From: Candidatus Woesearchaeota archaeon
GTDB taxonomy: Archaea > Nanobdellota > Nanobdellia > Woesearchaeales > JABGXB01
Assembly: GCA_018675975.1 (NCBI GenBank)
Contig: JABGXB010000003.1
Location: forward strand, 66,181-130,180
Direction: 5' to 3'
DNA: 64,000 nt
In this document: piece by piece, positions 1 to 64,000 of the stretch
How the letters are laid out: each line of letters begins with the position of its first letter
Position numbering within the stretch: the first letter of the stretch is position 1
Notes under the pieces: generated by a model
What the model was told of the DNA's origin: nothing
The model's input: only the letters and a program-made list of their open reading frames with translations
Databases searched by the model: none
Program-made: the position numbers and the translations under genes

Positions 1-276
1 TTACAAGAATTATTAAATAGTTTAGAAATTTTAATTGGTGGAATATTTGGTCTATATTTAATTTATTTGATTTTTGTTGGATATCAAACATATAAATTAT
101 CAACTACATTTAGACAATTAAATAGAACTCTAGCAATGATAAGAGATGATTTGGAAACAAAAAATAATAAAGGTTCAAAAAAAAAAAAATCAAATAATAA
201 AAAATTTCATAGTAAAGATAAAAATTTAAAATCTAAATTTATTAAAAAAGTTAAAACTATTTTTGAAAGAATTTAA
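1..276 (+). CDS. Membrane-anchored small protein, start lost at window edge
   Basis: The reading frame is open from base 1 to a stop at 274-276, so the gene begins outside the window; a TTG at 67 is unlikely to be the true start because the hydrophobic segment lies before it. The visible 91 residues hold one transmembrane helix (roughly residues 9-28) followed by a soluble tail very rich in lysine and asparagine. I do not recognise the family. The basic tail could lie in the cytoplasm near nucleic acid or ribosomes, but this is only an inference from charge. The next gene (Dph2) has its own promoter. Confidence 0.6.
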   Translation, partial: LQELLNSLEILIGGIFGLYLIYLIFVGYQTYKLSTTFRQLNRTLAMIRDDLETKNNKGSKKKKSNNKKFHSKDKNLKSKFIKKVKTIFERI

Positions 277-297
277 TATTATTATTAATTAGTATAT

Positions 298-305
298 TTT
301 ATAAA
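298..305 (+). promoter_or_regulatory. Archaeal TATA box for dph2
   Basis: TTTATAAA centred about 25 nt before the ATG at 327. This spacing puts transcription start at or next to the A of the ATG, so the message is probably leaderless. It also decides the start: the ATG at 327 rather than the in-frame ATG at 342. Confidence 0.55.
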
Positions 306-326
306 TTAAAATAATTCCACAAAAAT

Positions 327-1064
327 ATGGAAGTTATTCATATGTATACTAAGGCAAAAATTGATGTAAATAAAGTACTTGATAATTTAAAACCACATTT
401 AAATAAATTACCAAAAAAAATTGGACTTGCAACAACAATACAATTTATAGATTATTTAGATCAAGTAAAACAATTTTTAATTGATAATGAAAAGGAAGTT
501 TTTATTGGAAATTCAAACATTAATAAAGGTCAATTATTAGGATGTAATACTAATACAATTAGTGATATATATTCAAAAGTTGATGGATTATTATATTTTG
601 GTGATGGTATTTTTCATCCAAAAGGTTTAACTGTTCATATGAGAAAACCATTATTTTGTTTTGATCCATTTTCATATGAATTTAAATTATTTGAAAATGA
701 AGATTTTGATAAAATAATTGGACGAATAAAAGGAGCTGCATTAAAATTTTTTGATTCAAAAAATGTTGGAATTTTAGTAAGTACAAAATCAGGACAATCA
801 CATTTAGCACGTGCAGAAAAATTTGCAAAATATTGTGAATCACAAGGAAAAAAAGCATTTATATTATTAAATGAAACTCTAGACTTTAATTCATTACAAG
901 ATTTTAATTTTATTGAAGTTTTTGTAAACACAATGTGTGCTAGAATAGGTTATGACGATACTGTAAAAATATTTGCACCAACAATTAATTTTGATGATTT
1001 ATTAAATTTTTTAGACGATTATGAGGATAAAAATGCATATAATTTAATGCAAATAAAAATGTAA
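327..1064 (+). CDS. dph2: Dph2-like diphthamide synthase lacking the first domain
   Basis: Archaeal Dph2 is a radical-SAM-like enzyme that moves a 3-amino-3-carboxypropyl group from SAM to a histidine of elongation factor aEF2, the first step of diphthamide synthesis. Domains 2 and 3 are recognisable: KIGLATTIQF at residues 31-40, LGCNTNT with Cys73, the NVGILVSTKSGQ strand-loop at 146-157, and NTMCARIGYDD with Cys204. In the known enzyme three cysteines, one per domain, hold the [4Fe-4S] cluster. This protein is only 245 aa against about 340, and the whole first domain with its cysteine is missing. A TATA box just upstream argues that the short form is the real gene. Whether it is active or needs a partner supplying the third ligand is unknown. 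The next gene starts right after its stop codon. Confidence 0.8.
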   Translation: MEVIHMYTKAKIDVNKVLDNLKPHLNKLPKKIGLATTIQFIDYLDQVKQFLIDNEKEVFIGNSNINKGQLLGCNTNTISDIYSKVDGLLYFGDGIFHPKGLTVHMRKPLFCFDPFSYEFKLFENEDFDKIIGRIKGAALKFFDSKNVGILVSTKSGQSHLARAEKFAKYCESQGKKAFILLNETLDFNSLQDFNFIEVFVNTMCARIGYDDTVKIFAPTINFDDLLNFLDDYEDKNAYNLMQIKM

Positions 1065-1418
1065 ATGACATTATTAGATTTTTTAAAAACAAATATAAAT
1101 GGAATATATGAAAATGGTTTTTTTAAACCAGAAGATAAATTGAGTGTAGTAATATTCTATGAACATTTTTTAGGATTACATTATTTTAAATCAGTTAGTG
1201 AATATATTTCAACCTTATCATTAAGATTTACAGCTGGAAAAATAAATGAAATTGCTAGTGATGAAATATTTAATAATCCTAATTTGAAAAAAGAAGCTAA
1301 AAATTTATTTGAAGATGGATATTTAGTAGAACATATGAATGGATTTGGAATAAGTAATAAAGGAATTGATAAATGTAAAGAATTATTTCAAAAATATGAA
1401 TTGAATAGATTTATTTAA
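1065..1418 (+). CDS. Uncharacterised protein coupled to dph2
   Basis: 117 aa; its ATG follows the Dph2 stop codon with no gap, so the two are almost surely co-translated. It looks soluble and mainly helical; the C-terminal third (KEAKNLFEDGYLVEHMNGFG, then ISNKGIDKCKELF) resembles the end of a winged-helix domain, with a wing-like turn and a last helix. I do not recognise the family. The arrangement allows a role with Dph2 or in EF2 modification, but nothing in the sequence proves this. Confidence 0.6.
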   Translation: MTLLDFLKTNINGIYENGFFKPEDKLSVVIFYEHFLGLHYFKSVSEYISTLSLRFTAGKINEIASDEIFNNPNLKKEAKNLFEDGYLVEHMNGFGISNKGIDKCKELFQKYELNRFI

Positions 1419-1997
1419 TTACTTACCACGAGCTCCTTTAATTAATATATTATAAATTATTTTAGTTCCATATTTTAATTGAGTTTGAATTGGATTTATT
1501 TCTCTTTGATCTAAATAATCATTATAAAAATCAATAATTTGTGAAAATATTAAAGGTTTTTCACTTGCATATAAAACACCTAAAAAACCAGGTTTAAATT
1601 TTAATGTTCTTTCTTTTAATTCATCTGGAAATAATTTCCAATCATTTTTGCCCCCTGGACGAATTCCAACTAAAGATAAATCTCCTCTAATTAAAGAATA
1701 TAATTGTGGTAATTCATCAATCCAATATTTTCTTAAAATTTTACCAATTGGAGTAACTCTACTATCATTATCTGGTTTACCATATGAACCAATACCATTT
1801 TTTTCAATTTCATCAAATAACAATTCATCAGCATTAAATACCATTGTACGAAATTTAGGAATGTTTACAATTTCACCATCTTTTCCTAAAGCATGTCTAA
1901 TATAAAATAAATTGTTAAAAACACTATTAATTTGACAATTTATTGCTTCAAATGATACATTTGGAAATACTGTCGAGACTAAATTTTCAAGACCCAT
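1419..1997 (-). CDS. Bacterial-type sugar-phosphate transferase, catalytic domain only
   Basis: 192 aa. Matches the bacterial sugar transferase family (WcaJ/PglC-like polyisoprenyl-phosphate hexose-1-phosphate transferases), which load the first sugar onto a lipid carrier for surface glycans. Motifs: KFRTM (48-52), DSRVTPIGKILRK (78-90), DELPQL (94-99) and LSLVGIRP (107-114). The family normally opens with a membrane-inserted helix directly before the catalytic domain. Here residues 1-45 are not clearly hydrophobic, so the membrane anchor is missing or replaced. Convergent with the gene before it and divergent from IMP dehydrogenase. Probably part of glycan or lipid-linked sugar synthesis; the substrate cannot be told. 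Confidence 0.8.
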   Translation of the reverse strand: MGLENLVSTVFPNVSFEAINCQINSVFNNLFYIRHALGKDGEIVNIPKFRTMVFNADELLFDEIEKNGIGSYGKPDNDSRVTPIGKILRKYWIDELPQLYSLIRGDLSLVGIRPGGKNDWKLFPDELKERTLKFKPGFLGVLYASEKPLIFSQIIDFYNDYLDQREINPIQTQLKYGTKIIYNILIKGARGK

Positions 1998-2108
1998 AAT
2001 GGAAATAAAATTATTTCATTTAAAAATATTATTAATATATATTCTTTATTATACAAAATCTTTTTATACCCAATGACATGTTTTAATTGTTAAAAAGAGA
2101 GGTTTATT

Positions 2109-3527
2109 ATGATTCCGGCATTAAGTTATGACGACGTTTTATTAATACCTAGAAGGTCTGGTGTTAAGAGTAGAAAAGATGTTAATTTAACTACAAAACT
2201 AACTAAAAATATTAAAATTAATAATCCAATAGTAGCTGCTAATATGGATACAGTTTGTGGATCTAAAATGGCAATTGCCATGGCAAAACTAGGTTGTGTT
2301 GGGGTAATCCATAGATTCAATACAGTTCAAGAGCAAGTAGAAGAAGTAAGGAAAGTAAAAAGATATAGAAATGCAATAATTGAAGATCCTCTTAAAATGG
2401 GTCCAGAGTTAACATTAAAAGAAGCTAAAAAAATAATGGATAAACATGGAATTTCAAGTACATTAATTGTAGATCAATATAATGAATTAATTGGAATATT
2501 AACTAGCCGAGATATTAGATTTCGTCCGTCTGACGATGTTTTAATTAGTGAATTAATGACACCTAGAGAAAAATTAATTACAGCAACTCCATTAATAACA
2601 GCTCCAGAAGCAAAAGATTTGCTTATGGAAAATAGAATAGAAAAATTACCATTAGTAAATGAAGATTGGACTTTAGCAGGTTTAATAACTGGAAAAGATT
2701 TGCATAAAAGAACATTATATCCAAATGATTCTCTTGATAGAAAAAATAGATTATTAGTAGGGGCTGCAATTGGTGTTAAAAGTGATTCAATTGATCGTGC
2801 TGAAGAATTAATTGATGCTGGCGTAGATTTTTTAGTTATTGACATTGCACATGGTCATAGCGATATAGTTATTGATACAATATTTAAATTAAAAGAAAAA
2901 TGGCCTGATACAGATATAATTGCTGGAAATGTTTGTACACCAGAAGGAACTCGCGATTTAATTAAAGCTGGTGCTGATGCAATTAAAATTGGAGTTGGAC
3001 CAGGTGCTAATTGTTCAACTAGAATTGTTACTGGTAGTGGATATCCTCAAGTAAGTGCAATTATTGAATGTTCAAAAATTGCTGAAGAATATAATATCCC
3101 TATAATTGCAGACGGTGGAGTAAAAAACAGTGGAGATATGATGAAAGCAATTTCAGCTGGTACAGATACAATCATGATAGGAAGTTTAATATCTGGAACT
3201 CGTGAAACTCCAGGAAATGTTATCGTAAAAGACGGACATAAATATAAATTATATAGGGGTATGGCGAGTAAATCTGCTAAAGATAGTAAAGATAATAAAG
3301 ATAAAAAAAAACAAGATGATGAATATGTTCCTGAAGGAGTAGAATCAATAATACCATATCGTGGTACTGTTAAAGAAATAATTATTCAATTATTAGGCGG
3401 AGTAAAAAGTGGTATGAGTTATTGTGGTGCGCACACAATTAGTGAAGCTAAAGGACTTAGAAATTTTGTGAAAATTACAGCTGCCGGTATGAAGGAAAGT
3501 ATACCCCACAATCAATACAAACAATAA
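2109..3527 (+). CDS. guaB: IMP dehydrogenase
   Basis: 472 aa, normal length. Oxidises IMP to XMP with NAD, the committed step to GTP. The N-terminal part carries the barrel start ([15 protein letters not shown]); two CBS domains follow at about 95-205 ([22 protein letters not shown], then [20 protein letters not shown], given as separate pieces); then the rest of the barrel. The catalytic loop GPGANCSTR has the nucleophile Cys302. [15 protein letters not shown] binds the phosphate, and the flap is followed by the late motif [11 protein letters not shown] lysine/aspartate-rich insert lies between YRGMAS and the flap. AGAGG at 2098-2102 is a Shine-Dalgarno with a 6-nt spacer; a TATA-like TTTTTATA lies near 2061-2068. 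Monocistronic, divergent from the sugar transferase. Confidence 0.95.
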
Positions 3528-3564
3528 TAAATATTTTTATAAAAGAAAAGTAAAAAATAACAAT

Positions 3565-4260
3565 ATGTATTTGTATAGAAACATTTTTGCTGAGCAAGGT
3601 TTAAAACCAGAAATTAATGATCAATCTGTTAGTCTTAGAAATGATAATGTTTGTTTTTTATATTTACCAGAAAATCATAGTTTATCTATTAAAGATTTTT
3701 ATCGATCTCATTTATTAGTTAATAGAATAAGTGAAAAAGGAAGTATTATAGTAAAATTAAATTCAGAAGTTCTTATCCCAGAATTTTTTTATAGACATTT
3801 AAATAAACAATTAAAAGAATTTGAAAAAGATGTTAGAGAAACAATTGACTATAATACAAAACTTAAATATAATTTAATATCAGTGGATATAGATTATAAT
3901 GTAATTGAAAATTTTATATCCAGATCTGAAATAAATACCAAATATAGAGAATTAGCAATATATAAACATAATTGTCCAAATTTAAATGAAATAGAAATTA
4001 AAAAAATTAAATCATGTTTTGATAGACACAAAATAAAATTCGACACAAAATTATTTAACAAATTAAAATTATTATTTCATCATGATCAGGACATATTAAG
4101 TTCTATGGAAGGAGCTAATTTAGAATATCAAAATGGAAATTTTTCTATTACTTTAAATGAAAAACAATTAAATTTTTCATTAAATGAAAATAAAATGCAA
4201 TTTGATGATTTATTATTTTTAAATACAGCATTATTTAGACAAAAATCTTTATCAAGATAA
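3565..4260 (+). CDS. Uncharacterised protein
   Basis: 231 aa, no signal peptide or membrane segment. I recognise no domain. The middle (about residues 90-170) is helical and charged, with two well separated cysteines (one in HNCPN, one in KSCFD); the C-terminus alternates short strands. It lies in the same direction between IMP dehydrogenase and exonuclease III with short gaps (37 and 41 nt), so it may be expressed with either. No function is proposed. Confidence 0.6.
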   Translation: MYLYRNIFAEQGLKPEINDQSVSLRNDNVCFLYLPENHSLSIKDFYRSHLLVNRISEKGSIIVKLNSEVLIPEFFYRHLNKQLKEFEKDVRETIDYNTKLKYNLISVDIDYNVIENFISRSEINTKYRELAIYKHNCPNLNEIEIKKIKSCFDRHKIKFDTKLFNKLKLLFHHDQDILSSMEGANLEYQNGNFSITLNEKQLNFSLNENKMQFDDLLFLNTALFRQKSLSR

Positions 4261-4301
4261 AATATCCATACATTTTTAAAATCTTGAAAATATTTATTTT
4301 T

Positions 4302-5069
4302 ATGACTAAAATAATTTCTTGGAATGTTAATGGAATAAGAGCAATTGAAAAAAAAGGATTTTTTGAATGGTTACATAAAGAGTCACCTGATGTATTATGC
4401 ATTCAAGAAACTAAAGCAGATAAATCACAATTATCAGAGACAATACTAAATCAACAAGGTTATGAAAGTCATTGGTCTTCATGTAGAATTAAAAAAGGTT
4501 ATTCAGGTGTTGCAGTTTATACAAAAATTAAACCAAATAAAATTGAATATGGTATAGGCATTGAAGAATTTGATCAAGAAGGACGATTCATAATTTTACA
4601 TTTTGATGCTTATATTTTATTTAATATTTATTTTCCAAATGGCAGTTCAGGAAATAAAAGAGTTCCATATAAAATGAGTTTTTATGATGCATTTTACAAA
4701 CATTGTCAAACATTATTAAATGAAGGTAAAAAAATTATTGTAACTGGTGATGTGAATACAGCCCATACCGAAATTGATTTATCTCGCCCTAAAAATAATG
4801 AAAAAAACACAGGATTTTTACCCGAAGAAAGAGAATGGGTTAGTAAATTTATTGAATTAGGTTTTATAGACACATTTAGAATGTTTAATGAAAAAGGTGA
4901 AAATTATACATGGTGGGATTATAAAACTCGAGCACGTGAAAGAAATGTTGGCTGGAGAATAGATTACTTTTTTGTTTCAAATAATATGAAAGAACAAATT
5001 AATTCTTCAATAATATTAAATCAAATAATGGGCAGTGATCACTGTCCAATAAAATTAGAATTAAAATAA
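4302..5069 (+). CDS. xth: Exodeoxyribonuclease III / AP endonuclease
   Basis: 255 aa. Cuts DNA 5' of abasic sites and trims 3' ends in base-excision repair. Hallmarks in order: ISWNVNGIRA (5-14), CIQETKA with the metal-binding Glu36, GYSGVAVYTK, YFPNGS, TGDVNTAHTEIDLSRP with the catalytic Asp/Asn pair, and the C-terminal GSDHCP catalytic His. A TTG 18 nt upstream is in frame, but the ATG at 4302 gives the family's usual start, in which the first strand begins within a few residues of Met1, so I use it. Convergent with the HEPN gene; the two stop codons are adjacent. Confidence 0.93.
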   Translation: MTKIISWNVNGIRAIEKKGFFEWLHKESPDVLCIQETKADKSQLSETILNQQGYESHWSSCRIKKGYSGVAVYTKIKPNKIEYGIGIEEFDQEGRFIILHFDAYILFNIYFPNGSSGNKRVPYKMSFYDAFYKHCQTLLNEGKKIIVTGDVNTAHTEIDLSRPKNNEKNTGFLPEEREWVSKFIELGFIDTFRMFNEKGENYTWWDYKTRARERNVGWRIDYFFVSNNMKEQINSSIILNQIMGSDHCPIKLELK

Positions 5070-5462
5070 TTATAAATTTAATTTATTAAATAAACTATTA
5101 ATTATTTCTTTTATATATTTTTTATTCAATTCAATATAATTTAAATTTATCATAAATCCCTCATAAGAAATTCTATTTCTATATTCCCTCATTTGTTGTA
5201 AAAATATTTTTAATTGTTGATTAATATAATTTTTTTTAAACATTTGATCAATAAGTTCTTTATGAGAACCATCTCCTTTAATTTTAATACCATCTTTTAA
5301 TAAAATTGCATCCATTAATTTATGTATAATATCATAATAATCTAATAAAGTATTACTTGGATATTTTTCAATATCAGTTTTATTCAATCGTTCTAATGTG
5401 ATTTTAGCCATTATTTGTAATGATTTTGCTTTTTGTAAATCAGGAGTTTGTTTAATAATCAA
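5070..5462 (-). CDS. HEPN-domain protein (toxin side of MNT/HEPN pair)
   Basis: 130 aa, all-helical. HEPN proteins of such pairs are RNases whose active site is R-x(4-6)-H, and the partner nucleotidyltransferase silences them. The motif region is REYRNRISYEGF: Arg95 is present, but the position where His is expected (100) is Tyr. The RNase may therefore be inactive, or the tyrosine may be the residue that is modified. The start overlaps the end of the nucleotidyltransferase gene by 4 nt, so the two are translated together. The call rests on length, helical pattern, motif and partner. Confidence 0.7.
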   Translation of the reverse strand: MIIKQTPDLQKAKSLQIMAKITLERLNKTDIEKYPSNTLLDYYDIIHKLMDAILLKDGIKIKGDGSHKELIDQMFKKNYINQQLKIFLQQMREYRNRISYEGFMINLNYIELNKKYIKEIINSLFNKLNL

Positions 5463-5998
5463 TTAAAAACCTCTAAATAACCACTTAAAACAATACCATT
5501 AATTATATTATTTTTTAATTCTTTAGAATAATTATTAAATTTTTTATTAAAATGTAATTGAATTTTACGGTTTAATTTTTTTTCAAATATTTTTAAATCA
5601 ATATTATTAGATTTACATTCAATAAATAGATCAATATCACTATTAACTAAGTCTTCACCATGTTGAAAGCTACCAAATAAAATAATAGATTTAGGCATTA
5701 AATTATCATTTAAAAAATCGATCAATTTAGAATTTAAAATTTTGCTAATATTATATATTATTTTATATTTTTTAAATAAATCAAAATCTACATTCGCCTT
5801 ATAAAATGGAAATTTCCGTTTGCCTCTTTTTTCTATAATTTCACTTATTAGATTTAACTTTATTAGATTATTTAAATTATTTTTTACTGAAGTGTGAGCT
5901 AATTTTATTTTAATACTAATATCTTTTAAACAATATATTTCGTTTGGATTATCAAAATATAAATCCATTATTTTAATCATATTACTTTTTTGTAACAT
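5459..5998 (-). CDS. HTH-nucleotidyltransferase (MNT antitoxin)
   Basis: 179 aa. Residues 1-65 form a winged helix-turn-helix (LKDISIKIKLAHTSVKNNL). Residues 100-175 form a minimal nucleotidyltransferase with GS-x10-DxD: G109, S110, D121, D123. MNT antitoxins of this class neutralise HEPN toxins by adding AMP; the HTH suggests the protein also represses its own promoter. A TATA box at 6021-6028 and two repeats lie immediately upstream. The ATG at 5998 is about 26 nt from the TATA box, so the transcript is probably leaderless. First gene of the operon. Confidence 0.82.
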   Translation of the reverse strand: MLQKSNMIKIMDLYFDNPNEIYCLKDISIKIKLAHTSVKNNLNNLIKLNLISEIIEKRGKRKFPFYKANVDFDLFKKYKIIYNISKILNSKLIDFLNDNLMPKSIILFGSFQHGEDLVNSDIDLFIECKSNNIDLKIFEKKLNRKIQLHFNKKFNNYSKELKNNIINGIVLSGYLEVFN

Positions 5999-6000
5999 AT

Positions 6001-6028
6001 ATTACAATAATGTATTACAATATATAAA
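6001..6028 (-). promoter_or_regulatory. Promoter and direct-repeat operator of the MNT/HEPN operon
   Basis: On the minus strand a TATA box (TTTATATA, 6021-6028) sits about 26 nt before the MNT start. Two copies of ATTACAATA (plus strand, 6001-6009 and 6014-6022) are spaced 13 nt apart between the TATA box and the start codon, the place where binding would block initiation. The HTH of the MNT protein is the likely ligand. Confidence 0.45.
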
Positions 6029-6058
6029 TCTTTCTAAAATTAGAATTAAAATAAAAAA

Positions 6059-6226
6059 TTATTTTTTAAGTCTTACAGGTCTAAATTTATGTCCACCACA
6101 ACTTCTACAAGTAACTTCTTTTTTAATTACTTTCAAATTTGTAGTTCTAATACTAGTCTTACAATTTTTACATATAAATTTATTTTTGAACAATCTTGCA
6201 ATTGCTTCAACTAATTTTCCTGCCAT
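6059..6226 (-). CDS. rpl40e: Ribosomal protein L40e
   Basis: 55 aa. Begins with the family's helix (GKLVEAIARLF), then a zinc ribbon with two CxxC knuckles, C19-K-N-C22 and C40-R-S-C43, and the ending GGHKFRPVRLKK. The length matches archaeal L40e (about 50 aa). It lies 14 nt downstream of aIF5A on the same strand, so the two translation genes form an operon. Binds the large ribosomal subunit. Confidence 0.85.
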   Translation of the reverse strand: MAGKLVEAIARLFKNKFICKNCKTSIRTTNLKVIKKEVTCRSCGGHKFRPVRLKK

Positions 6227-6240
6227 TTTATAACCTTAAT

Positions 6241-6651
6241 TTAAATATCTTGTTCTTGTTGAGTTTTAACTTGTTTCATTACTTTAGTACCCATTAAATC
6301 CCAATAAAGCACAAGACAACCTTCAACTACTTCACCTTCAACATCATCATCTATTTTTAGATCAAATGTTTCATAAGTTTCATTATCCATAACATTTGCC
6401 ATATCACCATTAACTGATAATACTTGAGCTGTTAATTTCTCAACTATGGGTGCTTCAATATTATCGTGAGCTGGCATTACAATAACTCTTGTTTTACCAT
6501 CAAGTAAACCTACTCCTTCTAATCTAACTTTAGAGTGACCGTGTTTCCCTGGTCTTGAAGTGGATGTACTTTTTACTCTACAAGGAGCACCATCTAATAC
6601 AACATACTTACCTTTTGTTAATTGTCCAACCGCAACTAATTTAACTCCCAT
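6241..6651 (-). CDS. eif5a: Translation factor aIF5A (hypusine-containing)
   Basis: 136 aa, full length. Helps the ribosome form difficult peptide bonds (for example at prolines) and acts in termination. The N-terminal SH3-like domain carries the hypusine loop STSRPGKHGHSK with the modified lysine at K36; residues 72-125 form the OB-fold. The C-terminal tail is a short acidic/glutamine segment. Shine-Dalgarno AGAGG is 7 nt before the ATG. L40e follows in the same transcript. Confidence 0.96.
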   Translation of the reverse strand: MGVKLVAVGQLTKGKYVVLDGAPCRVKSTSTSRPGKHGHSKVRLEGVGLLDGKTRVIVMPAHDNIEAPIVEKLTAQVLSVNGDMANVMDNETYETFDLKIDDDVEGEVVEGCLVLYWDLMGTKVMKQVKTQQEQDI

Positions 6652-6723
6652 ATATAAACCTCTTATGAAAAAGGGATTTGACGTATTTATAAAACTTATT
6701 ATTAAATTATATATATTTGGCTA

Positions 6724-7485
6724 TTATTCGTATATTAGAGTATATAATAATAATTTAAAATATGCAAAAAATAATGATAAAAATATTGCAAGTGAAAAAT
6801 AAAATAAATTATCATCATTAATTAAAAAAAGAAATATGATTACTATAAAAAAAGTAATTAATAATACAAATAATTTTAATATATTTTTTAATGTAAATAT
6901 TTTTTTATTAAAAACAGAATTAAATGCATTTGAAAAATTTTCATTTATTGTAATTAAATAATATAATTTAATATAAAATACCATTATTATAAAAAATATA
7001 ATTGTTAATGTGATTATGAAAAAATCAACTAGTCCTTGATTAAATATGATATTTAATAAAAATGTATTAATAAATGTAATTAATGAAGAAAACATTAATA
7101 GAATTAATAATAATATAAAAATAAATAATAAAATTAATCCACATTGAAAAATCCAACTTTTTAATTTAAATAAATTTGTTTTTCTTTTATGCATTATATT
7201 ATTTTCAATTGCATTAAATCCACCCCATATTAAAATTAATAATACTGGATATGTAATAATAAAAAATAAAATTAAGTTAATTTTACTTGATAAATAATTT
7301 TCTAAATATTCATATTGAGATTCAGTAATTTGATCTAATTTTTCTAAGCTATATAATTTTGAATCAAAATCAACAGTTGCCTCATTTAAATTATCATTAA
7401 TTAAAACACTCATTATAAGAACAAATATAAAAAAAATAATATTTGCTATTACTAATTTAAAATATATATTTTTATTAACTTTCAT
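6724..7485 (-). CDS. Polytopic membrane protein, last gene of surface operon 1
   Basis: 253 aa with about six predicted transmembrane segments and a short extracytoplasmic stretch after the first helix. I start at the ATG at 7485, one base after the stop codon of the gene before it; a longer frame from 7527 would overlap that gene by 40 nt. Family unknown. Its place at the end of the large-surface-protein operon suggests a role in membrane export or anchoring of those proteins, which is inference only. Confidence 0.65.
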   Translation of the reverse strand: MKVNKNIYFKLVIANIIFFIFVLIMSVLINDNLNEATVDFDSKLYSLEKLDQITESQYEYLENYLSSKINLILFFIITYPVLLILIWGGFNAIENNIMHKRKTNLFKLKSWIFQCGLILLFIFILLLILLMFSSLITFINTFLLNIIFNQGLVDFFIITLTIIFFIIMVFYIKLYYLITINENFSNAFNSVFNKKIFTLKNILKLFVLLITFFIVIIFLFLINDDNLFYFSLAIFLSLFFAYFKLLLYTLIYE

Positions 7486-7486
7486 T

Positions 7487-10105
7487 TTAACACGTAAATA
7501 AATTATCTTGATTTTTAATACATTCAAAAGGTGGCAAACTCATACTTATAATTTCTGATGTTTGTTCCACTTGACCATCAATAATTAATTTTGCTTGATT
7601 AAACATTTGATTTGATTTAACATCTTCTATTATTAAACTTGTTTCAACTAATGATTCACCAGGATTTAATGTTTTTTGATAAATATTTTTTGAAATTGCA
7701 ATATCTTCTTTTGGACAGTTGAAATGTCCACTTAAATATTCTTTAGTACAATATAATTGTATTTTTATATCCATTGGATTAAATCCTGCTTTTTTTGAAA
7801 AAGAAAGATCATATTTTAATTTTAATTTACTTGCATCAGTTTGAAGATCTTTTTGTTCTATTCTTAAAATCATATCAGGATTTGATATTGTATTTACTTG
7901 TTCTGCTGTAAGTCCACTTAATTGTTCTGAATTTATTGAAACTGTTCCACTTCTTCCTTTAACTGCAAAATAAAAATAATTATTAACTACATCTGCTAAT
8001 GAAATTGGATTAGGAATTAATTGTGCTTTTTCAAAATCATCATTAAATGTTTTTATTATTTCTTTATTCGTATTATAACTCATAGGCCATCCAATCATAC
8101 GCCCATTTGAAAAAAATGTTCTATGTTTTGAAATAGTATTTATTGTTTCTACTACTTTTGGTTTATTTGAATTTTCGTTAATTAAAAAATCATTTACATC
8201 AATTACTCTTGAAACAGAATTTAAAGGATTAAATAATTTATTATTTTGATTAAAATATAATTGATCTGAATTTGAAAACGTACTTGTACTTGAAGTTTCT
8301 ATTTTAGGATCTAAATCACGATTTACAATAGGTTGACATCCAAGTAAGCCTGGTTTTATTATTTTTGTATTAATTTGATTATTTACATGTGATGGTATAA
8401 ACCATAAACATACAAAATTCCATCTTCCATCACTTTCAAATTCAACTGTTCCTAATAAGGGTTTATCTAAATCTGCACTAAATACTTTTTGATTATCAAA
8501 TTCTATTATTTTCAAAGGAATATCACCATAATCTGCAGGAAGTTTTTTTGACGGATTATTAATATAATTTGCAACTGTTTGTAATAATTCCACATCTAAA
8601 TCTCCTAATAAAAATACAACTGCTTGATTTATTTTTGTTTTAATTGTTTCTTGAGTACCTTGACAAAATCCAGAGTTTGATTTTTCTCCTGCACCAACAT
8701 ACAAATTACAATCATTACTTAAACATTCTTCATCAGAATAACAAACTGCTCCATTAATTTTTTTATTTGATTCTAAATTTTTAGGAACTTCATTTGCCTT
8801 TATTGACCAAGTTAATGTGTACAATGAAACTTCTTGATATAAAGGTGAATATGAACCATCCCAATGTACATTAAAATTTTTCGTACTTAAAAATTGTTGA
8901 ACATTACCAACAGTTTTTCCAAATTGTTTTAATTTGTTTGCCTTTGAATTACAAATTAAATATTCAGGATTTAAATTTTTAAAAAATGAATTTTCAAAAA
9001 TTTCATCTATTAAATTATTATATGATTGACCAATACTTGATTTTCTCCATAATGCAGAAATACCAGGATCAATCGGTTTATGAATATTATCAATATCATC
9101 TACAGGTGTCATCTCACTTTCAAATGTTCCATCCTTATTTATATCATAACATTCATATTTTGGTTTTTTATCATCAAAAACTAATTTACAACAACCAGTT
9201 CCAGCATTATGTTTATTACATTGATAACCCGGTCTACAATTTGCTGTTGCCCAAAAATTAGTTTTACCTTCTTCTTTACAAAATTTAAATTCTCCTGAAT
9301 TTGGAAAACATGCAATATCTCCTTCTTTTTTACAAGTATATAATTGATCTCCATTACAAATTGCATTTTTATTTACATTTTGACAACCATTATTTCCACA
9401 AAAATTAGTTTGTATCATTTGTCCATTAAGACATGTTTCAATAACTCCATCATTACAATAATTTTGACTTTGAGAAAACTTTTGAATTGAGTCTCCTGAA
9501 CCAATTCTACATCCTAACATTGCATTTTCTATATCTTCTTTATTTGTTACACATAGTAATGGATAAGCATTTCCAGTTTCGCCACAAAATTTAGTTTTAT
9601 CAGTATTAAATTTCTTCTTACTTTCATCATCAGTTTTTCCATACAAAGTTTGTAATGCTTTAAACTCTTTGTCTTGTTTAATTAAAGTATTAATTGTATC
9701 TTGAGTAATAGTATTTGGAGCTGTTGGAATTAACTCACTATTCAAAGTAAAAAATTCAATACATTGTTTTGAATCTTTAAATTGATTTCGTTCCCAAGTT
9801 TTAACTGTAGCACATTGCTTATTAACAGTTGTTTGGAAATTTTTATCTTCTAATTGTTTATAAAATTCATTATCAAATTCAACTGGTTTAGATTCTTCAT
9901 TTTTAGTATCTTTTTTTATTTTTATTTTTGTTTCAATGGTTTTTTTTTTATCTTCTTGTAGTTCAACCACATCACTATCATGATCTACAGCATCTTGTAC
10001 CTTTTGTGGTATAACTTCTTCGTCTAAAAAAGGATTATATGTTGCAATCACAGAACTAAGACTAAATAAAATAATTAAAATTAATATTAAATACTTAATT
10101 CTCAC
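7487..10105 (-). CDS. Large secreted cysteine-rich surface protein, operon 1
   Basis: 872 aa. I start at GTG 10105, which has a GGAGG 8 nt upstream and gives a clean signal peptide (RIKYLILILIILFSLSSVIA); the ATG at 10156 would add 17 residues overlapping the preceding gene. After the signal come an acidic/lysine-rich linker (about 25-70), then a cysteine-rich middle (about 165-340) with closely spaced cysteines such as GYQCN and GTGCC, and a later CYSDEECLSNDC knot near residue 465. The C-terminal 250 residues look beta-rich. Probably extracellular and disulphide-stabilised. No catalytic motif seen. The start overlaps the end of the 1180-aa gene by 11 nt, so translation is coupled. Confidence 0.7.
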   Translation of the reverse strand: MRIKYLILILIILFSLSSVIATYNPFLDEEVIPQKVQDAVDHDSDVVELQEDKKKTIETKIKIKKDTKNEESKPVEFDNEFYKQLEDKNFQTTVNKQCATVKTWERNQFKDSKQCIEFFTLNSELIPTAPNTITQDTINTLIKQDKEFKALQTLYGKTDDESKKKFNTDKTKFCGETGNAYPLLCVTNKEDIENAMLGCRIGSGDSIQKFSQSQNYCNDGVIETCLNGQMIQTNFCGNNGCQNVNKNAICNGDQLYTCKKEGDIACFPNSGEFKFCKEEGKTNFWATANCRPGYQCNKHNAGTGCCKLVFDDKKPKYECYDINKDGTFESEMTPVDDIDNIHKPIDPGISALWRKSSIGQSYNNLIDEIFENSFFKNLNPEYLICNSKANKLKQFGKTVGNVQQFLSTKNFNVHWDGSYSPLYQEVSLYTLTWSIKANEVPKNLESNKKINGAVCYSDEECLSNDCNLYVGAGEKSNSGFCQGTQETIKTKINQAVVFLLGDLDVELLQTVANYINNPSKKLPADYGDIPLKIIEFDNQKVFSADLDKPLLGTVEFESDGRWNFVCLWFIPSHVNNQINTKIIKPGLLGCQPIVNRDLDPKIETSSTSTFSNSDQLYFNQNNKLFNPLNSVSRVIDVNDFLINENSNKPKVVETINTISKHRTFFSNGRMIGWPMSYNTNKEIIKTFNDDFEKAQLIPNPISLADVVNNYFYFAVKGRSGTVSINSEQLSGLTAEQVNTISNPDMILRIEQKDLQTDASKLKLKYDLSFSKKAGFNPMDIKIQLYCTKEYLSGHFNCPKEDIAISKNIYQKTLNPGESLVETSLIIEDVKSNQMFNQAKLIIDGQVEQTSEIISMSLPPFECIKNQDNLFTC

Positions 10106-13100
10106 TAACAATACCTCCACTATTTTCACCACTACTACTACTAGTTGGACTTTCATTATTAACTTCTGTTAATGGTTGTGAAGTTTGTTGAAATAAATTT
10201 AATTTAAACTCTTGATCTTCAGCTGCATTATCACTTGCTATACTTACACTCTGTGTTGCTTTGAAATTGTCATTAATATATGCTTTAATATCTTTTGCTT
10301 CATTTATATAAGTTGTAGCATTTTGACAAAACTTTTCTAAATCTGGATTGTCATCAACTGATTTGAAACTATCTTTAATTTCATCAACAGGTAAAAATAT
10401 TTCTTTTAAATCTTTACCTTGTAATTTAGATTCTAAAACACCACATAAAATTAATTGATGGACTTTTGGACCATTTTTTAAAGATGGAGCAGGTTTACCA
10501 CCTAAACATTTTGCAAATTGATTATTGCTTCCTGTTGTATAACCAGAAACAGATAATACTTGATCACATATTTGAAATTGACCTAATAATCCACCTAATT
10601 TATCTTGTAAAAATCTTTCAGGTATTTCTTTTAATCGTCTCATTACATTATTTTTTAAATTGTCAAATAAATTTAATGAAGGTAATAATCCAGTTATTTC
10701 TCCCATAACATATTTACAATTTGCATAACTCTTAAACGCATCACATTGAGCCATATTTCCACCCAATAATCCAACATCCCATAAACAATTAATATAATTA
10801 CATTCAATTACACGCTTCCTTTCAAGACCTTTAATTATATCAGGAATACAAAATGAACCAATTGCACCTATTAATGAATTTGAAGCATCAGTTTGAGTTG
10901 GTACAAGTTCAGATTGTATTATATTTTTATCACTTTTTTCAATTTTACTAACTACATTTGAAACAGAACTTGTAATACTTTTTGAAGAATCATAAATATT
11001 TTTATTAATTTTATCAAAAGCTTTTGTCGCTAAATTACTTTTACCATTACAATTCAAATGTGTACAAGCCTTTCTAAAAAATCCAAATATACCACCTTGT
11101 TGACTTGGTTGTACTCCACTTAAACTACATCTAACTGCTTCTATACCTTTATTAAAACCAATCCATAAAGGCTCACCAACACCAACCAAATCTAATGCTT
11201 TTGCTACAATATAAACAGCAGCACGAAGTTTAGTTAAAGTATCATAAACTTTTTGACCGATTTGTGCAATTTTACAAATTTTTTCAAATTTATTTAACAT
11301 ACTTGAAAATTTACCAATCCATTTATTTGTAATAAATTTATTATTACCAGCCGCTATTATTTTATCTGCAACAGTTTCTGAAAATTTTGCACTTCTTTTA
11401 TTTACAAAACTAATAGTAAAAGTTAATTTATCATATTCACTTTGAGTATCACTAATAACTTGTGTACCAGAAACTCCTCTGATTCTAATTGGACACATTA
11501 TTGTTATTGTATCAGGTGTAGGTTCTTTTGTAGTTTTTGCTCTAACAGTTAATTGAAATCTTTTATTTCCAAATTCATCTTCATCTAATAATTTAATTTT
11601 TGGTTCGTCAATAAATTTGTATAAATCTAAATTATTTATATTTGCCCAACATCTAGAATTTTCAGGACTACCAATTTCAGTTTCAATAATTTCACCATCA
11701 GGACGTGTAGATTTAATAGAACCAAATAAAAATATACTTGGACTTGACTTATGTAATTTTGCTCTATCAAATGCTTGTGGAACCATTTTATCTATATCAT
11801 AATAAAACCAATCAGTTTCATTTACATATTCAAATACAGTAATTTCAATTGGAAATGATTTTTTATTATTTAATTTATCATAAGCATGCAAAGTTACATT
11901 ATAATATCCACTCTCTACTTCAGATTGAAATTCAAAATTACATTTGTATGGATTAATAGAAGTATCACAATTACCATTAACTAAAACAGGATTTAATGGA
12001 TCAATAGTTAAATTACTAAAATCAACATAAATACTATTAGGAGAAAGTCCAACATCAATATCACTAATTAAAGTCTCTAAAATAAATTGACTATATTGAC
12101 TAATATATCTATTATTTTTATTTTTATCTTTTTGTTCATATTTAATTAATTCAGGTTGATTATTATCTAATGTGTAAATTTTTCTTATACTTTGATCATT
12201 TAATTTTATATTTTCTTTATTTTTTGTATTTTCATCAATCATAACTGCAAATGATTCTGGTAAATTTTGTGGTAAGTTTACATCAAAATAACATTCAAAA
12301 TAACCTGATTTATTATTTGGACTAATATAAACTTCTATGCATTCATCTTTTGTAAATGTAATACCTTCACTTGGTTTTATACCAATTGAATTAATATCTA
12401 ATTTTGAAACATCCCAATCAATTTTTACTTTAATTGTATTTGGAAAATTAGATGAATAATATGATAAACCTTCAAAAAATATATTTTTTTCAGGAAATGT
12501 ATCAGGTTGATTAGTTGGAGACAATTCACTTTGAGCTATTGTTTCTGTAATTACTTGACCAATGTCAATACTTGTTATCACAGGTCCTGCACGTGCAAAA
12601 TCAATACTATAATCTGCATTATATTCAAGTGTGGCAATATTTGGATCATTAGATACTATTGAAAAAGATAAACTTGCAGTTTGTAAAAAATTAACTTCAT
12701 GTGTACAATAAATATTAACTCCTTTATTTTCAGCTTCTAATTTTGTATCTTGAGCATTATAATATACAGCTTTAATTCCAGAAAATGCTGAAGTATTTAC
12801 ACATAAATTTACTATTTCTGGTTTAGTTTGTATATTAATAAAATCTAATTTTGTTTTTGAATAAACTAGATTATTTTTTACACAAATTTCACAAAAATCA
12901 ATAAATTTACTAATATGTTCAGTTATTGAATTACCAAATACATCACTTACAATTATATCAGTATCAAATGAAAATTCTCCTTGTAAATTAGATGAATCAA
13001 TATAATCTTTAATATCAAAAATTATATTTTCATTACATTTACTATTAGTAAAATCTAAATTAATATTATAAGCTGAAAATGTAATATTTTTTAATCCAGA

Positions 13101-13637
13101 ACAAGTTCCTTCAAATAAATCATCTATTGTTAAATTAATTTTTGTAATTTCATCCATATCACTTATTTCTAAAATTGGAATATGATTATCTAAAACTCCT
13201 TTTGATTCAATAATTAAACCAGCAGTGCCATATAAACTTATTATCATTTCTTCTGGTCTATTATTTAATTGATTTGAAATGGTACATTCTAAATTATTAG
13301 TTCCAGCAATTATTGAACAATCAGTATCGGGATCGAAATGATATCCATTCCATGAATGAGGAATTTGTGAAACTGTAGTTGCAGTACTTCTCAATTCAAT
13401 TGAATTAAAAAAATCTTTTAATTCTTGACTTGAACTTCCTAAATTAAATAATATATCATCATCATTAAATTCAAAAATAGCATTAATTTTGATTTCATCC
13501 TGTTCTTTATATACACCATCAATTTCATCAAAACCACTAATTGATAATTTATATTTTTGTGAAGTTAATTCTGCGCTAACTAAAGAAACTGTAAAAATCA
13601 ATACAAAAATAATTAAAATTAATTTGTTTAATTTCAT
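10095..13637 (-). CDS. Giant secreted protein with Ig-like domains, operon 1
   Basis: 1180 aa. Signal peptide at 1-22 (LILIIFVLIFTVSLVSA). Residues about 30-640 are beta-rich with Ig/cadherin-like repeats, for example ESGYYNVTLHAYDKLNNKKS. The C-terminal 400 residues are different: helical, with paired cysteines and hydrophobic helices (LRAAVYIVAKALDLVGVG). This C-terminal part matches the corresponding part of the 1808-aa protein in operon 2: CIPDIIKGLERKRVIECNYI here lines up with CVSGVLGNLQKYDNTIDAIN there. It overlaps the upstream pilin-like gene by 4 nt. Probably exported and held at the cell surface; function unknown. Confidence 0.72.
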   Translation of the reverse strand: MKLNKLILIIFVLIFTVSLVSAELTSQKYKLSISGFDEIDGVYKEQDEIKINAIFEFNDDDILFNLGSSSQELKDFFNSIELRSTATTVSQIPHSWNGYHFDPDTDCSIIAGTNNLECTISNQLNNRPEEMIISLYGTAGLIIESKGVLDNHIPILEISDMDEITKINLTIDDLFEGTCSGLKNITFSAYNINLDFTNSKCNENIIFDIKDYIDSSNLQGEFSFDTDIIVSDVFGNSITEHISKFIDFCEICVKNNLVYSKTKLDFINIQTKPEIVNLCVNTSAFSGIKAVYYNAQDTKLEAENKGVNIYCTHEVNFLQTASLSFSIVSNDPNIATLEYNADYSIDFARAGPVITSIDIGQVITETIAQSELSPTNQPDTFPEKNIFFEGLSYYSSNFPNTIKVKIDWDVSKLDINSIGIKPSEGITFTKDECIEVYISPNNKSGYFECYFDVNLPQNLPESFAVMIDENTKNKENIKLNDQSIRKIYTLDNNQPELIKYEQKDKNKNNRYISQYSQFILETLISDIDVGLSPNSIYVDFSNLTIDPLNPVLVNGNCDTSINPYKCNFEFQSEVESGYYNVTLHAYDKLNNKKSFPIEITVFEYVNETDWFYYDIDKMVPQAFDRAKLHKSSPSIFLFGSIKSTRPDGEIIETEIGSPENSRCWANINNLDLYKFIDEPKIKLLDEDEFGNKRFQLTVRAKTTKEPTPDTITIMCPIRIRGVSGTQVISDTQSEYDKLTFTISFVNKRSAKFSETVADKIIAAGNNKFITNKWIGKFSSMLNKFEKICKIAQIGQKVYDTLTKLRAAVYIVAKALDLVGVGEPLWIGFNKGIEAVRCSLSGVQPSQQGGIFGFFRKACTHLNCNGKSNLATKAFDKINKNIYDSSKSITSSVSNVVSKIEKSDKNIIQSELVPTQTDASNSLIGAIGSFCIPDIIKGLERKRVIECNYINCLWDVGLLGGNMAQCDAFKSYANCKYVMGEITGLLPSLNLFDNLKNNVMRRLKEIPERFLQDKLGGLLGQFQICDQVLSVSGYTTGSNNQFAKCLGGKPAPSLKNGPKVHQLILCGVLESKLQGKDLKEIFLPVDEIKDSFKSVDDNPDLEKFCQNATTYINEAKDIKAYINDNFKATQSVSIASDNAAEDQEFKLNLFQQTSQPLTEVNNESPTSSSSGENSGGIVSEN

Positions 13638-15949
13638 TTAATAGCACCCTCATAAACCCATTTTGGTGTTAATCCAGTTCCAGACATTAATTTATTTTTT
13701 TCATAAAATATTGAAGAAAATTTAGGAATATCTTTAATTGATCTTGGTGGAAATGCAAATGTTGGAAATATAAATAATGTTGAATCAGTATTTGCTAAAT
13801 GCATATTTTTTTTAACATTTAAAACAGCATCTAAAATTCCATAAGGAATTTCAGTTAATACTATATGTCCTTCCTCTTCTTTTCTTTTAATATCTTCATC
13901 AGTAAAATCCCCTACAATCAATTTAAATGTATAATCCGTTTCACCATTTTTTTCATATAAAGCAGGAATTAATTTAATATAATTCCCATCCACTTTATAA
14001 AAACCAGGAATTAATTTTATTTCTTGTAAACTTCTGTCATCAGGACCAGTATAAATAGATTCAAAAAATTCAGGATCATTTAAATTATCTTGTATACGCT
14101 CAAGTCTCACTTCAGCCATTTCATCTGGTTCTACATTTAATAATAATGTTGACATTGAATGACCTTGATCAATAACTAAGTCTAAACTTCCATGTAATAT
14201 TTTTTTAAAATCATAATTAAATTTTCTAACCTTAGCTAATGTAAAATTTAATTCTTCATTAAAATTTCCAAATAGCATATCACCAATATCAAATTTACGA
14301 TTTTCATAATTTTCATCTACAAAAGTAATTTTAGCATTCATACAAGTTGGAAAATAATGAAATCCATTTGTTTCTTGATCAATATAACAACTTATATCAT
14401 CAATACCACCATCACAGCTATAAATAAATTCTGGAACTTTATCTAAAAGAAGTTCATCATCATCAAATACATTTATTTTTGTTTTTAATATATGTTGAGT
14501 TTCATCACAAAATTGTGTAATTATTTGGTCCTCTTCATCAGATTCCACACTTATTAATGTTTGAGGTAAATTAATTTCCACATTATTACTTTTCACATTA
14601 ACTTCATATGCAGTTGTAAATGTAAATCCTTTCTTTCCAACTTTTGAATTTACAAATGCATCATCATCATCGATTTCAACAATAACTGGATATGAAAAAG
14701 AATATGAAAAATCATAAATCGTTTCTTGCAATTTTGCAAAATCAATATAATTGTCATAAGTTACCCCAGTAAGAAACTTATTTGCCCAAGCTTGATCAAT
14801 TTTAAAATAAGTAGGCCAACCTAAATAAAACATATTTACACCTAAATGTGAATAATCATCTCTCAATATATCATATGTATTTAATTCATGAGCAGCATTT
14901 TCAAATTGAGAAATTAATTGAGCTGTATGCCCAGTATCTTCAATTATATTTGATTGAGATACATTAATATAATTTTTTGTTCTAGGAAAATTTAAATCTT
15001 GTATACTTGACATCAAATTATATTCAAATATATTTTTAATAAAAGGAATTGACCATTTTACTGGTCTTTGATTTGTTGATACTTCATATATTGGAGGTAA
15101 TTGATCAGTTTCCAAACCACTATTTTCAAAAATCATTTGCATTGTATATTCAGATAAAAATGGTTTATTATTAAACAATTGAGTATTAATATCATATGCA
15201 ATTTCATATGCATCTTTAAAGTCTACATCTATTTCGTCAATGAAATAATCTAATTTCTGATTTAATTCACCATTATTAATATTTAATTTCAAATCTAAAA
15301 ATAAATTAATATAACCATCATTTATTGTAACTAATGGCCTAAAGTTTTCATCATAACTAATTTCAAAACCTTGTTCTTTAAATACATTAAAGTCATTTAA
15401 ACATAAATTAAGATTATGATAAACATATCTATCTAATTGTGCTTCAATAGAATGATCTTTTTGATATTCTTGTATAGTTAAATCTAAATTATTACTTTGA
15501 TAATTTCTTTTTAATTTTGGAACTAATTTATTTGAAAGTCTTATTCTATCGACTTGATTTGGATTTTTATTATACGACCAATAAGGTATATCAAAACCAT
15601 CTTTTATCAATCTACTACTCTCAGTTGAATCATCTATATCCGTTCTTGATAATTCATTATATATTCCACCATCAGAACCAGTTCCATATATTTTTCTATC
15701 TTTTAAATCTACATAACCGCCATGTAAACCTGCACTTATTATTCCATTATACGCAATATTGTTTAAACATTCTTTTACAAAAACTTGAATGGGAATAAAA
15801 GTATCTGCCACAATAGATTCTTCTGGTAATTCAATACCCTTATTCAAATTTGTTTTATTATTTGTATTAATTACATAGAGAGTTATTGAAGATAAAACTA
15901 ATAGAATCAAACCCATAATTATAAAAACGCTTACTTGTGCTTTACGCAT
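13634..15949 (-). CDS. Pilin-like class III signal surface protein, head of operon 1
   Basis: 771 aa. The N-terminus RKAQVSVFIIMGLILLVLS fits an archaeal class III (type IV pilin-like) signal: a basic residue, a small residue, Gln, then about 20 hydrophobic residues. Prepilin peptidase would cut before the Gln. Unlike pilins the ectodomain is over 700 aa. It shares landmarks with the 696-aa protein of operon 2: ECL with GGY near residues 60-80, PYW, CL..F near 190, and FPTCMNAKITF near 550. Shine-Dalgarno AGGGG stands 4 nt before the ATG. The following three genes overlap or abut, so this heads a four-gene operon. Likely a surface filament or envelope component. Confidence 0.72.
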   Translation of the reverse strand: MRKAQVSVFIIMGLILLVLSSITLYVINTNNKTNLNKGIELPEESIVADTFIPIQVFVKECLNNIAYNGIISAGLHGGYVDLKDRKIYGTGSDGGIYNELSRTDIDDSTESSRLIKDGFDIPYWSYNKNPNQVDRIRLSNKLVPKLKRNYQSNNLDLTIQEYQKDHSIEAQLDRYVYHNLNLCLNDFNVFKEQGFEISYDENFRPLVTINDGYINLFLDLKLNINNGELNQKLDYFIDEIDVDFKDAYEIAYDINTQLFNNKPFLSEYTMQMIFENSGLETDQLPPIYEVSTNQRPVKWSIPFIKNIFEYNLMSSIQDLNFPRTKNYINVSQSNIIEDTGHTAQLISQFENAAHELNTYDILRDDYSHLGVNMFYLGWPTYFKIDQAWANKFLTGVTYDNYIDFAKLQETIYDFSYSFSYPVIVEIDDDDAFVNSKVGKKGFTFTTAYEVNVKSNNVEINLPQTLISVESDEEDQIITQFCDETQHILKTKINVFDDDELLLDKVPEFIYSCDGGIDDISCYIDQETNGFHYFPTCMNAKITFVDENYENRKFDIGDMLFGNFNEELNFTLAKVRKFNYDFKKILHGSLDLVIDQGHSMSTLLLNVEPDEMAEVRLERIQDNLNDPEFFESIYTGPDDRSLQEIKLIPGFYKVDGNYIKLIPALYEKNGETDYTFKLIVGDFTDEDIKRKEEEGHIVLTEIPYGILDAVLNVKKNMHLANTDSTLFIFPTFAFPPRSIKDIPKFSSIFYEKNKLMSGTGLTPKWVYEGAIK

Positions 15950-16207
15950 GATACCCCTTAAATAAAAATATGAAATTTCATTTATAAATGTTCCTCAAAA
16001 AAATTACATTTGTAAATAAGCTAGATTTGATATAGTGAGAATTAATATGTTATTAAATCAAATTAAAATAGTAAAATTCTAATATTAATTATTAATAATA
16101 ATTTCCAAGAATAAAAAATCAATTTTTGTAAACAATATTATCAAAATTAAACTAAATTTAAGAAAATTGTTAGATAATTTTTATAAAGCAAATAATCAAT
16201 AAAAAAC

Positions 16208-16286
16208 TGAAGACAAAAAATTCCAGCAAGAAAGTAAAATACCAATTGGGCGCCGTATAAAACATTCACCAATTGGTATTTTTTTT
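16208..16286 (+). ncRNA. Candidate small RNA with own promoter and terminator
   Basis: TTTATAAA at 16180-16187 would place a transcription start near 16208-16212. The region then runs through a purine-rich leader (GAAGAC...CCAGCAAGAAAG) into a perfect 14-bp hairpin and a run of eight T. The product would be about 75-80 nt. It contains no ORF. The hairpin loop GCGCCGTATAAAACATTCA is the most GC-rich spot in the gap. I do not recognise an RNA family; it has no clear C/D boxes or H/ACA layout. The bounds are inferred from promoter and terminator spacing only. Confidence 0.4.
16236..16286 (+). terminator. Intrinsic-type hairpin terminator
   Basis: AAAATACCAATTGG (16236-16249) pairs perfectly with CCAATTGGTATTTT (16269-16282), leaving a 19-nt loop; the T-run spans 16279-16286. 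The stem is much longer than chance would give. Only the plus strand has the T-tract. Confidence 0.65.
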
Positions 16287-16428
16287 ATTATAATATGTGT
16301 TAACCGGAATAAATATTAAGCATAAATAATATATAAATATTTCTTTTTTATAATTAAATTTAAAGCTATATAAAAAACATCCAATAATCTTTCAAAAATT
16401 TTATATAAACAAATTAATAAAAAATTAT

Positions 16429-16698
16429 ATGGTTTTAGAAAATTATCCTAATTTTAAAAAATGGACTTTTTATGCAATTGTAATTTGGATTTTTTCAATT
16501 ATTGCTTATAGTTTTTGTTTTGGAAATGTTTCAGGCTGGGGTCAATTAGGTTGCACATATTTTTTATTTCCAACTATTCCAATTTTAATTGATATAGAGG
16601 TTTCATTACCTTTAGAATTAATTAATTTAATCGTACTTATTTTGTTAGGTGGATTAATTGGTTTTATTAAAGATAAAAGATCATTATCTAAAAATTAA
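16429..16698 (+). CDS. Small two-to-three-helix membrane protein
   Basis: 89 aa. Transmembrane segments at about 11-31 and 62-80 with a central hydrophobic stretch (YFLFPTIPILI) containing Pro. A TATATAAA-type box about 22-25 nt upstream suggests a leaderless message starting at this ATG. Short hydrophobic proteins like this are frequent in DPANN genomes but I can name no family. Convergent with the acetyltransferase; 7 nt between stops. Confidence 0.6.
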   Translation: MVLENYPNFKKWTFYAIVIWIFSIIAYSFCFGNVSGWGQLGCTYFLFPTIPILIDIEVSLPLELINLIVLILLGGLIGFIKDKRSLSKN

Positions 16699-16705
16699 TG
16701 AATAT

Positions 16706-17188
16706 TTATAATTCTCTAGATAAATAAACAATATTTTCAATTTTATTTTCTTTTATTAAAACATATCCTGATTTTTTATAAAAATCAATTGTTCTTTTAT
16801 TTTTGTACATTGTTGTCGTTAAAGTATTATTAGTAATTTTCATTTTTTTCAAATATTTCCACTGAAATAAAGTTAATTCTTTACCTATACCAAAACTTCG
16901 ATAAATATCTAAAACATATAATTCACTTAAATAACTATTCTGTTTATTTTCTTTATCATCATGAGTAACATGAAGATAACCAATTGGCAAAGAATTGTGA
17001 TATGCAATAAAATATTTATTATCATTTTTTTTCAAATATTCTTTCATAAATTTCACAGAATTTTGAATATTTTCAATAGTATAATGTACACCAGAATCTA
17101 AATGCGAATCATGTTTAAGTAATAATAATCTAAAAAACATTAATTCTTCAAAATTATCTTTGGAAGCTTCTTTAATTGTAATTTTCAT
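16706..17188 (-). CDS. GNAT-family N-acetyltransferase
   Basis: 160 aa. Has the GNAT order: N-terminal strand (ITIKEASKDNFEELMFFR), the central strand IGYLHVTH, then the acetyl-CoA-binding motif LYVLDIYRSFGIGKELTLF (about 88-106; R/Q-x-x-G-x-G/A form: RSFGIG), and the late signature NKRTIDFYKKSGYVLIKE. Transfers acetyl from acetyl-CoA to an amine; the substrate is unknown. TTTTTATAAG lies about 25 nt before the ATG, so it is probably leaderless. Stand-alone gene. Confidence 0.85.
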   Translation of the reverse strand: MKITIKEASKDNFEELMFFRLLLLKHDSHLDSGVHYTIENIQNSVKFMKEYLKKNDNKYFIAYHNSLPIGYLHVTHDDKENKQNSYLSELYVLDIYRSFGIGKELTLFQWKYLKKMKITNNTLTTTMYKNKRTIDFYKKSGYVLIKENKIENIVYLSREL

Positions 17189-17243
17189 AATTTAAGTTAT
17201 ATATTCAGACTTATAAAAACTATCCTTGATATATATAATAAAA

Positions 17244-18497
17244 TTAATCTAAATCATTTGCAAAACTAACTTCTTCATCCCAATAACTTGGTAAAGTATT
17301 ATAAGGATTTGGCATTACGTCATCAGTAATAAATAAATAATTCACATTTAAATCATCTGAAATATTAGTTACATTGGAAAATGAAGTTGCATTATGTACA
17401 ATATGCCAGAATCTATATTTAGTATAATTAGATACCCAAGCAGGTTCTGTAACTGATGTATAAGCATCATAATCATCTTCAAAAGATAATATTATGTCAC
17501 TAACATTCATATATTCTTCATCAGGATAAACTCCTGGATTTAATATTATTGTTCCATTAATATAATCAGATAAATTTTGATAATAAGTATCCCAACCAGA
17601 AGGTACTTCATCTAAAAAAATATTTGTTATATTATAAAAATCATTATAGAGACTTATATTTGCTTTTACTACATCTATATCTCTTGCTCCATAACTTGTA
17701 AAAATATATCCATAAAGCTCTTTATCACTATGTTCTTGAACTTTAGTTACATAATTTGCATCTGGTGAGGTTCCAGGTCCACTATTTGGATTAATAATTA
17801 GAATTTCAATATTAGTTAAATTATCCCATAAAGCACTTGGATAAAAATAAACTGGAACTGCAATATCATAAGTATCAACTGGCATAGTAAAATTACAATC
17901 TGCATTTACTCTTACTGCTAAACCTAATCCTAATAAATCAGATGTAATTGATCTTTGTCTAATCCATTCTTGATTTGCTGAATCATAATAATATGATTGT
18001 GCCACTTGACAATCACCTTGAAAATTTGAAAGATTTCTATTTATCATTAAATTATTAATTGAAATTAAATTCCAACCTTCAGTCAAAGAATAACTTTCAT
18101 TTAAAATTGAACTTCTTTTTTCTTGATCTTGTTTTGATAATATACTTATATTAGTTGAAAATGAAGTTGCTGAAAAAACCCAACAAGCCCTAGTTGGCAT
18201 ATAATTAGTTGCATTAATTCCTTGAGTGGATAAATTAGAAAAATAATTATTATATGTATTATTTCCCCCATCATATTCATATGATAATAAAGCATAACTC
18301 GTATTAAAAGGTGAATTAAAATAATATAATAAATCTTGACTCAGATTTCCAGGACTTACTAATCTTTCTTTAGAAATATTAAAATCTAATAAATTCCATC
18401 CCGCATTTATTGTAAGTTCTACAGAACTAGAAAATGATGAGAATAGTGATAAAAATAATAATAATAAAATAATTGTACTATAAAAACCCCTTTTCAT
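17244..18497 (-). CDS. Secreted Spherulin-4/GH135-like glycosidase-fold protein
   Basis: 417 aa with a clear signal peptide (1-25). Residues 28-205 contain two GWNL modules (GWNLLDF at 33-39, GWNLISI at 141-147), typical of surface adhesive domains. Residues 212-405 match the Spherulation-specific family 4 barrel: VPVYFYPSALW, IIINPNSGPG-like strand (ILIINPNSGPG), GYIFTSYGARD, IFLDEVP (D296, E297), ILNPGVYPDEEY and SFEDDY (E340). In fungal relatives the DE pair and a later Glu are the catalytic acids of hydrolases that cut galactosamine polysaccharides. Many N-x-S/T sequons suggest glycosylation. It probably cleaves a surface or biofilm polysaccharide outside the cell; the substrate is not known. 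Confidence 0.75.
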   Translation of the reverse strand: MKRGFYSTIILLLLFLSLFSSFSSSVELTINAGWNLLDFNISKERLVSPGNLSQDLLYYFNSPFNTSYALLSYEYDGGNNTYNNYFSNLSTQGINATNYMPTRACWVFSATSFSTNISILSKQDQEKRSSILNESYSLTEGWNLISINNLMINRNLSNFQGDCQVAQSYYYDSANQEWIRQRSITSDLLGLGLAVRVNADCNFTMPVDTYDIAVPVYFYPSALWDNLTNIEILIINPNSGPGTSPDANYVTKVQEHSDKELYGYIFTSYGARDIDVVKANISLYNDFYNITNIFLDEVPSGWDTYYQNLSDYINGTIILNPGVYPDEEYMNVSDIILSFEDDYDAYTSVTEPAWVSNYTKYRFWHIVHNATSFSNVTNISDDLNVNYLFITDDVMPNPYNTLPSYWDEEVSFANDLD

Positions 18498-18531
18498 ATT
18501 TAATTTTATTATATTTAATTTATATAAGTTT

Positions 18532-18768
18532 TTATTTTGTACATTCAGTTATATTAATATCATTACAATAATCAAAACCATTACAAATATATTGTTGAGG
18601 ATAACTCTCCATTATTATTAATTCACCAAAACAATTACAATCATTAAAATAATTTTCACACATATCTTTATCTAAACTAAATTCCCTATAATCATTTTTA
18701 ATAGAAACTAAATAAGATAATAATAAAACAAAAATTAAAATTAATAAAAAAATAGAACTTTTTTTCAT
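18532..18768 (-). CDS. Small cysteine-rich secreted or anchored protein
   Basis: 78 aa. A signal/anchor helix (SIFLLILIFVLLLSYLVSI) is followed by six cysteines in about 35 residues (C-x6-C-x-C, then C-x6-C-x7-C), with the motif CFGELIIMESYPQQYIC. I have seen this pattern as a recurrent small family in DPANN genomes, without a known role. Start set at ATG 18768, just after the stop of the dehydrogenase gene. It is the last gene of a three-gene operon (lipoprotein, dehydrogenase, this). Confidence 0.65.
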   Translation of the reverse strand: MKKSSIFLLILIFVLLLSYLVSIKNDYREFSLDKDMCENYFNDCNCFGELIIMESYPQQYICNGFDYCNDINITECTK

Positions 18769-18769
18769 T

Positions 18770-19777
18770 TTAATCAATAATATTTATATTGTTTTTATTT
18801 ACAAATCCTAAAATATTTTCAATAGTTGCATTATCAATCCTCTCAACTGCTTCTTTTGAATAAAATGCAATGTGAGGTGTATAAACTACATTATTTCTAG
18901 ATAATAAATCATGATCTTTTAATAATTCTTTTAATGCTAAATTCGAAGTATTATCATGCAATAATTCTTTTTCTTCTTTTATTAATTGTTCACCTTCAAT
19001 TACATCCAATGCTACACCAGATAATATTTTTTTATTTAAACCATAAATAAGTGCATCAGTACTTACAATACCACCTCTAGAAGTATTAATTAATATTGCA
19101 CCTTTTTTTACTAATTTCATATTTTGTTTATTTATCAAATGTTTAGTATTTTTATTTAATGGACAATGTATTGTAATAATATCAGATTTTTTTAATAATT
19201 CATTTAATTTAACAAATTTAAAATCAAAAACTTCTAATAAAAAATTATCAGGATGAGAATCATTAACTAAAATATCCATTCCAAAACCATGAGCAATTTT
19301 AATTACATGATGACCAATATGACCTGCACCAATAACCCCAATTGTTTTATTTCTTAAATCAAAACCTTGTAATCCATCAATTGAATAATCACATTTTAAT
19401 GATCGAATATAAGATTTATGTACATTTCGTGACAATGATAAAATTAATGCAAAAGTATGTTCAGCAACTGTATTTTCACCATAAATTGGAACATTACAAA
19501 CAGTTATTTTTCTTTTTTTACATTCTTTTATATCAATGTGATCATAACCAGTTGAACGTGTAGTAATTAATTTTAAATTTGGTAATTGTCTAAGAATTTT
19601 TTTATCAACTTTACAATTAATAAAAATTGAAATGATATCAAAGTTTTTAATTTTAGATACATTATCAAGAGAAATTGATTCATTAAAAAATTTCAAAGTA
19701 AATTGCTTTAATTTCTTTTTAAAATAATTTTGTTCATTATCTTTAAGACCAAAAAAAGCAATTTTTAATTTTTTCAT
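18770..19777 (-). CDS. D-2-hydroxyacid dehydrogenase (D-lactate dehydrogenase-like)
   Basis: 335 aa. NAD-dependent interconversion of 2-keto and D-2-hydroxy acids. The catalytic domain has TRSTGYDHIDI; the Rossmann motif is GVIGAGHIGHHV; then ILINTSRGGIVST with the substrate-binding Arg, a Glu in VIEGEQL, and the catalytic His in VVYTPHIAFYS. The length and the IEGEQL region are closest to D-lactate dehydrogenases. The start codon ATG at 19777 shares its first base with the stop of the lipoprotein gene (TAATG). In a fermentative symbiont it would recycle NADH by reducing pyruvate; that role is inferred. Confidence 0.9.
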   Translation of the reverse strand: MKKLKIAFFGLKDNEQNYFKKKLKQFTLKFFNESISLDNVSKIKNFDIISIFINCKVDKKILRQLPNLKLITTRSTGYDHIDIKECKKRKITVCNVPIYGENTVAEHTFALILSLSRNVHKSYIRSLKCDYSIDGLQGFDLRNKTIGVIGAGHIGHHVIKIAHGFGMDILVNDSHPDNFLLEVFDFKFVKLNELLKKSDIITIHCPLNKNTKHLINKQNMKLVKKGAILINTSRGGIVSTDALIYGLNKKILSGVALDVIEGEQLIKEEKELLHDNTSNLALKELLKDHDLLSRNNVVYTPHIAFYSKEAVERIDNATIENILGFVNKNNINIID

Positions 19778-20286
19778 TAACAAGTCTCCATGGTATTTGC
19801 CATAAAATCATTATTACCTTGCCAACATATTGCATCACAATCTGCATCAGGACTATTATCATTACAATCATTCCAACAAGTTCCATATTCAGGCCAAATA
19901 CACGTACCACAAAAATCCTTATCACCACAACAATAATTACTACAAGTTTCATAAGTTAAATTTCTAATGGTTTCCCCTTCTTCAGTATCTTCAGATCCAA
20001 TAGAAGTATCAAAATCAATAACTACTTCAGGTTTTTCTTCTTTTTCAAATTTTACTTCAATAACTTCAGCCTCACGATTTTCTAATGCTTCTTTTTCAAT
20101 CATTTCCTGTTTAATTAATTCTTTTTCAATCTGTTCCTCTTCAGAAAGAATATCAGTTTTATCATCTATAATTTCATTAGCCTCATCAACAACTGTTTCA
20201 TTAATAGGACTAACCTCTTGATTAGAACAACCAATTAAAAAAATACTAAATACTAAAATCAGAAATAAATATAGTTTAATTTTCAT
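19777..20286 (-). CDS. Lipoprotein with acidic stalk and cysteine-rich tip
   Basis: 169 aa. Lipobox FLIGC at the end of a signal peptide (Cys20 would be lipid-modified). A Glu/Lys-rich, probably coiled-coil stalk covers about 35-110, and the last 55 residues hold ten cysteines (CSNYCCGDKDFCGTC, then CWNDC and more), so the tip is a disulphide knot. Shine-Dalgarno AGAGG lies 7 nt before the ATG. Heads the operon with D-lactate-type dehydrogenase. No function known. Confidence 0.72.
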   Translation of the reverse strand: MKIKLYLFLILVFSIFLIGCSNQEVSPINETVVDEANEIIDDKTDILSEEEQIEKELIKQEMIEKEALENREAEVIEVKFEKEEKPEVVIDFDTSIGSEDTEEGETIRNLTYETCSNYCCGDKDFCGTCIWPEYGTCWNDCNDNSPDADCDAICWQGNNDFMANTMETC

Positions 20287-20385
20287 TTAATAACCTCTTA
20301 TAAAAATTATAGTATTTTACTTTTTAAAGCTTACTTTAAGACCATTAATAGAATACTTTAAAAATAAACTAAAAATCATACAAAT

Positions 20386-21048
20386 ATGAATGCAAGAAAA
20401 ATGAGTTTTCACTCAAATAGTAATATAGGATTATTTGCCTATGTAAATGAAAAATTTTGTTTAATTGGTAATGTAATAACCGAAGAACAAAAAAAAGAAA
20501 TTGAGGAAACTTTAGAAGTTCCAGTATATGAAATATTAATTGCAGGTACGCCATTAATTGGAATATTTGTAAATGGAAATGAAGATAAAATAATAATTCC
20601 AAGTATAACAAAAAAGGAAGAATTAGAAAAATTAGATGAACTTCAAATTGAATATCAAATAGTAGATTCAAAATATACGGCTTTAGGAAATAATATATTA
20701 ATTGGAAATAATCAAGCATTTGTAAATCAAAATTTAGAAAAAGAAGCAATTAAACAAATTGAAGATTTTTTAAAAATAAAATTACATAATATAGATTTAG
20801 GAGAATTAGATACATTAGGATCAATTGGAGTAATTCATAATGATACAGGAGTAATTGGGGAATTTATTGGTCAAAATAAATTAAATAATTTAAATAAAAT
20901 AAGTGATATTAAATTTTCTTTAGGGACAATTAATCAAGGTAGTGATTATATTAAAAGTGGAATTTTTAAAAATTCTAAAGGGTTTGTTATAGGAGAAATG
21001 ACAAGCGGTGTAGAGATAATTAATATTGAACAGGAATTATTTAGATGA
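20386..21048 (+). CDS. eif6: Translation initiation factor aIF6
   Basis: 220 aa, usual length. Binds the 50S subunit and keeps it from joining 30S until released. The five-fold pseudo-symmetric repeats are visible: NIGLFAYVNEKFCLIG, IAGTPLIGIFVNGN, ALGNNILIGNNQAFV, GSIGVIHNDTGVIGE and SKGFVIGEMTSGVEI. Transcribed with Dph6, which overlaps its end by 4 nt (ATGA). Confidence 0.95.
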   Translation: MNARKMSFHSNSNIGLFAYVNEKFCLIGNVITEEQKKEIEETLEVPVYEILIAGTPLIGIFVNGNEDKIIIPSITKKEELEKLDELQIEYQIVDSKYTALGNNILIGNNQAFVNQNLEKEAIKQIEDFLKIKLHNIDLGELDTLGSIGVIHNDTGVIGEFIGQNKLNNLNKISDIKFSLGTINQGSDYIKSGIFKNSKGFVIGEMTSGVEIINIEQELFR

Positions 21049-21731
21049 AAGTTGCAATTCTATTTTCTGGGGGTAAAGACTCAGTTTTTTCAACATATTG
21101 GGCGCACCATCAAAGTTGGGATATTAAATGTTTACTTACAATTAAATCAAAAAATCAACATAGTTATATGTTTCATACACCAAATATTGATAGAGTTAAA
21201 TTACAAGCAGAAGCTTTAGATTTGCCTTTAATTGAACAAGAAACAGAAGGTAAAAAAGAAGAAGAATTAAATGATTTGAAAATTCTAATTCAAAAAGCAA
21301 AAGATGAATATAATATTTATGGTGTAGTAGTAGGAGCAATTGCAAGTGAATATCAAAGAATTAGAATAAATCAAGTTTGTATGGATTTAAATATAAAAGT
21401 TCTTGCACCAATATGGCATAGAAATGAAATTAATTATATGAATGATTTAATTAAAAGCAATTTTGATATAAAATTAATATCCATCTCAGCATATCCACTA
21501 AATGAAAAATATTTAATGAAAAAAATAAATAAAGAATTTCTAAATGAATTAATTAAATTAAATGAAAAATATGGTCTTAATATTTGTGGAGAAGGTGGAG
21601 AATATGAAAGTTTTGTAATAGATTGCCCAATATATAAAAAAAAAATTAAAATAATTGACTATCAAATAGAACAAGATACAGAGAATTCTGCTAAAATAGT
21701 GATAAATGAGCTTAAATTAATAAATAAATAA
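21045..21731 (+). CDS. dph6: Diphthine-ammonia ligase (Dph6-like ATP pyrophosphatase)
   Basis: 228 aa. Makes the final amide of diphthamide on aEF2 using ATP and ammonia. PP-loop at the start (AILFSGGKDSVFS), then VVVGAIASEYQRIR, and the family signature NICGEGGEYESFVIDCP near residues 183-200. The 4-nt overlap with aIF6 links it to ribosome-subunit biology. With the Dph2-like gene at 327 it shows that the diphthamide pathway is at least partly kept; Dph5 is not in the window. Confidence 0.92.
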   Translation: MKVAILFSGGKDSVFSTYWAHHQSWDIKCLLTIKSKNQHSYMFHTPNIDRVKLQAEALDLPLIEQETEGKKEEELNDLKILIQKAKDEYNIYGVVVGAIASEYQRIRINQVCMDLNIKVLAPIWHRNEINYMNDLIKSNFDIKLISISAYPLNEKYLMKKINKEFLNELIKLNEKYGLNICGEGGEYESFVIDCPIYKKKIKIIDYQIEQDTENSAKIVINELKLINK

Positions 21732-21781
21732 GTCACCATGAAGTAGTAAATATTATAAATTTTAAAAATTATATATATTTC

Positions 21782-22407
21782 ATGAATAAATCAATAATCT
21801 TAATCTCCGGGGGAACTGGAGTTGGAACTTCCAAAATTGCCTTAGAATTAGCTAAATATTTAGATATCCCTCACATCATAGGAACTGATATTATAAGAGA
21901 ATCTATAAGAAGTACAGTATACAGATAATACCAAATTTTGATAAATCTACATATCAAGCAGGACAAACAAAAAATTATTATAAAAAACCTGAAGAAGTTA
22001 AAAAAGCAGAAATAATTAGAGGTTTTAAAAATCAATGTGAACCAATTTATATTGCAACTAAAGGTATTATAAAAAGAGCTATTAATGAAAACACTCCAAT
22101 AATTATTGAAGGAGTTCATTTAATACCTGGAAAAGTTCACGACAATGAATTATATCAAATATGTTTAAATAATTTATTTGAATATGCTATAAGTATAGAA
22201 GATGAAGAAATACATAAAAAAAGATTTATTAAAAGACAAAATGATTCACCAGAAAGAACAATTAAAAAATATTTAGATAACTTTAAAGAAATAAGACAAA
22301 TTCATGACTATATAATTGAAAGAGCTAAGCGTTATAAAAAAATAAAAGTAGTAGATAATTCCCAAAATATTAAAGATACTTTAAACGAAATAATTTCTTT
22401 TTTTTAA
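21782..22407 (+). pseudogene. 2-phosphoglycerate kinase, split by a -1 frameshift
   Basis: Frame A from ATG 21782 reads a P-loop kinase start (ILISGGTGVGTSKIALELA, then IIGTDIIRESIRSTV) and meets TAA at 21926-21928. The frame one base back, open from 21889, continues the protein (IIPNFDKSTYQAGQ..., IIEGVHLIPGKV, ERTIKKYLDNFKEIRQIHDY) to TAA at 22405-22407. Joined, the product is about 208 aa and matches archaeal 2-phosphoglycerate kinase, which makes 2,3-bisphosphoglycerate (precursor of cyclic-2,3-BPG). The shift must lie within 21889-21927, where no long homopolymer is seen. It may be a genuine pseudogene, a sequencing error or a programmed event. Convergent with, and overlapping by 4 nt, the phosphatase gene. 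Confidence 0.78.
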
Positions 22408-23009
22408 TTATTTAAAATTTTATAATCAATTAATTTTGAATTATTAATTACAATTTTTCCAATATAAGAATGAGATATTTTTACATCTAATACATCATTT
22501 AATTCATCCTCATTAAAATAAGCCTGAATTGTTCTGATTACACCCGCATGACTAATTAATAAAATATTTTTATTTTTTTTATAACTTTTTTCATCTAAAT
22601 TTTGTATGAATTTTATAGCTCTTTTTTGAACTTTTAAAAAACTTTCACCTTCTGAAAAAATATATTTTTTATCAGCTTTATATTCAGGACAGTTTTTTTT
22701 AACTTCTTCTTTTTTTTTATTTGCATAAATTCCATAATTTATTTCCCTCAAATCTTTAGAAAAAGATAATTTATGTGTTAAATTTAATTCTTTTGCAAAT
22801 AGAAAAGCAGTAATAAAAGCCCGTCCTAAATCACTTGAAATAATATAATCAAATTTTATATCTTTTAAATATTTAAATAATTTTTTAGGTGATTCTAAAC
22901 TTGTTTTTAATAACGGAGAATCTATTTGTCCCATGATTACTGATTTTTTATTTAATTCTGTTTTACCGTGCCTTAACAAATAAATCGTAATCATAATATT
23001 ATTAGACAT
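22404..23009 (-). CDS. Histidine phosphatase / phosphoglycerate mutase-like
   Basis: 201 aa. Branch-1 histidine phosphatase: LLRHGKTELN with the catalytic His, IISSDLGRAFITA with the second Arg, a central Glu in REINYG, and the second His in LLISHAGVIRTIQAY. Members are either cofactor-dependent phosphoglycerate mutases or phosphatases; nothing here settles which. A six-residue N-terminal extension (MSNNIM) may be unnecessary, as an internal ATG at the sixth codon is closer to the first strand. Stand-alone gene. Confidence 0.86.
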   Translation of the reverse strand: MSNNIMITIYLLRHGKTELNKKSVIMGQIDSPLLKTSLESPKKLFKYLKDIKFDYIISSDLGRAFITAFLFAKELNLTHKLSFSKDLREINYGIYANKKKEEVKKNCPEYKADKKYIFSEGESFLKVQKRAIKFIQNLDEKSYKKNKNILLISHAGVIRTIQAYFNEDELNDVLDVKISHSYIGKIVINNSKLIDYKILNN

Positions 23010-23157
23010 TTGTAGTTTAATAGTTTTTTTATAAATACAAAAAAAAGAACAATAAGTGCAGATAAGACTAAAATAACCTCAAAGGACTAAATAAAGCCCA
23101 AAACACATATGATTTATAAAAGAAAAGATTTATAAACTATAAAGTGGTAACAAAAAC

Positions 23158-23478
23158 ATGGAATTAAATCAAACTCAAGAATTAATTAGTATAATTGAAA
23201 ATACTAATGTAGAAAGCAATAAATTAAATGATGTTTTAGATCCACAAACTCTAAAACAATATCCATTAGATAAAATACTTGATGTTGCACGTGTTAAAGG
23301 ATTAACTTTAGAAAATGGTTATTTTAAATCTAATACAATAATAGTTGGTGAAGAAGAATATCAATTAAGTGTAGATCAATTAGATTATTTGAAAAGAAAT
23401 GGAATATCAGTATCAACAGGAATTTTACCTAGTGAGAAAGAAAGATTTTATCAAACATATGGTAAATATTTAAAATAA
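23158..23478 (+). CDS. Uncharacterised small soluble protein
   Basis: 106 aa, acidic, no membrane segment. About three helices in the first half, then a strand-turn (TIIVGEEEYQLSVDQLDYLKR is a strand followed by a helix) and a polar tail. The region before the ATG is purine-rich with a GGT that could act as a weak ribosome-binding site. No family recognised. Convergent with radC; the two stop codons are adjacent. Confidence 0.55.
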   Translation: MELNQTQELISIIENTNVESNKLNDVLDPQTLKQYPLDKILDVARVKGLTLENGYFKSNTIIVGEEEYQLSVDQLDYLKRNGISVSTGILPSEKERFYQTYGKYLK

Positions 23479-24186
23479 TTATTTTTTCTCATCATTTCTT
23501 ATTGACAAATATCCATTTCTATTAAAAATTACATAATCAATTAATTTAATTTCAATTTTTTCAAGTAAATTATTTATTTTTTCATATGAATTTTTATCAC
23601 TTTTTGAAAAACTTAATTTATCTTTTAAATGATTATGAACTATAATAGTATAATGAGCTTTATTTAATATACATTCTTTTAATAAAAAACTATTTGACAA
23701 AAATATTTTTTTCTTTAAATGACTTGTAAGAAATGAAGTATTAATTAAATTCATATTTTTATCAATATAAATTACAATTAAACTCTCTGTTTCCATTTCA
23801 TTATTAATTATATCACAATAATATTTTTTATATTGATTTTTTATTATATCAATTACTTTTTTTGTATTTTTTACTTTTCTTACATTAACTACACTATCAA
23901 CATCATTTTCATTTAATAATTCAAAAATTCTTCCAATTGCTCTAATTTGTGTAGCTTTTGCAATACCAATGCCACTAATATTAATTAAATCATTAATATC
24001 ACTTTCAAATAATTCATTAAGTGACCAATTCATTAAAATTGAACGAGATAAATTTAAAACATTTTGATCTTTTGTACCATTACGTAAAATTAATGCCAAA
24101 AGTTCATGAGATTGTAATACTTCAATACCATGATCAATTAATTTTTCTCTAGGAGAATCAACTTCTTCAACACCTTTTATAGTCAT
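23479..24186 (-). CDS. radC: RadC-family protein (JAB metalloprotease fold)
   Basis: 235 aa. N-terminal helix-hairpin-helix region (ELLALILRNGTKDQN; INDLINISGIGIAKATQIRA) and C-terminal JAB domain with a perfect HxH-x7-S-x2-D metal site in VHNHLKDKLSFSKSD. RadC is a widespread bacterial gene that often travels with mobile elements; its biochemical role is not settled, despite the repair name. Present in several DPANN lineages. The start gives the usual SPREKLIDHG beginning. Confidence 0.88.
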   Translation of the reverse strand: MTIKGVEEVDSPREKLIDHGIEVLQSHELLALILRNGTKDQNVLNLSRSILMNWSLNELFESDINDLINISGIGIAKATQIRAIGRIFELLNENDVDSVVNVRKVKNTKKVIDIIKNQYKKYYCDIINNEMETESLIVIYIDKNMNLINTSFLTSHLKKKIFLSNSFLLKECILNKAHYTIIVHNHLKDKLSFSKSDKNSYEKINNLLEKIEIKLIDYVIFNRNGYLSIRNDEKK

Positions 24187-24278
24187 AAAATTATATAGGA
24201 ATAAAGTTTAATAATGATTCTTAAAAAAATATTGAAAATATTATAGCTTTAATAAATAATATTCAAAAAAAACAAAAT

Positions 24279-24494
24279 TTATTTAGATGCCAACTCAACA
24301 TCTGAAGCTTTTACAGTTTTTCTACCAGTATGCATTGCTAATTTTACAGCTTTAGCACAAATTTCATCAGAAATTTCTTCAATTAAATCTCTTAATGCAA
24401 CTTTTGCTTCCTCGGAAACTCTTTCTGCACCTGACCTCTTTAGAAGTTTTTCCATAGCAGCAAGTGGTAAAATTTTTGATTCAGATCTAACCAT
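24279..24494 (-). CDS. Archaeal histone
   Basis: 71 aa, single histone fold: helix 1 (LAAMEKLLKRSG), loop (AERVS), long helix 2 (EEAKVALRDLIEEISDEICAKAVKLA), loop with the DNA-contacting RKTV, and helix 3 (ASDVELAS). Forms dimers that wrap DNA. Length and sequence are typical of archaeal histones without tails. Own promoter; divergent from the surface operon 2. Confidence 0.95.
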   Translation of the reverse strand: MVRSESKILPLAAMEKLLKRSGAERVSEEAKVALRDLIEEISDEICAKAVKLAMHTGRKTVKASDVELASK

Positions 24495-24663
24495 TCTAAA
24501 TTAATTTAATTTTACCTTTTTATAAAATATTCCATTTGAATTTTAATTTGATATAATAATTGTATAAATGAATAAAAAATAAATAAAAAAATTAAAAATT
24601 AACACGTAAGCTTAAGTTTATAAATCAAAATAATTAATATATAAATAGTAAAAGAGGGATAGT

Positions 24664-26070
24664 ATAAAATTTGTAAATAAATTATTAATAGTGGTACTAA
24701 TATTTTTCTTAGCAGTAAATGCATTCTTAGCAATAGACATATTAAAAGAGTTTAGTGTAAAGTTAGATGTAGACAATACAATTATTTCAAAAATATATGA
24801 AAATAATAAAGCAATTGAAATTATTAGCAAGTTAAAAATAAATAAAAATAAAGATATTTATACTGATACTATTAATTTTATCAATATTGAAAATGCAGAA
24901 GCCATATATTCAGATGGAACAATTTCTAAAATTAAAATATCATTAAGAAATAATTATATTTTTTTAAATAATCAAGAAACAGTTAATTTAAGATTATTAT
25001 TAATTGGAATAGATAATAATAAACAAATAGAAGGAATTAGATTTAAATTACTGAGTAGTGTAAATACATATTATGATCAAATCAGTAATGACAATAATAT
25101 ATTATATATAAATTTAGAAGAATTAAATAATGAATTTGAAAAAAATAAAAATGATTTATCATTTAAAATTAAAAATTTATTAAATAATAATCAATTAATT
25201 GAATTAGCTCAATTAAACTCACAAGGAAATATTTTAGGATACAGTTCTTTATTTTCAAATAATATCATATACTATATTTCTGATGACATATTATATTTAA
25301 TTAACTTAAAAACTGGAGATATAAATGAAGTAAAAAGTTTAGATTCAATATTTTCAAATAATATTAAACAAAATAAAATTAATGATAATATAATGACAAA
25401 TTATAATAATGAATTATTTATTATTAGTGATCTTGGATTTATATCCAAATATAATCCTACAAGTAATACAATATTAAAATTTTCAAATAATATAATTAAA
25501 CCCGTATCTAATTCAAGAAATATTTTATCATATGATAATAATATAATTAGTAATTTTGATGAAATTTTAATTATTAATGAAATATTACACGATGCATCTA
25601 ATAATCGTGGAAATGAATATAGAATTATTTTTGAAAATGAAATTTTAGATATGTATGAATATGAAGATACATTATACATAATTGAAGATTCAAATAATAA
25701 TAATATCCATATAATTAATTTAAAACAATTATTGAGTAAATTAAAACACAGTGATAAAAATATACATGAAATAAAACAATTCAATAAAATAGATGAAATT
25801 ATTAAATTAAATATTGATGGAATTAGCCATATAGATGCTGAAAATGTATATGCAAATCAAAATAATAAAATTTTAAAATTCAATAAAAATTTTGAAGAAG
25901 GACAAAAAGAGAATTATTTACATATTAAAAATAATATAAAAATATTTCAAAATAGAATTGAATTTAATGATATAAATAAAGATATTGATGTAAAAAAACT
26001 AATTAGTAATGATAATGGTGCTTTTATCATTGATAATAATAATAAATTATTTTTCTTAAAAAATGAATAA
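24664..26070 (+). CDS. Secreted protein with propeller-like repeats, head of operon 2
   Basis: The first standard start (GTG 24691) lies inside a hydrophobic signal, giving no basic N-terminus. Reading further back in frame gives ATA AAA TTT GTA AAT AAA..., a normal signal peptide with two lysines, and AGAGG stands 6 nt before this ATA. I therefore place the start at ATA 24664 (468 aa). Residues about 190-460 show repeated short beta units (NNIIYYISDDILYLINLKTG, ELFIISDLGFISKYNPTSN), like a beta-propeller. The end overlaps the pilin-like gene by 8 nt. It belongs to surface operon 2; operon 1 has no counterpart in the window. Function unknown. Confidence 0.62.
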   Translation: MKFVNKLLIVVLIFFLAVNAFLAIDILKEFSVKLDVDNTIISKIYENNKAIEIISKLKINKNKDIYTDTINFINIENAEAIYSDGTISKIKISLRNNYIFLNNQETVNLRLLLIGIDNNKQIEGIRFKLLSSVNTYYDQISNDNNILYINLEELNNEFEKNKNDLSFKIKNLLNNNQLIELAQLNSQGNILGYSSLFSNNIIYYISDDILYLINLKTGDINEVKSLDSIFSNNIKQNKINDNIMTNYNNELFIISDLGFISKYNPTSNTILKFSNNIIKPVSNSRNILSYDNNIISNFDEILIINEILHDASNNRGNEYRIIFENEILDMYEYEDTLYIIEDSNNNNIHIINLKQLLSKLKHSDKNIHEIKQFNKIDEIIKLNIDGISHIDAENVYANQNNKILKFNKNFEEGQKENYLHIKNNIKIFQNRIEFNDINKDIDVKKLISNDNGAFIIDNNNKLFFLKNE

Positions 26071-28153
26071 AAAAGGACAGGTCGCAACATTTATTATAAT
26101 AGGAATAGTTTTATTACTTATAACAAGTTTAACTTTATTTGCAATTAAATTTAAAATATCAAATGTTCCTGATACTTATTCTGATCCAGTGAATGCAATT
26201 AATGATTATATTAAACAATGTTTAAAATCTAGTACACAAAGTTCAATTGCAGAATTACTTGATAATGGTGGATATACAAACCTAGATAATTTTGTAATTC
26301 CAAGATTAGAGTATGCAGGAGATGAATTAAAAAAAATTCCATTATGGATTAAAAAAAATAAAGTTAATAGGCCAACCATTTCTAAAATGCAAATGGAACT
26401 TACAACATATATTAATGAAGATATTAAAGGATGTATTAATTCTTTAGATATTTTTAATGAACAATTTGATATTGAAAAATTAAATATAAAAACTTTAGAT
26501 GGAGAAAAAGAATTTGAAGCACATGCAGAAATATTTGAAAATAATGTAATTTCTAATTTATACATTCCATTAAGAATATTTCCAAAAGGGTCAAATACAT
26601 ATACACAATTAGAAAATTTTGAAATTAAAGAAAATACAAAATTATTAAGATTATATAAACTTGCAAGCGAAGTATTAAATTTGCAATTAAAAACTAATTT
26701 TTTAGAAAATTATACAATGGAAACAGTTCAATTAAGTCCATTACCTTCAGAAGGGATGAGATTTGATTGTAGTGCTCCAATTACATATACATATGATGAA
26801 GCTGTTAATGGATTATTAAAACCTGCTTTAAAGGCAAATATGGATTTAATAAGATTTAAAAATACTAATTATTTAGATGACAATTTATACAAATTAAAAG
26901 TAAATGGATTAAATCAAGATGCAAAAAACATTCCATTAGAAATTGATGGACAAGTTCAAATTGATTCAGGTGGAAATGTATTATATGAAACAATAGATAA
27001 TTATTTCCCCTATTATGACAATTTATACTCTACAAAAACATCCAATAATTTATTTGAAGATATTAAAATAAGAACAATTGTAGATCAAAATTCTTTAATT
27101 TCTACTGATTTTCATGCAAGTCCTAATAAAAATAATTATATAATTCAAGAAGATACATTAAAATCAAAAAGTCAAAAAGGTATTGGAAAAATAATGGGTG
27201 GATTTATGTCATTAATTCCAATGTTTAAAAATTGTATTAAAGTACAACATCATTTTTATTCATTTAATTATAATACAATATTTGAATTAGCTGCAGATAA
27301 TGGAGAAGTATTTAGATTTGCTTTACCTATTAATATACATAGAAATGAACCAAAAGAAACTACTTCAGTTGGATTTGTTTCAGACATAGATGATGAAATG
27401 TCAAGACAACAAATGCATGAATTTTATTGTGCTGGTGAAAGACTAGTTAAAAAAAGGCTTGGAGCTGAAAAAGATTTTGGATCAACAACTAAAAGTTTAG
27501 ATAATGTAAATATATCATATGACTGTGCAGGTGTAGTTTGTGAAATTGGTACAATCAAAAAAAATCAAGTTAATAATTTAGCAATTTCTTCATTACAATT
27601 TCCAGTATGTGAAAATGGAAAAATTATATTTGAAAAAGAAGGATATCAAACAAAAGAAAGATATACAAATACGCATATATTAAATCCAAATCAAGATGAT
27701 GATGATATGTTAATAATTGAAGTATTAACGAAATTAAAAAAATTCCAATTTAAAGACAAATTATTTTCAAACTTTTTAGTAATTGACAAAGAATTAAATA
27801 AAAGACAATTAAGTGAAAATGAAAGTATTGTAATAACTATTAGTAGTGAAGATTTTTCAAGAGAATATTTTTATCCATTATTTGAAGATGAAGAAAATGC
27901 ATTTATTGAATTAATAGATAAAAAAGAAGATTATGATTTAGATATTAAATTATTAAAAGATGGAGAATTTTCAGGAGCATATTTTGGAAAACTTAATTAT
28001 GATCCAGTATATCATGGAAATAAAGAAGAAATTATATTTTATATTTTTGAATCAGATGAAAAATTAAATTCAGCTGAATCATTTAGCAATTTTTACAATA
28101 ATATTGTAGTTCCACAGGCAAATACATTCAAACCAATAATGTTAGATAAATAA
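26063..28153 (+). CDS. Pilin-like class III signal surface protein, operon 2
   Basis: 696 aa. The N-terminus NKKGQVATFIIIGIVLLLITS is an archaeal class III signal: Lys-Lys-Gly then Gln and about 20 hydrophobic residues; cleavage is expected after the Gly. Its ectodomain is paralogous to the 771-aa head of operon 1: QCL followed by NGGY near residues 53-70, PLW, GCI..L.IF near 130, and FPVCENGKIIF near 515. One base separates its stop from the next ATG. The repeated pairing of this protein type with a giant partner suggests the two act together at the surface. Confidence 0.72.
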   Translation: MNKKGQVATFIIIGIVLLLITSLTLFAIKFKISNVPDTYSDPVNAINDYIKQCLKSSTQSSIAELLDNGGYTNLDNFVIPRLEYAGDELKKIPLWIKKNKVNRPTISKMQMELTTYINEDIKGCINSLDIFNEQFDIEKLNIKTLDGEKEFEAHAEIFENNVISNLYIPLRIFPKGSNTYTQLENFEIKENTKLLRLYKLASEVLNLQLKTNFLENYTMETVQLSPLPSEGMRFDCSAPITYTYDEAVNGLLKPALKANMDLIRFKNTNYLDDNLYKLKVNGLNQDAKNIPLEIDGQVQIDSGGNVLYETIDNYFPYYDNLYSTKTSNNLFEDIKIRTIVDQNSLISTDFHASPNKNNYIIQEDTLKSKSQKGIGKIMGGFMSLIPMFKNCIKVQHHFYSFNYNTIFELAADNGEVFRFALPINIHRNEPKETTSVGFVSDIDDEMSRQQMHEFYCAGERLVKKRLGAEKDFGSTTKSLDNVNISYDCAGVVCEIGTIKKNQVNNLAISSLQFPVCENGKIIFEKEGYQTKERYTNTHILNPNQDDDDMLIIEVLTKLKKFQFKDKLFSNFLVIDKELNKRQLSENESIVITISSEDFSREYFYPLFEDEENAFIELIDKKEDYDLDIKLLKDGEFSGAYFGKLNYDPVYHGNKEEIIFYIFESDEKLNSAESFSNFYNNIVVPQANTFKPIMLDK

Positions 28154-28154
28154 A

Positions 28155-31100
28155 ATGAAAAGAAAATTAAATATGATGAATAGTAAACTAATTATATTAA
28201 TTATAATTTTAATATTTTCATTTAGTTTAATTAATGCAAAATTTTCAAATGTTCACATTAAAAAATCATTAAATTCAGAAATTGAAATTACATTAAATAC
28301 ACCAAACAATTTAAAGGTAGAAATAGAAGTATTTGAAGCTCAAACTTCAGAAAGAATTGATCAAAAAGAGTCAAGTCCAAAAACAAATCATTATTTGCTT
28401 TTAAGAGGACTTACATTAAATAAAGATTATATTTTATTATTAAAAACATATGATGATAGCGGACGACAAATTGATCATTTAAATAATTTAAAATTTAAAT
28501 TTGTATCCAATTATGATTATTCAAATGAAAATGAATATGAAGGTTATATTGAAGGTGAATTATTTTTACAAAATGAAGAAATAATTGAAGAAGAGACAAA
28601 TGAAGTTGAAGAAAATAATGAAGAACCTAATAATCAAGAACCTAATACAAATGAAGTTGATCAAAATGAAAATATAATTGATCCAAGTAGTGAAAATAAT
28701 CCTGATGAAAATATTCAAACTAATGAAAATATGATTTTAAAGAATTTTAATTTCATTTCACAAATAAATAAAATTAATTTGACTTTTGAAACTAATCACA
28801 ATAGTAGAATTATTATTACATATAAAAATGAATTTAGTTCACCTGAAAATAAATTAGTTCAAAATAAAGTAGCATATAATTATGTCTTAGATCAATTACT
28901 TAGTGGAACAAAATATGAAATAACAATAAAAGCATGTAAAATGTCTGATTTAAATAATTGTAATGAACACATACAAAATATAACTACATTATCTTCAAGC
29001 ACAAATAGTAATATTCAATCCGATATTAAAACAAATATAAAAAATGGAAAAGTTGGTCAATATTTAATAATTAATGGAACTGTTGATAAAAATAGTATAA
29101 TTAAAATATATAGAAATAAAAATTTTAATTTTGCATTACCTGAAAAATTAACTCAATCTACTCAATTAAAAATTAATGAAAGTGGAAATGTATATGGATT
29201 TTATGAAAATACTAATGATGGTCCAATTACATATACAATATTAATTGAAAATAATGGAGAGACAAAAGTTATTGAATATAATGCAGAAATTAATTTAGAG
29301 GGACCAGGATTACATATAACTCCAATACCTGGAGTAGTTGCACCAGAGTTTTCATTATGGGGTTATGTTTCTAAATCTAGTCAAATAATTTATAGAGTAA
29401 ATAATGAAACTATAAATACAAGTAATGAAAATTCTGTATTTAATAATGTATTAAGTTTAGGTAAATATAAAACAGATGAAGATCGAGCAACAATACAAAT
29501 TATTGCAAAAGATGATTATGATAATATTGAAGTAGAAGAATTTATTGCAATTATTGATGATACTGCACCTGAAATTCAATTTGATGAAGATTTAAAAGAT
29601 ATAATGTCAGGTAATAAAGAATATCATTTTCCTGTATTACAATTAAAAGGTTATGCAGGGGAGCCAAATGTAAGATTATATGCGGTTAATTTTGGTAATG
29701 GACAAAATTCAATTGCAGAATTTGTAGTTGATGCAAGACCTACAAATCCATTAGCACAAATTGAACTTAAAGATGGAACATTTCAAGAAGTAATTGATAA
29801 AGGAATGTTTGATATTGCAGTTAAAAATTTAAAAGGCGGTAATGTTGCTGAAGATGTTATTGCAAAATTAAAAGAACATGTAGATGAAAATCGTGAATCA
29901 TTTTCTCATACAGATCAAATATCAATGTATAGTATGATTGATATCTCACTTGCAAACTCACTTAAATCTTTATTCACACCAATTATTGATAATAATTTAA
30001 ATATCTATGAAGTAACTGCAGATGAAAATGGAAATTTTGATTTTCCAATCGTTATGCTTCAAAGTGGAACTGAAGAAAGTGATGTTCATATAAATAATAT
30101 TGGAATACTTGCTATTGACAGAGTTGGAAATTTAAAAATGTTTCAATATAATGTTAAATATGATCCCGGTGAAGGAGCTTGGACAATAGGGCGTAAAAGT
30201 AAATTTCCAAATTCAGTTTATGCAATGGATTGGGTAGAAACTGATATGCCAGTTGTATTAAGTTATGAATTTTTATATACAGGACCTGGAAAAAATAAAA
30301 TCGAAGATGTTGCAATTAGTGTAAATAAAGAAAATAATGAATTTAGTGATTTATGGACAATTGATTCAAAACGTATAAGAAAAAAATATGATTCAAATAA
30401 AGGAATTTTAAAAACTGAAATTCCACTTAAATTAAATAAATTACCACCAAATACAAATGTACTTGATCTTCCAGAAGGTTTGGATTTAGAAATGGAAGTT
30501 ACAATTACAAGTACATTAAATGATGATGTACTTTCTAATGACTTAAAAGAACAAGCTGCATTTGGAAGACGGCATATAAAACAAACAGTAGTAATTGAAA
30601 TTCCTGAAACTAAATGGTTAAATCCAAAATTAGTTGAAAAATTAATTGGAGTATTTGACAAAGTACATAAAAATTTACAAAAAGCAATTGATGTAACTAA
30701 AAAAGTATCTGTTTATACAACTGCATTATGTGGAGGACTTTCATTCTTTTCATCACTTCCATTCTTAGGACAAACAATAGATAAAAGTGTATTATTTGGA
30801 GTTTGTGATAGAATTGCATGTCCATATATTCCAAGAAATTGTCAAGCTACTAATATTAATGAAGACGGAGATACAAGAACATTTAGTGATGAAGAAACTG
30901 GTGCAAATGTTAAATATAAATTTAGTGATGGTAGTGAAAATTGTAAACCATATGGAACTGATTTTAATTTAATTGAAACTGAATCTACTTATTTAAATGT
31001 AGATAGTAATAGTGACTTTAGAGGAGGAGGTTTGCCTTTAGCTAGTGGAAATATATATAGTACACAAAAAACTAGTTATTGTTTAAAAATGAATCAAGAA

Positions 31101-33581
31101 GAATTTGCATCCGATTCAGAAGGTCTATTTAATGTAGCACCACCTGGACAAAATTCTTGTTTTTCAGCAGGAGATCCACAATATGATGATTTAAAATGTT
31201 TAGGTGATAATAATTATTTTGGAGAACCAGCATCTAATTTAATATCTTCATTAAGATGTGGTTGTGTTAGTGGGGTTCTTGGAAATTTACAAAAATATGA
31301 TAATACAATTGATGCAATTAATAGTTGTTTAAGACAAACTCAATTAGGGAAATTTTCAGGTAAATATTGTGAAAAATTAATTGCACAAAGTACATGTGAT
31401 ATTCTTGCAAGTGCAATGAGAAATGTAAAAAATAATCAACATAAATATGGTATTCCAAAAATTGCAGGAACAACTTTTAGATCTACTAATCCTATTGGAA
31501 TTATTGCACAATCTAAAAGTAGTCAAAAATCAATAGGTGAATTTTTTAATGATCGATATAGTAATAGTGCAGTTAGTTCTAAATTTACTTTAGGTTCACA
31601 AGAAATGGTACATAGTTTATGTATTGCAGCTATAACAGGAAATTACGATGACTTAACTGCATTCTTTGAAAGTACAGTAAACATAAATACACCACCTCAA
31701 ATTATGCCAATTGCTGGAGATAGTAGAATAATATATAAAAGTGAATTAGCTGGTGAAATGGATATTAAATATACAATTAATTCAATGATAATTGGAGGAG
31801 GAAATACTGTTGAATATAAATTACAATTACAATGCGATAGAAATGAAAGAGGTGGCGAATGGTGCCCTCAAGATAGAATTGAATTAAAAACAATTGCAGA
31901 AGGCGTAATTAATAAAAATCAAAGATTGGATAGAGGTTTTGTTTATGTAGACCAAGGTGCACAATGGTGGTATAATAAAGCTGTTTTAGAATACAAATAT
32001 AATTTTAATGATAAAGAAACAGTAAGATCAGTTTCAACTGGAATAATGAAAAGAGGAGATGTTTCAACACAATGTAATTTTAATTTACATCAAGGATTTG
32101 ATTGTATAACTGTTGATGGATTTGATGTAGGAACAGTAAGAATAATTCCATCAATAACTGAAGGATTGACAATATATCCAAAAAATACTAATGTCATTTA
32201 TCCAGGAGATTTATTACAAGGAAAAATAAGTATAGAAAAAATAAATTATAATGAAACTGACTTATGGTTAAATATAAAACAAAAAATCCCAGAAGATTAT
32301 ATTGGACCAAGAATTTCATTAATGACAGAAGCAGATATATTAAGTATAAATGAAAATGCAAAAAGAAAAAAAAATACATTAATGATTCCATTAATTAAAA
32401 AAGATGGAAAACCAAATTTAGAAAAAATAAATGATTATACTTATATTTTTCCAATATTAAAAATACCTGAAAATACAAAAGCTCGTGAAGAAATCACATT
32501 TGATAAATATCAATTTTTTACAAAAAGTCAAATACTTGATAACAATTTTAAACATTCAAAACTATTTCAAAATTCTAATGATATTGAAGATTCAGATTTA
32601 GTTAAATCAATTACAATAAAATCAACTAATTTAAAAATTGGTAAATTTAGTGCATTTGATAAAAATAAAAACGAAAAGCAAAATGCGAATCATATTAAAA
32701 ATAAAGAATTAAAAATTGAATTTGATAATAATAAGATCCAATTTGCAAACTTTGTATTAAATTTAGAAAATATAGTACTTGTTGATTCTACAAAAAATTT
32801 AGATTTAGATTTTTCAATAAACATATGTAAACCTGTTACTATACCACCAGCTACACCTGAATGTAAATCATATGAAATATCCAAAAATATTGATGTTTCA
32901 GTAGAAACAACTCAAGGCTATAATTCAGGTGAATTAATTTTTAATATAACTCTTGCAAAAAATGTAAATGGTGGAAATATTGAATTTGATGATGGAGATA
33001 AACCAATTATATATAGTGAAGATGGAAGAGAAAAAGTTCAAAATAAAATAATTAGAATTAATTTAAAAGATGAACCATTAAGTGAAGATAGTTGTAGAAC
33101 ATTAAAACCAGAATTAGAAATTATTAAACCAATTAAAAATGGATATTTATGTAGAGATGAAGATAAAAAAGATAATTATAATAAAATTCAAGCAATAATT
33201 CATCATAAATGTACTTCTTATTTTAATGCAAATTTAGATAATTATAATTTTAATATTGAAGTAACTCTTGCAGGAAAAAATTATATTAGCAAAGATATTA
33301 AATTTATACTAAATACACCTAATCAGAATTATGATAGTAGTACAGGAATAATTACAATAAATAAATTATTTGCTGAACAGTTTAGAGAAAGTAATTCAGA
33401 GTCATATAATAAATTAAATACTATAATGAATGAAATAAATCAAAATGATTTAGTTAATAAAGATCATTATGTTAAGTTAAAGATTAAAAAGAAAAAAAAT
33501 GATAACCCTGAACAATGGAATAAAGTAACAGAAAAAAGGCAAACGTGGGCATTTGCAAGAAATACAAATTTATGTAGTTAA
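28155..33581 (+). CDS. Giant secreted multi-domain surface protein, operon 2
   Basis: 1808 aa, the largest gene here. Signal peptide at about 8-29. An FN3/Ig-like domain follows, then an acidic low-complexity linker (about 140-190, rich in Glu, Asn, Pro), more beta-sandwich domains (LSGTKYEITIKACKM looks FN3-like), and from about residue 800 a helical, cysteine-rich domain with hydrophobic helices (YTTALCGGLSFFSSLPFLG). That domain matches the C-terminal domain of the 1180-aa protein of operon 1. The last 550 residues are again beta-rich. It follows the pilin-like gene directly, as in operon 1. Probably a major envelope or adhesion component; no enzymatic motif. Confidence 0.7.
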   Translation: MKRKLNMMNSKLIILIIILIFSFSLINAKFSNVHIKKSLNSEIEITLNTPNNLKVEIEVFEAQTSERIDQKESSPKTNHYLLLRGLTLNKDYILLLKTYDDSGRQIDHLNNLKFKFVSNYDYSNENEYEGYIEGELFLQNEEIIEEETNEVEENNEEPNNQEPNTNEVDQNENIIDPSSENNPDENIQTNENMILKNFNFISQINKINLTFETNHNSRIIITYKNEFSSPENKLVQNKVAYNYVLDQLLSGTKYEITIKACKMSDLNNCNEHIQNITTLSSSTNSNIQSDIKTNIKNGKVGQYLIINGTVDKNSIIKIYRNKNFNFALPEKLTQSTQLKINESGNVYGFYENTNDGPITYTILIENNGETKVIEYNAEINLEGPGLHITPIPGVVAPEFSLWGYVSKSSQIIYRVNNETINTSNENSVFNNVLSLGKYKTDEDRATIQIIAKDDYDNIEVEEFIAIIDDTAPEIQFDEDLKDIMSGNKEYHFPVLQLKGYAGEPNVRLYAVNFGNGQNSIAEFVVDARPTNPLAQIELKDGTFQEVIDKGMFDIAVKNLKGGNVAEDVIAKLKEHVDENRESFSHTDQISMYSMIDISLANSLKSLFTPIIDNNLNIYEVTADENGNFDFPIVMLQSGTEESDVHINNIGILAIDRVGNLKMFQYNVKYDPGEGAWTIGRKSKFPNSVYAMDWVETDMPVVLSYEFLYTGPGKNKIEDVAISVNKENNEFSDLWTIDSKRIRKKYDSNKGILKTEIPLKLNKLPPNTNVLDLPEGLDLEMEVTITSTLNDDVLSNDLKEQAAFGRRHIKQTVVIEIPETKWLNPKLVEKLIGVFDKVHKNLQKAIDVTKKVSVYTTALCGGLSFFSSLPFLGQTIDKSVLFGVCDRIACPYIPRNCQATNINEDGDTRTFSDEETGANVKYKFSDGSENCKPYGTDFNLIETESTYLNVDSNSDFRGGGLPLASGNIYSTQKTSYCLKMNQEEFASDSEGLFNVAPPGQNSCFSAGDPQYDDLKCLGDNNYFGEPASNLISSLRCGCVSGVLGNLQKYDNTIDAINSCLRQTQLGKFSGKYCEKLIAQSTCDILASAMRNVKNNQHKYGIPKIAGTTFRSTNPIGIIAQSKSSQKSIGEFFNDRYSNSAVSSKFTLGSQEMVHSLCIAAITGNYDDLTAFFESTVNINTPPQIMPIAGDSRIIYKSELAGEMDIKYTINSMIIGGGNTVEYKLQLQCDRNERGGEWCPQDRIELKTIAEGVINKNQRLDRGFVYVDQGAQWWYNKAVLEYKYNFNDKETVRSVSTGIMKRGDVSTQCNFNLHQGFDCITVDGFDVGTVRIIPSITEGLTIYPKNTNVIYPGDLLQGKISIEKINYNETDLWLNIKQKIPEDYIGPRISLMTEADILSINENAKRKKNTLMIPLIKKDGKPNLEKINDYTYIFPILKIPENTKAREEITFDKYQFFTKSQILDNNFKHSKLFQNSNDIEDSDLVKSITIKSTNLKIGKFSAFDKNKNEKQNANHIKNKELKIEFDNNKIQFANFVLNLENIVLVDSTKNLDLDFSINICKPVTIPPATPECKSYEISKNIDVSVETTQGYNSGELIFNITLAKNVNGGNIEFDDGDKPIIYSEDGREKVQNKIIRINLKDEPLSEDSCRTLKPELEIIKPIKNGYLCRDEDKKDNYNKIQAIIHHKCTSYFNANLDNYNFNIEVTLAGKNYISKDIKFILNTPNQNYDSSTGIITINKLFAEQFRESNSESYNKLNTIMNEINQNDLVNKDHYVKLKIKKKKNDNPEQWNKVTEKRQTWAFARNTNLCS

Positions 33582-33582
33582 T

Positions 33583-34953
33583 ATGAATTTATGTAATAAA
33601 AAATGTCAAAAAAATAATTCTTGCATTTACAAACAATGCCCATATAATCTATTTAAGTCAATTAATACAAATATAATAAATAAAAATAATTATTCTGGCC
33701 CATTAGTTAATACATTCATTGGTTCATTCAATTATCCTAATGTAAATATGAGTGTCATTGCAAATTATAAAAAAGATTTTAATGATATTGATGATGTAAC
33801 TGAATGGAAAAATAAAAAATTAAATATTAATGATATTTTATTGAGGAGAATACATGCAATTAATAGTTCTAAACAAAATAATGTAAAATCAGTAAAAACT
33901 AATGACCAAAAAAGTTTGAGAACATTTAATATTAATAAACCCATTAATAAAAATAAAAAATATGAAATTGAAAAACAATGTATAAATAATTCTTTATTAG
34001 TAAAAAATAGTTTTGAAATTGATAAAATTCAAAATAAGGATTTTATGCAAAATATTCAACTATTGAGTTTGTCTAATAAAAATATTGAAGGTGAAATTAA
34101 TTTTTCAAGTAGAATTCAAAGTAAAATACAATTTGATTCATATACAAAGCCATTTGGACCTAAAGTTAATTTGAAAAATTTTAGTATTGAAGAAAATGTA
34201 CATGTTCCAACAGTAGTTGATAAAATAATTAATGATGATCTTAATGCCAATGAGGCTTTAATTAAATTAAATAAAAAAAATTTTGATTCATATTATTTAA
34301 CTAAAATATTTTCAACGGGAAATTTAGGTAAAAATAAAAGAATAGTTCCTACAAAATGGTCAATAACAGCAGTTGATGATAGTCTATCGATTCAAAATTT
34401 AAAAAATATTAAACAATTTGATATTGGTAATGACTATATGATTTACACTGATAATTATTTGGGAAATCATTATATTATTTTATTTATGCCAAATCAATTT
34501 TCATATCAATTAAATGAAATTATGATAGATAATACTATGGACTTATTTGATAGTCATTTAAAAAAAGTAAGAGAAATTAATTTAAATTACAATTATGATT
34601 ATGAAAATTTTTATGGAAGAAAAAATTATGCTACAAATACAGCTGGTGCATATTATGCAGCTAGATATTCAATTAGCCAAAAATTAATGGAATTAAAAAG
34701 ACAATATAAAGTAGCCATATTTAGATTTATATCAAATGAATATTATGTACCTTTAGGAGTTTGGGTTGTAAGAGAGGGAATATTAAAAACTCTTCAAACA
34801 AAGCCAATTATATTTCAAGATGAAGAACTTGTAAAAAATTACATATTACAATTATCTAAAAAAAAATATAGAGTAAATATAAATAATATATTTAAAGAAA
34901 GTAAAATATTTAATGAAAAAGAAGAACAAAAAAACATATTATTATTCACCTAA
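33583..34953 (+). CDS. nreA: NreA-like archaeal DNA repair protein
   Basis: 456 aa. N-terminal zinc-binding cluster (CNKKCQKNNSCIYKQCP, four cysteines) and then the family signature FIGSFNYPNVNMSV. The second conserved block is RIVPTKWSITAVDDSLS near residue 250, followed by AGAYYAARYSISQKL and PLGVWVVREG. Nre proteins are archaea-specific; haloarchaeal NreA acts with UvrABC and PCNA on crosslink damage. The usual C-terminal PCNA-binding peptide is not obvious; the tail ends in EEQKNILLFT. I start at ATG 33583, one base after the stop of the 1808-aa gene, rather than at the TTG 30 nt earlier. Confidence 0.88.
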   Translation: MNLCNKKCQKNNSCIYKQCPYNLFKSINTNIINKNNYSGPLVNTFIGSFNYPNVNMSVIANYKKDFNDIDDVTEWKNKKLNINDILLRRIHAINSSKQNNVKSVKTNDQKSLRTFNINKPINKNKKYEIEKQCINNSLLVKNSFEIDKIQNKDFMQNIQLLSLSNKNIEGEINFSSRIQSKIQFDSYTKPFGPKVNLKNFSIEENVHVPTVVDKIINDDLNANEALIKLNKKNFDSYYLTKIFSTGNLGKNKRIVPTKWSITAVDDSLSIQNLKNIKQFDIGNDYMIYTDNYLGNHYIILFMPNQFSYQLNEIMIDNTMDLFDSHLKKVREINLNYNYDYENFYGRKNYATNTAGAYYAARYSISQKLMELKRQYKVAIFRFISNEYYVPLGVWVVREGILKTLQTKPIIFQDEELVKNYILQLSKKKYRVNINNIFKESKIFNEKEEQKNILLFT

Positions 34954-34984
34954 ATTTATAAAATATGAATTATAATTAATTATT

Positions 34985-35653
34985 ATGGAATTTAATGAAT
35001 TAAAATTATTATTATTTGAACCAAAAAAATTTTTTAAATTAAAAAAAAACGAAAGTTCACATTTTACAATTTTATTAAATTTATTTATATTTGTAATAAT
35101 AAATTCAATATTATACAATTTATTAGAAATATTTACAAGTAATAAATATGGATTTAATCCATTTATATTTATTATTTTTATTATAATAATGATTATATTT
35201 ATATTAATTTTTTCAATTATTCAAACGTTATTTTCATCATATTTAGAGTCTGCATTTAATCATCTATTTGTAATGTTATTTAAAACAAAATATACATTTT
35301 TAGAAACATTTAAGCCAACAACTTATTCAAAAATAGTTACAATTCTTTATACTATTATATTACTCCCATTTATTTATATGATAAAACCCTTTATTGAATC
35401 TAAGCAATTTAATAATACATTTTTTATTTTAATTACACTAATTTTTATTATATTAATTAGTACATTAATTCATTCTTTTTATGTAAAAGCAATTGGAATT
35501 TCCCATTACCATAAATTATCATTTGCAAAATCATTATGGAGTGCAATACTTGGTAATTTATGTATACTTGTAATTACACTTGGATTATTATTTTTGATAG
35601 GAATGATTTTTGTAATAATATTTGGGTCTAAAATACCAAATGTTATATTTTAA
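34985..35653 (+). CDS. YIP1-family-like membrane protein
   Basis: 222 aa with five to six transmembrane segments. N-terminal cytoplasmic part contains LLLFEPKKFFKLKKNES, the amphipathic start often seen in YIP1 family proteins; then hydrophobic blocks and, before the last helix, the turn GISHYHKLSFAKSLWSAILG, also typical. Role of bacterial/archaeal members is unknown. It follows nreA by 31 nt. Confidence 0.62.
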   Translation: MEFNELKLLLFEPKKFFKLKKNESSHFTILLNLFIFVIINSILYNLLEIFTSNKYGFNPFIFIIFIIIMIIFILIFSIIQTLFSSYLESAFNHLFVMLFKTKYTFLETFKPTTYSKIVTILYTIILLPFIYMIKPFIESKQFNNTFFILITLIFIILISTLIHSFYVKAIGISHYHKLSFAKSLWSAILGNLCILVITLGLLFLIGMIFVIIFGSKIPNVIF

Positions 35654-35667
35654 AAAAAAGAAAAAAA

Positions 35668-35880
35668 TTAATTAATACTTTCATTAATTATTTCTTGAGT
35701 ATCATTTATAGTTTCATTAGGACCTCTCCCATCAAAACTAATATTAACTTTCCCAGAATTACTATTAGAATTTATACTAGGAATTTCTGTTTGTACCTGA
35801 ATATATTCAGTTTCAACACTATTACATGCCATTAAAAAAATACTCAAAATCACCATTAAAAAGATTATTGACTTTTTCAT
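35668..35880 (-). CDS. Small lipoprotein
   Basis: 70 aa. Signal peptide with lipobox LMAC (Cys19), then a short polar Ser/Asn/Glu-rich chain with sequons. It would be a lipid-anchored surface peptide. Convergent with the YIP1-like gene. No function known. Confidence 0.6.
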   Translation of the reverse strand: MKKSIIFLMVILSIFLMACNSVETEYIQVQTEIPSINSNSNSGKVNISFDGRGPNETINDTQEIINESIN

Positions 35881-35919
35881 TTTAATTAAAGTTAATAATA
35901 ATAGTTTATAAATTTTACA

Positions 35920-36068
35920 TTAACATCGCGATTAAGAGAAGTTTTTCAAACGCAGTGAGAAAAATTTGGGAAAATTCCTGCAAGGGATTTTCCTCTTAAT
36001 CACTGTTAAACTCCCTGAACGGAACGAAGTGGAGTGAGAGTGCAACGTGGTCGACCGAAGGGAGAAGT
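35920..36068 (+). repeat. Structured non-coding element A (multi-arm fold)
   Basis: Noticeably richer in G and C than its surroundings, with no ORF. Pairing seen directly: TTAACA (35920-35925) with TGTTAA (36004-36009); GATTAAGA (35930-35937) with TCTTAATC (35994-36001); inside these, TTTTTC/GAAAAA (35942-35947 with 35959-35964) capped by ACGCAGT, and GGAAAATTCC/GGGATTTTCC (35969-35978 with 35984-35993) around loop TGCAA. A second domain is closed by CTCCCT/AGGGAG (36011-36016 with 36059-36064) and contains ACGAAGT. AC-GNA-GT mini-hairpins and TGCAA loops also occur in the tandem units at 36859-37467, so the two look related in design though not in sequence. Confidence 0.5.
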
Positions 36069-36074
36069 TAGTGC

Positions 36075-36809
36075 TCAAGAATTCAATGAAATGAATTTCT
36101 TAATTTGCGGAATTACTTGTTGAATGTTAAGTTCATGGCCAGTTTTTGGGATTTTTTTGACTTTATAATTTTGTTTAAGAAGTAAAAAGTCTCTTTTAGT
36201 TTTGTTAAATTCATCTTCACTTCCTTGTAAAATTAGAACATGTTCAGCTTTGCTTTTAGGAATGATGTCTCTTTTATTATATTTCATAAGATCAATATGA
36301 TAGCCATATTTTATGGGCAGTCTTCGATTTGGCAACAATTTTCCTTTTTGAAAACTTTTCAGATCAGGTAAAATCCCTAACTTTTTCCAAGCCTTTGAAA
36401 AATCACTTTCATGTTCGAAAAACCCATCATATCCTATGAGAATTAGATTTTTCACTTTCTTTTTTGAAGAGAAAATCAAAGCAACTATTGAACCATGAGA
36501 CCAGCCAACAATCGCAACATCATTCCAATTTTTGTCTGAAAATTTAACTTTACAATAATCTAATAAGCTATTCAAATCAGAAACCATTTCAGAAGTTTTC
36601 AAGTTTTCAATAGAACCAGAACTTTTTCCTGTATTTCTATAATCAAAAGAGACTACAAAGAAATCTTTTGAAATATTTCTCACAAATTCCAGATTATGAA
36701 GATCATCCTTAGATTCTCCAAAACCAACACAATAAATAACTGGAATCTTATTTCTTACGCCATGAACTTGAAATTCTATAAAATTTTGATTTGGTAACTC
36801 TAACTTCAT
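36075..36809 (-). CDS. Alpha/beta hydrolase, compositionally foreign
   Basis: 244 aa, alpha/beta-hydrolase fold. Nucleophile elbow GWSHGS with Ser104; oxyanion/early strand IPVIYCVGFGES; YRNTGKSSG turn; likely catalytic Asp near LILQGSEDEF and His in KTGHELN. Probably an esterase or peptidase-like enzyme of the BAAT/serine aminopeptidase type; substrate unknown. By eye its GC and codon use are higher than almost every neighbour (more G- and C-ending codons), and it lies between structured element A and the 300-bp tandem units, with a tyrosine recombinase beyond. This suggests recent acquisition as part of a mobile unit. Confidence 0.82.
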   Translation of the reverse strand: MKLELPNQNFIEFQVHGVRNKIPVIYCVGFGESKDDLHNLEFVRNISKDFFVVSFDYRNTGKSSGSIENLKTSEMVSDLNSLLDYCKVKFSDKNWNDVAIVGWSHGSIVALIFSSKKKVKNLILIGYDGFFEHESDFSKAWKKLGILPDLKSFQKGKLLPNRRLPIKYGYHIDLMKYNKRDIIPKSKAEHVLILQGSEDEFNKTKRDFLLLKQNYKVKKIPKTGHELNIQQVIPQIKKFISLNS

Positions 36810-36858
36810 AATAACAAATTATGAGAGCAGATTAATAAAACTTACTTCTTGAACACTA

Positions 36859-37158
36859 ATTGAGTTTAACATACGGGTTTAAAGATGTTTAATTTTTTGA
36901 GAGAGGAACGAATGAAATGAGTGACATCGAAAAAATTAAATATGGGCGGAGACTGCAAGTCGGAGCCTTTAAACCCGTGATAAATTAGCGAGTGCAACGA
37001 GCGATAGTCGCCCCAATTTCATTTTCTAAAAAAATAAACTGAAACATAATTGAAATAAGTTTATCTATGTTCCTATAGGAAAAATAAAACTTAAAATAAA
37101 AAATTACTAAAAAAATAATTTAATTAAATAAAAAATTAAATTTTATTTCAAGGGGGCG
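36859..37158 (+). repeat. 300-bp structured tandem unit, copy 1
   Basis: Repeats with copy 2 at an offset of exactly 300 bp; over 36871-37120 only three bases differ. Fold read from the sequence: outer stem CGGGTTTAAA (36874-36883) with TTTAAACCCG (36968-36977); a long arm TTTAATTTTTT/AAAAAATTAAA (36888-36898 with 36930-36940); a short arm closed by GGC/GCC with loop TGCAA (36945-36967); a mini-arm around loop TGCAA (36988-37002); and a long-range pairing TCGCCCC with GGGGCGA (37008-37014 with 37153-37159). No ORF. Sheared G.A pairs are frequent in the arms. Confidence 0.7.
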
Positions 37159-37467
37159 ATTGAATTTATCATACGGGTTTAAAGATGTTTAATTTTTTGA
37201 GAGAGGAACGAATGAAATGAGTGACATCGAAAAAATTAAATATGGGCGAAGACTGCAAGTCGAAGCCTTTAAACCCGTGATAAATTAGCGAGTGCAACGA
37301 GCGGTAGTCGCCCCAATTTCATTTTCTAAAAAAATAAACTGAAACATAATTGAAATAAGTTTATCTATGTTCCTATAGGAAAAATAAAACTTAAAATAAA
37401 AAATTACTAAAAAAATAATTGATTAAAAATAATAATTTTTATTTCAAGGGGGCGATTGAATTTATCA
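37159..37467 (+). repeat. 300-bp structured tandem unit, copy 2, plus terminal 13-bp core
   Basis: Copy 2 covers 37159-37454 and is followed by a last 13-bp ATTGAATTTATCA (37455-37467). The same core begins copy 2 (37159) and, slightly altered (ATTGAGTTTAACA), copy 1 (36859). Differences from copy 1 are G to A at 37249 and 37263 (two sides of the same internal loop) and A to G at 37304. The outer stem is longer here: AATTTATCA-TA-CGGGTTTAAA pairs with TTTAAACCCG-TGATAAATT except for a two-base bulge. Confidence 0.7.
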
Positions 37468-37469
37468 CC

Positions 37470-37502
37470 TATTAAATGAAGTTTTTTTAAGTTCATTTAA
37501 TA
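37470..37502. repeat. 11-bp inverted repeat upstream of the recombinase
   Basis: TATTAAATGAA (37470-37480) and TTCATTTAATA (37492-37502) are perfect inverted arms separated by 11 nt (GTTTTTTTAAG). It lies just past the tandem units and about 105 bp before the recombinase start. Arm length equals that of tyrosine-recombinase core sites, but the spacer is longer than the usual 6-8, so a transcription stem is equally possible. Confidence 0.4.
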
Positions 37503-37606
37503 TTTTGGAAAATAAAACATTAAATAAGTAAAAAAAACAACTATTCTGAAAACTTTTTATATCTTATTACAATAAATTTATTATCCTAATTTCCAATAAG
37601 TGATAT

Positions 37607-38422
37607 ATGAATTCTAAAGTTAATATAATATTAAAATTTAATGAAATAACTAAATTAAAAGGATTTTCTAAAGATACAATTAAGGCATATAAATTCTGGA
37701 TTGAAAAATATATTAAATTTTGTAATCAATTTTCATTTAATCACAATATAGAAAGTGTTAAAAGATATTTTTTAATTAAGGATCAAATTGGATTTAATTC
37801 AATGAGACAAAGATATGCTGCAATTAAATTTTTATTTTGTCAAATTTTAAAAATTAAAAAATTCTATGTCGAAATTCCAAATGTTAAAAGACCTAAACAA
37901 ATTCCTAAAGTGATTTCTAAAAATAAAATTTTAACTATGATTAATAATTGTAAAAATATTAAACATAGATTAGTTATTAAATTATTATATAGTTCAGGTA
38001 TTAGACTATCCGAATTAATTAATTTAAAAAAACAAGATATTGATTTTGATCAAAATACAATATTAATAAAAAGTGGTAAGGGAAATAAAGATAGAATAAC
38101 TATTTTTGCAAATTCAATTAAAATAGATTTATTAAAATATTTTTCTAATACAGAATTTAAAACAAAATACTTATTTGAAGGGAGATCTGGTAAATACACT
38201 AAAAAAAGTATTCAATTAATTTTGGAAAAATATTCTAAAGTAATTAATCAAAAAGTAACACCACATATGTTAAGACATAGCTTTGCTACACACCTATTAG
38301 AATCAGGAACAGATATTAGATTAATTCAAGAACTATTAGGACATGAAAGCGTTAGAACAACTCAAATATATACAAAGGTTGCAAAAACAAATATATTAAA
38401 AATAAAAAATCCATTAGATTAA
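37607..38422 (+). CDS. xerA: XerA-like tyrosine recombinase
   Basis: 271 aa. N-terminal core-binding SAM-like domain (1-100: FSKDTIKAYKFWIEKYIKF), then the catalytic domain with all residues present: R133 (SSGIRLSELINL), K158 (SGKGNKDR), H220 and R223 (HMLRHSFATHL), H246 (LGHESVRTTQ) and the nucleophile Y255 (IYTKV). Length and motifs match archaeal XerA, which resolves chromosome dimers at dif, and also small integrases. Codon use is AT-rich like the host. It lies 105 bp from tandem structured units whose borders carry a repeated 13-bp core, so those units are candidate substrates. Confidence 0.9.
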   Translation: MNSKVNIILKFNEITKLKGFSKDTIKAYKFWIEKYIKFCNQFSFNHNIESVKRYFLIKDQIGFNSMRQRYAAIKFLFCQILKIKKFYVEIPNVKRPKQIPKVISKNKILTMINNCKNIKHRLVIKLLYSSGIRLSELINLKKQDIDFDQNTILIKSGKGNKDRITIFANSIKIDLLKYFSNTEFKTKYLFEGRSGKYTKKSIQLILEKYSKVINQKVTPHMLRHSFATHLLESGTDIRLIQELLGHESVRTTQIYTKVAKTNILKIKNPLD

Positions 38423-38484
38423 GATATACACTGGACAAGACAAATTAGAAAATTAATTATAAATTAAAACAGCTAATTATTATT

Positions 38485-38724
38485 ATGATTGACTTATGTA
38501 TGAAATTTCAAATTTATCAATGTAATAATTGTGGAAATATTCAAGCAAGTACATCAAAAAAAACATTTAAATGTTTTAATTGTGCTAAATCAATTAAAAT
38601 TTTAATAAAAAATAAATCAGGCTCAAATTTAAAAATATTATTTTCAACAAATGATTCTAGTGAAGCTCCCTTCATGGTAAGAGAATTAAAAAGACTAAAA
38701 TATGAAGGTAAATTCTTTGTTTAA
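38485..38724 (+). CDS. Zinc-ribbon protein
   Basis: 79 aa. QCNNCGNIQASTSKKTFKCFNCAK forms a CxxC-x13-CxxC zinc ribbon (pieces QCNNCG and KCFNCAK), followed by a basic C-terminal segment. Resembles the short DUF1922-type zinc ribbons of archaea. A TATA-like AATTATAAA about 25 nt upstream supports the ATG at 38485 as a leaderless start; a second ATG at 38500 is possible. Role unknown, perhaps nucleic-acid binding. Confidence 0.65.
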   Translation: MIDLCMKFQIYQCNNCGNIQASTSKKTFKCFNCAKSIKILIKNKSGSNLKILFSTNDSSEAPFMVRELKRLKYEGKFFV

Positions 38725-38765
38725 TTATTACAATAATTTATAAATTCAAAAAAGAAAAAACTCTT

Positions 38766-39161
38766 ATGGATAAAATAAAAGGCTGGAAACCAATTCCAAT
38801 TTCATTAAAAATTATATTTGTATTATTTATTCTTTGGATATTTGGATCCATAATGAGTATTTCTATGAGATATGAATTAGGTCTTCCTTTCTTTGGAAAT
38901 TACATAAGTGGTTTTATTGCAGCTTTAATTGTATTTTTATTAGATATATTAGGACCGATTTTATTTTTGTATGGATTATGGAATAGAAAATCATGGACTA
39001 ATATGATTGCATATATTTTTATTTCAATTTTTGTATTAAATAGTGTTTTTGCACTAATTTATTTTAGAGAATTATTAGGTATTATGCCAATAGTAATTCC
39101 TGCATTAGTTTATTTAGTTTTTATGATTATAATTAATTTAAATAAAAATTATTTTGAATAA
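38766..39161 (+). CDS. Four-helix membrane protein
   Basis: 131 aa, about four transmembrane helices with short loops; starts with a cytoplasmic amphipathic segment (IKGWKPIPISLKIIF). No conserved functional residues recognised. Stand-alone gene with an AAGAAAAAACTC leader. Confidence 0.58.
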   Translation: MDKIKGWKPIPISLKIIFVLFILWIFGSIMSISMRYELGLPFFGNYISGFIAALIVFLLDILGPILFLYGLWNRKSWTNMIAYIFISIFVLNSVFALIYFRELLGIMPIVIPALVYLVFMIIINLNKNYFE

Positions 39162-39227
39162 ATTGTTTATAAATTAAAATCATTATGTTTTTAAATAAGA
39201 TATATTCTCATAAACCTAGGTGATATT

Positions 39228-39779
39228 ATGGCAACTTATTGGACTATAATTGCAATTATTGCAGCAATTGTTTTGTATATAATAATAATGTATAATGGAT
39301 TAATTAGATTAAGAAATGAAGTGAAAAACTCATTTGCAAACATAGATGTTCAGTTAAAAAGAAGAACAGATTTAATTCCAAATCTAATTAATACAGTAAA
39401 AGGATATGCTAAACATGAAAAAGAAGTTTTGACTGCAGTAACAGAAGCAAGAAAATTAAGTATGGACGCAAATACGATTGAACAAAAACAAAAAGCAGCT
39501 AATGTTATGAGTGATACATTAAAATCATTATTTGCAGTTTCTGAAAATTATCCAGATCTAAAAGCAAGTGCAAACTTTATTCAATTACAAGAAGAATTAA
39601 CTGGAACGGAAAATAAAATTGGTTATTCAAGAAATAATTATAATGATATGGTTTTATTATTAAATAGTAAAGTAGAATCATTTCCTTCAAATATTATTGC
39701 AAATATGTTTGGGTTTAGACAAGAAAAATCATTTGAAATTAATGAAGCTGAAAGAAAAAACGTAAAAGTTGAATTTTAA
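39228..39779 (+). CDS. lemA: LemA family protein
   Basis: 183 aa. One N-terminal membrane helix (IIAIIAAIVLYIIIMYNGL), then the LemA helical domain: VKNSFANIDVQLKRRTDLIP and NLINTVKGYAKHEKEVLTAV. LemA proteins are often next to HtpX and may help in envelope quality control. Shine-Dalgarno GGTG 7 nt before the ATG. htpX follows after 6 nt. Confidence 0.92.
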   Translation: MATYWTIIAIIAAIVLYIIIMYNGLIRLRNEVKNSFANIDVQLKRRTDLIPNLINTVKGYAKHEKEVLTAVTEARKLSMDANTIEQKQKAANVMSDTLKSLFAVSENYPDLKASANFIQLQEELTGTENKIGYSRNNYNDMVLLLNSKVESFPSNIIANMFGFRQEKSFEINEAERKNVKVEF

Positions 39780-39785
39780 TTAAAA

Positions 39786-40688
39786 ATGATTAATGTTCAT
39801 GATCAGATAAGACGTAATAAAAGAAATACTATTTTTTTAATTTCTACTTTTTTAGTAGTAATTTATGCACTTAGTTGGATCTTAGGAGCAGTTTGGGGAA
39901 ATCCATATATGGGAATGATTTTTGTAATTCCAATTACAATTCTTTATGTTTTATTTGCATGGTTTTCAGGTAGTAATATGATACTTGCTACAATGGGAGC
40001 AAAGCCTGTAAAAAAATCAGAATTTCCACATTTATTTCATACTGTTGAAGGTTTAGCAATTGCAGCTGGAGTACCAACTCCAAAAGCATATGTAATTGAT
40101 GATACTGCATTAAATGCATTTGCAACTGGTCGTGATCCAGAACATGGAATTATTTGTGTAACAACTGGTTTAATGAATAAATTAAATAGACAAGAATTAG
40201 AAGGAGTAATTGCACACGAAATGGCTCATATAAAAAATTATGATATTCGTTATATGATGCTTGTTACAATCTTAATTGGTATAATTACTTTATTATCAGA
40301 CTTTTTATTAAGAACATTTTTATACAGTTCAATGGGTGGAGATAGACGTGAAAATAATCAAATGACAATAGTTTTTATTGTAATAGGAATTGTTTTAGCA
40401 ATATTAGCCCCATTTATTGGACATTTAATTAGACTTGCAGTAAGTCGTCAAAGAGAATATTTAGCTGATGCCACTGGTGCAAGATTAACAAAATATCCAC
40501 AAGGATTAGCAGATGCATTAAAAAAAATAAAAGGAGATCCAGATCCATTAGTTGATAAAGCAAATAAAGCAAGTGCACATTTATTTATTTCCACTCCATT
40601 TAGAAAAAAAGCAGGTTCATTTTTTTCAGGAATGTTTTCAACTCATCCACCAATTGATGACCGAATTCAAAAACTTGAAAGAATGTAA
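39786..40688 (+). CDS. htpX: HtpX membrane metalloprotease
   Basis: 300 aa. Zinc endopeptidase of the inner membrane that degrades misfolded membrane proteins. Two N-terminal helices, then the active site HEMAH in VIAHEMAHIKNYDIR, a further hydrophobic pair (IIGIITLLSDFLLRTFL and VFIVIGIVLAILAPFIG), and the third zinc ligand region SRQREYLADA. The ending THPPIDDRIQKLERM is typical. Operon with lemA. Confidence 0.95.
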   Translation: MINVHDQIRRNKRNTIFLISTFLVVIYALSWILGAVWGNPYMGMIFVIPITILYVLFAWFSGSNMILATMGAKPVKKSEFPHLFHTVEGLAIAAGVPTPKAYVIDDTALNAFATGRDPEHGIICVTTGLMNKLNRQELEGVIAHEMAHIKNYDIRYMMLVTILIGIITLLSDFLLRTFLYSSMGGDRRENNQMTIVFIVIGIVLAILAPFIGHLIRLAVSRQREYLADATGARLTKYPQGLADALKKIKGDPDPLVDKANKASAHLFISTPFRKKAGSFFSGMFSTHPPIDDRIQKLERM

Positions 40689-40691
40689 AAA

Positions 40692-41930
40692 TTAAATATT
40701 TAATAACCATTTCCAAACTGGAATTATTATTATTTTTTTACCATTAATTTTTTTCTTATCTTCAAAATCAGATGTCAAAATAAACCCTTCTTTTAAATTA
40801 AATTTATTCATGGACTCTAGTAATCCATTAATTTCCCGCTCCCAATTATCCTCAGATATTGATTTTGTTACTTGTATTGCTTGAATAATCTTTCCTTTTT
40901 CGAGTATTATAAAATCACATTCATATTTATCTTTATGATAAAAAACTTCTTTTTCTAAACGTTTTAGTTCTATAAAAACAATATTTTCTAATAATCTACC
41001 ATAATCTTCTTTTGCTGAAATTAAATTAATGAATCCATTATCAATACAATATATTTTTTTATCAGCAATTTTTCGTTTTGAAATGGATTTATCATATTTT
41101 TCAAGGTAAAAAAATAAAAAAATATCTTGAACATGATCAGCTAATTCATATAAAAAATCTTTAGAAACCTTTACCCCTAAACTTTGTAATTGATTAAAAG
41201 TTTTTGCAACAGAAGAAAATGTTGAAACGGAATTAATATTTTTATTAATGAAATATTTAGTTGCAGTTATATTTTTTATATTAAAACGTTCAATCAAATC
41301 TCTAAAAATCATAACATCCAAATATGATTTTAACTGTTTTTCCCTAGTATATTTATCATAATTAATTAATTCCGGATAACCCCCGTTCATTAAATATTTA
41401 TTAAATTCAGATAATATTTCTGACTTTTTTTGAGAAGTTATTTTTGAATAATCAATATTTTTAAAATTAATATATTCCTTAAATGATAATGGTAAAACTT
41501 GATAACTAATAGATCTTCCACGAAGTGAAGTAGAAATTTCTGTACTTAAAAGTTTGGCAGAAGATCCAGTCAAATATATATTATTTGTCACTTCATCGTT
41601 AATTCGGCGTATAAATTTTTCCCAATTGTTTAACATATGAATCTCATCAAAAAAAAAATGAAACTTTTTTAAATCCTGATCATAATATATTTCCATTATT
41701 GCATCCAAAACTTCATCTGGTTCTTTAATGTTTAATCTATCATCTTCAAAATTAATATAAACATATTTATTTAATTTAGATATCATATTAAAAAATAAAA
41801 AAGTTTTACCAGATCTTCTTGGGCCAATTAAAGTTATTATTGAATTTGTTTTTAAATTAATTTTTATATCCCTTTGTTTACTTTCTTTTAATTTAAAATC
41901 TAAAATTTTTTGCTTAATTATTTCTTTCAT
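40692..41930 (-). CDS. AAA ATPase with DUF4143-type C-terminus
   Basis: 412 aa. Walker A in LIGPRRSGKTFLF, Walker B in FHFFFDEIHML, sensor-1 in IYLTGSSAKLL and an arginine-rich GRSISYQVLPLSFKEY block; the C-terminal half has a nuclease-like fold with FIELKRLEKEVFYHKDKYECDFII. Such AAA_14/DUF4143 proteins are common in archaea and bacteria; many are stand-alone and their role (defence, signalling or mobile element) is unsettled. I start at ATG 41930, about 25 nt from a TATA box, not at the longer frame from 41939. The promoter has two palindromes. Confidence 0.82.
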   Translation of the reverse strand: MKEIIKQKILDFKLKESKQRDIKINLKTNSIITLIGPRRSGKTFLFFNMISKLNKYVYINFEDDRLNIKEPDEVLDAIMEIYYDQDLKKFHFFFDEIHMLNNWEKFIRRINDEVTNNIYLTGSSAKLLSTEISTSLRGRSISYQVLPLSFKEYINFKNIDYSKITSQKKSEILSEFNKYLMNGGYPELINYDKYTREKQLKSYLDVMIFRDLIERFNIKNITATKYFINKNINSVSTFSSVAKTFNQLQSLGVKVSKDFLYELADHVQDIFLFFYLEKYDKSISKRKIADKKIYCIDNGFINLISAKEDYGRLLENIVFIELKRLEKEVFYHKDKYECDFIILEKGKIIQAIQVTKSISEDNWEREINGLLESMNKFNLKEGFILTSDFEDKKKINGKKIIIIPVWKWLLNI

Positions 41931-41951
41931 AATAATCAAAAGCAGTTATAA

Positions 41952-42010
41952 TATATAAACATTCCTTTTCAAAAGGAATAATAGTGATAAAATAGTCCTT
42001 TTTAAAAGGA
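41952..42010 (-). promoter_or_regulatory. Promoter with twin 15-bp palindromes
   Basis: The minus-strand TATA box TTTATATA lies at about 41952-41959, some 25 nt before ATG 41930. Next to it TCCTTTTCAAAAGGA (41963-41977) and TCCTTTTTAAAAGGA (41996-42010) are near-identical perfect palindromes with centres 33 bp apart, about three helical turns. The layout fits a dimeric regulator binding twice on one face of the DNA, over or just upstream of the BRE. Confidence 0.55.
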
Positions 42011-42048
42011 AAACTAAAAATGATGTTTAAAATAACTAAAATGGAATT

Positions 42049-42795
42049 TTAATTCTTTTTTCTGGCAATTGTTAAAATAAATAAACTTTTATCTTTATCA
42101 AACTTTTTTCCATCCATACTTAAAAATTCCAATACTTCAAATCCATTTTTGTCAAGTATTTTTTTTAATTGATTAGAGGAATAAATTTGCATATCCCAAG
42201 CTTTCTTAGATATATTTAGTTTATTAAATCCATTTTGAATATATATTTTTTGATTCATTGACATAATTTGTTTTGTTCTATTTAATTTATTATTATTAAA
42301 TCTAACATATTTTACTCCATCAACATCACGACATGTATCAATAAATTCATGTGTGATAAAATTATTTTTCATAAAATCATAATTTAATATATCAAAAATA
42401 TATAGTCCATTTGATTTTAAATTATTTGCAATATTTTTAATTGCAATTTCAAAATCAGATTTAGATAAATGTCCAATAGCATTAAAAATTGAAATTACTG
42501 AATCAAATTTACCTTTTCTTACTTTACGCATATCCCCTTGAGAAAATTTTAATTTAGAATATTTTTGTTTAGCAATTTTTATCATTCCACTACTATAATC
42601 TGATGCAGTTACATCATATCCATTTTTATCTAAAAAAATCGCTTGTGCTCCAGTTCCACAAGTTATATCAAAAACTGATTTAACTTTATTTTTTTTTAAT
42701 AGTTTATTTAATAATTTATTAAAAACATCTATACTTGGCTCAGCTTCTAAAATATCATAATGTTTTGCACTTGAAGTATAATCATAATCTTTCAT
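42049..42795 (-). CDS. SAM-dependent methyltransferase
   Basis: 248 aa, class I Rossmann methyltransferase. Motif I SVFDITCGTGAQA, acidic end of strand 2 in VTASDYSSGMI, motif II region FSQGDMRKV, and SVISIFNAIGHLS. The N-terminus YTSSAKHYDIL is typical of small-molecule (type 11/25) methyltransferases. Overlaps the end of the surface-protein gene by 4 nt and is therefore co-translated with it. Substrate unknown. Confidence 0.82.
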   Translation of the reverse strand: MKDYDYTSSAKHYDILEAEPSIDVFNKLLNKLLKKNKVKSVFDITCGTGAQAIFLDKNGYDVTASDYSSGMIKIAKQKYSKLKFSQGDMRKVRKGKFDSVISIFNAIGHLSKSDFEIAIKNIANNLKSNGLYIFDILNYDFMKNNFITHEFIDTCRDVDGVKYVRFNNNKLNRTKQIMSMNQKIYIQNGFNKLNISKKAWDMQIYSSNQLKKILDKNGFEVLEFLSMDGKKFDKDKSLFILTIARKKN

Positions 42796-45700
42796 TTTTT
42801 AAATTTCTTTTTATAACCTCTGTTAATTCTTTTATTAATATTAATTTTATCAGAATTAATTTTAAAACGTATTATTATTAAAATCACTAAAACCAAAATA
42901 AATAATTTCCAACCAAAATTAAAATCATTAGATTTGTTTATTTCTAATTGAGATTCATTTTTTATTTTATTTTCTAAACTAATATTTAAAATATCTTCCT
43001 TATTTTCATTTGATTCAATTATTAATTCCTCTTCATTAAATTTAATTTCATTATTCACATTAATTTTAATACATTCACTTATATTAAAAGTATGTTTAAC
43101 ATCATAAAATCCATAACTTCTAACTAATATAGTATAAGTTCCAACATTGTCTAAATTAAAATTCTCTATTAATGAAAAATCGGAAATAGATTTATTTCTA
43201 TACATTACTTTTTTTAAAATTAAATTATCATTATAAATATCATTTCCATCATAAACAAAATATTTAGCTGAATATAAATTATTACTATTAATGCCTTCGA
43301 CAATTAAATTAATAGGCTCATCAACACATACACTTTTGATATAAACAGCCATGTTTTTAACTATACTTCCCGCTCGAGAACCGCCGCCACCACTAGAAGA
43401 AACACTAGGACTTGCTTGAATACCTAATACTGCTGAGTATCTTAAATTTTCTACTTTTATAATTGAACCTTGATCAGTACAAGTAACACCAGAAATAGTA
43501 ACACCAGTACTATTACCAATACAAGTATCAAAATCAATTTCATTACTACCATCACAATTAGAACTTATTTGATCAATTGAACTAATTTCTTCATTTTTAA
43601 CACATAAACCAACAAAACTATTATCATCAAGATATAAAGTTTTATTATAACTATTTTGTAATTGTCCAGAAAGATTTACTAAAATTGAATTTGATGTTTT
43701 GCTAATTATAGTTTGATTTAAATCAAAATTACTAGATGAAAAATTATGACTAAAATTAATAATTAAATCAGACTCATCGTAAAATAATAGTTTCTGAACA
43801 TTTAAAAATGAACCCACAGTAGAATTCCCACCAACAGTAATATTTAATGTAGTAATACCAGAAGTTACAACATTACTCTCATTATAAAGAAGAGTATCTA
43901 AAGCATCTATTACCCCATCACCATCTCCATCAGTATTATTTACATAAAAATTAATTAAAATTGAATCATTTAAATTCCCAAGAGTATCATTTGCATAAGC
44001 AGTTATATTATAATAACCATTAGATAAATTAGTTAAATCATAAGTATAATTCCACTCATTACTAATATTTGTTGCTTGCAGCCAAGAAATTTGACCACTT
44101 GAATTTGTTATATTAAAATAAACTGTATCAATATCAGAATATGTATCATTAGCAGTTATATTAATTATTAATGAATCCGAAACACTTTCACCCTCACTAG
44201 GATTATTAAAACCAACTAAAGGAGTAGTATTATCTACAATAAAATTAATTGAAATTGAATTATTTAAATTTCCAACAGTATCATTTGCATAAACTGTGAT
44301 ATTATAATAACCACTAGGCAAGCTAGTTAAATCATAAGTATAATTCCATTCCTCACTAATATTAGTTGATTGAAGCCAAGCAATTTGATCACTTGAATTA
44401 GTAATATTAAAATAAACTGTGTCAACACCAGAAATACTGTCATTAACAGTTACATTAATTATTAATGAATTTGAAACAATATCATCATCACTAGGATTAT
44501 TAAAACCCACTAAAGGAACAACATTATCAATTGAAAAACTAACAGTATCACTTCCAATATTATTAGAAGTATCATTTGCCCAAATCGTAACATTATGTTG
44601 ACCTTCACTCCAAGTAACTAAAGTTATATTTGCACAACTCGCTAAACTATTATTAACAGACATAGTATCATTACTATACCAACAACTATCTACTCCAACT
44701 GCATCAGTAACAGTAAAATTAATATCTAAATTAGTATCAGTTGAAAAACTATTATCATTAGGAATATTAATTGTAATAGTCGGACTATAAATATCTCCTA
44801 ACAAATTTGCAAATCCAAAACCCAATAGAAAAGGATAACCATCATTAATTGATGGATCAATATGCCAAAAATCTAAATTAGCAGAATCATTATTAGGATT
44901 ATTTAAAAAATCCCATGCTGTTGTTAAACCCACAGTTAATAGATCTGTAAATGTCTCAATATTTTTCATATCACTAGTAATTTTACCTGTTGCACAATTA
45001 TTAGAATCAGTAGTTACTCCTGAAGTTTGATTATCCCAAAAATTATTATCACAACTACCACCAGAATCTTGACCCATAAAACCATCATCACCAGTAGTTC
45101 CAGTTGAATAAGAATTTTCAATAACTGAACTTATTTGTTTGTAGCCCACTAAACCACCAGTTGAACTTGTAGCTGAAACATTCCCCCTTGCAAAAGAATT
45201 ATTTACAATTGCACTAGATTGCATAAAACCTACTAAACCTCCTATTGAACTGCCAGATGAAGTCACATTACCTAATGCATATGAAGTAGATATAGTTGCA
45301 GAAGTACTAATACCAACTAAACCACCTGTAGTTGAAGATCCAGTTACATTACCAATCGCATAGGAATTTTTAATATAACCTTGATAAATTTCACCAGCTA
45401 AACCCCCAACTCGAGAATTAGTACTTACAACATTACCAGTAGCATAACTATATTCAACCTTTCCTCCGTCAGTATAACCAATTAAACTTCCAATATAAGC
45501 AGGATTTCCTCTATAACCATATGCATCAACTGAAGAATAAGAATGATTAATTGTTCCAGTATTATGACCAACTAAACCACCAATAAAATAATTCCCCTCA
45601 ATATATCCGGTCGAAAATGAATTATTAATAGTTCCCCCCCAATTTGCACCAGCAAGACCTCCAGTTCTTATACTACCATTAATAGTAAAATTAACTAAAC

Positions 45701-46079
45701 CTAAATTTTTCACCTCGGAACCAGTTGTTAATACCCCAAAAAGTCCTTGATAATCTGTACTTGATCTATTAATCCATAAATTAGAAATATTATAACCATC
45801 CCCATCTAAAGTTCCTGGAAATCTATCAGCATTACTTCCAACTGCTAACCAACCAGCACCACCATAATTTAATGAATGGCTTATTACTGATGTATTCGAA
45901 CAATCAATATTATTTTGTAATTGATAATCTGCAGTGTCATCCACTCGCGTCAAATTTAAATCCTCACAAGAACATAACGGAATTGGATCAGCTGAAGCAT
46001 TATAGCAACTAGCAGTAACAGAATTTACAAATAAAACAAATAAGAATACCAAAATTATAAACTTTAAATGGACTTTCAG
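42792..46079 (-). CDS. Surface protein with GLUG repeats, Ig-like repeats and membrane anchor
   Basis: 1095 aa if started at CTG 46079, where GAGG stands 8 nt upstream and the reading gives a proper signal peptide (KVHLKFIILVFLFVLFVNS). The nearest standard start (TTG 46052) would cut the signal in two. Residues about 100-350 hold a series of GLUG-type repeats (GGLVGYT-like units with NSYATGNV: GGLAG, GGLVG), often part of adhesins. Then come Ig-like domains, including two nearly identical 98-aa units, a calcium-loop DGDGDGVIDALDTLLYN, a further beta domain, and a C-terminal helix followed by a basic tail. Rich in N-x-S/T sequons. Likely an adhesin anchored in the cell membrane. Confidence 0.75.
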   Translation of the reverse strand: MKVHLKFIILVFLFVLFVNSVTASCYNASADPIPLCSCEDLNLTRVDDTADYQLQNNIDCSNTSVISHSLNYGGAGWLAVGSNADRFPGTLDGDGYNISNLWINRSSTDYQGLFGVLTTGSEVKNLGLVNFTINGSIRTGGLAGANWGGTINNSFSTGYIEGNYFIGGLVGHNTGTINHSYSSVDAYGYRGNPAYIGSLIGYTDGGKVEYSYATGNVVSTNSRVGGLAGEIYQGYIKNSYAIGNVTGSSTTGGLVGISTSATISTSYALGNVTSSGSSIGGLVGFMQSSAIVNNSFARGNVSATSSTGGLVGYKQISSVIENSYSTGTTGDDGFMGQDSGGSCDNNFWDNQTSGVTTDSNNCATGKITSDMKNIETFTDLLTVGLTTAWDFLNNPNNDSANLDFWHIDPSINDGYPFLLGFGFANLLGDIYSPTITINIPNDNSFSTDTNLDINFTVTDAVGVDSCWYSNDTMSVNNSLASCANITLVTWSEGQHNVTIWANDTSNNIGSDTVSFSIDNVVPLVGFNNPSDDDIVSNSLIINVTVNDSISGVDTVYFNITNSSDQIAWLQSTNISEEWNYTYDLTSLPSGYYNITVYANDTVGNLNNSISINFIVDNTTPLVGFNNPSEGESVSDSLIINITANDTYSDIDTVYFNITNSSGQISWLQATNISNEWNYTYDLTNLSNGYYNITAYANDTLGNLNDSILINFYVNNTDGDGDGVIDALDTLLYNESNVVTSGITTLNITVGGNSTVGSFLNVQKLLFYDESDLIINFSHNFSSSNFDLNQTIISKTSNSILVNLSGQLQNSYNKTLYLDDNSFVGLCVKNEEISSIDQISSNCDGSNEIDFDTCIGNSTGVTISGVTCTDQGSIIKVENLRYSAVLGIQASPSVSSSGGGGSRAGSIVKNMAVYIKSVCVDEPINLIVEGINSNNLYSAKYFVYDGNDIYNDNLILKKVMYRNKSISDFSLIENFNLDNVGTYTILVRSYGFYDVKHTFNISECIKINVNNEIKFNEEELIIESNENKEDILNISLENKIKNESQLEINKSNDFNFGWKLFILVLVILIIIRFKINSDKININKRINRGYKKKFKK
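43930..44516 (-). repeat. Tandem 294-bp repeat encoding two Ig-like units
   Basis: Two copies with a 294-bp period inside the surface-protein gene, encoding 98-aa Ig-like modules. Both contain TVYFNITNSS, EWNYTYDLT and GYYNITxYANDT. The DNA is still highly similar, so the duplication is recent or kept alike by recombination. Confidence 0.75.
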
Positions 46080-46219
46080 CTAATTCACCTCGTATATATA
46101 TTATAATCTTATTTTTTACATTATAAAACTTACTAAAAAGAGTTGTTTTTGAGTATACAAAAATATTAATAATTTTAATATAACACTAAATTTATATATT
46201 CTTTTTAATATCAAAAAAT

Positions 46220-48130
46220 ATGGATTTTGAAACATTATGTAACTATTTTGAAAAGTTATCAAATACGTCTAAAAGACTTGAAAAAATAGAAATTATAAGT
46301 CAAATATTATTAGCTACACCTAATGATTTAATTGAGAGAATTGTTATATTATTACAAGGAAAAGTACTTCCTATTTGGGATAATAGAAAATTAGGAATTA
46401 GTTCTAGGCAAATAATAAATATAATTAAAACAATGTGTTCTAAATCAGTTTTAGATATAGAAAATGAATGGAAAAAAACTGGAGATTTAGGATTAGTTGC
46501 AATGAATTTATTAAAATCTAAAAATCAACAAACACTATTTAGTAAAAAACATAATTTGAAAGAAATATTTGATACAATTGTAAAATTAACTGAGACTGTT
46601 GGAGAAAATTCAACAAAAAGAAAACAAGCAATGATTGCAAATATATATAGTAATATAAACAGTATTGAAGCAAAATATTTAACTCGAATTTTATTAGAAA
46701 ATATGCAAATGGGAGTTGGACCAGGAACAATTAAAGATTCTATTATATGGGCATTTTTACCAAAAATATATTTAATAAATTATAATTTAAATAAAGATTT
46801 TGTAAAAGAAAATAAAAAAAATAAAGATAAAATTAAAGAAAAATTAGTAGAGAGCGGATTAAACATAATTGATATTGATAATTTTGATCAATTTGAAAAA
46901 AATTATATTAATGCAGATAATCAAAATTTATTTTATAGTAAAGATGAAAAATTACTTAGAGAAATTTATAATTTTTATAGCAATAAAATTGAAAATGCAT
47001 ATCAATTAACAAATCAATATAGTATAATCATAAATACAATAAAAGAAAAAGGGTTTTTTAAAATTACAAAATTAAATTCTAAAGTAATGAACCCAATTAA
47101 AGCAATGTTATTTTTAAAAGCCAAAAATATAGAACATGCTTTTGAAAATGTTGGAAAACCTGCAGCTTTTGAATTTAAATATGATGGTTTTAGAGTACAA
47201 TTACATAAAAAACAAAATGAAATTAAATTATACACTAGACAATTCGAAGATGTTACAAATGCATTTCCAGATGTAATAAAAGATGCAAAAGAACATATTA
47301 AAGCAAATGAAATTATATGTGATTGTGAAATAGTTGGAATTGATATTAATAATCCCGAAAAAATATTACCGTTTCAAAAAATTAGTAAAAGAATAAAAAG
47401 AAAACATAATATTGATCAAATAATAAAAGAAGTTCCAGTTAGATTATTTGTTTTTGATATAATGTTAATTGATCAAAATAGTTTACTAAATATATCATTT
47501 GAAAACAGAAGAAAAATATTAGAAGAAAATATAATTGATTCAAATAAAATACAAAAATCAAAAATGTTAATTAGTGAAAATATTAATGAAGTAGAACAGT
47601 TCTATAAGAAAGCATTAGATTTAGGTAATGAGGGAATAATGGCAAAAAAATTAAATGGAATTTATAAGCCAGGTAATAGAGTGGGATTCGGAATGAAAAT
47701 AAAACCAACAATGGAACCATTGGATTTCGTTATTACAGGAGCAACTTGGGGAGAAGGAAAAAGAGCAAATTGGATGACATCATTTACACTTAGTTGTAAA
47801 GATGATGAAAGTGATGAATTATTAGAAATGGGTAAAGTAGGAACAGGGTTTAAAGAAATTACAAGTGAAGAGGAAAATGATACTGATATTAGTTTTGAAC
47901 AAATGACTGAATTATTAAAGCCACATATTAAAAAAGAAAATGGAAAAGAAATAGAAATAATTCCAACTATTGTAATAGAAGTTAATTATGAAGAAATACA
48001 AAAAAGTGAAAATTATAATTCAGGTTATGCACTTAGATTTCCAAGATTATCTAGACTAAAAAGTGATAGAGATCCATATGATATTTCACCATTAAGTTTT
48101 ATTACAGATTTATATGATCAACAAAATTAA
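46220..48130 (+). CDS. lig: ATP-dependent DNA ligase (archaeal type)
   Basis: 636 aa. N-terminal DNA-binding domain, then the adenylation domain with the nucleophile K320 in EFKYDGFRVQL, motif III RLFVFDIMLID, motif IV GNEGIMAKKL, motif V GFGMKIKP, and the OB-fold with GKVGTGFKE. Archaeal ligases are normally about 560-600 aa with the lysine near 250; the extra length is a lysine/asparagine-rich insertion at about 190-260 in the N-terminal domain. A TATA box TTTATATA about 25 nt before the ATG implies a leaderless message. The stop overlaps the converging gene by 4 nt. Confidence 0.95.
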   Translation: MDFETLCNYFEKLSNTSKRLEKIEIISQILLATPNDLIERIVILLQGKVLPIWDNRKLGISSRQIINIIKTMCSKSVLDIENEWKKTGDLGLVAMNLLKSKNQQTLFSKKHNLKEIFDTIVKLTETVGENSTKRKQAMIANIYSNINSIEAKYLTRILLENMQMGVGPGTIKDSIIWAFLPKIYLINYNLNKDFVKENKKNKDKIKEKLVESGLNIIDIDNFDQFEKNYINADNQNLFYSKDEKLLREIYNFYSNKIENAYQLTNQYSIIINTIKEKGFFKITKLNSKVMNPIKAMLFLKAKNIEHAFENVGKPAAFEFKYDGFRVQLHKKQNEIKLYTRQFEDVTNAFPDVIKDAKEHIKANEIICDCEIVGIDINNPEKILPFQKISKRIKRKHNIDQIIKEVPVRLFVFDIMLIDQNSLLNISFENRRKILEENIIDSNKIQKSKMLISENINEVEQFYKKALDLGNEGIMAKKLNGIYKPGNRVGFGMKIKPTMEPLDFVITGATWGEGKRANWMTSFTLSCKDDESDELLEMGKVGTGFKEITSEEENDTDISFEQMTELLKPHIKKENGKEIEIIPTIVIEVNYEEIQKSENYNSGYALRFPRLSRLKSDRDPYDISPLSFITDLYDQQN

Positions 48131-48993
48131 GAATTATGTGCTCTCATATTCATTCTAAGTTTCATATGTTCAAATCTAATACTATCTAAAACACTATTTT
48201 CTAAATTTCCATAATATTCATTTTTAGGAGGCAAAAAACCATTTAATATTAATTTTTTAACACATGTCAAATATTGTTTTCTATCATTAATTAAAAAATA
48301 ACTTTTTGCATCTTCACCAAGACCATTTAAATTTAAAGTAATACCACCCAAATGAGATGATAAATTATTTATATCAACACCAAATGGTTTTTCTACAAAT
48401 GCAGATAAAAAACCCATTTTATTTGCATATAAAACTTCTGAACCTATATATAATAAATTACTATTATCATCTTTTAAATTAGGTAATCTTTCTTTCAATA
48501 AACCTCTATCCATATTCTGTGAAACTACATATGGTAATACAAATTTCTTATCTAAATTTAATTCAATTTCAGATTTCATTTCATAATACAAGCAAACATC
48601 AGAAATATTTAATCTTAATTTTACATTAGGATTATATAAATCTAATATTTTTTTATAGTTTAAAATTGAATTTTTCACACCAGAATTTTTTTCTGAACTA
48701 GATTTTAATTTTTTTAAAAATAAATGTGCAGTTAAAAAATCAAATGAAAAAATTATATTATCGATTTTTTTTTTCTTGACCAAATCTAAATCTTCAATAT
48801 TTTCAATAAAAAAATGAGGAATTAAATTAGAAGATTCACCAAATAAAAAATCTTTTGTTTCATAAAATTCTTCAGGTGCCAAACATTCACCATCATTAAT
48901 TATTCTAAAATAAGTTTCTAAATTAACAAAAGTTTCTGAAACTAAAGACATTATACTTTGTGAATTAAATTCGGATATATTTAAATTTTTCAT
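48127..48993 (-). CDS. Uncharacterised protein, sigma-cluster neighbour
   Basis: 288 aa, soluble, no signal. I recognise no domain. Contains a run of short strands (VKLRLNISDVCLYYEMKSEIEL) and a glycine-containing C-terminal half (SSHLGGITLNLNGLGEDAKS). Codon use is that of the host. It lies between DNA ligase and a structured non-coding gap and opens a stretch of unrecognised genes reaching to the sigma operon. Confidence 0.55.
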   Translation of the reverse strand: MKNLNISEFNSQSIMSLVSETFVNLETYFRIINDGECLAPEEFYETKDFLFGESSNLIPHFFIENIEDLDLVKKKKIDNIIFSFDFLTAHLFLKKLKSSSEKNSGVKNSILNYKKILDLYNPNVKLRLNISDVCLYYEMKSEIELNLDKKFVLPYVVSQNMDRGLLKERLPNLKDDNSNLLYIGSEVLYANKMGFLSAFVEKPFGVDINNLSSHLGGITLNLNGLGEDAKSYFLINDRKQYLTCVKKLILNGFLPPKNEYYGNLENSVLDSIRFEHMKLRMNMRAHNS

Positions 48994-49309
48994 ATTTACT
49001 ATCTTTCATATTATAAACTTGTTAATTTGTTTTTAAAGTTTTTTATTGTTTCTAAAATATATATAAAAACAATTAATGAAAATTCCATATTCAATATTAT
49101 TTTTTATTGAAGTTTACAAAAAATAATATTTAGACTGGACCACTGGTCAGCTCGTCATTTTATTTATAATATAAAAAAACAATATATAATTATAATAAAT
49201 AAATCAATATAGGTGTTGATTATTCCTTTTAAGATTTACTCAATATTTAACATATTGTAAAAGGGAAAAATTAGTATAAAAGTATACTTAAAAAAATAAG
49301 GGGTAAAAA
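48994..49309. promoter_or_regulatory. 316-bp regulatory gap with palindrome and leader hairpins
   Basis: No ORF. CTGGACCACTGGTCAG (49135-49150) is a near-perfect palindrome around GACCACTGGTC and the only GC-rich spot in the gap. After a TATA-like TTTATAATATAAA near 49162-49174, the leader of the next gene can form a hairpin: TTCCTTTT (49223-49230) with AAAAGGGAA (49259-49266), enclosing CAATAT/ATATTG (49241-49246 with 49252-49257). A second small hairpin AGTATA-AAAG-TATACT precedes the AGGGG ribosome-binding site. Confidence 0.4.
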
Positions 49310-49897
49310 ATGATTGAAAAAAAAATAAAAAATTTATTTTATGATAAAAAAAAAGATGAAAATGAATTATTTTATGCAAATGAAAAAACAATTGATAATA
49401 TAATAATAAAAAAAGAAAATGAAATTAATAAAATTAAAAATCAATTATTAATAAAAGAAAATCCTTTATCTACATTTACTATTCGAAAATATGAACAACC
49501 CTTAAAACTAAAACCAAGAGATTTAATTAAAAGATTTATATTATCAATTGGAATGTTATCTCCTGGTGAGAGTAGAGATGTAATAGTTGATATTTTGTAT
49601 GTAATGTTACAAATAAAAAAAAGAAAAAAAAATTTAACTAGTAAAGAAATAACAAATAAAGTTATTATTAATAGAAAAAAACACAAATTAGAAATGCAAG
49701 GTATAGCTGAAAGTAATATAAGACGTCAAATTAAACGTTTACGTGATATCTTTATTATAGAAAAAATAAAAAACGAATATAGAATAACTGAAAATATGCC
49801 AATTGAACAAATTTTTCATGGTAAAATTAAACCATATTTATTAAATGAAATCTTAATGAGAGTTAGTGATTATACTAAGGAAGTTGATAAAATTTAA
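49310..49897 (+). CDS. Winged-helix regulator-like protein
   Basis: 195 aa, very basic. Residues 1-50 form a charged helical coil; about 68-165 look like a winged helix: LSPGESRDVIVDILYVML, then NLTSKEITNKVI, then a recognition-type helix ESNIRRQIKRLRDIFIIEKI with a wing NEYRIT. Likely a DNA- or RNA-binding regulator. Preceded by a structured leader and an AGGGG Shine-Dalgarno 6-7 nt before the ATG. Separate from, but next to, the sigma cluster; I cannot say whether it acts there. Confidence 0.58.
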   Translation: MIEKKIKNLFYDKKKDENELFYANEKTIDNIIIKKENEINKIKNQLLIKENPLSTFTIRKYEQPLKLKPRDLIKRFILSIGMLSPGESRDVIVDILYVMLQIKKRKKNLTSKEITNKVIINRKKHKLEMQGIAESNIRRQIKRLRDIFIIEKIKNEYRITENMPIEQIFHGKIKPYLLNEILMRVSDYTKEVDKI

Positions 49898-49918
49898 TAA
49901 TAGCTAATTCACACACAT

Positions 49919-50893
49919 TTATTTAATAATTTTTGAATCTAGTGGAGAATAAATAAATAAAATTTTTGTATATAAATTCACTAAAAAATTAACAAGATAT
50001 ATAATTAAATAAGATAATATTGTAACTAATATAAAAAATATAGCGAATTTAGAAATTATTTCTAAAACATAATAAATCCCAATATAACCTAATGGATCTA
50101 AATATGTATTATAGTCAAAAATTACTAATTTTGCAATAAGAAATAATGAAAAAAGAAATGCTATAATATTAAATGAACCAAAATTTAATGTATTTCTAAT
50201 TCCAATATTTATACTTGCATATAATTTAAAACGATCATTATCCTTTAAATACATTGGATACATTATATTAATTGCCTTTAATACCTTTAACTCATTCTTA
50301 AAAATTGCTTTTAATTTTTTATAATCTTTTAAAGAAACAAAATCAGATACTTTGAAAATATATTTTAAAAATAAATCAATACCCATGATTTTATACAAAT
50401 CCCTATTTGCAATAAATAAAATTAAATCAGATTGAAAATTTTGATATCGATATATGTATTCATATAGAGTATAATTATCCTTAAAATTTGAATTTAATAA
50501 TAGCCTAATTTGTTTTGAATCTAATTCATGACCCTTAATAAAATCTAATACATCATGTAACTCTTTTTGAGATAATTTTGATAAAAATGAATTTATTATA
50601 ACCTGACTACTTGTAAAAAATTTCCTTCTAAAAAATATACTATTATTTAATACTAGAGTAACAATTGCACCTACAAAAAATATTAATGGTCCAAATATAC
50701 CAGGATCTTTAAATGTATAAACTAATGATAATATACCTAATGATAAAAAAAACCAAAATTCATCAGTAACACTTAAATTCCATTTTTCTAGAATTGGCCG
50801 TACTATTAATTTGTACATATTGTCTAAATATGGAAAAATTAATCCATTAAATCGTTTAATACCTAAATCTTTTTTAGACTTGTTATTATCTAT
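49919..50893 (-). CDS. Membrane protein with cytoplasmic helical domain, apparent ATA start
   Basis: Four to six transmembrane helices: two near residues 40-85 and the rest at about 240-315, with a soluble helical domain of about 130 aa between them (KFFTSSQVIINSFLSKLSQK, HELDSKQIRLLLNS). The first ATG is at 50818 (299 aa), but the frame stays open upstream through DNNKSKKDLGIKRFNGLIF to an ATA at 50891-50893 that has AGAGG exactly 6 nt before it. I take the ATA as the start (324 aa). The family is not recognised. It may be a membrane sensor or organiser; this is a guess. Confidence 0.5.
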   Translation of the reverse strand: MDNNKSKKDLGIKRFNGLIFPYLDNMYKLIVRPILEKWNLSVTDEFWFFLSLGILSLVYTFKDPGIFGPLIFFVGAIVTLVLNNSIFFRRKFFTSSQVIINSFLSKLSQKELHDVLDFIKGHELDSKQIRLLLNSNFKDNYTLYEYIYRYQNFQSDLILFIANRDLYKIMGIDLFLKYIFKVSDFVSLKDYKKLKAIFKNELKVLKAINIMYPMYLKDNDRFKLYASINIGIRNTLNFGSFNIIAFLFSLFLIAKLVIFDYNTYLDPLGYIGIYYVLEIISKFAIFFILVTILSYLIIYLVNFLVNLYTKILFIYSPLDSKIIK

Positions 50894-50968
50894 AGTACAC
50901 CTCTTAGATTAAAAAAAGAAATATTAGCTTAAAAAGTTTACCCTAAAAATATAAAAAATTAAAAAAAA

Positions 50969-51379
50969 TTAAAAAGAAACTAATATTAATGTAATAAAAA
51001 TTATTTCTACTAATTTATGAAATGAATTTAAAAAAAATAATTTTGGACTTTTATTTTCCCATAATATTGGTTGCAATAATGTTGTACAAACAAAACCCAA
51101 CCATAATAAAATTGCCCACAATAATCCACTTAATAAATCAGTTATTGCTAAATTTTTCAATAATATTGAAAAAACATATACAAACAATAAAGTTGATACA
51201 CCTGCCATAATAAATGTACCCGCCATACCACTTTTTTTAGCTTTTTCTATTTCTTTTTTAGACATACCAACTAATTTCATCCATACTTTACCAAATAATG
51301 GCCCATACCATACCATACCAATAAACATAGATACAATTGTTGCTACAATTATAGATATTATATTTACATTAAAATCCAT
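50969..51379 (-). CDS. DUF1761-family membrane protein
   Basis: 136 aa. N-terminal helix then VWYGPLFGKVWMKLVGMSK, the DUF1761 signature (WYgpLFGk.W), followed by three more helices including LLWAILLWLGFVCTTLLQPILWE. Function of the family is unknown. Stand-alone. Confidence 0.85.
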   Translation of the reverse strand: MDFNVNIISIIVATIVSMFIGMVWYGPLFGKVWMKLVGMSKKEIEKAKKSGMAGTFIMAGVSTLLFVYVFSILLKNLAITDLLSGLLWAILLWLGFVCTTLLQPILWENKSPKLFFLNSFHKLVEIIFITLILVSF

Positions 51380-51467
51380 ATTATCACAAATTAAATGATT
51401 AATTTTGATTAATAAATATATGTAAATTTATACAAATATTAATTAATGAATACTTATTAATATAATT

Positions 51468-51707
51468 ATGATTGAACCAGAAATTGTAAATGATATAAAT
51501 AATTCAACTTATAATAATAATTCAAAAACCCATCATAATAAATTTAAATTCAAATTGTATAAAATGAATGGATTTAAAGCAATTCTATTATTAATTACAA
51601 TATTTTATATTTTAATAAAAATTGGTTGGAATATTTTAATCAGCCTATTTGATCCAATTTTAATAATTTTAATTATAATTACAATTATTGTTTGGAAGTT
51701 TTTTTAA
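51468..51707 (+). CDS. Small membrane protein
   Basis: 79 aa: a polar Asn-rich N-terminus of about 25 residues, then two hydrophobic helices (ILLLITIFYILIKIGWNIL and IILIIITIIVWKFF). Ends converge with the 240-aa gene and overlap it by 23 nt. No family recognised; moderately supported by its own start context and AT-rich codon use. Confidence 0.45.
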   Translation: MIEPEIVNDINNSTYNNNSKTHHNKFKFKLYKMNGFKAILLLITIFYILIKIGWNILISLFDPILIILIIITIIVWKFF

Positions 51708-52407
51708 ACCATTGAGACTTAGCCATTAGGCTCCCATATTCAAAATTATAAACTAATAATAAATTTGTAGGTTCTTTTAAATATTCCACTACAGAACAAA
51801 ATTCTTTTTTAAAATTATTTCTTTTTCGTCCTGGCATTAATAGTTCATCGAAACTATCACTTGTTATTGCGTATAAATGAAATAAATCATAATTTTTATC
51901 CCCAATTATTGCACTTGCTAATTCTCTTTCTAAACTTAAATCTCTTTTAAGTTTTTTTGACACAGTTGGATTTGCAATAATTACTTGTTTATGCCCATCT
52001 TTTTCAATAGTAATTAAACGAGTTAAATTAATTGGTTGATCAGAACCATTACATGAACCTTTAATATAACTACCAGTATCACAAAATTCTATATTACAAC
52101 CATTTGTTTGATAAGGTGCTTGAATATATTCAATTGAATCAAAATTTTCACTTTTTACAAGTCTATTAAAAAAATCATCCAAAAAAAATTCTAATATTAA
52201 TTGTGTTTTTGCTCTTTTAGGTGAATTAGATGATTCAACACTATTAGAATATGCTAAAAAAGAACCCTCATTAATAGTTGGTAATCTAGGATTAAATTGA
52301 ATTATTCTCGGTAATAAACGTTCATCAAAAGTTGGTAATATATCAATAAAATCACCATTAATACTAAAATCAATTTTTGATTTTCCATTTAACAAAGGCT
52401 CAGTCAT
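51685..52407 (-). CDS. Uncharacterised protein downstream of the sigma gene
   Basis: 240 aa, soluble. No domain recognised. Contains cysteines in NGCNIEFCDTG and GSCNGSD that could bind a metal, a central strand RLITIEKDGHKQVIIANP and a C-terminal FKKEFCSVVEYLKEP. TTATAAG about 25 nt before the ATG suggests its own leaderless promoter, 96 nt past the sigma stop codon. The same strand and position suggest a link with the sigma operon, but a separate transcript is likely. Confidence 0.55.
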   Translation of the reverse strand: MTEPLLNGKSKIDFSINGDFIDILPTFDERLLPRIIQFNPRLPTINEGSFLAYSNSVESSNSPKRAKTQLILEFFLDDFFNRLVKSENFDSIEYIQAPYQTNGCNIEFCDTGSYIKGSCNGSDQPINLTRLITIEKDGHKQVIIANPTVSKKLKRDLSLERELASAIIGDKNYDLFHLYAITSDSFDELLMPGRKRNNFKKEFCSVVEYLKEPTNLLLVYNFEYGSLMAKSQWFKKTSKQ

Positions 52408-52503
52408 AATCAGAAAAATAATATCACACTTATAAGAATTAATTAAAAGAAAAATATATATTAAAAAACTTAATCTGAAATTATAATTAAGATAATTTTA
52501 TTT

Positions 52504-54195
52504 TCATTCACTATCTAAATAAAAATGTTTTAATTTAGCACTACGACTTGGATGTCTTAATTTTCGTTCTGCTTTACATTGAATTTGACGAATACGTTCA
52601 CGAGTTACACCAAACATTTTTCCTACTTCTTCTAATGTTTTTTCCCACCCATCTTCAATTCCATAACGATGAATAATAACTTTTTGTTCTCTTTCAGTTA
52701 AAGTTTTTAAAACTTCACCAACTTTTTCTTTTAAAAATAACTTATTAACATCATTATCAACAGGTTTATTATCATCGGGAATAAATGATTCTAATGTTGC
52801 TTCACTATCCCCCATTTGAACTTTTTGATTAAGTGAAGCTATATCTAATGAATAAGTTATAATTTCATTTACTTTATCTACAGTTAATCCTAATTCTTCA
52901 GCAATTTCATTAGGTTTTGGATTGCAATTATTTTTTTGAGTTAACATTCTTTGAACTTTACGAACCATATTAATAGTTTCAACCATATGTACTGGAATTC
53001 TAATCGTTCTAGCTTGATCTGCAATTGCACGAGTTATTGCTTGACGAACCCACCATATAGCATAAGTACTAAATTTAAAACCTTTTTTATATTTAAATTT
53101 ATCAACCGCACGTATAAGTCCACCATTTCCTTCTTGAATTAAATCTAAAAAATGTAAACCTCTTTTAGTATATTTTTTAGCAGTAGATACTACAAGTCTT
53201 AAATTACTCTCAATCATTTTAGATTTTGCAACCTTATCACCTTTTTCAATAAGTTTTGCTAATGCTATTTCTTCTTCTACACTTAAAAGTGGAATTTTTC
53301 CAATTTCGAGAAGATAATTTTTTACAGTATCCTCATTTTTAATATCACTTAAATATGAATTAGAAGATTTATCAACTGATGCGTCCATTCCCTTAGTGTA
53401 TGCATTCTTTACATCATTAGCAGTTATTTGTTTCACAATTGTTTCAGAATCAATTTCAGTACCTTCTCCAATTCCATAAACTGGTTTAATTTGTCGTAAT
53501 GAATTCGGTGAGTCTAAATCAAAATAATCCGCAGAAACTTCAACAAATTCAGTTGCATTTTTACTTTCATCTAATTCAGGAATATCATCATACAAATCAG
53601 AATCATTTGAATCATAAATAGGAGTTTGTTCTAATTTTTTATTAATATACTCAGTTTTTTTTGTCCTCGTAGTTTTTTTTTTATTAACTGGTTTAGGAAC
53701 CTTAACATATTTTGTATTTGAATCTTTTTTAATTGTAGTAGATGGTTTACTTTCTAAAATAGTTTCCAATGGAACACTTGTTTTCTTTGGTTTTGGTTTA
53801 GATAAATCCCCTTGAATAACATGCAATTCTGGTTTTTTATATTCAAAATCAGCTTCACCAGCTTCACCAACTAATTCAACAAGTTCTTTAACAAAATAAC
53901 CAAAAGTATCACCAACTTTTTTCATTAAATGTCTTATATCTCTACGCTTATAATCTGTTGAACTATGAAAATGACCTTGTGCTACAAATCTTTGTTCTGG
54001 TAATAATTCAACATCTAAATAATAACTTAAAACTCCTAATATTAAAGAACCAGAGACTTCATTTGGTAAAATTTTACTAAGAACACTATTATATTCATCA
54101 CTCATATCTAAATCAGAAAGAGAATATATTTCTCTAGGTGAAATATCACTTATTTGTAAATAGTTTTCTTTTTCTACCCTATTTGGATTATTCAT
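52504..54195 (-). CDS. rpoD: Complete bacterial-type sigma-70 factor (RpoD-like) in an archaeon
   Basis: 563 aa. Residues 287-560 are a full group-1-like sigma core: region 1.2 ([20 protein letters not shown]), region 2 (328-417) with clamp-binding LDLIQEGN (350-357), melting motif [10 protein letters not shown] (373-382), -10 readers Q385 and T388 in [14 protein letters not shown], and [14 protein letters not shown]; region 3 with the sigma finger at about 460-476; and region 4.2 with [18 protein letters not shown] (R532, E533, R536) and KLRHPSRS for the -35 element. All these match E. coli sigma-70 contact residues. Residues 1-285 replace region 1.1 with a new domain (1-115) and a Lys/Pro/Asp-rich linker. 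The ATG follows the stop of the 784-aa gene directly, so the two are coupled. Known RNA polymerases of archaea do not use sigma; its partner here is unknown. Confidence 0.95.
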
Positions 54196-56550
54196 TTAAA
54201 TACCGTCATAAAATTGTTTAAATTTATTTAAATTATATAAAACATCTTCGCCATCTTGAACAGGTATATCCTTTTCATGATTATCTAAAACATCCCAAGT
54301 TTTATCTTCATCAAAACCCTTTTCAATCAATCCACCAGCAGACAAATATACATCATCTAAAGGACTTTCAACTATACTTTTAGAATCTAAGCCACTATTT
54401 AAATCTTGCTCCAAATTTAATTTAAAAGTACCATCCATAATTGCATCTCTCATTTCAGGAAATACTTGAGCTACAAGACTTAAAGAATACATTGAATCAT
54501 CTCCGGATCCATTAACACTTCCACCCAACCAAATTTGTAAAACATCTTTCGGTAATTTATACGCTTTCGTTGAACAAACAAATTCATATACTTCAGATAA
54601 TGAAACTTTATTTTTTAAAACACTCTCAAATTGTTTTTGAAATATTTCTTCTTCATCAATCGCATAACTATAACTTTCACCACAAAATTCTTTTAAAACA
54701 TCTTCACTATATAAACCATTTTCACCGTCCCCATGACAAGCTTTAATACGTGCATTTAATGTATCAAAAGGAATACTATTTTCAACAAGAGATCTTTCAT
54801 GTATTGCATATATATTTGGAAGCGTAAACATTTGCATTTCATCATTTTCATCAGGAATTGTATCCTTGTTAAGACTTTTTTTTTTACTTTCATATAAATT
54901 TCTTTCTTTAATTACATTTCTAACATATGTTAAAATTTCATTTCTTTGTTTAGGATACCTAGATATTAAAATTGAAACTAAACTTGATGCATTCGGATCC
55001 CCTTTATAACGATCTTTTTCTGCAAATTTAATACGTGGAAGTTTCAAAAAATCTGCATCTGAATCTAAAAATTTTAATTCTTTTAATAAATTTAAACTCA
55101 CTCCTTGATTTAAATATAAATTTAAAATATCTTTTTCTTTTTCAACAAATTGTTTATAATCACTAAATAATTGTTCTAATTTTCCTTTTTTATCTCTATA
55201 AAGTTTTTTTGAGAATATACTTTCACCCAAGTAATACCCATCAGTAAATTTTAATTTTTTAGATAAATTATTTGAAAAACGTATAAAATCCATATCAAAA
55301 TTATCATCAAAAGAAACAAGTAAATATAAATCTCTTGCAATTACTTTAGAACTTAAGAGTTCATCTAAAGAATTTACTTTATCGATATTAGTTATATTAT
55401 AATTTTTTGTTGGATCTAAATCTGTTGAATGAGTTTTTTTTGTTTGTCTAAGATTTAATTTTTTTGATTCACCTAATTTTTGTTCTAAATTCTTATCTGC
55501 ATCAATATTCTTATCTACATTTGTATCTGGTTCACTTTCACCTATATTTAATTTTCTTTTAACTTCATTTAAAATTTTACCTTCATGTTGTTTAAAGAAT
55601 CTAACAATCACATCCAAATGATATTTAATTACTCCATCTTCTTTAAAATGAGGAACTCCTTTTTTTTTAAACACTTTTTTTAAAAGACTTTTTGCTAAAA
55701 AAAAAGATCCAGAATGTTTTAATATATCACCAACTTCATTTAATGTAAAACTTATTTTTGATAAATCAACTTCTTTTTTGAAATTATCACAATCATAAAT
55801 TTCATCTGATGAATCTAATGGTTTTGGAATTTCTACAATAGATGGAGGTTCAAGAATATCAGAAGAAGATTCAACTTTAATTGGAGTTGGAATAATAGAT
55901 TGAGGCTCAAGAACATCAGAAGATTCAACTGTAATTGGAGTTGAAATAATAGACACTGTTTTTGAAACATCAGAAGAACTAACTAATGCTTCTAATTTAG
56001 GTTCAACTGGTTTAATATAATGTTTAGATTCTAAAACAGGTTCAATTTTTATAGATATTTTACTTTGATTAAATAATTTGAAAGGTTCAGCAATTTGAGT
56101 TAAAGGTTTTTTCTCTATATTAAAATTTAATAAATTACTTCCCATTATTAAATTCGATAAACCATATACAGGTTCATTTGCTTTTGAATCATATGATCGA
56201 AATGATGAAAAATTAAAATCAGAATTACCTTCCTTTTTTGATAATTTAACTTTCAAATCAGATTTTTTAATTTCTTTTTTTTTAATTTTATGATCTTCAA
56301 TAATAACTTGAGCAGCTCCCACAATTTCAGGAATATTTGATTTTAAATTTTCAACAATCATAGCTAATTCAATTTCATCTACATCATTTGTAAAAAATGG
56401 ATCTAAATCAAAATTATTTATATCAGCACAATCTAAAATATCTAATAATTCACTTTTAGAAAAACAAGTATTTAATTCAGCTCCATATTTTTTAAATATA
56501 CTGACCCAACCTCTTTTATTTGCTAGACTGTTATCACTTAATATTCCCAC
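54196..56550 (-). CDS. Sigma-coupled protein with an array of HTH-like modules
   Basis: 784 aa, starts at GTG 56550 (leaderless from a TATA box). N-terminal helical domain (1-90); a Ser/Pro/Glu-rich linker with two 22-residue repeats (about 205-247: SSDVLEPQSIIPTPI, SSDILEPPSIVEIPK); then repeated modules resembling MerR/excisionase helix-turn-helix domains: 267-320 (FTLNEVGDILKHSG...DGVIKYHLDVIVRFF), 484-543, 575-625 (FTLPNIYAIHERS...NGLYSEDVLKEF), 648-706 (VSLSEVYEFVCST...SMYSLSLVAQVF) and 733-781. Each has an opening L-x-E/N-[VI] helix, a late gly/asp-rich wing and a Y-S/H-x-D/S-V ending. The module assignment is mine and needs structural confirmation. The direct junction with the sigma ATG suggests an anti-sigma, activator or scaffold. 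Confidence 0.65.
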   Translation of the reverse strand: MGILSDNSLANKRGWVSIFKKYGAELNTCFSKSELLDILDCADINNFDLDPFFTNDVDEIELAMIVENLKSNIPEIVGAAQVIIEDHKIKKKEIKKSDLKVKLSKKEGNSDFNFSSFRSYDSKANEPVYGLSNLIMGSNLLNFNIEKKPLTQIAEPFKLFNQSKISIKIEPVLESKHYIKPVEPKLEALVSSSDVSKTVSIISTPITVESSDVLEPQSIIPTPIKVESSSDILEPPSIVEIPKPLDSSDEIYDCDNFKKEVDLSKISFTLNEVGDILKHSGSFFLAKSLLKKVFKKKGVPHFKEDGVIKYHLDVIVRFFKQHEGKILNEVKRKLNIGESEPDTNVDKNIDADKNLEQKLGESKKLNLRQTKKTHSTDLDPTKNYNITNIDKVNSLDELLSSKVIARDLYLLVSFDDNFDMDFIRFSNNLSKKLKFTDGYYLGESIFSKKLYRDKKGKLEQLFSDYKQFVEKEKDILNLYLNQGVSLNLLKELKFLDSDADFLKLPRIKFAEKDRYKGDPNASSLVSILISRYPKQRNEILTYVRNVIKERNLYESKKKSLNKDTIPDENDEMQMFTLPNIYAIHERSLVENSIPFDTLNARIKACHGDGENGLYSEDVLKEFCGESYSYAIDEEEIFQKQFESVLKNKVSLSEVYEFVCSTKAYKLPKDVLQIWLGGSVNGSGDDSMYSLSLVAQVFPEMRDAIMDGTFKLNLEQDLNSGLDSKSIVESPLDDVYLSAGGLIEKGFDEDKTWDVLDNHEKDIPVQDGEDVLYNLNKFKQFYDGI

Positions 56551-56571
56551 AATAAATTATCTTAGAATTTA

Positions 56572-56580
56572 CTTTATATA
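56572..56580 (-). promoter_or_regulatory. TATA box of the sigma operon
   Basis: TATATAAAG on the minus strand, centred about 26 nt before the GTG at 56550. No bacterial -35/-10 pair is evident. The sigma operon itself therefore looks to be read by the TBP/TFB machinery, as a leaderless message. Confidence 0.5.
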
Positions 56581-56634
56581 CATTTTGCAGCATAAACATA
56601 GTCTTTTAAAAACACATATTAAACCTATTATAAA

Positions 56635-57723
56635 TTATAATTGTAAAACTTTTGGTAATTTAGATCTTATCTTCAAATACCATTTTGATAAAATATACAT
56701 AATTCCAACTAAAGGAATAGTTAATATCCATGCATGTAAATCTGGAAGTAAATCTTTATATCCACTAATTTCTAAAACTTTTAAAATTAATAAATAATGA
56801 CTTACATATAAAAAAAATGCAGCATAACCAATTTGTTTTAAAAAATTTAAAATTGAAGAAGTAATTCTATCTGTAAAATTATTATAAAACCAAAGGGCTA
56901 TTGAACAAATTAATGCCGATTGACTTACAGCATAATGTGTTAACATAAATGATCTACCATAATAATTAATTGGTAAACCTAAAAAATGTATTACAAAAGT
57001 TAAAATAAAATATAATGCACTATAAAAAACTAATTTTTTAGAATCAATACCTTGCATAATTAAATTAATTAAAATAACACCACCAAGCATAATTGGAAAT
57101 AAATTAAATATTGAAAACCAACCTCTAAATAAGGAATTTAAAATTACACTCCATATTACCGAAAATGGAGAAGATAAATCTGGTTGTCTTGGACCAATTT
57201 CACCAACTATTGTACTATCAACAATATAATACATTTGAGATTGTAAAAATGCAAATAAAATTATTATACTAAATAAAAATAAATATGAACTTAATCTCAT
57301 TTTTTTTAAGATTTTATAAAACATTAAAATAAATCCTGCAGTAAAAATAGCAGTTAATCCAATTCCTTGAATTGCTTCTTCCCATCTTAAATAAATAAAT
57401 ATATTCCACATAATAATTGTAAATGGTAAACTAATTAAAATATATTTTCCATATCGTTTAAAAATTTCTTTTAATACTTTTAATTTAGAACGTGGTTGAC
57501 TTCCAGACATTCGTTTTCTTAATAATAAAAATACACTCATACCACTAACAAATGTAAATAATAAACTTGGTGGAAACCATGTAACAGAATGAATCATTTC
57601 TACATAGTATGGAGGTGTTGTATAAATACTTGAAACAGATAAAAAATCAAAAATTTGAATCGTTACCATAATAAGTAAAGCTATACCACGAAAAATATCA
57701 ACATAATCTAATCTTTTTATCAT
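56635..57723 (-). CDS. Membrane acyltransferase (HGSNAT/DUF1624-like)
   Basis: 362 aa with about ten transmembrane helices. Opens with the signature RLDYVDIFRGIALLIMVTIQ (DUF1624/heparan-alpha-glucosaminide acetyltransferase and acyltransferase-3 relatives), which move acetyl groups across the membrane onto sugars. Overlaps the deacetylase gene by 4 nt, so acetylation and deacetylation of the same surface glycan are plausible. The substrate is unknown. Confidence 0.78.
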   Translation of the reverse strand: MIKRLDYVDIFRGIALLIMVTIQIFDFLSVSSIYTTPPYYVEMIHSVTWFPPSLLFTFVSGMSVFLLLRKRMSGSQPRSKLKVLKEIFKRYGKYILISLPFTIIMWNIFIYLRWEEAIQGIGLTAIFTAGFILMFYKILKKMRLSSYLFLFSIIILFAFLQSQMYYIVDSTIVGEIGPRQPDLSSPFSVIWSVILNSLFRGWFSIFNLFPIMLGGVILINLIMQGIDSKKLVFYSALYFILTFVIHFLGLPINYYGRSFMLTHYAVSQSALICSIALWFYNNFTDRITSSILNFLKQIGYAAFFLYVSHYLLILKVLEISGYKDLLPDLHAWILTIPLVGIMYILSKWYLKIRSKLPKVLQL

Positions 57724-58475
57724 CTATCACACATAATTATTTCTGAAACTGTTTTAATTTCTATTTGCTTTGCTTTAATATAATTAATAAGATTTTCTAA
57801 AATATTAGGATGAATTGAATACTCGTAACTATTGTTTGTAGTAACTAAGTGTAACATAAATACAGTCCAAGTATTATTAATTAATGTATTGTCAACAATT
57901 TTTTTTAAAAATGACATTTGTGTTCTATTTGTAATCCAAATTGACGAAATATTATATTTATCAAAATTATTTATATCATTATAACCCCATGTACTTGGCC
58001 TAATAGAATTATAATATTTTTTTGCTATTAATTTAATTTGATCATTATAATGTCCATAAGGAATTGAAACTGAAATAATATTAAACCCATTATTATTTAA
58101 TATTCTCTTTGATTCACTAAATTCAAATTCAATTTGAGAATCATTCATTTTAGTCATATCATTATGTGTTAAAGTGTGACTTGCAAGTTCCCAATTAGAA
58201 TTTTGTAATTCTTTAATATGAGACCAATTCATTAAAGTTTTATTTTCAAATTTATTGCCAACTAATCCAGCTATAATATAATTTGTTCCTGTTATATTAT
58301 ATTTTGAAAAAATAGGATAAGCATTAATATATTGATCAATTGTACCATCATCAAATGTAAATGAGATGACTCCACCATCACAATATGAACTATTATTTAT
58401 ATTATTAAAAATAATAATGAAAATTAAAATAATTAATAGTAGAAATATAAAACAATTTAATTTTTTTAACTTCAT
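57720..58475 (-). CDS. Polysaccharide deacetylase (NodB-fold), membrane-anchored
   Basis: 251 aa. N-terminal anchor helix (FIFLLLIILIFIIIF), then the NodB domain outside the cell: ISFTFDDGTIDQY with the metal-binding Asp pair, ASHTLTHNDM (HxxxH), IPYGHYNDQIK, and FMLHLV near the end. Removes acetyl from N-acetylated sugars of an envelope or neighbour polysaccharide. Overlaps both flanking genes by 4 nt. Confidence 0.9.
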   Translation of the reverse strand: MKLKKLNCFIFLLLIILIFIIIFNNINNSSYCDGGVISFTFDDGTIDQYINAYPIFSKYNITGTNYIIAGLVGNKFENKTLMNWSHIKELQNSNWELASHTLTHNDMTKMNDSQIEFEFSESKRILNNNGFNIISVSIPYGHYNDQIKLIAKKYYNSIRPSTWGYNDINNFDKYNISSIWITNRTQMSFLKKIVDNTLINNTWTVFMLHLVTTNNSYEYSIHPNILENLINYIKAKQIEIKTVSEIIMCDR

Positions 58476-58960
58476 TTTTTTAAAGCTTTATTCATAGCTT
58501 CAATATTTAAATCCGCCTTAGCTTTCATACTTTGTGAAAATAATTTTTTGGTTAATTTGCTATCAGCCCATTTATATTTATTTACTTCATCTTTTTTTAA
58601 ATAAAATCTTCCAGGACCATAATAATTTGAAAATACAAAAAAATATGCCTTACCATGATTAAATTCACCTAAATCATAATTTCTAATTGTAAGCTCACCA
58701 TAATGTAAATTAATTTCAGGTGTACTAAGCTCTAAATTCATTATAGATAATTCTTCATATAATTCACGAAAAAACGCATCTTGAATAGTTTCATCAAAAT
58801 GAATTCCACCTTGTGGAAAATACCAATGATTATTATTTCTAGATGATCTTACTAGAAGAAATTCATTTTTATCATTTTTGATTATACATACGGCTGTTGG
58901 CCTATATGACTTATCTTTAAAGAGTTTTCTAACTAATTCATTCCCATTAATACTATTCAT
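58472..58960 (-). CDS. Nudix hydrolase
   Basis: 162 aa. Nudix box GGIHFDETIQDAFFRELYEEL (G-x5-E-x7-RE-x2-EE; longer than 20 residues so broken here as GGIHFDETIQ and DAFFRELYEEL) after WYFPQ. The WxFPQGG start is shared by RppH and dinucleotide-hydrolase relatives. First gene of an operon with the deacetylase and acyltransferase, so it could also handle a sugar nucleotide. Confidence 0.88.
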   Translation of the reverse strand: MNSINGNELVRKLFKDKSYRPTAVCIIKNDKNEFLLVRSSRNNNHWYFPQGGIHFDETIQDAFFRELYEELSIMNLELSTPEINLHYGELTIRNYDLGEFNHGKAYFFVFSNYYGPGRFYLKKDEVNKYKWADSKLTKKLFSQSMKAKADLNIEAMNKALKK

Positions 58961-59052
58961 AAAAAAACTAAAAATTGATTATTTATATATTTAATCTTAT
59001 AAAAGAAGATAATATTTAAAAATTAAAAAAATAATTAAAATTTGAAAATACC

Positions 59053-59889
59053 ATGAAAAAAATTAATAATGTTATTTTAGTATATAAAAAAAGTTCATAT
59101 GAATTAAAAAGATATAATAGTAGGTATGAGCAACATGTTAAATTAGCTCATAAAAGACAAAAAGATACATTAAACGCTGTTATCAATTTCCTAAAATTAA
59201 AAAAAATAAAACATCAAATATTCTATAGAGCTGAATTAAATAAAATTTTAAATGCAGATTTAATAATTTCAGTAGGTGGTGATGGAACTTTTTTAGAAGT
59301 TAGCCATTATGTGTTAAATAGTCCAATATTAGGAATAAATAGTGATGCACAAAGTAGTACTGGTTTTTTTTGTCATGCAAATAAAAATAATTTTAAAGAA
59401 ATTATTGAAAATATAGAAAAAGAGCCTAAAACTAAATTAACTCGAATGCAATTATCTTTAAATGACAAAAAAATAAAACAATTAGTTGTTAATGATATTT
59501 TAATTGCACATAAAAATCCAGCAGCAACAACAAAATATGAGGCTATATTAAATTATAATAAAAATATAATTAAATTAAAAAATAAAGATAGTGGATTATT
59601 ATTAAGTACTGGTTCTGGCTCAAGTGCATTTATGTATAATGAAGGTGGAAAAAAGTTTGATATAGATAAAGATTATTTTATTGCATATGCAAGAGCAAAT
59701 CGAAATAGTGAATTCTTTTATTTTGAAGATGCAAAAATTGAATCTAGTTCATATTTAGGTAGAATCTATATTGACGGACCACATTTAAATTATTCATTTA
59801 AATTAAATTCTATTTTAAAAATAACAAAAGGTATTAAATTAAATGTAATTGGAGATTTAAACAATAAAAGAAAAAAAATTGAAGAATAA
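59053..59889 (+). CDS. nadK: NAD kinase
   Basis: 278 aa. Makes NADP from NAD. GGDGT in IISVGGDGTFLEVSHYV, ILGINSDAQSSTGFFC, VNDILIAHKNPAATTKYE and GSGSSAFMYNEGGK (NADK C-terminal NAD site). N-terminal 60 residues are unusually basic and more variable. The next gene begins in its stop codon (TAATG). Confidence 0.88.
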   Translation: MKKINNVILVYKKSSYELKRYNSRYEQHVKLAHKRQKDTLNAVINFLKLKKIKHQIFYRAELNKILNADLIISVGGDGTFLEVSHYVLNSPILGINSDAQSSTGFFCHANKNNFKEIIENIEKEPKTKLTRMQLSLNDKKIKQLVVNDILIAHKNPAATTKYEAILNYNKNIIKLKNKDSGLLLSTGSGSSAFMYNEGGKKFDIDKDYFIAYARANRNSEFFYFEDAKIESSSYLGRIYIDGPHLNYSFKLNSILKITKGIKLNVIGDLNNKRKKIEE

Positions 59890-60572
59890 TGGAAAATAAA
59901 AAAAACTTAGAATATTTAGATAAATATTATTCACTAAAATCTATAGGAAATAGTATAGATTATTTAAGTAAAAAAATAAAAAGAATTAGAGCACATGTTA
60001 ATCCATTTAAATTTTTAGATAAACATCAATTTGAAGGATTTAAAAATAATAATCCAATAATAATAGATATAGGCTGTGCAAAAGCTGAATTTATATTTGA
60101 ATTATATAAAAAATTAAAAAATTATAATTTCATAGGATTTGAAGTACGTCCATTAATGATTAAATATTTAGAACAAGAATTTGAAAAATATAAAAATATC
60201 ATATTTTTTTCTGGAAATGCACAAAATAATTTAATTAATATAATTGAACCCAATCTTAAAAAAAATATAAAAATAGAATATATTTTTATTAATTTTCCTG
60301 ATCCATGGATAAAAACTAAACATATTAAAAGAAGAATTATTAATAAAGAATTTTTAAATCAAATTTATCAATTATTTGAAAAATATAATGTAAAAACTAA
60401 AATTATAATTCAAACAGATGTAGATTTTATGTTTAATGATATAAAAGAACAAATAATTAATAGTAAATATGAAAAATATACATTATTTGACAAACCAATA
60501 TTTAATATTCAAACTAAATGGGAAATTGATTCAATAAAAAAGAAAAAAACAATATATAGATTATTAATATAA
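59889..60572 (+). CDS. trmB: TrmB-like tRNA (guanine-N7-)-methyltransferase
   Basis: 227 aa. SAM motif IIDIGCAKAEFIFEL, acidic IGFEVRPLMIKYLE, and the family marker INFPDPWIKTKHIKRRIIN; then the FLNQIYQLF helix, TDVDFMF and the closing TKWEIDSIKKKKTIYRL. TrmB makes m7G46 in tRNA and is chiefly bacterial and eukaryotic. It shares one base with nadK, so the pair is co-translated. Confidence 0.85.
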   Translation: MENKKNLEYLDKYYSLKSIGNSIDYLSKKIKRIRAHVNPFKFLDKHQFEGFKNNNPIIIDIGCAKAEFIFELYKKLKNYNFIGFEVRPLMIKYLEQEFEKYKNIIFFSGNAQNNLINIIEPNLKKNIKIEYIFINFPDPWIKTKHIKRRIINKEFLNQIYQLFEKYNVKTKIIIQTDVDFMFNDIKEQIINSKYEKYTLFDKPIFNIQTKWEIDSIKKKKTIYRLLI

Positions 60573-60607
60573 AATATTTTTATAAACTATTAGAAATTTT
60601 CAAATTT

Positions 60608-61354
60608 ATGGTATATTATTATATTTTTTTAAGTAGTATAATTGTTTCATTAATTTCATTAATAATTATATTACCATTTTTAAAATTATTTAATAATAAA
60701 AAAATATTATTAGCATTACTAAGTCTATCAGTTGGAATATTATTTGGAAATGTTTTTATTCACATTCTTCCAGAAATTATTGAATTATATGGTTATAATT
60801 CAAATATTGCAATTAGTATTATATTAGGCTTTTTTATAATGTTTTTAATTGAAAAATTTATTCATCACCATCATAACTGTAAAAATATAAAAAAAGAAAA
60901 ACAAATAGGTCATCAACATGCATATCACTTAGGTACTATGAATTTAATAGGAGATGGTGTACATAATTTAATTGATGGAATGATAATTGCAAGTTCATAT
61001 TTAATTAATATACCTTTAGGTATTGCTACAACAATTTCAATAATATTTCATGAAATCCCTCAAGAAATTGCAGATTTTTCTATTTTAATTTATTCCGGTT
61101 GGGAAAAGAAAAAAGCTATATTATTTAATTTATTATCTGGATTAATGTCAATATTTGGAGCATTTATTGCAATCATATTAAATAATAGTTTTAATAATTT
61201 TTTATATTTTATAATGCCTTTTGCAGCAGGTACGTTTTTATATATAGCAACATGTAATTTAGTTCCAGAATTACATAGACATTGTGATTATAAAAATACA
61301 TTAATTCATATAATTTCAATTTCAATAGGAATAATTATTATGTTTATAATTTAA
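60608..61354 (+). CDS. ZIP-family metal transporter
   Basis: 248 aa, about eight transmembrane helices. Histidine-rich loop (FIHHHHNC), then NLIGDGVHNLIDGMIIASSY (ZIP helix 4 HN...D metal site) and FHEIPQEIADFSIL (helix 5 HEIPQE). Imports Zn or Fe into the cytoplasm. Stops overlap the converging gene by 4 nt. Confidence 0.9.
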   Translation: MVYYYIFLSSIIVSLISLIIILPFLKLFNNKKILLALLSLSVGILFGNVFIHILPEIIELYGYNSNIAISIILGFFIMFLIEKFIHHHHNCKNIKKEKQIGHQHAYHLGTMNLIGDGVHNLIDGMIIASSYLINIPLGIATTISIIFHEIPQEIADFSILIYSGWEKKKAILFNLLSGLMSIFGAFIAIILNNSFNNFLYFIMPFAAGTFLYIATCNLVPELHRHCDYKNTLIHIISISIGIIIMFII

Positions 61355-62997
61355 TCACGAAGAACAATTTCTGCCCAACTAATTAATCCAATTTTCTTTT
61401 TATATAATTCAGTCATTATATTAAATTGAGCATATGCTTTATCTCTACTTTCATCTTGAAAATCACTTTGTTGATTATCATTAATTTCTTTTTCTTCTTC
61501 TTCTTTTTTAGTTTTACCTGATAATTTACTCATGGTTTTTTTTAATGTTTCTTTATCTAAATTACCACCAGCCATAGCATTAATTAATTCAAATCCACCC
61601 TTAAATACTCCAATAAATGGCTCTATAATAGAATCTTTTTTTTCATCTTTTTTATCTTCATCATCGTTTTTTAAACCAGCTTGTTCTACAAGTTTATCTT
61701 CTTTAATATAATCAGTACCAGGAATATCAATATCCTCTCCTTTTGATGCTAAAACTAATTCTAATTCTTCTTTATAATTATTAAAAATATCATTTAATTG
61801 ATCTACAAAACCTCCAACTAATTCAAAGTTTTTAACATCATTTAATAATAAATAAGCTTCATACTGTTCATCAGTCCATTCATATAAATTAAAAATTAAT
61901 TCAGTTCTACCAACATGTGTAACTTGTCCTCCTTGTGTTGCCTGAGGTCTTGTTCTAAAATCAAAATGAGATACAAAATAAAATCCTTTATATTCTTTTT
62001 TATCATGAATTTTTTTATCATCAGGTCTATCTATTCTCGCTACAATTTCCATTTCCATAAGCATTTGATCTATAAATGATAAAATTTCAGGGTCTGATAA
62101 TCTTTGAGTTTTAGAACCTAATCGTCTTTCAACTTTTAAATATGGTAATAACCAATCAATATTTAATTTTAATACATTATAATGACGTCTTAAATCTTGA
62201 ATTAAGAATTTTTTTCTTTGCATTAATTCATGATATGAATTATCTAACCAATTATAATAAGCAGAAACTTTTTCTGCAAGTGCATTTAATAAAAGTACTG
62301 AGTATTGTGGATTTTTTTTTTTAAATCCAAAGCTTTCTAAAAATTTTTTAACAGACATATGTGGAGGTTTATGATTATTCATAAAAAGAGTTGGAAGAGT
62401 TGTAAATTGTATTTGCTGAGCCATTCCAAAAATACTTTGAGGTGATTGAACTCCACCTAAAACAAATGAATTCCATATATTTTTTAAATTTAAATCAGCT
62501 GTTTCCCAATTTTCATCTAATTTAAAATAACTATCATAAAATGCCAATCGTTCTTCAATTACTCTTATATTTCTCAAAATTGGAAACATCTCTCTAGACA
62601 TTCTACCAATTCCTGTTAATAAATTTGTAATACGGTCTTGAAATATTCCTTGTTTCTGACCCAATTGATTACCAACTTGACTAATTTCTGATCCAGTATA
62701 AGTATCTAAAGTTTTTTTAATATCTTTAATACCAAAATCATCTCTATATATTCCTAACATAATATAATAAATATGTTCAATTGACTGAGAAAATTTAATC
62801 CATGTTACTGGATATTTTTTAATTGGTTTTCCTAAAAAATCTTCAATTTCAGATGATTTTAAAGAACCCAAAAATTTTTTGATTCTTGAATTTACTTTCA
62901 AATCTTTATGTCTAACATTTTTTCTTTCAAACCTTGGGCTAGATTTAATTCTTTCTATTTCTTTACAAATATCTTTTTTTTTTAAATCGTCACCCAT
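61351..62997 (-). CDS. Conserved-looking soluble protein of unknown function
   Basis: 548 aa, no signal peptide. Basic N-terminus (RFERKNVRHKDLKVNSRIKK), a long helical centre (about 55-330, coiled-coil-like), a domain at about 340-420 with FYFVSHFDFRTRPQ and GRTELIFNLYEW, and an acidic/lysine C-terminus before a final hydrophobic-poor helix. No known family comes to mind. It is the first gene on its strand past the 3' end of two small membrane genes and may share their transcript (gap 14 nt). Confidence 0.6.
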   Translation of the reverse strand: MGDDLKKKDICKEIERIKSSPRFERKNVRHKDLKVNSRIKKFLGSLKSSEIEDFLGKPIKKYPVTWIKFSQSIEHIYYIMLGIYRDDFGIKDIKKTLDTYTGSEISQVGNQLGQKQGIFQDRITNLLTGIGRMSREMFPILRNIRVIEERLAFYDSYFKLDENWETADLNLKNIWNSFVLGGVQSPQSIFGMAQQIQFTTLPTLFMNNHKPPHMSVKKFLESFGFKKKNPQYSVLLLNALAEKVSAYYNWLDNSYHELMQRKKFLIQDLRRHYNVLKLNIDWLLPYLKVERRLGSKTQRLSDPEILSFIDQMLMEMEIVARIDRPDDKKIHDKKEYKGFYFVSHFDFRTRPQATQGGQVTHVGRTELIFNLYEWTDEQYEAYLLLNDVKNFELVGGFVDQLNDIFNNYKEELELVLASKGEDIDIPGTDYIKEDKLVEQAGLKNDDEDKKDEKKDSIIEPFIGVFKGGFELINAMAGGNLDKETLKKTMSKLSGKTKKEEEEKEINDNQQSDFQDESRDKAYAQFNIMTELYKKKIGLISWAEIVLRD

Positions 62998-63011
62998 TTT
63001 TTACTATATAA

Positions 63012-63392
63012 TTATTTTTTTAAAAATAATTTTAAAAAATCATTAAATTGTTGTCTTTGTTGCCAAATATTTATCATTATAGGAAATATACCTAAAGCTA
63101 AAGTCAATAATCCAATTATTGCTAAAAATTTAAATTGATTTTCATCAAAATATTTTAAGATAAATAATATAACTGATAATACTATTATTACAAAATATAA
63201 CATAACTGTTTTTGATAAAAGTGAATTTGTTCTTAATAAGTTTAAATTCATTCTTTCAATTTCATTAAGTATTAAATATTTTGAATTAGTATCATAATTA
63301 TCAATTTTAGGTTTTGAATCTAAAGCTATTTTTTTTATAGTACTCTTCTTATTATTTGTACTCACATTTTTTTTTGTTTTTTTTAATGCCAT
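63012..63392 (-). CDS. Small two-helix membrane protein with basic tail
   Basis: 126 aa. N-terminal lysine-rich cytoplasmic segment (ALKKTKKNVSTNNKKSTIKK), a helical middle, then two transmembrane helices (TVMLYFVIIVLSVILFIL and FLAIIGLLTLALGIFPIMI) and a short basic end. I start at ATG 63392, just past the stop of the preceding gene, with GAGG 7 nt upstream; the ORF from 63404 overlaps it. Unknown role. Confidence 0.6.
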   Translation of the reverse strand: MALKKTKKNVSTNNKKSTIKKIALDSKPKIDNYDTNSKYLILNEIERMNLNLLRTNSLLSKTVMLYFVIIVLSVILFILKYFDENQFKFLAIIGLLTLALGIFPIMINIWQQRQQFNDFLKLFLKK

Positions 63393-63393
63393 T

Positions 63394-63825
63394 TTAATCC
63401 TCAAAATAAATTATTTTTTTCTTTTTTGTACACTTCAATTGACTTTTTAATACAGGAAGTATTTGTATTTTGTATATTGGTTTATTTTTCAATACTGATT
63501 TACTAAATGAATATGAAAATGATTTTATCATATCAACTTCAAGAGATTGATTAATATCAGCAAGTCCAACTCCAAACTCATCTTCATTTACGACTTGATA
63601 AGCAAAATTACCAATTGCAATACCTTCATTTTTAATAGTAATATTAAACATTATATTATCACCAACTTGTTCTTGATATTTATTTGTAATTTTAAAATCT
63701 ACAGCACTTTGACATGGATCAAACTTTTCAATGCCAGATTTTATTAAATAATTTATTAAAAACAATATTCCTATTAAAATAATTATACCTATGCTTCTAT
63801 AAATTAGCTTATTTACACCTCCCAT
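63394..63825 (-). CDS. Membrane-anchored extracellular beta-sandwich protein
   Basis: 143 aa. One N-terminal anchor (IGIIILIGILFLINYLI), then an extracellular domain of about 105 aa (DFKITNKYQEQVGDNIMFNITIKNEG, broken as DFKITNKYQEQVG and NIMFNITIKNEG) like a CARDB/Ig-type beta-sandwich. Ends with a basic KKKK. It heads a minus-strand run of three genes. Confidence 0.62.
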   Translation of the reverse strand: MGGVNKLIYRSIGIIILIGILFLINYLIKSGIEKFDPCQSAVDFKITNKYQEQVGDNIMFNITIKNEGIAIGNFAYQVVNEDEFGVGLADINQSLEVDMIKSFSYSFSKSVLKNKPIYKIQILPVLKSQLKCTKKKKIIYFED

Positions 63826-63889
63826 TTATAAATAAAAATATGATTTTAAATTTATAAGTTTATCTAGACTATTATAAACAAAATATAAA

Positions 63890-64000
63890 TTAAAATAATT
63901 TGTTTTTAAAATAATAATAAATTCCAATTAATATAATAATTGCAATCAAATAAATTGGAGTCACAAATATTTGCCATGCAATAATTTTAATCCAACCTAA
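63890..64000 (-). CDS. Membrane protein, start beyond the window
   Basis: Frame open from base 64000 down to TAA at 63892-63890: 36 residues, with a single transmembrane helix (IFVTPIYLIAIIILIGIYY) near the C-terminus and a short basic tail. The rest of the gene lies outside, so the family cannot be judged. Confidence 0.5.
   Translation of the reverse strand, partial: LGWIKIIAWQIFVTPIYLIAIIILIGIYYYFKNKLF

Follow-up and report, generated by a model that had tools for sequence, protein, structure and literature searches.

What kind of element forms the two nearly identical non-coding units that lie side by side in a contig of a Woesearchaeota archaeon? The window, which is the whole stretch of 64,000 nucleotides that was analysed, has at 36859-37467 a tandem repeat with a period of 300 bp, 2.0 copies and 96% matches (TRF), and both units lack a long ORF, as the initial annotation had described. 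That annotation counted three differences in 250 bases, which is right when the junction is excluded (36949, 36963 and 37004), while the first 250 columns of the comparison of unit 1 with unit 2 contain five differences when the junction positions 36864 and 36869 are included. It also placed G36949A and G36963A face to face, and they are indeed the middle bases of a 3x3 loop in the hairpin 36944-36967; the pairing with alternating G.A pairs at 36905-36925 is visible in the sequence. The actual unit is an integron-like cassette rather than a tandem RNA, and the initial annotation covered just the tip of its site. The locus is very probably an integron-like cassette array, which has an attI-like site and an IntI-related recombinase without the I2 domain.

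As read from the sequence, the locus is a three-cassette array (~35924-37465), formed by a hydrolase cassette and two non-coding units, that adjoins its own recombinase. The array ends at the attI-like hairpin, which is located 140 bp upstream of the tyrosine recombinase gene. The features are listed in Table 1, where bit scores refer to the covariance model R1, derived from seven hand-aligned sites in which the interior of hairpin 1 was trimmed by hand.

Table 1. Features of the array in window coordinates; a vertical bar within a motif marks the junction.
Feature	Position	Strand	Evidence and details
att site, hydrolase cassette	35913-36012	+	R1 68.3 bits, fold; left junction TTTTACATTAA|CA; stem GATTAAGAG/CTCTTAATC; hairpins 35939-35967 and 35968-35993; arm TGTTAAACT 36004-36012
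Hydrolase cassette	~35924-36869		closing junction AGTTTAACA, exact match to arm
Inverted stem around hydrolase cargo	36070-36857	+	36070-36081 AGTGCTCAAGAA with 36846-36857 TTCTTGAACACT
Cargo gene, alpha/beta hydrolase	36075-36809	-	PF00561, E 9.6e-12
Junction hydrolase cassette/unit 1	36859-36871	+	ATTGAGTTTAA|CA
att site, unit 1	36859-36986	+	R1 87.4 bits; stem 36874-36883 with 36968-36977; hairpin 1 36885-36943; hairpin 2 36944-36967 (GGA/GGA loop); arm TGATAAATT 36978-36986
Cassette unit 1, non-coding	36870-37169	+	
Unit 1 GCA-loop hairpin GCGAGTGCAACGAGCG and enclosing stem GTCGCCCC	36988-37014	+	partner of enclosing stem GGGGGCGAT 37152-37160
Unit 2 equivalents of GCA-loop hairpin and enclosing stem	37288-37314		partner 37448-37456
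att site, unit 2	37159-37286	+	R1 90.6 bits; GAA/GAA loop 37244-37267; arm TGATAAATT 37278-37286
Cassette unit 2, non-coding, first cassette of array	37170-37465	+	
attI-like site	37455-37502	+	ATTGAATTTAT|CA; hairpin CCTATTAAATGAA 37468-37480 paired with TTCATTTAATA 37492-37502; conserved upstream of recombinase in other genomes
Tyrosine recombinase, 271 aa	37607-38422	+	IntI-related, without IntI-specific insertion

The recombinase is the single PF00589 (tyrosine recombinase) protein of the genome. Among 30 array-linked recombinases the catalytic residues are invariant (30/30) and most of the proteins end in (S/N)PLD; an SPLD-type tail is also found in IntI, and the tails of XerC and XerD are HPRA-like. 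Every array-linked recombinase is recognised by two profiles, that of archaeal XerA and that of integron integrases. The window protein scores 194.5 bits with TIGR02249, which is below the cut-off of 265, and 222 with NF040815, which is just above the cut-off of 220, and its best match among solved structures is P. abyssi XerA. The IntI-specific insertion (I2/patch III, ~45 residues) is absent, the region having 83-89 residues against 129-132 in IntI, and the alignment of the window protein to IntI4 skips it. In the tree, one clade (99/98) unites the array recombinases with IntI and a Bacteroidota group, to the exclusion of XerA and XerC/D; XerA is represented by two sequences only, both fragments from printed alignments. 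IntI, which is a long branch, falls within the archaeal set in the best tree (95/89), and the AU test does not reject monophyly of the archaeal proteins (p 0.376). One of the recombinases has the same sequence as the protein of a named Candidatus Woesearchaeota genome, by which the order is identified. In some genomes there is an additional recombinase copy, which is more distant.

These data bear on the possibility that the cassettes exploit XerA and dif as IMEX-like elements such as CTX phage do, with the recombinase being XerA and the attI-like site being dif. This is unlikely: the single recombinase of the genome, the structure match and the NF040815 score agree with it, but the position of the array recombinases with IntI in the tree, the second recombinase of some genomes and the arrays of cargo genes beside the recombinase, which differ from the dif layout, speak against it, although a double duty is still compatible with them. 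XerA of P. abyssi and T. acidophilum is a tyrosine recombinase of similar length with sequence similarity to the array proteins, but its task is the resolution of chromosome dimers at a single double-stranded site, and it has no cassette array. The integration of CTX phage and IMEX by XerCD has in common with the arrays a folded single-stranded substrate and tandem integrations; unlike the arrays, these elements use the XerCD of the host, have no recombinase of their own and carry no cassettes of host genes. The recombinase of the window scores as archaeal XerA too, and it may have a second job.

Integrons have been reported in archaea, including Nanoarchaeota (Ghaly et al. 2022; PMC9668308), so the locus could be a canonical archaeal integron, in which an IntI with the additional domain uses standard attC sites. 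The shared plan of integrase, attI and folded-site cassettes, the GTT core and the C-terminal SPLD fit this explanation, which is nonetheless very improbable in view of the missing insertion, of the TIGR02249 score below the cut-off and of the lack of a credible R1 match in 80 loci, ~22 of them bacterial IntI loci. Because the additional domain of IntI was searched for and is absent, the array is placed outside the canonical integron family. The archaeal integrons of that study have an IntI with this domain and bacterial-type attC sites detected by HattCI/IntegronFinder, in both of which they differ from the arrays, and only six IntI were found there, compared with the widespread system described here.

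With bacterial integrons the arrays share an attI-like site beside the recombinase gene, tandem cassettes with mixed and often small cargo, one folded strand with matching arms similar to R''/R', and the crossover G|TT. They differ from them in the lack of the I2/patch III insertion, the Y-shaped site, the bulge of 2-3 nt on the junction arm, an extra hairpin domain, a stem that joins the two cassette ends, an attI-like site that can fold as a hairpin and a mixed cargo orientation, which is looser than in bacteria. The extrahelical bases of bacterial attC are on the R''-L'' arm, whereas the regular unpaired bases here are on the R' arm. As far as sequence comparison goes, the system is integron-like, and its novelty lies in the architecture of the site and in a recombinase that is related to IntI but has no I2 domain. 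A full-text literature search for Woesearchaeota with integron, outside whose scope were most subscription journals and all bioRxiv preprints, returned no paper, and integron searches that require IntI and bacterial attC may overlook such arrays.

On the recombinase strand, each site begins with the junction ATTKNNNNTAA|CA, followed by a bulge of 2-3 nt, mostly TC, TA or TT, on the junction (R') arm, a stem of ~8-10 bp, hairpin 1, hairpin 2, the closing stem, the 9-nt arm, a G/A-rich hairpin domain and a stem that is paired just before the next junction. The site folds on one DNA strand as a Y (three-way junction), and in 79 of 86 sites the predicted stability of this folding + strand exceeds that of the complementary strand. 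The foot of hairpin 1 (AAGTTT/AAATTT), close to the three-way junction, holds a G.T pair (A2 pair columns 34/139) that 85 of 89 sites retain although neighbouring pairs vary, and this pair is a possible strand mark. Hairpin 2 frequently ends in a GCA loop and sometimes contains a GNA/GNA loop. The stem enclosing the cassette reaches 8 bp or more in 48 of the 52 cassettes compared, with a mean of 12.0 bp against 6.5 bp in mismatched cassettes.

The pairing is conserved among homologues. In the seven hand-aligned sites, 93% of the cells are paired and 17 pairs are double-changed, against 2-6 in slid controls; in the alignment of 89 sites fitted to R1, 90.3% of the cells are paired and 573 cells are double-changed, with at most 117 in slid versions. 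The selection on a folded nucleic acid that the initial annotation had proposed is strongly supported by this covariation, and the finding of homologues with conserved pairing leaves that proposal standing. Among 86 homologous sites, 17 contain a GNA/GNA hairpin with the layout of the units, which in 16 of them has a GCA loop, and the motif is regarded as real because such hairpins number 0/86 on the opposite strand and 0-1 in shuffled sets. The joint change of the two middle bases, on which the proposal was built, is weaker, as mixed loops occur (GGA/GAA in three sites, GAA/GGA in two, GAA/GTA in two and GGA/GCA in one). No Rfam family matches at the gathering threshold, the best sub-threshold match having 22.3 vs 71.4 bits.

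The 9-nt arm of each site matches the far end of its own cassette. Among 58 neighbouring site pairs, the arm and its own right-hand junction are identical in 28 and match at 8-9 of 9 positions in 43, and shuffled pairings (10,000 shuffles) give means of 1.5 and 5.3 and maxima of 7 and 16, respectively. The mismatches of the 43 well-matched pairs are confined to position 1 and position 9, the latter being the base beyond the crossover, which is contributed by the next cassette; in the comparison with the left junction they are spread over positions 1-5. An exception is G042, whose arm is closer to the left junction than to its own right junction. The arm is likewise the reverse complement of the unit end in the genome of the window and in G136, a member of another family of the same order, and the left flank is just roughly so. 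By analogy, this matching is the logic of the R''/R' boxes of integron attC, and each circle would have its own matched pair. The R''/R' boxes outside the core do not all contain RYYYAAC.

The junctions are also seen as exact breaks of similarity. Units 1 and 2 become identical at the CA that follows TAA/TAT, which on the other strand reads G|TT, the integron crossover. L172 and L185, from different families, have 124 bp in common at 96% that end exactly at GCGTATAACA, past which an attI-like site follows in one and an unrelated cassette site in the other, so that the point of divergence coincides with the predicted crossover. Most arrays have TAACA|YCTATTA, with a hairpin after it, at a distance of 101-167 bp upstream of the recombinase gene, in line with what an attI should show.

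The initial annotation had allowed for RNA or single-stranded DNA, and the second is by far the better fit, because the arm matches the other end of the cassette, up to several kb off, past cargo on either strand, and because the sites precede a tyrosine recombinase gene on a single strand, the folding strand being the equivalent of the attC bottom strand. A structured non-coding RNA or cis-regulatory element, with which the covariation alone would be compatible, is for the same reason of the arm match, and in view of the exact junction breaks and the lack of an Rfam family, highly improbable. An IS200/IS605-type non-autonomous element with an extended guide, which would account for a guide-like arm that pairs with flank and end and for insertion 3' to the target copy, is scarcely credible given the conserved link to a tyrosine recombinase and an attI-like site, and was dropped as the PF01797 Y1 (TnpA) transposase is absent from the genome.

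Of the 371 genomes of the phylum, 103 have R1 sites (E <= 0.001), all of them within the same order or the same class, as do 60 of the 145 genomes that represent the order (E <= 1), with E-values from a shortened calibration and relatives that are MAG-derived. On 24 contigs, 60 sites are within 16 kb of a recombinase and 60/60 are upstream on the same strand, as counted by eye from the site and recombinase tables; site and recombinase are farther apart on three contigs (G130, G140 and G038). In G136 the layout recurs upstream of a homologous recombinase with another 9-nt arm, and a second element of this genome encloses a GNAT gene. A scan of genome contigs with a single query gave no match, and the alignment query gave matches. 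Several contigs of relatives (L111, L112, L113, L119 and others) terminate within a few hundred bp of the recombinase on its upstream side. This would be expected of assemblies broken at repeated cassette sites, and surveys would undercount arrays. A scan of viral contigs with a 15-nt core pattern gave 88 matches, estimated as no more than chance, and was not used, and one R1 match in Staphylococcus (27.7 bits, E 0.005, with a match on both strands) was taken as chance.

In the fetched array loci 61 closed cassettes are delimited. As 11 of them are without an ORF of at least 50 aa, the two empty units of the window are not odd. The longest ORF, on which these orientation counts rest, is opposite to the recombinase in 34 cassettes and runs with it in 16, and 11 have none. 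The cargo includes hydrolases, GNAT, peptidase S51, acyltransferase, an aminoacyl-tRNA editing domain, NUDIX, a class I tRNA synthetase domain, Fic, GmrSD, a sodium/bile acid symporter, deaminase, epimerase, LemA and nucleotidyltransferases. ORFs of 184 aa in seven loci were considered as a common gene and rejected, the proteins being unrelated.

Tiny archaea of the Woesearchaeota group and their relatives appear to swap genes via folded single-stranded DNA sites, with an IntI-related enzyme that lacks the domain presumed necessary in integron integrases. Such sites are carried by 76 of the 243 high-quality genomes in the phylum, which suggests that the capture of gene cassettes is widespread among DPANN archaea with small genomes. 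The cassettes, with or without cargo genes, are presumably still mobile and could be circularised; in the excised circle, for which GATTGAATTTATCA|TACGGG is a candidate junction, the parts would stack as a single long rod capped by the Y. The Y most likely forms on one DNA strand while this strand is exposed in replication or transfer, and the recombinase, which probably acts on these sites with single-stranded DNA as substrate, would bind the two arms around the bulge and exchange strands at AA|CA (G|TT on the other strand) with the attI-like hairpin or another cassette site. The greater predicted stability of the + strand would give the strand choice. In bacteria, strand discrimination depends on extrahelical bases (PMC2727003), which are read by the I2 domain (PMC4792948). 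With the unpaired bases on the other arm and I2 missing, the discriminator in the arrays must be something else, if the inference is right, and candidates are the bulge, the G.T pair, the sheared G.A pairs or the Y itself. Mixed cargo orientation, the bulge on the junction arm, the fitting of the 89-site alignment to R1, the G042 arm and the XerA score of the recombinase count against the integron-like reading.

The origin of I2 has been presented as a chicken-and-egg paradox, with either attC without I2 or I2 without attC (Escudero et al. 2016; PMC4792948). An IntI relative without I2 beside folded-site arrays would represent, if true, either the intermediate that is missing or a solution reached independently, and would make the paradox testable in vitro. 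It is tentatively suggested, as one possibility, that the arrays are a living pre-I2 stage, with an IntI-lineage recombinase on folded cassette sites from which bacterial IntI was later derived, or else a sister lineage in which the same problem was solved by a Y-shaped site. The Bacteroidota tyrosine recombinases of the IntI/archaeal clade (L195-L207 and L210, mostly 305-490 aa as called) have SPLD-type tails, and the IntI insertion is absent from the two that were aligned. Their loci show no obvious arrays in a repeat scan and no match to R1, which describes the archaeal site shape only.

Other repeats and cassettes are present in the same genome. In the window, a 294-bp tandem repeat (43932-44517, 86% match) lies within an ORF of 1086 aa and corresponds to repeated domains of a predicted surface protein, and 54-bp tandem repeats at 55837-55977 (~2 copies) are possibly coding. 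The genome (1.03 Mb, 3 contigs) has partial unit copies elsewhere, whose left flanks are mutually similar. A second cluster of two sites with one closed cassette (G000:C2:34564-35432; L188:2565-3433) has no recombinase on the fetched stretch, which makes it CALIN-like, as in bacteria. A lone cassette (G000:C1:122011-122833; L009:2012-2833), with no recombinase within the fetched stretch, contains an ORF of 214 aa on the + strand, and its far end CAAATAACA, which is followed by the attI-like ACTATTAAATA, is an exact match to the arm.
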